DNA from: an uncultured Pelagibacteraceae bacterium
Lineage (GTDB): Bacteria > Pseudomonadota > Alphaproteobacteria > Pelagibacterales > Pelagibacteraceae
Direction: 5' to 3'
Length of the DNA: 36,243 nucleotides
Assembly (NCBI GenBank): GCA_902568425.1
Contig: CACFQM010000008.1
Location: forward strand, 1 to 36,243
Below, piece after piece: positions 1-36,243 of the stretch. The notes under the pieces were generated by a model, which saw nothing but the letters and a program-made list of their open reading frames with translations, was not told the origin of the DNA and did no database searches. Both the position numbers and the translations under genes were made by a program. Each line of letters begins with the position of its first letter. Positions within the stretch are counted from its first letter, which is position 1.

Positions 1-590
1 AAAATTAAATTTTTTTCATTAATTTTAATCTTTGTAATTTTCTTCCAACTAGTATCTCTAATCGGGAAAGTGTTATCTAAAAATTCTCTTGTAAATTTTA
101 TTACTTTATTTCCTCTATCTTCATTGTAATCTTTACTAATTTCTCCAGGTATCGCATCTGTTCCATACAACGCATCATATAAGCTGCCCCAACGAGCATT
201 GGCAGCATTCAAAGCATATCTTGCGTTATCAACTGGCACCACTAATTGAGGTCCTGCTATTGAAGATATTTCTTTATCAACATTTGATGTATTAATTTCA
301 AAATCAGATTGTTCTTCTACAATATAATTAATTGATTTTAAGAAATCTATATACTCACTTTTGTCAAAATTTGATCCCTTTTTTGATAAATGCCACTGAT
401 CGATTTTTTTTTGAATATCATTTCTTTTTTGAATTAATTCTTTATTTTTTGGAGATAATTCATGTATAGACTTATCAAATTCTGACCAAAACTTTTTCGG
501 ATCTATACCTGTGCCTGGTATTACTTCATTATCTATGAAATCAAGAAGATTTTTATCTACCTTTAGATTATTAATAGCAGTTTTTTTCAT
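1..590 (-). CDS. glcB: Malate synthase G, N-terminal part (runs off the window)
   Basis: Reading the minus strand from the ATG at 590 gives an uninterrupted frame of 196 codons to the window edge. It contains GPQLVVPVDNARYALNAANA followed by RWGSLYDALYGTDAIPG, the hallmark N-terminal block of malate synthase G, and FLDNTFPIRDTSW. The enzyme condenses glyoxylate and acetyl-CoA to malate; in SAR11 it assimilates glyoxylate derived from glycine or glycolate. Full-length GlcB is about 720 residues, so roughly three quarters lies outside. It is divergent from accA, with only 96 bp between the starts. In cultured SAR11 a glycine riboswitch has been reported before this gene; I see no such aptamer here. 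Confidence 0.93.
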   Translation of the reverse strand, partial: MKKTAINNLKVDKNLLDFIDNEVIPGTGIDPKKFWSEFDKSIHELSPKNKELIQKRNDIQKKIDQWHLSKKGSNFDKSEYIDFLKSINYIVEEQSDFEINTSNVDKEISSIAGPQLVVPVDNARYALNAANARWGSLYDALYGTDAIPGEISKDYNEDRGNKVIKFTREFLDNTFPIRDTSWKKITKIKINEKNLI

Positions 591-686
591 TTACAAATAA
601 TACAACAAATAAATTAAGTTTTAACAACACTTTATTGACACATTTGAAATTTAGTTAAATTAAATATATTATTTTTATTATAGTTT

Positions 687-1799
687 ATGAGAAATTACCT
701 GGAATTTGAAAAAGAGATAAAAAGTCTTGAAGAAGATCTAGATCAGTCTAAGAACCCATTCGATAAAGAAGGTATTTCAGAGGTAGATACGAATAAAATT
801 GAAAAAATTCAAGATGAGATAAATGAAAAATTAAGATCTACTTATTCTAAACTAAATAGCTGGCAAAAAACCCAAGTTGCTAGACATGAAGACAGACCCA
901 GAGCAAACTTTTATATTAATAAAATATTTTCAAATTTTACTTTGCTTTCAGGCGACAGACTATTTGCAGATGATAAGTCAATAATTGCAGGTTTTGGTTT
1001 AATTGATGGAAAGTCTGTTTTAATTTTAGGTCAAGAAAAAGGTGACAATTTAAATACAAGACTCGAAAGAAATTTTGGAATGATGAAACCAGAAGGTTAT
1101 AGAAAGTGTATTAGATTAATGAAATTAGCTGATCGTTTTAAAATACCAGTTGTTTCATTTATTGATACACCAGGTGCTTATCCAGGGATTGGAGCAGAAC
1201 AAAGAGGACAGGCAACTGCGATAGCTAGCTCAATAGAATGTTGTATGTCATTAAAAGTTCCAAACATATCTATAATTATTGGAGAGGGAGGATCAGGAGG
1301 AGCAATAGCTTTAGCCTCTTCAAACAAAGTTATAATGTTAGAACATTCAATTTATTCTGTTATCTCACCTGAGGGGTGCGCTTCTATTTTATGGAGAGAT
1401 CCAACTAAGTCGTTAGAAGCAGCAGAGGCAATGAAACTAACTGCAGATGATTTGTTAAAATTGAAAATTATTGATGAAATTATTCCAGAACCACTCGGAG
1501 GTGCTCACCGAGACTCTGAACAAATTGCAATAGAAATAAAAAAATCAATCTTAAAAAATTTAGTAGAATTTGAAAATTTATCCGGTAATCAAATTTTTGA
1601 GCAAAGAAAAAATAGGTTTTTAAAAATAGGTAGAGATCAAGGATTTAAAAAATCATCAGAAAGAGAAACTATAAGTGGTTTAAGCTATATCGAACCTGGA
1701 TTTAATAAAATTTTAAGATTTTTTAAAAACAATAAAAATATTTCTTTAATTGGTTTGGGGGCTTTAGTATTGGCTTCTATTCTTTACTTTTTAGTGTAG
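687..1799 (+). CDS. accA: Acetyl-CoA carboxylase carboxyltransferase alpha subunit with a C-terminal membrane helix
   Basis: The AccA subunit transfers carboxyl from carboxybiotin to acetyl-CoA, making malonyl-CoA, the first step of fatty acid synthesis. Diagnostic segments are RHEDRPRANFYI, NFGMMKPEGYRKCIRLM, FIDTPGAYPGIGAEQRGQA, GEGGSGGAIALA and YSVISPEGCASILWRD. The core matches the usual length of about 317 residues, but the protein runs to 370. The extra ~50 residues end in a hydrophobic helix, NISLIGLGALVLASILYFLV, which would tether the subunit to the inner membrane if translated as read. I know of no such tail in characterised AccA proteins. The ATG at 687 is the first start in frame, and no strong Shine-Dalgarno sequence precedes it. 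Confidence 0.96.
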   Translation: MRNYLEFEKEIKSLEEDLDQSKNPFDKEGISEVDTNKIEKIQDEINEKLRSTYSKLNSWQKTQVARHEDRPRANFYINKIFSNFTLLSGDRLFADDKSIIAGFGLIDGKSVLILGQEKGDNLNTRLERNFGMMKPEGYRKCIRLMKLADRFKIPVVSFIDTPGAYPGIGAEQRGQATAIASSIECCMSLKVPNISIIIGEGGSGGAIALASSNKVIMLEHSIYSVISPEGCASILWRDPTKSLEAAEAMKLTADDLLKLKIIDEIIPEPLGGAHRDSEQIAIEIKKSILKNLVEFENLSGNQIFEQRKNRFLKIGRDQGFKKSSERETISGLSYIEPGFNKILRFFKNNKNISLIGLGALVLASILYFLV

Positions 1800-1847
1800 T
1801 AAATGCGCATTAAATCAAAATTTCTCAAATTAACTTCAATCATTAGC

Positions 1848-1876
1848 TTGACATTTATTCTTTAAACCAGTTAAAG
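1848..1876 (+). promoter_or_regulatory. Candidate sigma-70 promoter for the cold-shock gene
   Basis: A perfect -35 TTGACA (1848-1853) is followed after 17 bp by TTAAAG (1871-1876), a weak -10. This would start transcription near 1883 and give a leader of about 60 nt. The leader contains an A/T-rich self-complementary stretch around 1889-1907, and a GGAAG Shine-Dalgarno sequence lies shortly before the ATG. The -35 is convincing and the -10 poor, so this is a suggestion only. Confidence 0.35.
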
Positions 1877-1941
1877 GTCCATAACGGTTTTCTTTTTTTA
1901 AAAGAAGATCAATGTTAAGTTAATAAATAAGGAAGAAAAAA

Positions 1942-2148
1942 ATGAGTCTAAAAGGAAAAGTAAAATGGTTCAATGGAACTAAAGGTTATGGTTTTATTGA
2001 AAGAGAAGATAAGGAAAAGGACGTTTTCGTTCATTCTTCAGCAGTAAGAGCAGCTGGTTTAAAACATTTAAACGAAGGTGATGAGCTTACTTTTGATGTA
2101 GAGAACGGAGAAAAAGGACCTGCCGCGGTAAATCTACAGAAATCTTAA
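1942..2148 (+). CDS. CspA-family cold-shock protein
   Basis: This 68-residue protein is a single cold-shock (OB-fold) domain. RNP1 is KGYGFI (residues 14-19) and RNP2 is VFVHSSA (about 28-34), after the typical KGKVKWFN start. Such proteins bind single-stranded RNA and DNA and act as RNA chaperones that melt secondary structure. Length and sequence are canonical. It is preceded by a clear GGAAG ribosome-binding site and stands as a single gene: a candidate promoter lies upstream and a strong stem-loop about 26 nt beyond the stop. Which csp paralogue it corresponds to cannot be decided from sequence alone. Confidence 0.95.
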
Positions 2149-2173
2149 ATCTTAATTACCAGCAAAATAATCA

Positions 2174-2211
2174 ATTGGGACAAAGGCAAAGATTTATGTT
2201 TTTGTCCCAAT
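2174..2211 (+). terminator. Strong stem-loop 3' of the cold-shock gene
   Basis: ATTGGGACAAA (2174-2184) pairs perfectly with TTTGTCCCAAT (2201-2211), an 11-bp stem that can extend inward by further G-U and Watson-Crick pairs. Its position just after the csp stop suggests transcription termination or a 3'-end-protecting hairpin. No clean T-run follows, so intrinsic termination would be atypical. It could also be the 5' element of the his leader transcript. Confidence 0.5.
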
Positions 2212-2256
2212 AATCAGGGGTTGAATTTAATTTTTAATTTGTTAAAAACACAAAAG

Positions 2257-2331
2257 ATGAAAAGACAAAAAATCACTACTAAATCACACTCACACTCTCA
2301 CAGAGTGCACGCTAAGCTATTGCTTAGCTAA
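2257..2331 (+). CDS. Candidate His-codon-rich leader peptide (24 aa) ahead of tRNA-His-hisS-hisZ-hisG
   Basis: An ATG at 2257 opens 24 codons ending in TAA at 2329-2331. The peptide includes KSHSHSHRVHAKLLLS, with four His codons, all CAC, within eight positions. His is rare in this proteome, and the ORF lies directly upstream of tRNA-His, HisRS and the two ATP-phosphoribosyltransferase subunits, the arrangement expected of a histidine-sensing leader. The ORF overlaps two hairpins (2293-2328). Against it: no convincing Shine-Dalgarno sequence, no obvious downstream U-tract terminator, and a short ORF can arise by chance. Function is inference only. Confidence 0.4.
   Translation: MKRQKITTKSHSHSHRVHAKLLLS
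2293..2328 (+). promoter_or_regulatory. Tandem hairpins within the his leader, flanked by a 10-nt repeat
   Basis: Hairpin 1 is CACTCT (2293-2298), loop CAC, AGAGTG (2302-2307). Hairpin 2 is GCTAAGC (2311-2317), loop TATT, GCTTAGC (2322-2328). The direct repeat AAATCACTAC (2270-2279 and 2330-2339) flanks the pair. The segment is visibly richer in C and G than its surroundings. The hairpins coincide with the His codons and stop codon of the small ORF, so ribosome position would control their folding. A possible promoter lies at 2221-2248 (TTGAAT, 16 bp, TAAAAA). Alternatives are a small structured RNA or a processing signal for the tRNA. Confidence 0.4.
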
Positions 2332-2386
2332 ATCACTACATATTTAAAATACAAATTTATAAACAATTAATATAAAAAGGAGTTAT

Positions 2387-2463
2387 GCAGCAGTAGCTCA
2401 GTTGGTTAGAGCACTAGTTTGTGGAACTAGGGGTCGGTGGTTCGAATCCACCCTGCTGTACCA
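2387..2463 (+). tRNA. tRNA-His (GTG), CCA encoded, lacking G-1
   Basis: The full cloverleaf can be drawn: acceptor GCAGCAG/CTGCTGT, D-stem GCTC/GAGC, anticodon stem CTAGT/ACTAG with loop TTGTGGA (anticodon GTG), T-arm GGTGG-TTCGAAT-CCACC, then A and CCA. Base 1 forms G1-U72, the discriminator is A73, and the preceding genomic base is T. It therefore lacks the near-universal G-1/C73 identity elements of tRNA-His. This is the form described for a subgroup of alphaproteobacteria such as Caulobacter. It sits 4 nt upstream of hisS, the gene for its own synthetase. Confidence 0.97.
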
Positions 2464-2467
2464 TAAA

Positions 2468-3994
2468 ATGGTAAAAGACAAAAAAACCAAACCTTCAAAG
2501 GAATTACCTTTAGGTTTTGTTGATAGACAAGAAAAAGAATTACTTGTACGTGATTTTATAATTTCAAATATTAAAGAAGTTATGATCAAGTATGGTTTTC
2601 AATATCTCGAAACACCAAGTTTTGAGTATACGGATAGTATTGGAAAATTTTTACCAGATAAAGATAGACCAGACGAAGGTGTCTTTTCATTTAAAGATGA
2701 AAATAAATGGCTGTCTTTAAGATACGATCTTACAGCACCTCTAGCTAGGTATGTTGCAAAAAATTATTTAGAAATTCCAAAACCATTTAAAAGGTATCAA
2801 CTAGGGACTGTTTGGAGAAACGAAAAACCAGGACCAGGAAGATTCAAAGAATTTATTCAATTTGATGCAGATTATATTGGCACAAATAATTTATTAGCAG
2901 ATGCTGAGCTATGTATTTTAATGTCAGAAATTTTAAAAAAATGCGGATTATCAGAAAAAGATTTTAAAATAAAAATCTTTAACAGAAAAATTATGGATGA
3001 CTTACTGAATAATCTAGGTCTAGAAAAAAAATATAAAAAAGAAGATGAGCTTGAAAAAATAAAATTAAAAATTTTAAGATCGCTTGATAAAATAGATAGA
3101 CTAGGAGAACAAGAAGTGTTTAAACTTCTAGGAAAGGGCAGAAAAGACAAATCTGGTGACTTCACTGAAGGAGCGCAACTTAATGATAATCAAATTTCAA
3201 TAATTGAAAATTTTTTAAGTGATTTAAAAGTTGCCAGGAGCAAAACTTTAAAAGAGGCAGGTTTAACAGTGAAAGATGACCTTGAAGATGACTCTGCTGA
3301 AGCAGATATTTATAGAGAAGAAATAAAAGGAACTGATGAAGAAAATTATATTTATTTTGACTCTGTTTTTAATGATCGCAAAGGTATTCCAACTGAGGGA
3401 CTTAACGAGTTACAGCAGATCAAAGAAATATTTGGAAGAGCTGGTTTCAAGAATTATATAATTGATCCAACGGTTGTTAGAGGCCTCGAATATTATACAG
3501 GAATCGTATTTGAGGCTGAATTAACTTTCGATGTTAAGAATAATCAAGGTAAAATTATTCAATTTGGTTCTGTTGGTGGCGGAGGCAGATATGACAATTT
3601 AACAAAAAGATTTAACAAAAATTTGGATTTTCCTGCAACAGGTATATCTATTGGTGTTGATCGATTATCTTATGCGATTACGCAAAAAAGAAATTTTAAT
3701 TTAAAAGAGAGTAAACCTGTATTGATTTGTCTTTTTGAAGAATTTTTAATGAAAGATTATTTTGAAATTCAAAGAGAGTTAATAAAGAACGATATTCCTG
3801 TTGAGATATATTCTGGAGAAGGTGAACTAAAAACCCAACTAAAATATGCCAACAAAAGAGGTTCACCCATAGCTATTCTGGTTGGTGCAAATGAAAAAGG
3901 ACAAAATAAAGTTACTCTAAGAAATTTAAGTTCTGGAGAGGAAAAGAGTTTAAATATTAATGATTTAGCAAATGAAATCAAAAAAATTATCTGA
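2468..3994 (+). CDS. hisS: Histidyl-tRNA synthetase, divergent alphaproteobacterial type
   Basis: This 508-residue class II synthetase charges tRNA-His. Motif 2 reads GTVWRNEKPGPGRFKEFIQF, the histidine motif VVRGLEYYTGIVFE, then GSVGGGGRYDNL and motif 3 ATGISIGVDRL, followed by the C-terminal anticodon-binding domain. The EKPGPGRF loop is the divergent form that accompanies tRNA-His lacking G-1. I chose the ATG at 2468; longer frames would begin inside the tRNA gene. Only TAAA separates it from the tRNA CCA end, so processing would leave an almost leaderless mRNA. The 3' end overlaps hisZ by 23 bp. Confidence 0.96.
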   Translation: MVKDKKTKPSKELPLGFVDRQEKELLVRDFIISNIKEVMIKYGFQYLETPSFEYTDSIGKFLPDKDRPDEGVFSFKDENKWLSLRYDLTAPLARYVAKNYLEIPKPFKRYQLGTVWRNEKPGPGRFKEFIQFDADYIGTNNLLADAELCILMSEILKKCGLSEKDFKIKIFNRKIMDDLLNNLGLEKKYKKEDELEKIKLKILRSLDKIDRLGEQEVFKLLGKGRKDKSGDFTEGAQLNDNQISIIENFLSDLKVARSKTLKEAGLTVKDDLEDDSAEADIYREEIKGTDEENYIYFDSVFNDRKGIPTEGLNELQQIKEIFGRAGFKNYIIDPTVVRGLEYYTGIVFEAELTFDVKNNQGKIIQFGSVGGGGRYDNLTKRFNKNLDFPATGISIGVDRLSYAITQKRNFNLKESKPVLICLFEEFLMKDYFEIQRELIKNDIPVEIYSGEGELKTQLKYANKRGSPIAILVGANEKGQNKVTLRNLSSGEEKSLNINDLANEIKKII

Positions 3995-5021
3995 ACAAAT
4001 TATCAAGACTTTTAAAAGTAATGGTTTTGTTTTATCAGAACCAGACGTACTTTTAGATTCAGATTATATCATCGAAAGATCTGGGGAGAATTTTAGGAAG
4101 ATAATGCTTACTTTTGAGGATGATGCTGGAAAAAGCATGTGTTTAAGACCAGATTTGACAGTTGCATCGTGTATTAAATATTTAAAAGATAAATCAAAAG
4201 CAAACTCAAAGATATATTATTCAGGCCAAGCTTATAGAAGGTCGAAAAGTTTGAAAAAAGTCATTAATTATCAATTAGGTTTAGAGATTTTTGGCTCTAA
4301 GAATAAATCAACTGATGATTTAAAAGTTTTAAAAACAATAACTAGTTCAATTAATAAAATAAAAATTAAAAATATATCGATCAAAGTTGGCGATGTAAGT
4401 TTATTTAAGCAATTAATCGAGTCCTTAAAAATACCAGAAAGATGGAGAATGAGATTAAAAAGGCACTTTTGGCGACCAAAATATTTTGAAGATTTACTTA
4501 ATAGGCTTGAAACAAATTCTGACGTTGATCCTGCTATAGTGGAATTGGATAAGAAAAAGTTTTATGAAATGAAGAATATTGATCAAAACAAAGAAGTTGC
4601 CAGCCGAAAAGTTTCGGAAATCATATCTAGATTTGACAGAAAAATTAAAGACCCAAGATCATTTAAAGAAAATAAAAAAATTGTTAAAATTATCAAAGAT
4701 TTTTTAAAAATTAATTGTTCATTGGATAAACTTGATAAAACATTAAATAATTTTATTGATAAAAATCAACTGAGCAGGAGCGTTTTTAAAGACCTATCAA
4801 GTTTGAAAAATTTATCTAGATTAAATTCTAAAATTACTTTTTCTACTAATTTTGGTAGAGATATCGAGTACTATTCTGGAGTAGTATTTGAGATATACAG
4901 TTCATCAAACAAAGAGATAGCACGAGGTGGTAGGTACGATGGTTTGTTGAAAAATCTTGGATCTGATAAAAATATTTCAGCAGTAGGTGCTGCAATCAAT
5001 TTAAATAATTTAAAAATATGA
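3972..5021 (+). CDS. hisZ: ATP phosphoribosyltransferase regulatory subunit
   Basis: HisZ is a HisRS-like protein without synthetase activity. It forms a hetero-octamer with short-form HisG and confers histidine feedback inhibition. The 349-residue sequence keeps the HisRS fold signals (SMCLRPDLTVASCIKYL, YYSGQAYRRSK, FGRDIEYYSGVVFEIY, ARGGRYDGLL) but lacks the anticodon-binding domain. It starts inside hisS and its TGA overlaps the hisG start by 4 bp, so translation of all three is probably coupled. The short HisG downstream, which needs HisZ, supports the call. Confidence 0.93.
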   Translation: MKSKKLSEQIIKTFKSNGFVLSEPDVLLDSDYIIERSGENFRKIMLTFEDDAGKSMCLRPDLTVASCIKYLKDKSKANSKIYYSGQAYRRSKSLKKVINYQLGLEIFGSKNKSTDDLKVLKTITSSINKIKIKNISIKVGDVSLFKQLIESLKIPERWRMRLKRHFWRPKYFEDLLNRLETNSDVDPAIVELDKKKFYEMKNIDQNKEVASRKVSEIISRFDRKIKDPRSFKENKKIVKIIKDFLKINCSLDKLDKTLNNFIDKNQLSRSVFKDLSSLKNLSRLNSKITFSTNFGRDIEYYSGVVFEIYSSSNKEIARGGRYDGLLKNLGSDKNISAVGAAINLNNLKI

Positions 5022-5695
5022 AAAATTTGATAACTATAGGGTTACCAAGCAAAGGTAGATTGAAAGAGAGTTCGATAAACTTTTTTGATAAAAATAATTT
5101 AAAACTTACTACAAATGGTGGAGAGAGAAACTATTTTGCTGCAGTAAAAAATTTCCCCAATATTAAAATAATTTATTTACATGCAAAAGAAATTATCCAA
5201 AGAATTGGCGATGACACCCTTGATATTGGGATTTCAGGTTTAGATCTTTTAAATGAGTCAGCTGCAAACCTGAAACAAAAGATTGAAATTAAGAAAAAAC
5301 TAGACTTTGGTTTAGCAAATGTTGTGATTGCTATCCCAGATGATTGGATTGATGTACAAACCTTAGCTGATTTAGAGGAGGTTTCATTTGATTTTAGAGA
5401 TAAAAAAAATACAAGATTACGAGTTGCAACCAAATATCCTAATCTGACAAATACCTTTCTTGTTTCAAAAGGTATTACACAATACAAAATAGTTCCTAGT
5501 CTTGGTGCAACAGAGACCTATCCCTTTATTGGATCTTCAGAAATTATTACAGATATAACTTCTACAGGAAAAACTTTGAAAGATAATAATCTCAGAATTT
5601 TAAAAGACGGCTTAATTTTGAAATCTCAGGCTTGTCTATTTTACTCAAAAAAAAAGGCTGCGAAATTGCAGCCTTTTTTAAATTCCTTAAAGTGA
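5018..5695 (+). CDS. hisG: ATP phosphoribosyltransferase catalytic subunit, short form
   Basis: HisG catalyses the first committed step of histidine synthesis, joining ATP and PRPP to phosphoribosyl-ATP. The sequence opens with ITIGLPSKGRLKESSINFF and includes GDDTLDIGISGLDLL and the PRPP-binding region ending in DITSTGKTLKDNNL. At 225 residues it is the short form lacking the C-terminal regulatory domain, which fits the presence of hisZ. It starts with an ATGA overlap on hisZ. Its last codons contain a complete intrinsic terminator, so the final residues AAKLQPFLNSLK are encoded partly by the hairpin. Confidence 0.95.
   Translation: MKNLITIGLPSKGRLKESSINFFDKNNLKLTTNGGERNYFAAVKNFPNIKIIYLHAKEIIQRIGDDTLDIGISGLDLLNESAANLKQKIEIKKKLDFGLANVVIAIPDDWIDVQTLADLEEVSFDFRDKKNTRLRVATKYPNLTNTFLVSKGITQYKIVPSLGATETYPFIGSSEIITDITSTGKTLKDNNLRILKDGLILKSQACLFYSKKKAAKLQPFLNSLK
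5647..5679. terminator. Intrinsic terminator embedded in the 3' end of hisG, likely bidirectional
   Basis: GGCTGC (5656-5661), loop GAAATT, GCAGCC (5668-5673) forms a GC-rich stem. It is flanked by nine A residues on the left and six T residues on the right, which also pair to lengthen the stem. It ends 13 codons' worth of hisG before the stop, so hisG transcripts must read through the hairpin to encode the full protein. The A-run makes it function equally on the minus strand, for the convergent gene at 5808-6200. Confidence 0.85.
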
Positions 5696-5807
5696 TAGGG
5701 ATTACATTCTCATACTGGTATCTAATAATACTTGATTTACTCAACATTTTGAACATTCCTTCATCACTATTTAAAGCAATATCAAAGCAAGTTAAAAGAT
5801 GATTGTT

Positions 5808-6200
5808 TTATTTTTCGAACTCTTTTTTAATTGGAGTAAAATACAAGAAAACTAATATCGCTCCACTATTTGCCCATCCTAATCCATCAAGCAAATAAAA
5901 GATTGGGTCATAAGCACCTATGCCCAATAACAACACCAATATTGATCCCAAAATGAATAGAAATAGATACATTTGTTTTCCAATATTCTTAAATTTATAT
6001 AATAAATATAAATTTACTAAGTATAATACCAAAAAAACTAGAGCAATTACTCCAAGCATATCGCTCATATTGTTTGATTGACTTACACCTTCATTAAAAG
6101 CGATAACTATTTCAGATTCAAAAAAAACAGAAATAAATATTAAAATTAATAATGATAAATCTAATAAAATCAGTCTTTTGAATATTTTTTTTAAATTCAT
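5808..6200 (-). CDS. Uncharacterised four-helix membrane protein
   Basis: I do not recognise this 130-residue protein. It has four hydrophobic segments, at about residues 8-28, 48-68, 76-96 and 108-122, a Lys-rich N-terminus (MNLKKIFKRL) and a charged C-terminus (KKEFEK). This suggests a small inner-membrane protein with both ends in the cytoplasm. It lies between convergent hisG and the groESL terminator, as a single gene with about 100 bp on either side. Codon use resembles its neighbours. The 112 bp between it and hisG holds nothing further that I can support. Confidence 0.7.
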   Translation of the reverse strand: MNLKKIFKRLILLDLSLLILIFISVFFESEIVIAFNEGVSQSNNMSDMLGVIALVFLVLYLVNLYLLYKFKNIGKQMYLFLFILGSILVLLLGIGAYDPIFYLLDGLGWANSGAILVFLYFTPIKKEFEK

Positions 6201-6227
6201 ATTAAGTTAATTATTACTACAATTTTC

Positions 6228-6263
6228 AAAAAAAAACCCCCGAAACTTTCGTTCCGAGGGTTT
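6228..6263 (-). terminator. Intrinsic terminator of groESL
   Basis: Read on the minus strand, AAACCC pairs with GGGTTT (6258-6263 with 6234-6239), plus a CG pair inside a single mismatch. The stem is followed by a run of nine T residues (complement of 6228-6236). It sits 37-72 nt past the groEL stop, where the operon should end. Confidence 0.8.
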
Positions 6264-6299
6264 AAATTTTTCTAGGAAACTAGTTAGTTTGAATGGTTT

Positions 6300-7952
<1,653 letters not shown>

Positions 7953-7970
7953 CTATATCTCCTTTTATAA

Positions 7971-8264
7971 TTATTTACTTTTTGTGATACCCATAATGTC
8001 AGACTCTTTCATTATGCTGTATTCTTTACCGTCGATTTTAACCTCTGTTCCAGACCACTTTCCAAATAAAACTCGATCTCCAGCTTTAACATCCATTTTG
8101 ACAATTTTTCCATCTTCGGTTTTTGCGCCATTACCCACAGCAACGACCTCTCCCTCTTGAGGCTTTTCTTTTGCAGTATCTGGTATAATTATTCCACCCT
8201 TGGTTTTTTCCTCACTATCAAGGACTTTGATGAGAACTCTGTCGTGTAATGGTCTAAATTTCAT
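7971..8264 (-). CDS. groS: Co-chaperonin GroES (10 kDa)
   Basis: GroES is the heptameric lid of the GroEL chamber. The 97-residue protein starts [14 protein letters not shown] and contains the mobile-loop region [19 protein letters not shown], followed by GEVVAVGNG and [12 protein letters not shown]. Length and sequence are typical. An AGGAG site lies about 6 nt before the ATG. It heads the groESL operon, whose likely heat-shock promoter is 30-60 bp upstream. Confidence 0.98.
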
Positions 8265-8293
8265 GAAAACTCCTATAATTTATAATAATGTGG

Positions 8294-8322
8294 AATATGG
8301 TATGTATTTAGAAATTTGCAAG
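8294..8322 (-). promoter_or_regulatory. Sigma-32 (RpoH)-type promoter candidate for groESL
   Basis: On the minus strand CTTGCAA (8322-8316) is followed after 15 bp by CCATATT (8300-8294), close to the alphaproteobacterial heat-shock promoter pattern CTTGnAA / CCnTATnT. Transcription would start near 8287, about 20 nt before groS. I see no CIRCE inverted repeat (TTAGCACTC-N9-GAGTGCTAA), so HrcA control is unlikely here. Confidence 0.55.
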
Positions 8323-8365
8323 AGTATGATAATAAAAAATTTGTCAAAAAAAGCTTGAATTTCCT

Positions 8366-9178
8366 ATGAAAATTAAAAAATTGGAGCATCTTTCCGAAAT
8401 TTTTCAAGAATATGATGCATTTATAATCGATTTGTGGGGAGTAATGCATAATGGAGTAAATTTATATAACTCTGCAATTAATGCCGTAAGGGAACTTCAA
8501 TCAAATGGAAAAAGAATTGTTTTTTTATCAAACGCACCACGACCAACAAAAAAAGTAGTTGAATTTTTAAAGAAAATGAAAATGGAGGATAAGTTCCTTA
8601 GAAACGTTTTTACCTCAGGCGAGGCAGCATTGAATTCACTAAAACAAAATAAATTTGGTAAAAAATTTTATCACCTTGGCCCTCAAAGAGATGACTCTTT
8701 ATTTATAGATGTAAAAGAAAATAAAACTACTCTAGAAGGAAGTGACTTTATACTGTGTACGGGACTTTTTGATGAAGAAAGTGAAAATTTACAGTTTTAC
8801 AAAGATTTATTAAAAAATTATGTAAATAAAAAATTAGTTTGCACCAATCCTGATCTAATTGTTCATAGAGGTGGTGAAGAAGAATATTGTGCTGGAAAAA
8901 TAGCTGAAATTTTTGAAAATCTAGGTGGGAAAGTAATATATTTTGGTAAGCCCCATAAAGAGGTTTATCTTTCCTGTTTAAAAACAAATCAAAAAACTTT
9001 AGTAATTGGAGATAATCTTAGAACTGATATTAAAGGTGCAAACAATATGAATCTAGATTCAATATTTATAACTAGTGGCGTACACAAATCAAAAACAATA
9101 AATGAAAATCTAATGGAAAAGTTATTGGCCGAACACAAAGTATCAGCTAATTACTTTCAAAAAGAATTAACGTGGTAG
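8366..9178 (+). CDS. HAD-superfamily subclass IIA phosphatase (TIGR01459-like)
   Basis: The protein has 270 residues. HAD motif I is DLWGVMHNG (nucleophile Asp in FIIDLWGV), motif II is the Ser/Thr-containing FLSNAPRPTKK, a C2-type cap domain sits in the middle, GKPHKEVY carries the motif III Lys, and motif IV is VIGDNLRTDIKGA. It belongs to the NagD-like group that alphaproteobacteria keep next to ribF. Here its TAG is immediately followed by the ribF ATG with no gap. Plausible substrates are phosphorylated riboflavin intermediates or FMN, since a dedicated riboflavin-pathway phosphatase is often unassigned. That is inference from context; the substrate is unknown. Confidence 0.85.
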   Translation: MKIKKLEHLSEIFQEYDAFIIDLWGVMHNGVNLYNSAINAVRELQSNGKRIVFLSNAPRPTKKVVEFLKKMKMEDKFLRNVFTSGEAALNSLKQNKFGKKFYHLGPQRDDSLFIDVKENKTTLEGSDFILCTGLFDEESENLQFYKDLLKNYVNKKLVCTNPDLIVHRGGEEEYCAGKIAEIFENLGGKVIYFGKPHKEVYLSCLKTNQKTLVIGDNLRTDIKGANNMNLDSIFITSGVHKSKTINENLMEKLLAEHKVSANYFQKELTW

Positions 9179-10087
9179 ATGAAAATTTATAAAAATTTTA
9201 ATATTTCTAAAAATTTTGAGAGTTCAGCAATTGCAATTGGTAATTTTGATGGATTTCATTTAGGTCACCAAAAAGTAATTAAGTCTGGAAAATATCTGGC
9301 CAGAAAACATAAACTTAAGTTTGGTTTATTAGTTTTTCACCCCTTACCAGTTATGTTTTTTAACAAAAAAATAAAAAATTTTAGAATAGATTCATTAAAA
9401 CAAAAAATTGAAACATCTAAAAAATTAGGTATTGATTTTATAATAATTAAAAAATTTGATAAAAAATTTTCAAAAACAAGTGCTGAAAATTTCATAGAAC
9501 ATGTTCTTCATAAAAAATTAAAAGCTAAACTAATTTTCATAAGTCAAAATTTTAAATTTGGAAAAAATAGAGCTGGTAATATAAATTTATTAAAAAAAAA
9601 GGAAAGTATTTACAAATATAAAACAAAAACTGTAAAACCATTAAACAAATACAAATCCATCATCTCATCGACCTTAATAAGAAAAAATATAATTAAGGGA
9701 AAGATTGATTCTGTAAATAAAATGTTAGGAAGATATTGGTCTATTGAAGGTATAGTTAAAAAAGGAGAAAAACGAGGAAGAAAAATAGGTTTTCCGACAT
9801 GTAATCTAGAATTGAAAGATTATGTTATTCCAAAGACTGGTGTTTATGCCTCAAAAATAATTTTAAACAAAAATTTTAAAAGAAAGGGTATTGTAAATAT
9901 AGGTTATAAGCCCACTTTCGGAAAAAATAAGCTCTTATTGGAAGCACATATTTTTGGTTTGAAAAAAAATTTATATGATAAAAGTATTAAAATAATGCTG
10001 ACAAAATTTATTAGAAAAGAAAAAAAATTTAAAAATATGATGCAATTAAAAAAACAGATTAAAAAGGATATAAAACAAGCAAAATAA
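9179..10087 (+). CDS. ribF: Bifunctional riboflavin kinase / FAD synthetase
   Basis: RibF phosphorylates riboflavin to FMN and adenylylates FMN to FAD. The N-terminal nucleotidyltransferase domain shows AIGNFDGFHLGHQKVI, LVFHPLP and FGKNRAGN. SSTLIRKNI closes that domain. The C-terminal kinase domain shows GKRGRKIGFPTCNLEL, VYAS, NIGYKPTFG and LLEAHIF. Its 302 residues are typical. It begins directly after the HAD phosphatase stop and ends 5 nt before ileS, so this is one operon. The gene is extremely Lys- and Asn-rich, as expected from strong AT bias. Confidence 0.95.
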   Translation: MKIYKNFNISKNFESSAIAIGNFDGFHLGHQKVIKSGKYLARKHKLKFGLLVFHPLPVMFFNKKIKNFRIDSLKQKIETSKKLGIDFIIIKKFDKKFSKTSAENFIEHVLHKKLKAKLIFISQNFKFGKNRAGNINLLKKKESIYKYKTKTVKPLNKYKSIISSTLIRKNIIKGKIDSVNKMLGRYWSIEGIVKKGEKRGRKIGFPTCNLELKDYVIPKTGVYASKIILNKNFKRKGIVNIGYKPTFGKNKLLLEAHIFGLKKNLYDKSIKIMLTKFIRKEKKFKNMMQLKKQIKKDIKQAK

Positions 10088-10092
10088 ATATT

Positions 10093-12837
10093 ATGCCAGA
10101 AAATAATTTAAATCTTCCAAAAACTTCTTTTTCAATGAAAGCAAATTTACCCTCTAAAGAACCAAAAATATTGGAAACTTGGGACAAAATTAAACTTTAT
10201 GAAAGATTAAGAAAAAAATCAGAAGGTAAAAGTAAGTTCGTTCTTCATGATGGACCGCCTTATGCTAATGGTCATATACATATGGGAACAGCTCTAAATA
10301 AAATTTTGAAAGATATAGTTACTAAATTTCATCAAATGAATAACAAAGATTCTATTTATGTACCTGGATGGGACTGTCATGGTTTACCGATAGAATGGAA
10401 GATCGAGGAGCAATATAAAAAAAGAAAAAAAAATAAAGATGAAGTACCCATAAAGGACTTTAGAAAAGAGTGTAGAGAATTTGCAGAAAAGTGGATAGTA
10501 ATTCACAAAAAAGAATTCAAAAGGTTAGGCGTGATAGGTGATTGGGAAAATTATTATTCTACTATGAGCTATGAAGCAGAAGCTCAGATCGTAAGAGAAC
10601 TAGGTAAATTTTTGAAGGAAGGAAGTCTCTATAGGGGTTTCAAGCCTGTTTTATGGTCTACAGTTGAGAAAACAGCTTTAGCAGATGCAGAAGTAGAATA
10701 TAAGGATCACAAATCAAATACTATCTATGCATCTTTTAAAGTAAAAAAAACTGACAAAGATTATTTAAAAAACACTTCTATAATTATTTGGACTACTACA
10801 CCTTGGACGATTCCAGCAAACAAAGCACTAGCTTATAACAAAGATATTAATTATGTAGTTTTAGATATAAATAAAAATAAAATTGTTGTGGCTGAGGAAT
10901 TAATTCGGTCAGTAATAGAAAATTGTGAGCTAGGTAAGCATGAAGTTTTAAAAACGTTTAAAGGCAGCGAATTTAGTAATACTTTATGTTCTCACCCATT
11001 TAAAAATTTAGGTTATGAGTATGATGTGCCGATGTTAGAGGCAAATTTTGTAACTTTAGATCAAGGTACTGGAGTTGTTCACTGTGCCCCTAGTCATGGG
11101 CCTGATGATTTTAATTTGTGTTTGAAACATGGAATGAAGGCAATCGAAACAGTTAATAATGACGGTCTTTATACAAAGAATATACCTATTTTCGAGGGCA
11201 CGCACGTATTTAAAGCTGATGAAATAATTATAAAAAATTTAAAAGAGCAAAATAATCTTTTAGGTAGCGGCAATTTAATACACAGTTACCCTCATTCTTG
11301 GAGATCTAAAGCCCCGCTAGTGCACAGAGCTACACCTCAATGGTTTATATCGATGGAAAGTCATAAGCTTAGAAAAAAAGCAATCGACTCTATTGATCAG
11401 ACAAACTTTTACCCAGAAAAAGGAAAAACAAGAATTAGATCAATGATAGAGACAAGACCAGACTGGTGTATATCAAGACAGCGTTCCTGGGGAGTACCTT
11501 TACCAATTTTTATCGACAAGAAAACTAATGAACCTTTAAGAGATCCCGAAGTAATTGAAAATATAGCAAAAATTTATGAAAAAGAAGGATCTGACTGTTG
11601 GTTTCATGATGATCCACAAAGGTTTCTTGGAAAAAAATATAACAAAGACAATTATATTAAATCAAACGATATAGTAGAGGTTTGGTTTGATAGTGGATCT
11701 ACACATTCATTTGTCTTAGAAAAAAGAAAAGATTTAAAATGGCCAGCATCAATGTATTTAGAGGGTTCTGACCAACACAGAGGCTGGTTTCACTCCTCTC
11801 TTTTAGAATCTTGTGGAACTAGGGGAAGAGCTCCTTTTGAAAGTATACTTTCACACGGCTTTGTTGTGGACGGAAAAGGAATGAAAATGTCTAAGTCTGC
11901 TGGCAATATTATTTCACCTGAAGATATTTTAAAAAAATATGGGGCGGATATACTTAGACTTTGGGTTGCTTCTTCAGACTACGCTGAGGATTTAAGAATA
12001 GATCATACAATATTAGAACAACACGCTGAGTCTTATAGAAAAATAAGAAATACTTTCAGATATATTTTGGGGAATTTAAGAGACAATTACAGTCCACAAA
12101 ATTTCAACTCAATTAAAGTAAAAGATTTACCTGAATTAGAGCAGATAATTTTGCATAAACTTTATTTTTTAAGCTTAGAAATTAAGAAGAGTTTAAAAGA
12201 TTATAATTTCCACAAGCTTCAAAAGGAGTTGTTAAATTTTTGTACTCTTGACCTATCGTCATTCTATTTTGATATAAGAAAAGACACACTATATTGTGAC
12301 GATGTAAGTTCGCAAAAAAGAAAGTCATGTGTAACCTTGCTTAATATAATTCTTGAGTGTTTATTAAAATGGTACGCACCGGTGTTATCATTCACAACTG
12401 AGGAAATTACAGATTTATCAAATAAAAATAAAAAAATAAGCATCCATGAGGAAATTTTTTCTGACTTACCAGAAAATTGGAAAAATGAAACTCTATACAA
12501 AAAATGGGAAAAATTACTTTCTTTTAGACAGGAAGTTAATATCGCTATAGAGGAAAAAAGATCAAAAAAAATAATTGGATCTAGTTTAGAAGCTGATGTA
12601 AAAATTTCTTTATCTAAGAAAGATCATGAAATCCTTAATAGTGTAGACGCAGAAGAACTTTTTATTACTTCTAATGTTACAAAAACTATACAGGATGATA
12701 TAAAAGATAAATTAATAGTATCAGTAAAAAAAGCTGAGGGAACAAAGTGTTCAAGATGTTGGAAAATAGTGCCAAGACCAAATGAAAATAAATGTTCAAG
12801 AACTAAAATTTGTCCGCTACAAAATGTTGGAAAATAA
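10093..12837 (+). CDS. ileS: Isoleucyl-tRNA synthetase
   Basis: This class I synthetase charges tRNA-Ile and edits valine in its CP1 domain. The HIGH motif appears in PPYANGHIHMGTALNKIL, editing-domain elements in WTTTPWTIPANKA and GTGVVHCAPSHGPDD, SRQRSWGVPLPIF and GSDQHRGWFHSSLLES follow, and KMSKSAGN is the second signature. The C-terminal zinc-binding region begins TKCSRCWKI. Its second half is NKCSRTKIC, with five residues rather than the usual two between the cysteines. Length is 914 residues. The lspA start lies inside the 3' end, so the two are probably translationally coupled. Confidence 0.97.
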   Translation: MPENNLNLPKTSFSMKANLPSKEPKILETWDKIKLYERLRKKSEGKSKFVLHDGPPYANGHIHMGTALNKILKDIVTKFHQMNNKDSIYVPGWDCHGLPIEWKIEEQYKKRKKNKDEVPIKDFRKECREFAEKWIVIHKKEFKRLGVIGDWENYYSTMSYEAEAQIVRELGKFLKEGSLYRGFKPVLWSTVEKTALADAEVEYKDHKSNTIYASFKVKKTDKDYLKNTSIIIWTTTPWTIPANKALAYNKDINYVVLDINKNKIVVAEELIRSVIENCELGKHEVLKTFKGSEFSNTLCSHPFKNLGYEYDVPMLEANFVTLDQGTGVVHCAPSHGPDDFNLCLKHGMKAIETVNNDGLYTKNIPIFEGTHVFKADEIIIKNLKEQNNLLGSGNLIHSYPHSWRSKAPLVHRATPQWFISMESHKLRKKAIDSIDQTNFYPEKGKTRIRSMIETRPDWCISRQRSWGVPLPIFIDKKTNEPLRDPEVIENIAKIYEKEGSDCWFHDDPQRFLGKKYNKDNYIKSNDIVEVWFDSGSTHSFVLEKRKDLKWPASMYLEGSDQHRGWFHSSLLESCGTRGRAPFESILSHGFVVDGKGMKMSKSAGNIISPEDILKKYGADILRLWVASSDYAEDLRIDHTILEQHAESYRKIRNTFRYILGNLRDNYSPQNFNSIKVKDLPELEQIILHKLYFLSLEIKKSLKDYNFHKLQKELLNFCTLDLSSFYFDIRKDTLYCDDVSSQKRKSCVTLLNIILECLLKWYAPVLSFTTEEITDLSNKNKKISIHEEIFSDLPENWKNETLYKKWEKLLSFRQEVNIAIEEKRSKKIIGSSLEADVKISLSKKDHEILNSVDAEELFITSNVTKTIQDDIKDKLIVSVKKAEGTKCSRCWKIVPRPNENKCSRTKICPLQNVGK

Positions 12838-13315
12838 AATAAAAGTTAAAAAATTTGATATTTTAAGTTTCATAATAATAATTCTTGCTTTTTGTCTAGA
12901 CAGATTTTCAAAAACATACGTAATTAGTCTTATTGAAAAGAACCAAAGTGAACTCTTTATAAATGATTATTTGAATATAACTTTAAACTGGAACAGAGGA
13001 ATTGCATTTGGATTATTAAGCTTTAATGCTACAACAATTTACCATTTAATATCAATCTTAATTTTGACAATAATTATTTATTTAATTTACTTGATGGTTA
13101 AATCAGACTCACTTGGAAAAATTTTATTTGCATTAATTATCGGCGGTGCAGCTGGAAATTTGTTTGATAGATTTACTTATTTTGCTGTTCCAGACTTTAT
13201 TGACTTTCACATTAATTCTTTCCATTGGTTTACATTCAATGTTGCAGATATTTTTATTTCTCTTGGAATTTTTTTAATAATAATTAAGGAATTTTTTTTT
13301 AAACAAAATTTATGA
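12824..13315 (+). CDS. lspA: Lipoprotein signal peptidase (signal peptidase II)
   Basis: LspA cleaves prolipoproteins after diacylglyceryl modification, in the inner membrane. The sequence has four membrane helices, LNWNRGIAFGLL, GGAAGNLFDRF, VPDFIDFH and FNVADIFISLG; the two catalytic aspartates lie in the last motifs. I prefer the ATG at 12824 (163 residues, usual family length, close to helix 1). An in-frame ATG at 12782 would add 14 residues. Neither has a clear ribosome-binding site, and both overlap ileS. Its TGA overlaps the next start by 4 bp, and that next gene encodes a lipoprotein. Confidence 0.93.
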   Translation: MLENKIKVKKFDILSFIIIILAFCLDRFSKTYVISLIEKNQSELFINDYLNITLNWNRGIAFGLLSFNATTIYHLISILILTIIIYLIYLMVKSDSLGKILFALIIGGAAGNLFDRFTYFAVPDFIDFHINSFHWFTFNVADIFISLGIFLIIIKEFFFKQNL

Positions 13316-13626
13316 GAAATATTTCAAAATTTTTTTTAGTTTTCATTGTTTTTATATTTCTTAAGGGATGTGGAAATAGCTTTGGCGAATTTAAAGAAAC
13401 AATGAGCGGACAAAAAGTCTCTAATACAGACGAGTTTTTAATAAAAAAAAAGGATCCACTTGTTCTACCTCCTGAATATGAAAAATTACCTTTACCAAAA
13501 ACGGGTAAACAAAAAAGTAATGCGAATACTATTGAGACGGTTTTAAAATCAAATAAAACTAATAATAATAACTCAAAAGTATCAACAGATTTAGAAAATA
13601 TGATTTTAGAGGAATTAAGAAAATAA
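13312..13626 (+). CDS. DUF3035-type lipoprotein
   Basis: This 104-residue protein has a lipoprotein signal peptide: charged MRNISK, a hydrophobic stretch, and the lipobox FLKGC with acylated Cys near residue 20. After it comes DEFLIKKKDPLVLPPEYEKLPLP, the conserved core of DUF3035, an alphaproteobacterial family of unknown role. A low-complexity Asn/Lys/Ser linker and a short C-terminal helix (DLENMILEELRK) follow. The family is commonly found beside lspA, as here (ATGA overlap), which fits its need for LspA processing. Outer-membrane association is likely but not shown. Confidence 0.85.
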   Translation: MRNISKFFLVFIVFIFLKGCGNSFGEFKETMSGQKVSNTDEFLIKKKDPLVLPPEYEKLPLPKTGKQKSNANTIETVLKSNKTNNNNSKVSTDLENMILEELRK

Positions 13627-13629
13627 TTA

Positions 13630-14755
13630 ATGTCATCTAATATTAAAATTATTAACGATATAATTACTCAAAACAGCATTCTTTTAAAATATTTAATAAA
13701 CAACTCTAAATTTGAATTCAAATTTAAAAAATTTAAAAAATTTAAAACTATTTTAATTATTGGTATGGGCGGCTCTATTCTTGGTGCCAAAGCTATTTAC
13801 GATTTTCTGAAACATAAAACAAAAAAAAATTTTATTTTTATTGATAATCTTGATGAAAATTATTTAAAAAGTATCAAAAAAAATAATAATTTATCAAAAA
13901 GTCTTTTTATTATAATTTCAAAGTCAGGTAACACGATCGAAACAATCTCGAATACCTATTTTTTTAAATCTTTTCTTAAATCGAAAAATACAATTATTTT
14001 AACTGAAAACAAAAATAGTTTTTTGAGAAATTTAGCAAAAGAAAAGAAATTTAATTTTCTAGAACACAAAAAATTTATAGGAGGTAGGTATTCTGTATTA
14101 TCTGAAGTTGGTATGTTACCCGCATACTTAATGGGTTTTAAAGTAGAAAACTTTAAAAAAAACCTTGGTAAATTTATTTATAATAAAAAAATAATTTTAA
14201 GTTCTACAAACCTCATTAATAAGCTTAAAATTAAGAATGCAAAAATATTAGTTTTTTTTAATTATGTACCAGAACTCAATAACTTTTTGTATTGGAGCCA
14301 ACAACTTTTTGCTGAGAGTTTGGGTAAAAATAAAAAAGGGTTTATCCCTGTAATATCTAATGCTCCAAAGGACCACCATAGCCTACTTCAGCTTTACCTT
14401 GATGGACCAAAGGATAAAGTTTTTTATATCGTTAGTTCAAGAAAGCAAGGAAATTTAAAAACTAAATCAGATTTTTTTAATGATAATGTTCAATATTTAA
14501 GAAAAAAAAAATATAATAATATCAAAGATTCTCAAAAAAATGCCTTTTTAAGAGTGCTGAAAAATAAAAAAAATACCTTTTAGAGAAATCAATATTCAAA
14601 AATTTAATGAGGACACAATTGGTAAATTATTTTTACAATTTATTATGGAAACAATATTTTTAGGCAAGCTAACCAATGTCAACCCTTTTGACCAGCCAGC
14701 TGTGGAAGAAGTTAAGGTGCTAACAAAAAAATTTTTAGTTTCAAAGAAGTTTTAA
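13630..14755 (+). CDS. pgi: Glucose-6-phosphate isomerase, interrupted by a one-base frameshift
   Basis: Pgi interconverts glucose-6-P and fructose-6-P. Conserved blocks are GMGGSILGAKAIYDF, SKSGNTIET, IGGRYSVLSEVGMLPAY and QQLFAESLGKN followed by HHSLLQLYLDG. As read, the frame ends at 14583 (317 residues). In the next frame the C-terminus continues without a stop as IPFREINIQKFNEDTIGKLF, then FIMETIFLGKLTNVNPFDQP to a TAA at 14753-14755. Removing one A from the eight-A run at 14566-14573 joins them into 374 residues, short for the family but complete. The restored end overlaps convergent rsmD by 15 bp. Sequencing error or slippage is more likely than decay. Confidence 0.9.
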
Positions 14756-15305
14756 AAAAAAAATTTCTGATCTACCGTAGATCCTACTTTCTAAAATACT
14801 TAAAAGTTTTAAAGGCAACTCGGTTGTCTTCTTCTCTCTATGTAATATTATAAGATGTTCTTTTTTTTAAAATATTTTTTTTTTTTAAATCGTCAAAAAT
14901 TGATAAAAATTCTTTATCTTTATAAGGTGGATCTAAAAATATTATATCAAATTTAAATTTAAAATTGTATTTTTCAATAAATCTTAAAACATTTCCAGAA
15001 TATACTTCAACATTGTTCTCAAGTTTAAGTAAATCGATATTCTTTTTTAAATTTTTTAAAGCTTCAGAATTATTTTCAACAAAAAAACTTTTCTTAGCTC
15101 CTCGTGAAACACTCTCTAAACCAAAAGATCCTATTCCAGCATACAAATCTAAAACAAAAGAGTTTCTTATATCTGTGCCAAAACTAGTTGAATGTTCTAA
15201 AATGTTAAAAATATTTTCTCGCACTCTATCTTTTAAAGGTCTTGTTTTAAGGTTTATTGGGAAATTAAGTTTTTTATTTTTAAGTCTTCCTCTAATTATT
15301 CTCAT
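14741..15305 (-). CDS. rsmD: 16S rRNA (guanine-966-N2)-methyltransferase, interrupted by a one-base frameshift
   Basis: RsmD methylates G966 of 16S rRNA during 30S assembly. MRIIRGRLKNKKL, the SAM-binding LDLYAGIGSFGLESVSRG and the catalytic LDPPY motif are clear. As read it stops at 14838 after a nonsense tail (RTSYNIT). Dropping one T from the plus-strand eight-T run at 14861-14868 restores EHLIILHREKKTTELPLKLL and further residues to a TGA at 14741, giving 187 residues, the normal family length. The palindromic GATCTAC/GTAGATC and other hairpins here are therefore coding sequence. It begins inside the 3' end of purD (14-bp overlap). Confidence 0.88.
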
Positions 15306-16566
15306 TTTTTATGGCTCTCCAACCAATGTCTTTTCTATAAAAACCATCATCCCATTTTATTTTATCTAAATTTGTTAATATTTTTTTACGAGCATCAATA
15401 AGTTCTTTTGCTGATGAAGTTATATTTAATACTCTACCACCATTAGATAAAATTTTTTTATCCTTTATGTAGGTACCTGCATGAAAAACTTGATTATCAT
15501 TATCAATTTTTAAATCTTTCAAATTTTTAATTTCACTATCTTTAATATATTTTCCTGGATATCCTTTTGCACACAAAACAATTGTAATTGATTTATTTTC
15601 ACTCCATTCAATTTTGGTTTTTTGTAAGTTATTTCTAGTTGTAGAGTCAGCTATTTCGACTAAGTCACTTTTTAATCTCATCATAAGAACTTGACACTCA
15701 GGATCCCCCATTCTTATATTGTATTCGATTAAATAAGGTTTACCACCACTTATCATTAAACCTGCATAAAGAAAACCTGAGTATGGGTGACCCAAGTCTT
15801 TCATTGCTTTTAATGTAGGTTCTATAATTTCTTTTTTAATTTTTAATTCGAGTTCAGCTGTAATCAAGTTTGATGGTGAGTATGCACCCATTCCTCCTGT
15901 GTTTGGACCAATATCACCTTCACCAACTTTTTTATGATCCTGTGCAGAGCCAAAAAACTTATAGCAATTATCGTCAGCTAGAACGAAATAACTCAATTCT
16001 TCTCCATGAAGAAACTCCTCCAAAACAACCTTGTTTGAAGATTTGTATTTCCCCTCAATTATCTCTTTGATTTTAATTTTAGCCTCATTATGACTATTGC
16101 AGATTGAAACTCCTTTGCCTGCTGCTAAACCATCAGCTTTGACAACTATAGGTGTTTTACTTTTAGATAAAAAATCACAAGCACTTTGAAAATCTTCGAA
16201 TATACCAAATCTTGCAGTAGGGATATTATTTTCCTTACATAAGTTTTTCATAAATGCCTTCGAACCTTCAAGTTGAGAACTAAATTTATCTGGACCCAAA
16301 ACTCTTATCCCTTCATTTTTTAAAAAATCTACAATACCATTTACCAAAGGTTCTTCAGGGCCAACAATAACAACATCAATTTTGAATTTTTTAATAACAG
16401 CTAAAATTTCATCAAAGTTATTAATATTTATATTTATATTTTCTGCAATTTCTCTTGTACCAGCATTACCAGGAATACAGATTAATCTTTTAATTTTAGG
16501 AGATTGTTTCAATTTAAAGCAAATTGAGTGCTCTCTTCCACCACTTCCTATAACAGCAAAATTCAT
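15292..16566 (-). CDS. purD: Phosphoribosylamine-glycine ligase (GAR synthetase)
   Basis: PurD makes glycinamide ribonucleotide, the second step of purine synthesis, using ATP. It has the N-terminal MNFAVIGSGGREHSI, IPGNAGT, VGPEEPLVNGI, the ATP-grasp segments VVKADGLAAGKGV and VVLEEFLHGEELSY, then GDIGPNTGGMGAYSP, the IEYNIRMGDPECQ motif and the C-terminal FHAGT and GGRVLN. The 424 residues match the family. It is divergent from the DUF2093 gene (34 bp apart), an association common in alphaproteobacteria, and is followed by rsmD. Confidence 0.97.
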   Translation of the reverse strand: MNFAVIGSGGREHSICFKLKQSPKIKRLICIPGNAGTREIAENINININNFDEILAVIKKFKIDVVIVGPEEPLVNGIVDFLKNEGIRVLGPDKFSSQLEGSKAFMKNLCKENNIPTARFGIFEDFQSACDFLSKSKTPIVVKADGLAAGKGVSICNSHNEAKIKIKEIIEGKYKSSNKVVLEEFLHGEELSYFVLADDNCYKFFGSAQDHKKVGEGDIGPNTGGMGAYSPSNLITAELELKIKKEIIEPTLKAMKDLGHPYSGFLYAGLMISGGKPYLIEYNIRMGDPECQVLMMRLKSDLVEIADSTTRNNLQKTKIEWSENKSITIVLCAKGYPGKYIKDSEIKNLKDLKIDNDNQVFHAGTYIKDKKILSNGGRVLNITSSAKELIDARKKILTNLDKIKWDDGFYRKDIGWRAIKNENN

Positions 16567-16600
16567 ATAATATTATTAGAATTTAATTTCTATAATTAGC

Positions 16601-16801
16601 ATGAACAGAACTAAAGCAAAACTTAAATTTGGACCAAATACATTTGAAGTAATAGAAAAGGGTGACTACGTTGAGTGTGCTGTGTCTGGTAAAAATATCC
16701 CGTTACAAAATCTTGAATATTGGAATGTTGAGTTACAAGAAGCTTATTTTTCACCTGAAGAGGTAAAAATTAGGTTCGAAAAAATAAAATCAAAAAAATA
16801 A
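16601..16801 (+). CDS. DUF2093 family protein
   Basis: This 66-residue soluble protein contains CAVSGKNIPLQNLEYWNVEL and QEAYFSPEEV, the core of DUF2093, a small alphaproteobacterial family of unknown function usually found near purD or xseA. The GDYVECAVSGKNIPL segment looks like a compact beta-structured domain; only one Cys is present, so a zinc ribbon is unlikely. It is a single gene between divergent purD and the convergent lpxL 3' end, whose stop abuts it with no spacer. Confidence 0.88.
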   Translation: MNRTKAKLKFGPNTFEVIEKGDYVECAVSGKNIPLQNLEYWNVELQEAYFSPEEVKIRFEKIKSKK

Positions 16802-17678
16802 TTACTTCCATCTGCCATGTGTCCAAATCCACTGACCAGGATTTCTTTTAATCATTTTCTCGATAATTTGATTTATTTTAATTGTAATATTTTCTTTGTC
16901 TTTTTCAAAATCTGTTGTCTTTTCAAAATTGATAGGGTTTAAAATTTCCATTAAAAAAAAGTTATTTTTATCCCTCTTTAAAAATATAGGTATAATTTTA
17001 CAATTAAACTTTAAGGCAAGTTGAGCTGGTAGAGTAGTCGTATGAGCTGGTTTGCCAAAAAAAGGATATCTTTTTGACTCTCCTAATCTTTGATCAACCA
17101 TCAATGCTATACTATTTTTTTTCTTTATAAGATCAATTAGTTCTTTAGTTCCACCGATACCTTTTTTTAATTTGATTTTTACAAATGTATTTTTTTCTTA
17201 TGTAAACCATAAATGGGTTTATAAAAAAATTATTTAAAGGTCTATAAATTGCCGCCAATTTAATTTTACTTTTTTCCAACTCCATTGCCATAAGTTCAAA
17301 ATTTGCAAAGTGACCTGATATAAAAATAGCAGGTTGTTCAGACTTAATTACATCATCAAGAATATCCTTTCCCTTGATAGAAATTTGAGCTTTAGAAAAT
17401 TTGTTTTTTCTAAATTTTGCCATAAATAAGTATTCAGCGAAAGTTAGTCCATAATTGATCCACATATCGTTAACAATATTATTTTTTTCATCCTCTGTGA
17501 GATTTTCATATGCATGTGATATATTTTTTTTAATATTTTTATTTGATCTAAACAGCGAACCAACTTTTAGAAATAAAAAAGTTGAAATTTTTCTTCCAAT
17601 GTTTATTCCTAAAATTTTAATTATCAAAAAAATTGGATAAATAATCAATGCTTCAAGAATATATTTTATATTTTTCAT
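16802..17678 (-). CDS. lpxL: Lipid A late acyltransferase (LpxL/HtrB family), interrupted by a one-base frameshift
   Basis: LpxL-type enzymes add secondary acyl chains to Kdo2-lipid IVA at the inner membrane. The N-terminal part carries a membrane anchor, the catalytic HX4E motif in SGHFANFELMAM and AAIYRPLNN. As read it ends at 17145. Dropping one T from the seven-T run at 17162-17168 joins it to GIGGTKELIDLIKKKNSIAL, then MVDQRLGESKRYPFFGKPAH, ending WIWTHGRWK as the family does. The restored length is 291 residues, typical. It starts by overlapping lpxK by 4 bp and is the last gene of the lipid A operon. Acyl position is not determinable. Confidence 0.88.
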
Positions 17679-18607
17679 TTTATTAATTTTTTGATTCTAT
17701 TTTTAAAAGTCTCTTCGTCTTTTAATTTAGGTTCAATTTTAATATAATCATATTTTTTTCTTATAAACGGACTTATTCTTAAAAAATCTTTTTCAGTAGT
17801 TATTAATTTTGCATTATATTGTTTTTCTAACTGATGTAGTTTATTTAAATCTTGTTCACTATAATTATAATGATCAGGAAAACTTATTTCTTTAACTATG
17901 TTCAAATGGTTTTCTTTTAACAAATTAAAAAAATTAACTGGGTTCCCAATTCCAGCAAATGCTATCAGCTTTTTATTTTTAAAATTATCAATATTTTTTG
18001 GAATTGAGTTATAATAAAAAAAATCTAATTTTGAATTATATTTTTTTAGTTGTTGTTCAAATTCAATATCTTGTTTTCCATTTATCAAAACAATTTGACA
18101 ATTCTTTAATTCTGTTAATCTTTCTCTTAAAGGTCCTGATGGAAGTAATAATCCATTCCCTATTCTTTGATCATCGTGAAAACAAATTATATTTAAATCT
18201 TTATTTATAGTCATATCCTGAAACCCATCATCCATCACAACAAATTTATAATTTTTGTTAACAGCTTTTTCTATTGCGTCAACTCTCTTCTTAGATAAAA
18301 AAATTTTATTATATTTTTTAATTAAAGATATTTCATCATCATGACTGCTGTATATTTTCCTAACAATCACTGGATCTTGCTCTAACTCTTTTAAAATTTT
18401 ACATATCTTTAATGTAATCGGAGTTTTTCCTGTTCCGCCAATATATATATTCCCTACACAAATTATAGGAATGGGAAAATTTTTCGGATTTGAAATTATT
18501 TTTTTTAAGTAAACTATAATTAAGTAAATTAATGAAAAAGGTATTAATAGAATAGAAAAGATCGTGAAATAGTTTTGATCCCAAAATTTAGGTTTGAGTA
18601 TTTTCAT
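17675..18607 (-). CDS. lpxK: Tetraacyldisaccharide 4'-kinase
   Basis: LpxK phosphorylates the 4' position of the lipid A disaccharide to make lipid IVA. The protein has an N-terminal membrane helix (about residues 14-34), then VGNIYIGGTGKTP carrying the Walker A loop, VVMDDGFQD, PSGPLRE, AFAGIGNP and FPDHYNYSEQDL, and the TTEKDFLR motif near the C-terminus. The 310 residues are normal. It overlaps waaA and lpxL by 4 bp each, so the whole block is one transcript. Confidence 0.96.
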   Translation of the reverse strand: MKILKPKFWDQNYFTIFSILLIPFSLIYLIIVYLKKIISNPKNFPIPIICVGNIYIGGTGKTPITLKICKILKELEQDPVIVRKIYSSHDDEISLIKKYNKIFLSKKRVDAIEKAVNKNYKFVVMDDGFQDMTINKDLNIICFHDDQRIGNGLLLPSGPLRERLTELKNCQIVLINGKQDIEFEQQLKKYNSKLDFFYYNSIPKNIDNFKNKKLIAFAGIGNPVNFFNLLKENHLNIVKEISFPDHYNYSEQDLNKLHQLEKQYNAKLITTEKDFLRISPFIRKKYDYIKIEPKLKDEETFKNRIKKLIK

Positions 18608-19869
18608 CTAATATAATCTTTGTATTCAGTAATAACATTCTCAAAAATTTTATTACTAAAATTTTTTATTTTACTAATTTTTTCAAATTTTTTTTCAAAA
18701 CTAGTTGCAAAATTTACTTTTAATTTATTAGCTAAATCCTCAGAACTTAATACTTGCTCTGACATAAGAGACTCATCTAAAAAATTATAAACATCTTTAA
18801 AATTATTCACATACGGTCCATGATAAATATGACAACCAATTTTTGCTGCATCAATGGGGTTTTGTCCTCCGCTATTTTCAAATTTTTTAAGAGTGGATTT
18901 TCCTATAAAAACTTGTCTAGCACTTTTCAAATATTTGTTTACTGAACCGTAATAATTAACCAAAACAACATCTGCAAAATTATTAATATCTTCTTCTTCT
19001 CTCTTTATTTGAATACTTAAACCAAGGTTTTTTAGTTTTTTATAAATGTCATCAATCCTGTTTATATGTCTTGGAATAATGATTGTTAAAAGATCATTAA
19101 TTGTTTTTTTTGCCATTAAGTGGGTTTTTCCGCAAAAAATTTCTTCATCAGCATGTGTACTTAATGCACACCAAATCTTTCTTTTTTTTACCTTATTAAA
19201 TTGATCAAGATATTTATTATCAACATTGATTGAAGAGCAAAATTTAATATTGCCAAAAAATTTTATATTTTGTGCACCTAAAATATCTAAATATCGTGAA
19301 GTATCTTTACTGGAACTTATACAAGACGAAAAAGATTTAAAAATTTTATCTGAGCTCTTTCCAAAAATTCTCCATCTATTAAAACTTTTTTTTGTTATTC
19401 GTGCATTTAATAATATTAGTGGAATGTTAAGGCTTTTCACTTTTAAAATAAAATTTGGCCAAATTTCTGAGTCTACAAATGTCGCAATATCTGGTTTCCA
19501 ATTCTTAAAAAAACTATTAATGAGAAATACAAAATCATAAGGCATAAACTGATGATATACATTTTTATTTGCACCATATTTTTTTTGGAACTCTTCAAAT
19601 GAAGTTAAGGTTACCGTAGTAATAAGAAAATTATTTTGATGATTTTCTTTTAAGTAAAAATCAATAATAGGATAAATACTTTTTAATTCTCCAATACTTG
19701 CCACATGAAACCAAAACAAAAAACCCTTTGGCCTTTTAAATTTGTTTAGAAAAATTTTCTCTTTAAATTTAACTGAATGTTCTTTTTTTAAAAATTTTCT
19801 CAAATAAATTAAAATAATGTATGGAATATAAAAAAGGAAGGTTAAAAAGTTATAAAAAGATATTAGCAT
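18604..19869 (-). CDS. waaA: 3-deoxy-D-manno-octulosonic acid (Kdo) transferase
   Basis: WaaA (KdtA) attaches Kdo from CMP-Kdo to lipid IVA. It shows an N-terminal membrane anchor, HVASIGELKS with the catalytic Glu, FMPYDFVFLINSFFKNWKPD, VDSEIWPNFIL, LLNARITKKSF, and in the C-terminal GT-B half IIPRHINR and the GGQNPIDAAKIGCHIYHGP motif. The 421 residues are typical. It starts one base after the msbA stop and overlaps lpxK by 4 bp. Whether it adds one or two Kdo units cannot be read from sequence. Confidence 0.96.
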   Translation of the reverse strand: MLISFYNFLTFLFYIPYIILIYLRKFLKKEHSVKFKEKIFLNKFKRPKGFLFWFHVASIGELKSIYPIIDFYLKENHQNNFLITTVTLTSFEEFQKKYGANKNVYHQFMPYDFVFLINSFFKNWKPDIATFVDSEIWPNFILKVKSLNIPLILLNARITKKSFNRWRIFGKSSDKIFKSFSSCISSSKDTSRYLDILGAQNIKFFGNIKFCSSINVDNKYLDQFNKVKKRKIWCALSTHADEEIFCGKTHLMAKKTINDLLTIIIPRHINRIDDIYKKLKNLGLSIQIKREEEDINNFADVVLVNYYGSVNKYLKSARQVFIGKSTLKKFENSGGQNPIDAAKIGCHIYHGPYVNNFKDVYNFLDESLMSEQVLSSEDLANKLKVNFATSFEKKFEKISKIKNFSNKIFENVITEYKDYIR

Positions 19870-19870
19870 T

Positions 19871-21618
19871 TTAATGCATCATTTGTTTTTTATATAAGCT
19901 TTCGTATTCTTTTGAGTTTTTTAACAATTCACTATGAGTTCCGTGTTTTAAAACATTCCCATCTTTCATTAAAATAATCTTATCTGCTTTATTTATTGTT
20001 GATAGCCTATGAGCAATGACTAGAGTGGTTCTGTTCTTTGTTAGATTGAATATTGCATTTTGAACTTTTTCCTCTGAGTCCGCATCCAAAGATGATGTTG
20101 CTTCATCTAACAAAATTATTGGAGAGTTTTTTAAAATTGCTCTCGCAATTGAAATTCTTTGTTTCTGTCCACCCGAAAGTCGTATTGCATTTTCTCCGAT
20201 CAATGTTTTATATTTATTTGGAAGCTTATCAATAAATTCATCTGCTGCTGCTAACTTACATGCATTTTTAACTTCCTGTTCTGTTGCATCTAACTTTGCA
20301 TATTTAATATTATTTTCAACACTATCATCAAAAAGGATAACATCTTGGCTAACGAGAGATATTTTATCTCTTAATGATTTAAGAGAAACTTTATTAATTT
20401 CTTGACTATCCAGATATATTTTTCCCCCTTGTGGTTCATAAAATCTCGGAATCAAATTAAGTATTGTACTTTTTCCTGCTCCACTATGCCCAACTAGTGC
20501 AGTAATCTTTTCTCCCTCAATATCAATACTAATATTTTTTATTGCTCTTTCTTTACCTGTCTCATATTGAAAGCTAACATTATCAAATTTTATATTTGAT
20601 TTATCTATTTGAAGACTTGGTAACTTGTTATCATCTTTAATTTTGATTTCTCTATCTATAATTTTGAAAACTCTTTGCCCAGCAGCAGCTCCTTGATATA
20701 TAAGCATGTTAACTGTTGCTAGTGATCTAACAGGTTGGTACGCTAACATCATCGCTGCTAAAAATGAAAAAAAATTATTAATACCAATTTCTCCCTGGGA
20801 AATAAGTATTCCAGCGTAATAGATAAAACCAGCAATCATAAAACCTGTTAGGGTTTCCATAATTGGAGCAGCTCGAATTTGTACTTTACCTATTTTAATT
20901 TGTGTATCAGTTAAATGTTTAATTGCATCAGAGCTTCTGTTTTTTTTCAAAATCTTCTCTTTGATAAATTTTGATAATTTTTGAACTTTTTAAAATTTCT
21001 GAGATTAGAGTTGTAAAATTACCTGAGGAAATAACACTTGCTGTGGTTGCTTTGCCCATTCTTTTCCCAAGTGACTTCGCAACTATAGCAGCCAAAGGCA
21101 TCATGATAAGAGAGAATATTGCAAGCTTCCAATTTTGATAAAACATTAAGCAAATTAGAGTAATCAAAGTTAAACTATCTTTAATTATATTTAGAACTCC
21201 TGTGCTTACTAATTCCTGAATCATTCCGACATCGTATAAAAATGTAGAAATATATTTTCCACTATGTTTTGACTCAATAGTTTGGGAGTCCGAAAGCAAT
21301 ATATTGTTGGTCATTTTATTTTGAAGAGTTTGTTTAATTCGATTTCCTAATACAATTACAATTGATCTTGCATAATACAAAGAAATACCTTTTCCCATAA
21401 AAGCAAGAATTACCAGGACAGGAATAAAAATAGCGAAAGTTTTATCTTGTTCTATAAATATTTTTTTTACTGCAGGATCTAATAACCATGCAATGGCAGA
21501 TGTTGATCCTGCTACAATAACTGATAGAAATATTGCAACAAAGATCCTGCCTAAATATTTTTTTTACATACTCCCTATAAAGCCTTTTAACAATAATAAT
21601 AACTTCATTTAATTTCAT
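19871..21618 (-). CDS. msbA: Lipid A export ABC transporter (MsbA-like), interrupted by two one-base frameshifts
   Basis: MsbA is a homodimeric half-transporter that flips lipid A-core across the inner membrane. As read it falls into three pieces. Removing one T from each eight-T run, at 21558-21565 and 20940-20947, restores 581 residues from the ATG at 21618, the usual MsbA length. Six membrane helices are followed by Walker A GHSGAGKST, Q-loop VSQDVILF, signature LSGGQKQR, Walker B IILLDEATSSLD and the IAHRLST switch. The start overlaps ubiA by 4 bp and the stop is 1 bp before waaA. Substrate is inferred from the lipid A operon; other lipid exporters of this type look similar. Confidence 0.88.
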
Positions 21619-22484
21619 AACATATCAATAGCTAATGTGAAGAAACCCAAAAAAACCATTAATCCTGAAAGATTATTAATTTTGAATGCTTTAAGACAAT
21701 TAGATGGATTTCGAAGATTAAAAATTTTAATTTGATACAATAATGTTAAAAAGTAGATACCCAAAAAGATTATTGAATAATTTATTTTTAAATTGATCAT
21801 TACTATTATTATCGTAATTAAACTAAGCAAATAACAGACAATTACAAACAAGTTAAGATTATCTTTAAATTTAATTGCTGTAGATTTTACTCCTATCACT
21901 TCATCATCAGAAATATCTTGTACTCCATAAATCGTATCATAACCTAGTGTCCAAAATATGGCTCCACAATATAAAAGGAGCGGTAAATATGAGATATTAT
22001 TTTCAATAGCTGCCCAAGACATAATTATTCCCCAATTAAAAGTAAATCCTAAAAATAATTGGGGCCAGTAAGTAAATCTTTTCATAAAAGGATATGAAAA
22101 TGCAAAAATCATTGAAAATATCCCTAGTGAAATAGTCAAAAAATTGAATTGTATCAAAACTAGGAAAGCTAATAAACACAACATTAAAACATAAATCCAT
22201 GCTGTTGATTTTTTTAAACTCCCGGAGGCAATAGGTCTATTTTTTGTCCTTGAAACTTTTCTGTCTATTTTTTCATCAACAATGTCATTAACTATACAAC
22301 CGGCACTCCGCATTAAAACTGATCCAAGAAAGAATAAAATTAAATAGTAACAAAAGGTATAAAAATTTTTATCAAAATAAAAAGCTAACGACAGGCCCCA
22401 CGTGCAAGGCCAAAATAATAAAAGGAAACCTATTGGTTTGTTTAATCTAGTAACATTAATGAAATTTGTTATATGTTTTGACAT
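21615..22484 (-). CDS. ubiA: 4-hydroxybenzoate polyprenyltransferase
   Basis: UbiA prenylates 4-hydroxybenzoate in ubiquinone synthesis. This 289-residue integral membrane protein has 8-9 helices and both Mg-diphosphate-binding Asp motifs: NDIVDEKIDRKVSRTKNRPI and YDTIYGVQDISDDE. LNKPIGFLLLFWPCTWGL at the N-terminus is typical of bacterial UbiA. It heads the minus-strand cluster and overlaps msbA by 4 bp, so quinone and lipid A genes share a transcript. Promoter signals must lie in the 40 bp before 22525; none stands out. Confidence 0.95.
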   Translation of the reverse strand: MSKHITNFINVTRLNKPIGFLLLFWPCTWGLSLAFYFDKNFYTFCYYLILFFLGSVLMRSAGCIVNDIVDEKIDRKVSRTKNRPIASGSLKKSTAWIYVLMLCLLAFLVLIQFNFLTISLGIFSMIFAFSYPFMKRFTYWPQLFLGFTFNWGIIMSWAAIENNISYLPLLLYCGAIFWTLGYDTIYGVQDISDDEVIGVKSTAIKFKDNLNLFVIVCYLLSLITIIIVMINLKINYSIIFLGIYFLTLLYQIKIFNLRNPSNCLKAFKINNLSGLMVFLGFFTLAIDML

Positions 22485-22524
22485 TAATAGTTCTTGTAAA
22501 TATCAAACACTAAATACATAATCA

Positions 22525-22941
22525 ATGCGATTCGAAATGAACATAGATTATACAGTAACAGCATTAATGTTTCCCGCTATTCCTCTTATAATGGCAGTTT
22601 ATAGTAATAGATTTCATACTTTGAGTGCTTTAATTAGAAAGCTTCATGACGAACACGTATTTGAAAAACATATTCCTCCAGAATGGGAAAAACAGTTAAA
22701 GAATTTAAGTCAAAGAATAAATTATTTAAAATATTCTATCGGTGCTGCCGGATTAGGTTTTCTATTTAACATGATGACAGTTTTGGGTCTTTACTTAAAT
22801 AAAATTATAATTGCCAGATTGATATTTGCAACTTGCTGCATTTCAATGATTATATCAATATTATTGTTCTTATTTGAAATTTTTCTATCTACAAATGCGT
22901 TAAAATTACATTTGTCTGACATGAAATTTGATGGAAAATAA
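22525..22941 (+). CDS. DUF2721 membrane protein
   Basis: This 138-residue protein starts with ALMFPAIPLIMAVYSNRFHT and LSALIRKLHDEH, the DUF2721 signature, followed by a charged linker (about 45-70) and two long hydrophobic helices (about 72-92 and 97-117). Function of the family is unknown. An internal ATG at 22537 is an equally possible start, since neither has a recognisable ribosome-binding site. It is divergent from ubiA and followed closely by two tiny membrane-protein genes. Confidence 0.85.
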   Translation: MRFEMNIDYTVTALMFPAIPLIMAVYSNRFHTLSALIRKLHDEHVFEKHIPPEWEKQLKNLSQRINYLKYSIGAAGLGFLFNMMTVLGLYLNKIIIARLIFATCCISMIISILLFLFEIFLSTNALKLHLSDMKFDGK

Positions 22942-22946
22942 CCATT

Positions 22947-23048
22947 ATGAAAATTAATGCTATTCGAGCCTTTATCATTGCAGCAATAATTATTATCCTT
23001 TTATACGCATTAGGATTGTTTTTGCCAATTATAATGGTATCAAGTTGA
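22947..23048 (+). CDS. Tiny single-helix membrane protein (33 aa)
   Basis: An ATG five bases after the DUF2721 stop opens 33 codons ending in TGA. The product begins MKINAIRAFIIAAIIIILLY and is one hydrophobic helix with a positively charged N-terminus. Position and spacing (2 nt to the next ATG) favour a real gene in a short operon of membrane proteins. I know no family for it, and hydrophobic ORFs occur easily in AT-rich DNA. Confidence 0.4.
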   Translation: MKINAIRAFIIAAIIIILLYALGLFLPIIMVSS

Positions 23049-23050
23049 TT

Positions 23051-23242
23051 ATGTTCTCAAAACCAGTCATCCTTATTATTTTATTAGTACTTCTATTAGT
23101 CTTTTACTTAGTTATTAGATTTGGTGCAGGTAAAAAGGAAGATATTGAAAAGTCAAAAAACTTAACAAGATATTTATTTGGTATTAGAATTTTAATTATA
23201 TTACTAGCAATAGTTGGATTAGGTTTGTGGTTTGTTCTTTAG
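23051..23242 (+). CDS. Small two-helix membrane protein (possible DUF2909 / twin-transmembrane type)
   Basis: This 63-residue protein has two helices, at about residues 4-22 and 44-62, separated by a charged loop (GAGKKEDIEKSKNLTRYLFG). The topology and the SKNLTRYLFGIRI segment recall DUF2909 'twin transmembrane' proteins, often linked to cytochrome oxidase genes, but similarity is slight. I chose the ATG at 23051; a TTG at 23045 in the same frame is less likely. Its 3' end overlaps convergent DUF1289 by 24 bp. Confidence 0.6.
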   Translation: MFSKPVILIILLVLLLVFYLVIRFGAGKKEDIEKSKNLTRYLFGIRILIILLAIVGLGLWFVL

Positions 23243-23491
23243 ATCTTTAGAATAAACTAGTTTTCCAAATTGGATTTTCTCATCATAAGATTTTTTAAAA
23301 GTCATAAGTTGGGTTTCTTTCATTCTACCCTGTAAAGTAATAAGATTATTTTTTTTCCATTCATTCGGAGTTTCTGGATGTTTCCAAATTTTTTTTTCCT
23401 CATCACTTCTTGCACAACCAAAACATAAATCTGTTTTAGGATCATTTTTACAGATACTTATACATGGACTAATTATTTTGATATCTTTCAT
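23219..23491 (-). CDS. DUF1289 cysteine-rich protein
   Basis: The 90-residue protein begins ISPCISICKNDPKTDLCFGCARS, the four-cysteine motif of DUF1289, a small family thought to bind a metal or Fe-S cluster. It continues with EEKKIWKHPETPNEWKK, the second conserved piece. A Lys-rich C-terminal extension of about 30 residues follows. Its ATG overlaps the restored stop of qor as ATGA, which independently supports the repaired qor frame and indicates one operon. Confidence 0.88.
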   Translation of the reverse strand: MKDIKIISPCISICKNDPKTDLCFGCARSDEEKKIWKHPETPNEWKKNNLITLQGRMKETQLMTFKKSYDEKIQFGKLVYSKDLKNKPQT

Positions 23492-24463
23492 GGCATCAAA
23501 ACAGCTGGACCTAAAATTTTTCTTCCTTCTAGATCTTCATGAGCTTTTTTTTGCATCAGATAAATTGTATTCTTTAAAAATTTTTATTTTAATTTTACCA
23601 AATTTTATTTGTTTAAAAAGAGCATTTGTTCCCTCTTCTAGTGCCGCTCTTCCAGCTCCATAATCAGCTAATCCTGGTCTTGTAAAAAATAAGCTTTTAT
23701 GGGCTATATATTTTTTTACGTTAATAGGATCAAGCGCTCCTGATGCATTCCCGAAAGAAATCATCATACCCATTGGCTTTAAACAATTAATAGATTTTTC
23801 AAAAGTTTTTTTTCCAACACCATCATAAACTACTCCGATACCTTTATTGTTGGTTATCTCAAGAACTTTTTTATCAAAATCTTCATTATTATAATTGATA
23901 ACGAATTCGCATCCATTTTCTTTCGCAATATCAATCTTACTATCAGATCCTACTGTGCCAATAACTCTACACCCAATACTTTTTGCCCACTGGCAAAAAA
24001 CTTGACCAACTCCACCAGCGGCAGCATGAAATAAAATTAACTCTCCAGCTTTTACTTTATAAGTTTTAAACAAAAGATAATGTGAGGTTAAACCTTTGGT
24101 CATTATACTTGCTGCAACTTTTTCACTTACTCCCTCTGGGATTTTTACAGCAATTTTTTCAGGAATAATTCTTTTTTCAGAGTATGATCCTAGAGGCATT
24201 TGAGAGTAAGTTACTCTATCTCCTTTATTAAAATATTTTACTCCAGGACCAATTTCTTCAACAATACCAGCTCCTTCCATTCCAATACCTGATGGTAGGT
24301 TTAATTTGTAAAGCCCAGATCTATGGTAAGTGTCAATGAAATTTAAACCAATAGCTAAATTTTTGATTTTAATTTCTTCAGGGCCAGGTGAACCAACGTT
24401 TACATCCTTAAATTCCAAAACTTCCGGACCACCGTGTTTGCTAATTATAATTGATTTTGTCAT
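23488..24463 (-). CDS. qor: NADPH:quinone oxidoreductase (zeta-crystallin-like), interrupted by a one-base frameshift
   Basis: This zinc-free MDR enzyme reduces quinones with NADPH. It shows GLNFIDTYHRSGLY, GMEGAGIVEEIGPGV, the nucleotide-binding HAAAGGVGQVFCQWAKSIG, and YDGVGKKTF. As read it stops at 23537 after DAKKSS. Dropping one T from the eight-T run at 23545-23552 gives DAKKAHEDLEGRKILGPAVL and a TGA at 23488, for 324 residues, exactly the family length and C-terminus. The restored stop forms an ATGA junction with the next gene. It is divergent from rsmE by 21 bp. Confidence 0.9.
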
Positions 24464-24484
24464 CTTAACTTATATAAATTCTTC

Positions 24485-25204
24485 ATGGCATCAAAAGCAA
24501 GACTTTTTTATACGGACAAATTAAAAACAGGTACTATTTCGAGACTTTCTGAAAAACAATCTCATTATACTAAGAATGTAATGAGACTAAAAGCAGGAGA
24601 TAAAATTTCACTTTTTAATTCACAAGATGGGGAGTGGGATGTAAAAATTACTGATCAAGGAAAAATTTATACCGAATTTAAAGTTGAAAAATTATCAAGA
24701 CCTATTACTAGTGAAAACAATATTTGGTTAGCTTTTTCACCAATTAAAAAAGTTCCTCAAGACTTAATGATACAAAAAACCACAGAACTCGGAATTCAAA
24801 AATTTATACCATTACTTTGCGAGAGAAGTGTAGTCAGAGATATTAATATAAAAAGAGCAGAAAAAATTATAACTGAAGCTTGCGAACAGTCTAATCGAAT
24901 TACTGTGCCGAAAATTCTAGATTTACAGAGACTTATTGATTTTATTAAAACTTTCCCTGAAGATGGAAAAATTATTTTTTGCGATATTAATTCAAATTCA
25001 AACGATTTAAAAAATAAATTATCTAAAAATAATCCAATTTGTATTTTAATTGGACCAGAGGGCGATTTTTCAGAAGAGGAAAGGCAATTTATAATTAATA
25101 ATAAAAATGTAATATCAATCACTTTAGCCAAGAATATTTTACGTGCGGAGACAGCAGCAATTGCATCAACAACAATTTTAAATTACAACTTGGAAAACAA
25201 CTAA
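24485..25204 (+). CDS. rsmE: 16S rRNA (uracil-1498-N3)-methyltransferase
   Basis: RsmE methylates U1498 of 16S rRNA. The 239-residue sequence has the N-terminal PUA-like domain (ARLFYTDK, QSHYTKNVMRLKAGD) and the SPOUT knot motifs KTTELGIQKFIPLLCERSV, ILIGPEGDFSEEER and LAKNILRAETAA. Length is normal. The ATG at 24485 lies in a 21-bp gap from divergent qor, so any promoter must overlap the qor coding sequence. It is monocistronic, followed by the oxidase operon after 100 bp. Confidence 0.95.
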   Translation: MASKARLFYTDKLKTGTISRLSEKQSHYTKNVMRLKAGDKISLFNSQDGEWDVKITDQGKIYTEFKVEKLSRPITSENNIWLAFSPIKKVPQDLMIQKTTELGIQKFIPLLCERSVVRDINIKRAEKIITEACEQSNRITVPKILDLQRLIDFIKTFPEDGKIIFCDINSNSNDLKNKLSKNNPICILIGPEGDFSEEERQFIINNKNVISITLAKNILRAETAAIASTTILNYNLENN

Positions 25205-25234
25205 ATATCCCCGAAATTTAAAGCGATTTTAACC

Positions 25235-25288
25235 TTGCAAAAGTGTCGCAAAACCTTATTAAACATGCATATAGTTTCTATATATAGT
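25235..25288 (+). promoter_or_regulatory. Candidate promoter/operator region of the cytochrome oxidase operon
   Basis: The 100-bp gap before the operon holds two copies of a GCAAAA box exactly 11 bp apart (25237 and 25248), one helical turn, suggesting a regulator bound to one face. Downstream, TTAAAC (25259-25264) and TATAGT (25283-25288), 18 bp apart, could be -35 and -10, giving a very short leader. These are visual matches with a weak -35. Confidence 0.3.
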
Positions 25289-25304
25289 AAAAAGATATTA
25301 AATT

Positions 25305-25565
25305 ATGAGCACAGCATACGCACTATTACTTGGTCTGGTTGTTTTTCTGGCACTATTTATTTACTTCGTTTTTTTTACAGTCTCTTTAAGGCTTGAAAAA
25401 AATGAGAATGAACCAGAAATAGCTGTCAAAAGAAAATCAGTACCGTTTCGATGGAAAGATTTAATTGATCCAAAAAATAAGAAAATTGGTTTAATTGATT
25501 TAGGAAATCATATTTTAATAGCAGGTGTTGTATTAATAGGAATTTTTATTATTTCAAACGCATAA
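25305..25565 (+). CDS. Uncharacterised two-helix protein heading the cytochrome oxidase operon
   Basis: I do not recognise this 86-residue protein. It has an N-terminal helix (about 5-27), a charged cytoplasmic-looking loop (LRLEKNENEPEIAVKRKSV), the segment PFRWKDLIDPKNKK, and a second helix (about 67-83). It ends one base before the coxB ATG and is the first gene of the operon, so a role in oxidase assembly or as a small accessory subunit is a reasonable guess only. Confidence 0.75.
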   Translation: MSTAYALLLGLVVFLALFIYFVFFTVSLRLEKNENEPEIAVKRKSVPFRWKDLIDPKNKKIGLIDLGNHILIAGVVLIGIFIISNA

Positions 25566-25566
25566 A

Positions 25567-26403
25567 ATGATAGTAGCTTTAAGTATATTTTTAATAACTA
25601 TTGGCTCAATAGCATTTCACTTTTGGTCACCATGGTGGTGGACTGAAGTCGCATCAAATTGGGGTAACATGGATGATACAATCCTTTTAACCTTTTGGAT
25701 CACTGGTGCTGTCTTTGTAGCTATTTGTTTTTTTGTTGCTTATTGTGTTTGGAAATATAGCTATAAAAAGGACAGAAGAGCAGAATATAAACCAGAAGAT
25801 AAAAAATTAGAGAGCAGATTAACTTGGGCAACCGCAATTGGAGTTGCTGCACTTTTAGCCCCAGGGTTAGTCGTTTGGAATCAATATGTAACAGTTCCAG
25901 AAAATGCTTACAAAGTCGAAGTATTCGCTTACCAATGGGGTTGGAAATACAGATTACCTGGAGAAGATAATATACTCGGCAAAACCGATATTAAATATAT
26001 AAGCGATGAAAATCCTTTTGGATTAATTTTGGAAGACCCAAACGGCAAAGACGATCTATTAGTTGATGAACAGGAGCTTCATGTGTTGAAGGATCGACCA
26101 GTAAAGTTTGAATTAAGAACCATCGACGTTTTACACAATTTCTATGTTCCACAATTTAGAGGTAAAATGGATATGGTTCCTGGGATTGTCACTTATTATT
26201 GGTTGACTCCAACAAGAGTAGGGGATTTTGAAGTTTTATGTGCGGAATATTGTGGAACAGGTCACTATGCAATGCGGGGGAGAGTTATCGTAGATGAAGA
26301 GAAAGATTATAAGAAATGGGAAGCAAAACAGATAACTTTTGAGAAAATGTTAGCAAAAAGTAAAAAAAATGACAATTTGCAACTAGTAAAAAAGGAAAAA
26401 TAA
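25567..26403 (+). CDS. coxB: Cytochrome c oxidase subunit II
   Basis: Subunit II receives electrons from cytochrome c through its CuA centre. The CuA ligands are present: His in DVLHNFYVPQFRGKMDMVPG, and Cys/Glu/Cys/His/Met in CAEYCGTGHYAMRGRV. AYQWGWKYRLP is the conserved aromatic electron-entry segment. There are three hydrophobic segments, at about residues 2-18, 39-61 and 88-104; the first may be an uncleaved or cleaved signal helix. It is 278 residues long. It lacks a fused cytochrome c domain. The long insertion with ILGKTDIKYISDENPFG between the aromatic strand and the ligands is unusual. Confidence 0.96.
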   Translation: MIVALSIFLITIGSIAFHFWSPWWWTEVASNWGNMDDTILLTFWITGAVFVAICFFVAYCVWKYSYKKDRRAEYKPEDKKLESRLTWATAIGVAALLAPGLVVWNQYVTVPENAYKVEVFAYQWGWKYRLPGEDNILGKTDIKYISDENPFGLILEDPNGKDDLLVDEQELHVLKDRPVKFELRTIDVLHNFYVPQFRGKMDMVPGIVTYYWLTPTRVGDFEVLCAEYCGTGHYAMRGRVIVDEEKDYKKWEAKQITFEKMLAKSKKNDNLQLVKKEK

Positions 26404-26424
26404 CCTATAAAACTATAAAATATT

Positions 26425-28254
26425 ATGTCAGATGAACAAGACCATAAACTAGAAGCTAAATCAGACTACGTAGCTGATGCCTCATCAGTATCAACACCCG
26501 ATATCGATGCAGTTCCAGCAGCTGAACTTCCTGATCAAGAACTTTATCACTCACACAGTTGGTGGACTACTTATGTGTTTTCCCAAGACGCAAAATATAT
26601 AGGGATCCAATATGCGTTGACAGCAATTGGAACAGGACTTCTTGGATTAGTTTTATCGTGGTTAATGAGAATCCAGTTAGCTTTCCCAGGACTTGGTTGG
26701 CTTGAACCGTCTTCTTATTACCAGTTCGTTACGATGCATGGAATGATCATGGTCGTATATCTTTTGACAGCATTATTTTTAGGAGGTTTTGGAAATTTAT
26801 TAATACCTTTAATGTGTGGAGCTAGAGACATGGCATTTCCATACGTAAATATGCTCAGCTATTGGGCATTCGTTGTTGCAGTTTTAGTTTTATTAGCAAG
26901 TTTTTTTGTTCCCGGAGGTCCCACCGGAGCAGGATGGACTTTATATCCGCCACAAGCAATTACAGCTGGAACCCCTGGCTATAACGGGGGAATAATACTA
27001 ATGTTGATTTCACTCATATTATTTGTGGCTGGCTTCACGATGGGTGGGTTAAATTATATCATCACAGTTTTACAATTAAGAGCTAGAGGTATGACACTGA
27101 TGAGAATGCCTTTAACAATTTGGGGAATTTTTACCGCAACAGTACTTGCAATGTTCGCTTTTCCTGCACTCTTAGTTGGTTGTTTGATGATGACACTTGA
27201 TAGTTTGCTTGGAACTAGTTTCTTTATGCCTGCTATGGTTTCTTTAGGAGAAAAATTAACACATGAAGGTGGTAGCCCTATACTTTTCCAACATCTTTTT
27301 TGGTTTTTTGGTCATCCAGAAGTTTACATTGTTGCGCTGCCAGCTTTTGGTATTGTTTCAGATTTACTTTCTGTTCATTCAAGAAAAACTATTTTTGGTT
27401 ACAGAATGATGGTTTGGGCGATTGTTGGAATCGGTGCTTTAAGCTTTTTTGTGTGGGCCCACCACATGTATGTAAGCGGTATGAATCCATGGTTTGGTTT
27501 CTTCTTTGCAACAACAACTTTAATAATCGCAGTTCCTACAGCGATTAAAGTATATAATTGGATTTTAACTTTATGGAGAGGAAACATACAATTATCACTC
27601 CCAATGTTATTTTCACTTGGTTTCATAGTAACTTTCTTAAATGGAGGATTAACTGGTTTATTTTTAGGAAACGTAACAGTTGACGTTCCCTTATCAGACA
27701 CATACTTCGTTGTAGCTCATTTTCATATGGTTATGGGTATTGCTCCAATACTTGTTATCTTCGGAGCTATTTATCACTGGTATCCATTAATTACTGGTCG
27801 TATGATGGATGAAACTCTGGGCAAAATTCATTTTTGGATTACATTTTTAGGATCGTATGCAATTTATTTCCCAATGCATTATCAAGGCTTTGTTGGAGTT
27901 CCAAGAAGATATTTTGAAATTTACGATAGCCCATACATTGACACTTCAACTCTACTTTTAAATAAATTCATTACTATCGCAGTACTAATAGTTGGTGCAG
28001 CTCAGTTATTATTTTTATATAACTTATTTGCAAGTGCTAGACTTGGAAAAAAATCTGAAAAAAATCCATGGAAAGCTAACTCTCTGGAATGGCAAACTCC
28101 ACAAATGCCACCAGAACACGGTAATTGGGGCAAAGAACTTCCAAAAGTTTACAGATGGCCATACGACTTTAGTGTCCCCGGCGCAAAAGAGGATTATATT
28201 CCACAAAACCAACCTCCAAGTGAGATTATAGGAGCGAAAGTTGAGAAGACGTGA
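26425..28254 (+). CDS. coxA: Cytochrome c oxidase subunit I (A1-type heme-copper oxidase)
   Basis: The catalytic subunit reduces oxygen to water and pumps protons. Heme and CuB ligands are visible: TMHGMIM, FGHPEVYIVALPAFG (with the A-family Glu and the cross-linked Tyr), WAHHMYVSGM and AHFHMVMG. The D-channel motif survives as GARDMAFPYVN, and the K-channel Lys is in VPTAIKVYNW, so this is A1-type. At 609 residues it is longer than usual, with an acidic N-terminal tail of about 45 residues and a Pro-rich C-terminal tail. It ends in a GTGA overlap with the next gene. Confidence 0.97.
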   Translation: MSDEQDHKLEAKSDYVADASSVSTPDIDAVPAAELPDQELYHSHSWWTTYVFSQDAKYIGIQYALTAIGTGLLGLVLSWLMRIQLAFPGLGWLEPSSYYQFVTMHGMIMVVYLLTALFLGGFGNLLIPLMCGARDMAFPYVNMLSYWAFVVAVLVLLASFFVPGGPTGAGWTLYPPQAITAGTPGYNGGIILMLISLILFVAGFTMGGLNYIITVLQLRARGMTLMRMPLTIWGIFTATVLAMFAFPALLVGCLMMTLDSLLGTSFFMPAMVSLGEKLTHEGGSPILFQHLFWFFGHPEVYIVALPAFGIVSDLLSVHSRKTIFGYRMMVWAIVGIGALSFFVWAHHMYVSGMNPWFGFFFATTTLIIAVPTAIKVYNWILTLWRGNIQLSLPMLFSLGFIVTFLNGGLTGLFLGNVTVDVPLSDTYFVVAHFHMVMGIAPILVIFGAIYHWYPLITGRMMDETLGKIHFWITFLGSYAIYFPMHYQGFVGVPRRYFEIYDSPYIDTSTLLLNKFITIAVLIVGAAQLLFLYNLFASARLGKKSEKNPWKANSLEWQTPQMPPEHGNWGKELPKVYRWPYDFSVPGAKEDYIPQNQPPSEIIGAKVEKT

Positions 28255-28883
28255 GCAAGAAAAAATCCATCTTTCAATTATTAACTGAAAAACCTTGGGA
28301 AACGGATCAAATAGAGGCTGATAACGACCACGAGGGAAGAACAGTTAATTTAACAAAACAAAAACTAGGTTTAAGAACAATAATGGCGGCTAGCACTGTA
28401 TTGTTTTCATTATTTATTGTTGCTTACTCTGATCGAATGCTCGTTAGCGATTGGAGAAATATGCCAGAACCCTGGCTGCTTTGGTTAAATACAGGAATTT
28501 TAATTATAAGTAGTTTAGTTTTTCATCAAACAACTAAATACGCTCAAAAAGAAATCTTTGATAAGACAAAAAACGGTTTATATTTTATTGGCTTTCTATC
28601 CTATTCTTTTTTAATTGGCCAACTGATTGTGTGGTATCAATTAATAAGTTCTGGATATTATGCAACTAGCAACGTCGCTAATGCCTTTTTCTATTTATTC
28701 ACAACTATCCATGGTCTACATATTATTGGAGGAATATATTTCTGGGGAAAAACCACTTCAAAATTTATAAAAAGAAGTCATAAAAAAGAGGAAATAAATA
28801 ATTTAATTGATATTTGTGCGGTTTACTGGCATTTTTTACTTGTTGTTTGGCTTGTACTCTTTGGATTAATGTTAACAAGCTAA
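28251..28883 (+). CDS. Cytochrome c oxidase subunit III-like protein (first of two)
   Basis: This 210-residue, five-helix protein resembles subunit III: SYSFLIGQLIVWYQLI, FFYLFTTIHGLHIIGGIYFW and the terminal YWHFLLVVWLVLFGLML. It corresponds in position and kind to coxO of the coxMNOP-type oxidase operons of rhizobia. It lacks the conserved Glu-containing segment found in the following gene. The start is GTG at 28251 inside the coxA stop (GTGA), indicating coupled translation. It could be an auxiliary subunit III or a partner sharing the role with the next gene. Confidence 0.85.
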   Translation: MSKKKSIFQLLTEKPWETDQIEADNDHEGRTVNLTKQKLGLRTIMAASTVLFSLFIVAYSDRMLVSDWRNMPEPWLLWLNTGILIISSLVFHQTTKYAQKEIFDKTKNGLYFIGFLSYSFLIGQLIVWYQLISSGYYATSNVANAFFYLFTTIHGLHIIGGIYFWGKTTSKFIKRSHKKEEINNLIDICAVYWHFLLVVWLVLFGLMLTS

Positions 28884-28895
28884 GGATTATTAATT

Positions 28896-29600
28896 ATGTC
28901 GGACTCGTCATTAGAAAATCTACCAAAAGGTTGGAAAAGTGTACCTAGTGATTTAGGTTCAGACCAAACCGCTTTTAAAGGCGTTCAATGGGGAAAAGCA
29001 ATGATGTGGATATTCCTATTGAGCGATACTTTTATATTTAGCTGTTTTTTAATTTCTTACATGAAGGGAAGGGCATCAACTGTAGTTGATTGGCCGAACA
29101 CCAGCCATGTTTTCTCATTAGATTTTATGGGAGTGCCAGTACCTTTGCTCTTAATTGCAATAATGACTTTTGTTCTTATCACGAGTAGTGGAACTATGGC
29201 TTTAGCAGTAAAGTATGGTTATGAAAAAAACAGAAAAATGTGTGGTCATCTTATTCTTGCTACAGCCATCGGCGGATTAATTTTTGTTGGAATGCAAGCT
29301 TTTGAGTGGTCTAAACTAATACATGAGGGTGTGAGACCTTGGTCGAATCCTTTTGGCGCTGGTCAATTTGGATCTTACTTTTTCATGATAACCGGTTTTC
29401 ACGGCACCCATGTCTCGATAGGTGTAATATTTCTTTTTATTTTTGCAAGAAAAGTGTACAGGGGAGATTTTGATAAAGGAAGACGTGGATTTTTTACAAC
29501 AATGAAATCAGACTATGTTTCAATTGAAATATTAGGTCTTTATTGGCATTTTGTGGATTTAGTTTGGGTTTTTATTTTCGCATTCTTCTATCTTTGGTAA
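28896..29600 (+). CDS. coxC: Cytochrome c oxidase subunit III (second of two)
   Basis: A 234-residue protein with the subunit III pattern: WIFLLSDTFIFSCFLISY, LITSSGTMALAV, QAFEWSKLIHEGVRPWSN, MITGFHGTHVSIGVIFLF and EILGLYWHFVDLVWVFIFAF. The FEW...HEG and HFVDLVW motifs are those of true subunit III, which stabilises proton uptake by subunit I. It follows another subunit III-like gene after 12 bp, so the operon encodes two. It resembles coxP in coxMNOP-type clusters. Confidence 0.92.
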   Translation: MSDSSLENLPKGWKSVPSDLGSDQTAFKGVQWGKAMMWIFLLSDTFIFSCFLISYMKGRASTVVDWPNTSHVFSLDFMGVPVPLLLIAIMTFVLITSSGTMALAVKYGYEKNRKMCGHLILATAIGGLIFVGMQAFEWSKLIHEGVRPWSNPFGAGQFGSYFFMITGFHGTHVSIGVIFLFIFARKVYRGDFDKGRRGFFTTMKSDYVSIEILGLYWHFVDLVWVFIFAFFYLW

Positions 29601-29609
29601 GGTTTTACA

Positions 29610-29960
29610 ATGAATGAAAATACAGAAATAGATAAAAATAAAGATAAACCAGCGACAACGCATAAAATTGGAATATACCTTTGGATATGGGGGCTTTTAT
29701 TTGTTCTTAGCTTTTTTTCTTACATGGTTGACTGGTACCAGTTTCAAGGAATATTAAGATGGTCTCTAATATTATTTTTTATGTTTCTTAAAGCTGGTTT
29801 AATTATGGCCTTCTTTATGCATCTATTTTGGGAACGATATACTCTAGTGAATGTATTACTGTGGCCGATGACAGCGATTGCGTGTTTTGTTGGCCTAATG
29901 GTTGCTGAAGCTAAATACACATTTTTTTCAAGACTTATTTATTTTGTCTTGGGCGGATAA
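29610..29960 (+). CDS. Cytochrome c oxidase subunit IV (prokaryotic COX4 type)
   Basis: The 116-residue protein has a charged N-terminus (NENTEIDKNKDKPATTHKIG) and three helices. RWSLILFFMFLKAGLIMAFF then MHLFWERYT matches the K-x-x-L-I-x-x-x-F-M-H-L signature of the prokaryotic COX4 family. It is a small accessory subunit, not essential for catalysis in studied relatives. It sits between coxC (9-bp gap) and ctaB, which starts 18 bp later. Confidence 0.87.
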   Translation: MNENTEIDKNKDKPATTHKIGIYLWIWGLLFVLSFFSYMVDWYQFQGILRWSLILFFMFLKAGLIMAFFMHLFWERYTLVNVLLWPMTAIACFVGLMVAEAKYTFFSRLIYFVLGG

Positions 29961-29978
29961 TTAATAATAGGATCTCAA

Positions 29979-30893
29979 TTGTTAAATACCAATACAAAAA
30001 CTAGAGAATTTAAATTCGACAGCACTCATTATATTAAGGCTTTGTTCGAATTAATGAAGCCTAGGGTAATGTCTCTTGCGATCTTTACTTGTGTAGTTGG
30101 TTTTTTAATTGCTCCTTATAAAAGCGTGGACTATTTATATGCAATTTTATCCATTACTGCTGTTGCACTTGGATCCGGCGCCGCAGGTTCTCTTAATTGT
30201 TGGTACGAAGCCGATGTTGATAAATTAATGTCTAGAACTTGTTTAAGACCCATTCCAACTGGGAGATTAACTAAAAAAGAAGCTTTAATTTTTGGAGTAA
30301 TATCGTCTTTTGTTTCTTTTGGAGCCTTATATTTTTTTTCAAACCTAATGGCTGCCTCTTTACTTGCGTTGACGATTTTATTTTATGTATTCGTTTATAC
30401 AATTTGGCTTAAAAGAAAGACCCCACAAAATATTGTAATTGGAGGTGCAGCAGGTGCACTACCACCAGTAATTGGATGGGCAATAGCTACAGGGAGTGTT
30501 TCAATAGAACCTATAATTTTATTTTTAATAATTTTCGTTTGGACGCCATCTCATTTTTGGGCTTTAAGTCTATTTAAATCTGATGATTACAAAAAAGCCA
30601 ATATACCGATGTTACCTGTTACATCAGGAGTAGAAACAACTAAAAAAAATATTTTTGTATATTCAATATTATTATTTCCAGTAGCAATAGCTCCATACTA
30701 TATTGATTTTTTGGGTATTATCTATTTACTATTTTCATTTCCTTTAAGTGCATATTATATTTTTATTTGTTTTAGGCTTTTAAGAACAAAAGATAAAAAG
30801 TCTGAAAGAAGTATTTCTAAACAAATATTTGCTTTTTCAATTCTATATTTATTTGCAATTTTTATATCAATTTTAGTGGACAAATTTGCTTAA
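29979..30893 (+). CDS. ctaB: Protoheme IX farnesyltransferase (heme O synthase)
   Basis: CtaB converts heme B to heme O, the precursor of the heme A needed by CoxA. Motifs include ELMKPRVMSLAIFT, GSLNCWYEADVDKLMSRTCLRPIPTGRL (cut here as NCWYEADVDKLMSRT and RPIPTGRL), YTIWLKRKTPQNIVIGG and FVWTPSHFWALSL. There are about nine helices. The start is TTG at 29979: an AGGA site lies about 6 nt upstream and the first in-frame ATG is deep inside the first conserved motif. Length is 304 residues. Confidence 0.95.
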   Translation: MLNTNTKTREFKFDSTHYIKALFELMKPRVMSLAIFTCVVGFLIAPYKSVDYLYAILSITAVALGSGAAGSLNCWYEADVDKLMSRTCLRPIPTGRLTKKEALIFGVISSFVSFGALYFFSNLMAASLLALTILFYVFVYTIWLKRKTPQNIVIGGAAGALPPVIGWAIATGSVSIEPIILFLIIFVWTPSHFWALSLFKSDDYKKANIPMLPVTSGVETTKKNIFVYSILLFPVAIAPYYIDFLGIIYLLFSFPLSAYYIFICFRLLRTKDKKSERSISKQIFAFSILYLFAIFISILVDKFA

Positions 30894-31323
30894 AAATAAA
30901 AAATTAATTTTCATACTAATAAGCATTATTACTTTAATAATAGCCCTTTCTTTTTTGTTTTTTCAAAATGGGAGAAATATTACCCAACAAATTCCAACTA
31001 AACTAATAACAAGCGTTCATAAAGATTTGCCGTTAAAGTTTGAGTCAGATCAGACAAATATCATTTTGCAGCCAGGCGAGATACAAACAATAAATTATTC
31101 AGTAGAAAATTTGGGTAACAAAAGTGTTTCAGCAATGGCAACCTTTCAGGTTTACCCTCCTGAACTTAAAGATTTTATGACTAAAATGAACTGTTTTTGC
31201 TATGAGAAACAAACTTTAAAAGCAGGAGCCAAAGAAAAATATGCCTTAGTTTTATTAGTTGACCCAAATGTGACAAAGAATATAAAAGAAGCTATAATTC
31301 AATTTGTATATTTTAAAAAATGA
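30886..31323 (+). CDS. ctaG: Cytochrome oxidase copper chaperone, short CtaG/Cox11
   Basis: CtaG delivers copper to the CuB site of CoxA. This version has 145 residues, about 50 fewer than usual: one membrane anchor (about 8-25), then a periplasmic domain with the copper-binding MNCFCYEKQTL motif and the LVDP segment. The usual juxtamembrane YRLFCQ motif is absent. The start is TTG at 30886, overlapping ctaB by 8 bp; no in-frame ATG precedes the anchor. Its stop overlaps the next tiny gene as ATGA. The remaining Cys pair suggests it is functional. Confidence 0.85.
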   Translation: MLKNKKLIFILISIITLIIALSFLFFQNGRNITQQIPTKLITSVHKDLPLKFESDQTNIILQPGEIQTINYSVENLGNKSVSAMATFQVYPPELKDFMTKMNCFCYEKQTLKAGAKEKYALVLLVDPNVTKNIKEAIIQFVYFKK

Positions 31324-31493
31324 TTATTGATATTTCAAATCCTGAAACACTCAAAATGTGCGCCGTATGTATATCAGAAACCTCAGGTGGTCAGATGGCA
31401 TTATTAGTTATTGTAATTTCACTTTCACTTCTAGGATTGCTTAATAGATCTTGGAAGAAAAATTTTAAAAAAGAGACAAAATTATCTAACTAG
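31320..31493 (+). CDS. Unknown 57-aa CxxC single-helix protein in the oxidase operon
   Basis: An ATG overlapping the ctaG stop (ATGA at 31320) opens 57 codons to a TAG at 31491. The product begins MIIDISNPETLKMCAVCISE, with CAVC at residues 14-17, then one helix, MALLVIVISLSLLGLL (about 26-41), and a basic tail NRSWKKNFKKETK. By the positive-inside rule the CAVC end faces the periplasm. The GTG of thrC lies at its stop codon (TAGTG). Tight junctions on both sides make it very likely real. Location suggests copper handling or oxidase assembly, which is inference; I know no family. Confidence 0.75.
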   Translation: MIIDISNPETLKMCAVCISETSGGQMALLVIVISLSLLGLLNRSWKKNFKKETKLSN

Positions 31494-32869
31494 TGGAATA
31501 TATCAGCACAAGGAATAAAAATCTTAAATATAATTTTAAGGATATTTTTTTTAGAGGTCTAGCTCCCGATGGTGGACTTTTTATTCCAAATCAAATCAAA
31601 AAGTATAATGAAGCAGAGATTAAAAAATTAAGTACCTTAAATTATGTTGATCTTGCAACAGAAATAATATTTAACTTTTGTTCATCAAGTCTAGAAAAAA
31701 ATAAATTAAAAAATATAATTAAAAAATCATACAAAAACTTTTCTTCCGAAGAAGTTATAGAACTCAAGAAGTTTGGAAATTTAAATTTAATAGAGCTTTA
31801 TCATGGCCATACATTGGCCTTCAAAGATATAGCAATGCAAGTTCTAGGAAACATGTATGATGAATTTAATATTTCCTCAGACAACAAAGTAAACATTATA
31901 GTTGCTACATCAGGTGATACTGGTTCAGCAGCTATCGCAGCATTAAATGATAGAAAAAATATTAATGTATTTGTTTTGCACCCACATAAAAAAATTTCAA
32001 ATATACAAAGAAAAATAATGACAACAATTGGATCCAACAATATTTACAACATTGCTATTAAAGGAACATTTGATGATTGCCAAAAACTTGTAAAAGAAAT
32101 GTTTTCTGAAAATGATTTTAGACAAAAAATTAATATGTCGGGTGTAAATTCTATAAATTGGGCAAGAATAATTTGTCAAATAGTCTATTACTTTTACTCT
32201 TATTTTAAATTTCAAAATAAAAAGGTTAGCTTCGCAGTTCCAACTGGTAATTTCGGTGATGTTTTTGCAGGGTATGTAGCAAAAAAAATGGGATTACCAA
32301 TTGAAAAATTAATAGTGGCAACTAATGAAAATGATATTTTAGAAAGGGTAATAAATACTGGTGAATACAAACCAACTAAAGTAAAACCATCACTTTCCCC
32401 AAGTATGGATGTTCAAATATCAAGTAATTTTGAAAGACTACTTTTTGATGTACTCAATGAAGATGATAAACAAGTATCAATTTTTATGAATAATTTAAAA
32501 TCCAAAGGTTCTTTTTTATTAAATAAAAAACAGGTTGCCGTCATAAAAAAAGATTTTAATGCTAAAAAAATTAATGATAAAGAAACTATTGAAATAATAA
32601 AAAATTTTTCAAAAGAATATAATTTTGTCATTGACCCACATACAGCAACTGCAGTAGGTGCCTCCAAAGATATAAAAGATGGTTCTGAAATTTTAATTTT
32701 GGGTACAGCTCATCCTTATAAGTTTTTAGAAACAATAAAAATGGCAACTTCACAGGAAGTCGAAACCCCTAAACAGATAGCACATTTAATGAATAAAAAA
32801 GAAAATTATGATATTCTGGAAAACAAAATAAAGGATGTGAAAAACTATATATTAGGTAAAATATCATGA
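31493..32869 (+). CDS. thrC: Threonine synthase
   Basis: ThrC converts O-phosphohomoserine to threonine with PLP. The N-terminus MEYISTRNKNLKYNFKDIFF leads to RGLAPDGGLFIP, then HGHTLAFKDIAMQVLGNM with the PLP-binding Lys, VATSGDTGSAAIAAL, AVPTGNFGDVFAGYVAK and VIDPHTATAVGA. The 458 residues indicate the long bacterial form. The start is GTG at 31493, sharing a base with the stop of the preceding small gene. The homoserine kinase gene thrB, its partner, lies 1.3 kb downstream on the other strand. Confidence 0.96.
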   Translation: MEYISTRNKNLKYNFKDIFFRGLAPDGGLFIPNQIKKYNEAEIKKLSTLNYVDLATEIIFNFCSSSLEKNKLKNIIKKSYKNFSSEEVIELKKFGNLNLIELYHGHTLAFKDIAMQVLGNMYDEFNISSDNKVNIIVATSGDTGSAAIAALNDRKNINVFVLHPHKKISNIQRKIMTTIGSNNIYNIAIKGTFDDCQKLVKEMFSENDFRQKINMSGVNSINWARIICQIVYYFYSYFKFQNKKVSFAVPTGNFGDVFAGYVAKKMGLPIEKLIVATNENDILERVINTGEYKPTKVKPSLSPSMDVQISSNFERLLFDVLNEDDKQVSIFMNNLKSKGSFLLNKKQVAVIKKDFNAKKINDKETIEIIKNFSKEYNFVIDPHTATAVGASKDIKDGSEILILGTAHPYKFLETIKMATSQEVETPKQIAHLMNKKENYDILENKIKDVKNYILGKIS

Positions 32870-33355
32870 AAATAAAACTTGGCGATAAACTACCTCAGAA
32901 TGATTTTTTTTTATTTGGACGATTCAAATGAAGTAAAAAAAATTTCATCTAACGATTTATTTAAAGCTAAGAAAATAATAATTTTAGGGATGCCTGGAGC
33001 TTTCACAAAAACTTGTTCAGCAATTCATTTGCCAGGTTACATAAAAAACTATGATCTTGCAAAAAAAAAGGGGGTTACAAAAATAATTTGTTTAGCGGTT
33101 AATGATCCAAACGTAATGAAAGCTTGGGGACAAAATCAAAACGTAGGAAACAAAATATTAATGGTGGGAGATCCTTTTTGTAAATTTACTAAAGCTATTG
33201 GGGCTGAAGTAGATAAATCGGTAAAAGGTTTAGGAATAAGGTCAAATAGATATACAATGTTATTGGAAGATGGAATTGTAAAAAAAATTGAAGAAGAAAA
33301 AGAAACAGCAACTTGTGAATTGTCCGCAGCAGAAAATTTTTTAAATAAAATTTAA
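32866..33355 (+). CDS. Peroxiredoxin of the Prx5 type, interrupted by a one-base frameshift near its start
   Basis: This thiol peroxidase reduces H2O2 and organic hydroperoxides. GMPGAFTKTCSAIHLPGYI holds the peroxidatic Cys, CLAVNDPNVMKAWGQ and GLGIRSNRYTML follow. The natural start is the ATG at 32866 overlapping the thrC stop (ATGA), giving MKIKLGDKLPQNDFF. That frame breaks at the nine-T run 32904-32912. Dropping one T joins it to YLDDSNEVKKIS, for 162 residues, the normal length. An ATT/ATA-type start for the downstream frame is implausible. The stop abuts the convergent rhodanese gene. Confidence 0.88.
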
Positions 33356-33736
33356 TTATTTAGTTGGAAGTTGATTATTTTTCCAACCAATTTTCTCTCC
33401 ACCGTCTCCTCTAAAACCATCTGAAACATTTAAACATTTAAAACCTTTTTCAGTTAAAAGTTCCGCTGCTCTTTGTGATCTAATACCTGATCCACACATT
33501 ACTAGAATTTCAGAATTTTTATCAATTTTTAAATCTTCAAATTCTTTTATAAAATTTTCATTAATAATTCTTCCTTGAAACTGGGACGATAAAAAATATG
33601 TTTTAATTCCTATTTTATCACCATCGGGTTTTCCTATTTGGTCCCACTCTTCTTTTGTTCTCACGTCTAACAAAATACTTTTTGGATTCTCTTTTATGAA
33701 ATCTTTAATTTTATCACTTGGAATTTGTTTAATCAT
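33356..33736 (-). CDS. Rhodanese-like sulfurtransferase domain protein
   Basis: A single rhodanese domain of 126 residues: LLDVRTKEEWDQIGKPDG, then VMCGSGIRSQRAAELL, where CGSGIRS is the active-site loop with the catalytic Cys, and NVSDGFRGDGGEKIGW at the end. Such proteins carry sulfane sulfur in thiol or tRNA-modification pathways; the acceptor is unknown here. It is the last gene of the ispH-thrB-rnhA operon, starting immediately after the restored rnhA stop (TAAATG). Confidence 0.9.
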   Translation of the reverse strand: MIKQIPSDKIKDFIKENPKSILLDVRTKEEWDQIGKPDGDKIGIKTYFLSSQFQGRIINENFIKEFEDLKIDKNSEILVMCGSGIRSQRAAELLTEKGFKCLNVSDGFRGDGGEKIGWKNNQLPTK

Positions 33737-34166
33737 TTATCTTTTTATAGCTCCTTGTGCAATTTCATCAACAAGATTATTGTACTTATTTTGAGCGTGA
33801 CCCTTTACCCATATCCATTTTATAGAATGTTTTGAGGATAAATTTTTCAACTTTTTCCATAGTTCGATATTTTTAACTGGTTTTTTTAGAAGCAGTTTTC
33901 CACCCATTTTTTTCCCATTTTTTTATCCAAGTTGTAATACCATCTTTTACGTAAGTAGAGTCTGTGTAAATTAAAATTTCAGATTTTTTTTTAAATTTTT
34001 GTATCGCTCTAATTGGTGCTAATAACTCCATTTTGTTATTTGTTGTGTTTTTTTCACTACCCGAGATCTCATCTTTTATTTTATCATCTACTAGTATTAT
34101 CGCAGCCCATCCACCAGGACCTGGATTTCCTGAGCATGCACCGTCAGTATAAATTTTGTATTTCAT
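33737..34166 (-). CDS. rnhA: Ribonuclease HI, interrupted by a one-base frameshift
   Basis: RNase HI cuts the RNA strand of RNA-DNA hybrids. The four acidic catalytic residues sit in [37 protein letters not shown] and [10 protein letters not shown]. The last is only reached when the frame is restored: as read, translation ends at 33873 after SKKTS. Dropping one T from the seven-T run at 33881-33887 gives [18 protein letters not shown], then [20 protein letters not shown] and a TAA at 33737, for 142 residues, the normal length. The stop joins the rhodanese ATG directly. It starts 2 bp after thrB ends. Confidence 0.9.
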
Positions 34167-34167
34167 A

Positions 34168-35136
34168 TTAAATCAAATAATCTTCAAAACTTTTTGCGTT
34201 TTTATGAAATTCAAGCCTTTTTAAGTATTCTTCTGGATCTTTTATTTTCACAACTGCATTATCAACTGTATTAATATAATCAAAAACTCTCGTTAGAAGA
34301 AATCTTAAAGCAGCACCTTGGGACAGAACCTTAATAGCAACTTTTTCATCTTTAGATATTTTTCTAACTTCATTATATCCTTCCATTAATTTTTTTGCTT
34401 TTGTTACATTAAAACTTAAATTTTGTTTCATGCCATCAAAGCATAGTGCATTGAAGCATATTGCTATTTCAAAAGCATAAAAATCATTACACGAAAAATA
34501 AAAATCAATAAATCCAGAAAACTTATTATTCTTAAAAAAAATATTATCACTAAATAAATCTGCATGAATAATTCCAGATGGTAAATTTTTTGGCCATTCT
34601 TTCTCAATACTAGATAAATTTGCCTCAATTAAACTTGGGAGCTCTGCATGAATTTTATTACACCTGTCCTTAACTTGAGAAAAAATACTTCTCCAAGATC
34701 TAACTGATAAATCATTATTCCTTGTGAATTTAAAATTTTTTGTGATTTGATGCATTCTAGCAATTTGGTTTCCAACAATCTTGCATTCAGAAGGTGATAA
34801 ATTACTTTTTGATTTTCCATCCAAAAAACTGACGATCATAAATTTTTTATCATTAAAATCCGATATATAGTTATTGTCCTTATTTGATATAGGTTTTGGA
34901 CAAACAAAACCATTTTTACTAAGTTCGACCATCAAATTTGAAAAAAACGGTAAATCAGTTTCCTTAACTCTTCTCTCGTAAATTGTTAAAATATATTTAC
35001 CCTTTTCAGTTTCAATAGAATAATTTGTATTTTCAATACCTTCTTTAATACCCTCAAATTTTTTAAGTTTACCCAGTTTATAATTTAATAAAATATTATT
35101 AATCTCTTCTTGTTCTAATTTTGTGTATACAGCCAT
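34168..35136 (-). CDS. thrB: Homoserine kinase (aminoglycoside-phosphotransferase fold)
   Basis: This ThrB2-type kinase phosphorylates homoserine, supplying threonine synthase. It has 322 residues. It starts [20 protein letters not shown], has the [11 protein letters not shown] nucleotide-loop region, the catalytic [14 protein letters not shown] and the Mg-binding [18 protein letters not shown]. It is the choline-kinase-like form common in alphaproteobacteria, not the GHMP form of enterics. Its ATG follows the ispH TAA without a gap (TAAATG). Confidence 0.94.
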
Positions 35137-36072
35137 TTAACTCACTTCTTTTGGCAATTTAAAAACGACTTTTTCGTTTGCAGTAATAATTTCTTCAATT
35201 GAAACATTCATACTTTCTTTTATTTCTGAAATAAAGTTTTGCACTAATTCTTCAGGTGCTGAAGCACCAGATGAAAGACCAATAGTCTTACAATTTTTTA
35301 TTTTATCTATTGGAGCTTTTTTACCATAAAAAATTAATTCTGAATTTTCACATCCAGATTTTTTAGCTACTTCAACCAATCTTGCTGAATTTGATGAATT
35401 TCTACTTCCTAAAACAAAAAACATCTCACAATTTGGAGCAATTTTTTTAACCGCTGATTGTCTATTCGTTGTTGCATAGCAAATATCTTCTTTAATTGGT
35501 CCCTTTATTTCTGGAAATTTTTGTTTCAATGCATCAATAATTTCTTTTGTATCATCAACAGATAGTGTTGTTTGAGTAACATAAGCAACTGGTTTTGAAA
35601 AACTTAAATTTTTAACATCCCCAACAGTCTCAATTAGCTTAATGGAACCCGTGGGTAGTTGTCCCATTGTGCCTATAACTTCTGGATGATTTTTATGACC
35701 AATTAGAACAATATCAAAACCCTTCTTAAATAGCTGCTCTGTTTCTCGGTGAACCTTCGAAACAAGAGGGCAAGTAGCATCTACATAAAAGATTTTTTTT
35801 GATTTTGCCTCTTCAGGTATTTTTTTTGGTACGCCGTGTGCTGAAAAAATAACTGGTCTAGATGCATCCTTTATTTCGGATAACTCTTCTACAAAAACGG
35901 CACCTAGTTTTTTTAAAGACTCGACTACATTTTTATTATGAACTATCTCATGTCTTACATAAACTGGAGAACCATATTTATCTAAAGCTTTTTTTACTAT
36001 CTCTATAGCTCTATCAACGCCAGCACAAAATCCTCTTGGAGCAGCTAAATAAATTTTAATTTCTTTTTTCAT
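35137..36072 (-). CDS. ispH: 4-hydroxy-3-methylbut-2-enyl diphosphate reductase
   Basis: IspH (LytB) makes IPP and DMAPP in the last step of the MEP pathway, with a [4Fe-4S] cluster. The three cluster cysteines appear in LAAPRGFCAGVDRAIEIV, DATCPLVSKVH and DICYATTNRQ. HEIVHNKNVV and SAHGVP supply the diphosphate-binding His residues, and GSRNSSNSARL follows. The 311 residues are typical. Its start overlaps the upstream likely retinal-biosynthesis gene by 17 bp, putting isoprenoid supply next to isoprenoid use. Confidence 0.97.
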   Translation of the reverse strand: MKKEIKIYLAAPRGFCAGVDRAIEIVKKALDKYGSPVYVRHEIVHNKNVVESLKKLGAVFVEELSEIKDASRPVIFSAHGVPKKIPEEAKSKKIFYVDATCPLVSKVHRETEQLFKKGFDIVLIGHKNHPEVIGTMGQLPTGSIKLIETVGDVKNLSFSKPVAYVTQTTLSVDDTKEIIDALKQKFPEIKGPIKEDICYATTNRQSAVKKIAPNCEMFFVLGSRNSSNSARLVEVAKKSGCENSELIFYGKKAPIDKIKNCKTIGLSSGASAPEELVQNFISEIKESMNVSIEEIITANEKVVFKLPKEVS

Positions 36073-36243
36073 TAATATCTAACAAATATTCCAACAATAT
36101 ATGCGGAAAAGTAAGTGACGCCAAACCAATAAATATAACCTTGATGATCACGTCATTTAAACCATAGGATTTTGATAAGAAAATGCTTGCTACCAAATAC
36201 AAAATTGCTGTTACAACCGTTAAAGGCAAAGCTTTTTTAATAT
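36056..36243 (-). CDS. blh: C-terminal fragment of a likely Brp/Blh beta-carotene 15,15'-dioxygenase (runs off the window)
   Basis: A minus-strand frame enters from the window edge and ends in TAA at 36056, inside the ispH start. Its 61 visible residues hold two hydrophobic segments, LPLTVVTAILYLVASIFL and VIFIGLASLTFPHILLEYLL, then DINEKRN. The GLASLTFPHILL ending matches the conserved C-terminal helix of Brp/Blh proteins, which cleave beta-carotene to retinal. SAR11 carries such a gene for proteorhodopsin. With only the last ~60 residues visible the call is moderate; another polytopic protein is possible. Confidence 0.55.
   Translation of the reverse strand, partial: IKKALPLTVVTAILYLVASIFLSKSYGLNDVIIKVIFIGLASLTFPHILLEYLLDINEKRN

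Follow-up and report, generated by a model that had tools for sequence, protein, structure and literature searches.

How might SAR11 bacteria, which are among the most abundant cells in the ocean and are regarded as poor in protein regulators, match the expression of tRNA-His and its synthetase to the supply of histidine? The question is raised by a short reading frame rich in His codons in the window analysed here, a stretch of 36,243 nt that is contig 8 in a SAR11 genome of 66% completeness. Comparison with relatives suggests that this frame belongs to a leader that very probably lets a histidine-short ribosome switch up the genes for tRNA-His, HisS and the first pathway enzyme without a protein regulator. 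The features concerned are the following:

2221-2247, + strand: putative leader promoter, TTGAAT (2221-2226), 15 nt, TTAAAA (2242-2247)
2257-2331, + strand: His leader ORF, ATG to TAA, 24 sense codons, MKRQKITTKSHSHSHRVHAKLLLS and stop; open in all family members examined
2287-2310, + strand: sensor codons, CAC at 2287, 2293, 2299 and 2308, the last touching hairpin 2
2293-2307, + strand: hairpin 1, CACTCT-CAC-AGAGTG, 6 bp, loop CAC; subclade-specific
2311-2328, + strand: hairpin 2, GCTAAGC-TATT-GCTTAGC, 7 bp, loop of 4, with the leader stop codon at its 3' edge
2332-2386, + strand: AT-rich spacer without a U-tract, nearly invariant in the genus
2371-2376, + strand: TATAAA, possible -10 element of a second promoter (P2) for tRNA-His, from conservation
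2387-2463, + strand: tRNA-His(GTG), RF00005 at 71.9 bits
2468-3994, + strand: hisS, histidyl-tRNA synthetase, TIGR00442 above cut-off; no His codon in 509
3972-5021, + strand: hisZ, ATP phosphoribosyltransferase regulatory subunit, NF008953 E 1.5e-89, below the curated cut-off; overlaps hisS
5018-5695, + strand: hisG, ATP phosphoribosyltransferase catalytic subunit, TIGR00070 above cut-off
5656-5679, + strand: canonical intrinsic terminator, GGCTGC-GAAATT-GCAGCC-TTTTTT, inside the end of hisG

The earlier note, made from the letters of this DNA alone, had described a 24-codon frame with four CAC codons in eight positions, followed by tRNA-His, hisS, hisZ and hisG; the frame was confirmed base by base, the CAC triplets being codons 11, 13, 15 and 18, and the gene order is as it was read. 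As in a his-type attenuator, a short ORF with an excess of codons for the amino acid under control, whose translation is deduced from conservation, stands upstream of the cognate synthetase and biosynthetic genes. Histidine accounts for 273 of the 1774 codons (15%) in 75 leader ORFs of the family, and for 1.5% in the ORFs of the window. The leader reading frame is open throughout, and the other two frames carry stops in 72/75 and 74/75 of these ORFs. The note had also proposed aligning the region across SAR11, and in that alignment the ATG is conserved, CAC/CAT changes are synonymous and the hairpins covary. Neither disruption of the ORF nor free variation of its His codons was seen: among 81 sequences the codon at 2308, which adjoins hairpin 2, is CAC in 41 and CAT in the other 40, never CAA or CAG, and both spellings occur within each of six genus groups. 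Of the 823 short non-coding ATG ORFs in a complete relative (G034), no other is as dense in His codons as the leader counterpart; this, together with the comparison across relatives, makes a chance origin very unlikely. We conclude from these patterns that the leader ORF is very probably translated and His-sensing. A crude screen of G034 for other leader peptides yielded nothing comparable; a candidate Trp leader, MLKWSEWLNWYLNI before pyrF-trpF-trpB, was rejected as it sits within an ihfB-like gene, in another frame.

Within the genus, the region was detected in 27 of 31 members at 87-100% identity, the genome of the window included. Beyond the genus, one survey placed a leader counterpart upstream of tRNA-His and hisS in all 75 reachable Pelagibacteraceae loci, with ORFs of 15-27 codons that contain 2-6 His codons and end 42-56 nt before tRNA-His; among the 75, L093 alone belongs to another type. 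At this locus (genome G087, possibly a contaminant contig) an unrelated tRNA-His and hisS follow another His leader, MLKKALFHIIPHHGF and stop, with a hairpin and then eight T. Public records, which overlap the survey in organisms, gave a leader at 79/79 loci with the tRNA in reach and 75 distinct peptides; relatives of HisS in named records come from uncultured Pelagibacteraceae single-cell genomes, HIMB058 and PRT-SC02. A covariance model matched 57 of 118 family genomes, once per matching genome and at tRNA-His/hisS, most of the misses shown belonging to genus g3, whose hairpin differs and scores weakly; it had no match in 142 non-SAR11 genomes. In a sister family of the order, a clustered-His leader (for example MFKFKHYHYHI and stop) directly precedes hisS without a tRNA at 9/9 loci, so that hisS is the constant partner of the leader. 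No similar ORF was found within 700 nt upstream of hisS in 40 other Alphaproteobacteria. The sister-family loci (L135-L143) also show a conserved ACCCCYT after the leader hairpin, then AT-rich sequence and an AGTAT element before hisS. The tRNA-His directly before hisS at L124, L125, L129 and L133 has the GTG anticodon and an odd T-loop, AGCGTAA instead of the TTC type, and these four were missed by ARAGORN and pass the Rfam tRNA cut-off; a similar tRNA-His at L132 was called by ARAGORN and has no Rfam match.

The second conserved element is an RNA structure. Tandem perfect hairpins had been noted in the window and both are there; only hairpin 2 is universal in the family, hairpin 1 being a subclade feature. 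Hairpin 2 is paired at all seven positions in 48/48 aligned sequences, with A-U/G-U exchanges, and takes divergent forms in genus g3. It starts directly after the last conserved His codon, so the conserved hairpin that overlaps or adjoins the control codons of a his-type attenuator is present here as well. Hairpin 1 occurs in genera g1, g2, g4, g6 and g8, in two registers, those of g2, g6 and g8 being a different hairpin in the other register. At its column 18/28, 13 sequences carry a compensatory replacement of C-G by U-A; one such change turns the encoded Val into Met, which argues that the pairing itself is selected. Sister-family leaders have a 9-bp hairpin that begins at the leader stop codon and contains four double-changed pairs, and their consensus structure consists of that one hairpin. 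The strand from 2257 to 2386 folds better than its shuffles (z = -3.9); no such advantage was seen for a longer stretch reaching into the tRNA (z = -1.0). No antiterminator pairing that would compete with hairpin 2 was seen, by eye or in the folds. Two further candidate pairings were discarded: a 9-bp match, found by eye in the window, between the hairpin 2 loop region and the 5' end of tRNA-His is not kept in other genera, and the outer helix ACUC/GAGU of the minimum-energy fold is lost in g4. The repeat AAATCACTAC, present at 2270-2279 and 2330-2339 and taken in the earlier note for a flanking motif, appears to be coincidental, its upstream copy not being conserved even within the genus.

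Most genera have a TTG-containing -35-like element and a TTAAAW-like -10 element 8-11 nt before the leader ATG, so that the leader mRNA would probably be near-leaderless. A consensus promoter scan does not report the element at 2221-2247, which conservation makes a candidate promoter. In g2 and g10, the leader promoter is spanned by a 12-13-bp inverted repeat, TGTTGCAAAGTAA..TTACTTTGCARCA, a possible operator, as is TTGATAATCAA, which lies at the same region in g5 and g12 (these elements were seen in L034, L043, L046, L055, L060-L062 and L078). Further upstream in the window, an 11-bp hairpin, ATTGGGACAAA..TTTGTCCCAAT (2174-2211), lies behind a cold-shock gene (1942-2148) with no U-tract after it.

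Comparison shows an ORF that keeps its His codons and is very probably translated, a conserved hairpin whose placement relative to the ORF is constant, an association with hisS, and a HisS almost devoid of histidine. These features probably reflect a ribosome-mediated, histidyl-tRNA-sensing leader in which a stalled ribosome blocks hairpin 2. We infer the transcription start, the stalling, the direction of the response and the role of Rho as follows. Transcription would begin at the leader ATG or shortly before it, with a ribosome translating the ORF, of 20-27 codons, behind RNA polymerase. With charged tRNA-His plentiful, the ribosome would reach the stop codon and leave, hairpin 2 would fold and most transcripts would end before tRNA-His and hisS. 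With charged tRNA-His short, the ribosome would wait at the His codons and, at the last of these, cover the 5' arm of hairpin 2; the hairpin could then not form, and transcription would proceed into tRNA-His, hisS, hisZ and hisG. As hairpin 2 is not followed by a U-tract, the ending would probably be Rho-dependent or otherwise factor-assisted. The first His codon of the window lies 24 nt before hairpin 2, and a ribosome stalled there would not cover it; severe starvation is therefore not simply explained.

How transcripts end is what separates this scheme from classical attenuation, in which hairpin 2 would be a weak intrinsic terminator needing no Rho. That reading draws on part of genus g3, where TTATTTAT, with 6 T in 8, or TATTTAAT, with 5 in 8, comes after the hairpin. 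In the window and most genera, only 2-4 of the first 8 nt after hairpin 2 are T; the intrinsic terminator that a his-type attenuator has before its first gene is not found, and no terminator-like site was detected on the + strand at the leader by a script that recognises the canonical terminator at the hisG end and rejects the leader hairpin. The lack of an evident terminator, remarked on from the start, is thus real, with no U-tract behind hairpin 2 in the window, and we regard classical attenuation as unlikely. Intrinsic terminators may be scarce in SAR11 generally: a hairpin plus U-tract was found at 9/306 convergent gene ends in a SAR11 genome whose genes were called naively, and, with nearly the same script, at 4/18 in a small E. 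coli sample. Rho is present in 7/7 near-complete SAR11 genomes, and the incomplete genome of the window yielded only weak homologues. The missing U-tract, the presence of Rho and the apparent scarcity of intrinsic terminators together make factor-assisted (for example, Rho-dependent) premature termination the most likely output step.

The position of the ribosome could instead govern processing or stability of the leader-tRNA-hisS transcript, through RNase III, E or P, rather than its transcription. In most of the family hisS begins 4-5 nt after the CCA of tRNA-His (2464-2468 in the window), so that 3' processing of the tRNA would leave a leaderless hisS mRNA, and the spacer is unusually conserved, which also fits such a role. 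As the leader also occurs in the sister family, where no tRNA accompanies it, we consider control by processing improbable. The spacer (2332-2386) occurs in two types shared across genera and is conserved beyond what a -10 box alone explains. In nearly every family member the box itself, TATAAA, is found 10-13 nt ahead of tRNA-His; its excess over the other tRNAs of the genome, many of which have such a box, is suggestive only (P = 0.06). It may be a second promoter, in which case the leader would control only part of the output. Of the joint control of tRNA, synthetase and biosynthesis that had been proposed, the His leader upstream of all of these is supported, and control of the tRNA may be only partial.

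A third proposal places the sensor in the synthetase: HisRS would repress its own message by binding the leader hairpin or the embedded tRNA, as ThrRS does in E. coli. The presence of tRNA-His in the 5' region of the hisS message invites this comparison; a search for an anticodon mimic found no GUG loop in hairpin 2 in any genus aligned, and the synonymous-only change of the His codon adjoining the hairpin would be left unexplained, which makes such binding very unlikely. Still less plausible is a functional small protein with the RNA structure secondary, for although the ORF is conserved across the order, the N-terminal half of its peptide drifts freely and only the His codons stay His, the sister-family peptides have only the His cluster in common, and changes at the C-terminal end track the pairing, a switch from CAC to CAT being accompanied by one from GTG to ATG.

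A leader that senses charged tRNA-His through a stalled ribosome remains our preferred reading, and the composition of HisS counts in its favour. HisS contains 12 His in 38,078 codons across 80 public loci and none in the window, and none was counted in three examples from the sister family or in four further SAR11 examples; g3, g5 and g9 likewise have none. HisS of 13 other Alphaproteobacteria has 1-14 His per protein, one of these, L274, being probably the wrong ORF. This scarcity is consistent with selection for HisS production at times of low His-tRNA, and the near-absence of histidine would be an independent, easily tested sign of selection by natural histidine shortage.

No earlier report of a SAR11 His leader was found in the literature, among open-access papers. 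A 2009 survey of Pelagibacter RNAs listed intergenic regions with the tRNA-containing ones removed (PMC2704228), and an element of this kind would thereby be passed over. A conserved leader that works with no regulator protein would show how amino-acid sensing persists in SAR11 cells, and would provide an example of a tRNA gene inside a leader-controlled transcript. In its fullest version, the idea is of an attenuator specific to this lineage of streamlined marine bacteria: a near-leaderless His leader would act through Rho and one hairpin lacking a U-tract to control tRNA-His, its synthetase and the first enzyme of the pathway jointly, and the synthetase would have lost its histidines so that starving cells could still produce it. 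Taken as a whole, we advance it tentatively, as a real possibility rather than a probability.

Within 1780-2480, neither the Rfam His_leader family (RF00514) nor any T-box family matched up to E = 10, only the tRNA exceeded the Rfam threshold, and the locus does not have the character of a T-box. In the enteric hisL leader, described by RF00514, the His codons are consecutive, the hairpins exclude one another and the terminator has a U-tract. The SAR11 leader resembles it in its short ORF with clustered His codons, in the overlapping RNA hairpins and in lying upstream of hisG, but its His codons are interspersed, it has one universal hairpin and no U-tract, and it precedes tRNA-His and hisS. 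E. coli tnaC is a Rho-dependent leader that senses free tryptophan through nascent-peptide arrest; translation of a leader peptide would likewise control Rho access in SAR11, although we propose a sensor of codon starvation rather than of a free amino acid. In Bacillus, a His leader peptide lies upstream of hisZ and a hisS paralogue (PMC2965389), and these leaders, like ours, have a run of His codons within a short ORF that precedes hisS or hisZ; unlike ours, they were found through predicted intrinsic terminators, and no tRNA gene is mentioned, the same study reporting no similarity between Firmicutes and Proteobacteria leaders (PMC2965389). Mycobacterial cys leader peptides come without terminator hairpins, and Rho-dependence has been proposed for them (PMC1262725); they too combine a leader ORF of cognate codons with the lack of an intrinsic terminator, but for another amino acid, in another phylum and with no conserved hairpin (PMC1262725). 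The SAR11 leader appears to work like known his leaders, and what is new is its lineage, the hisS-centred set of genes, the missing terminator and, in one family, the intervening tRNA gene.
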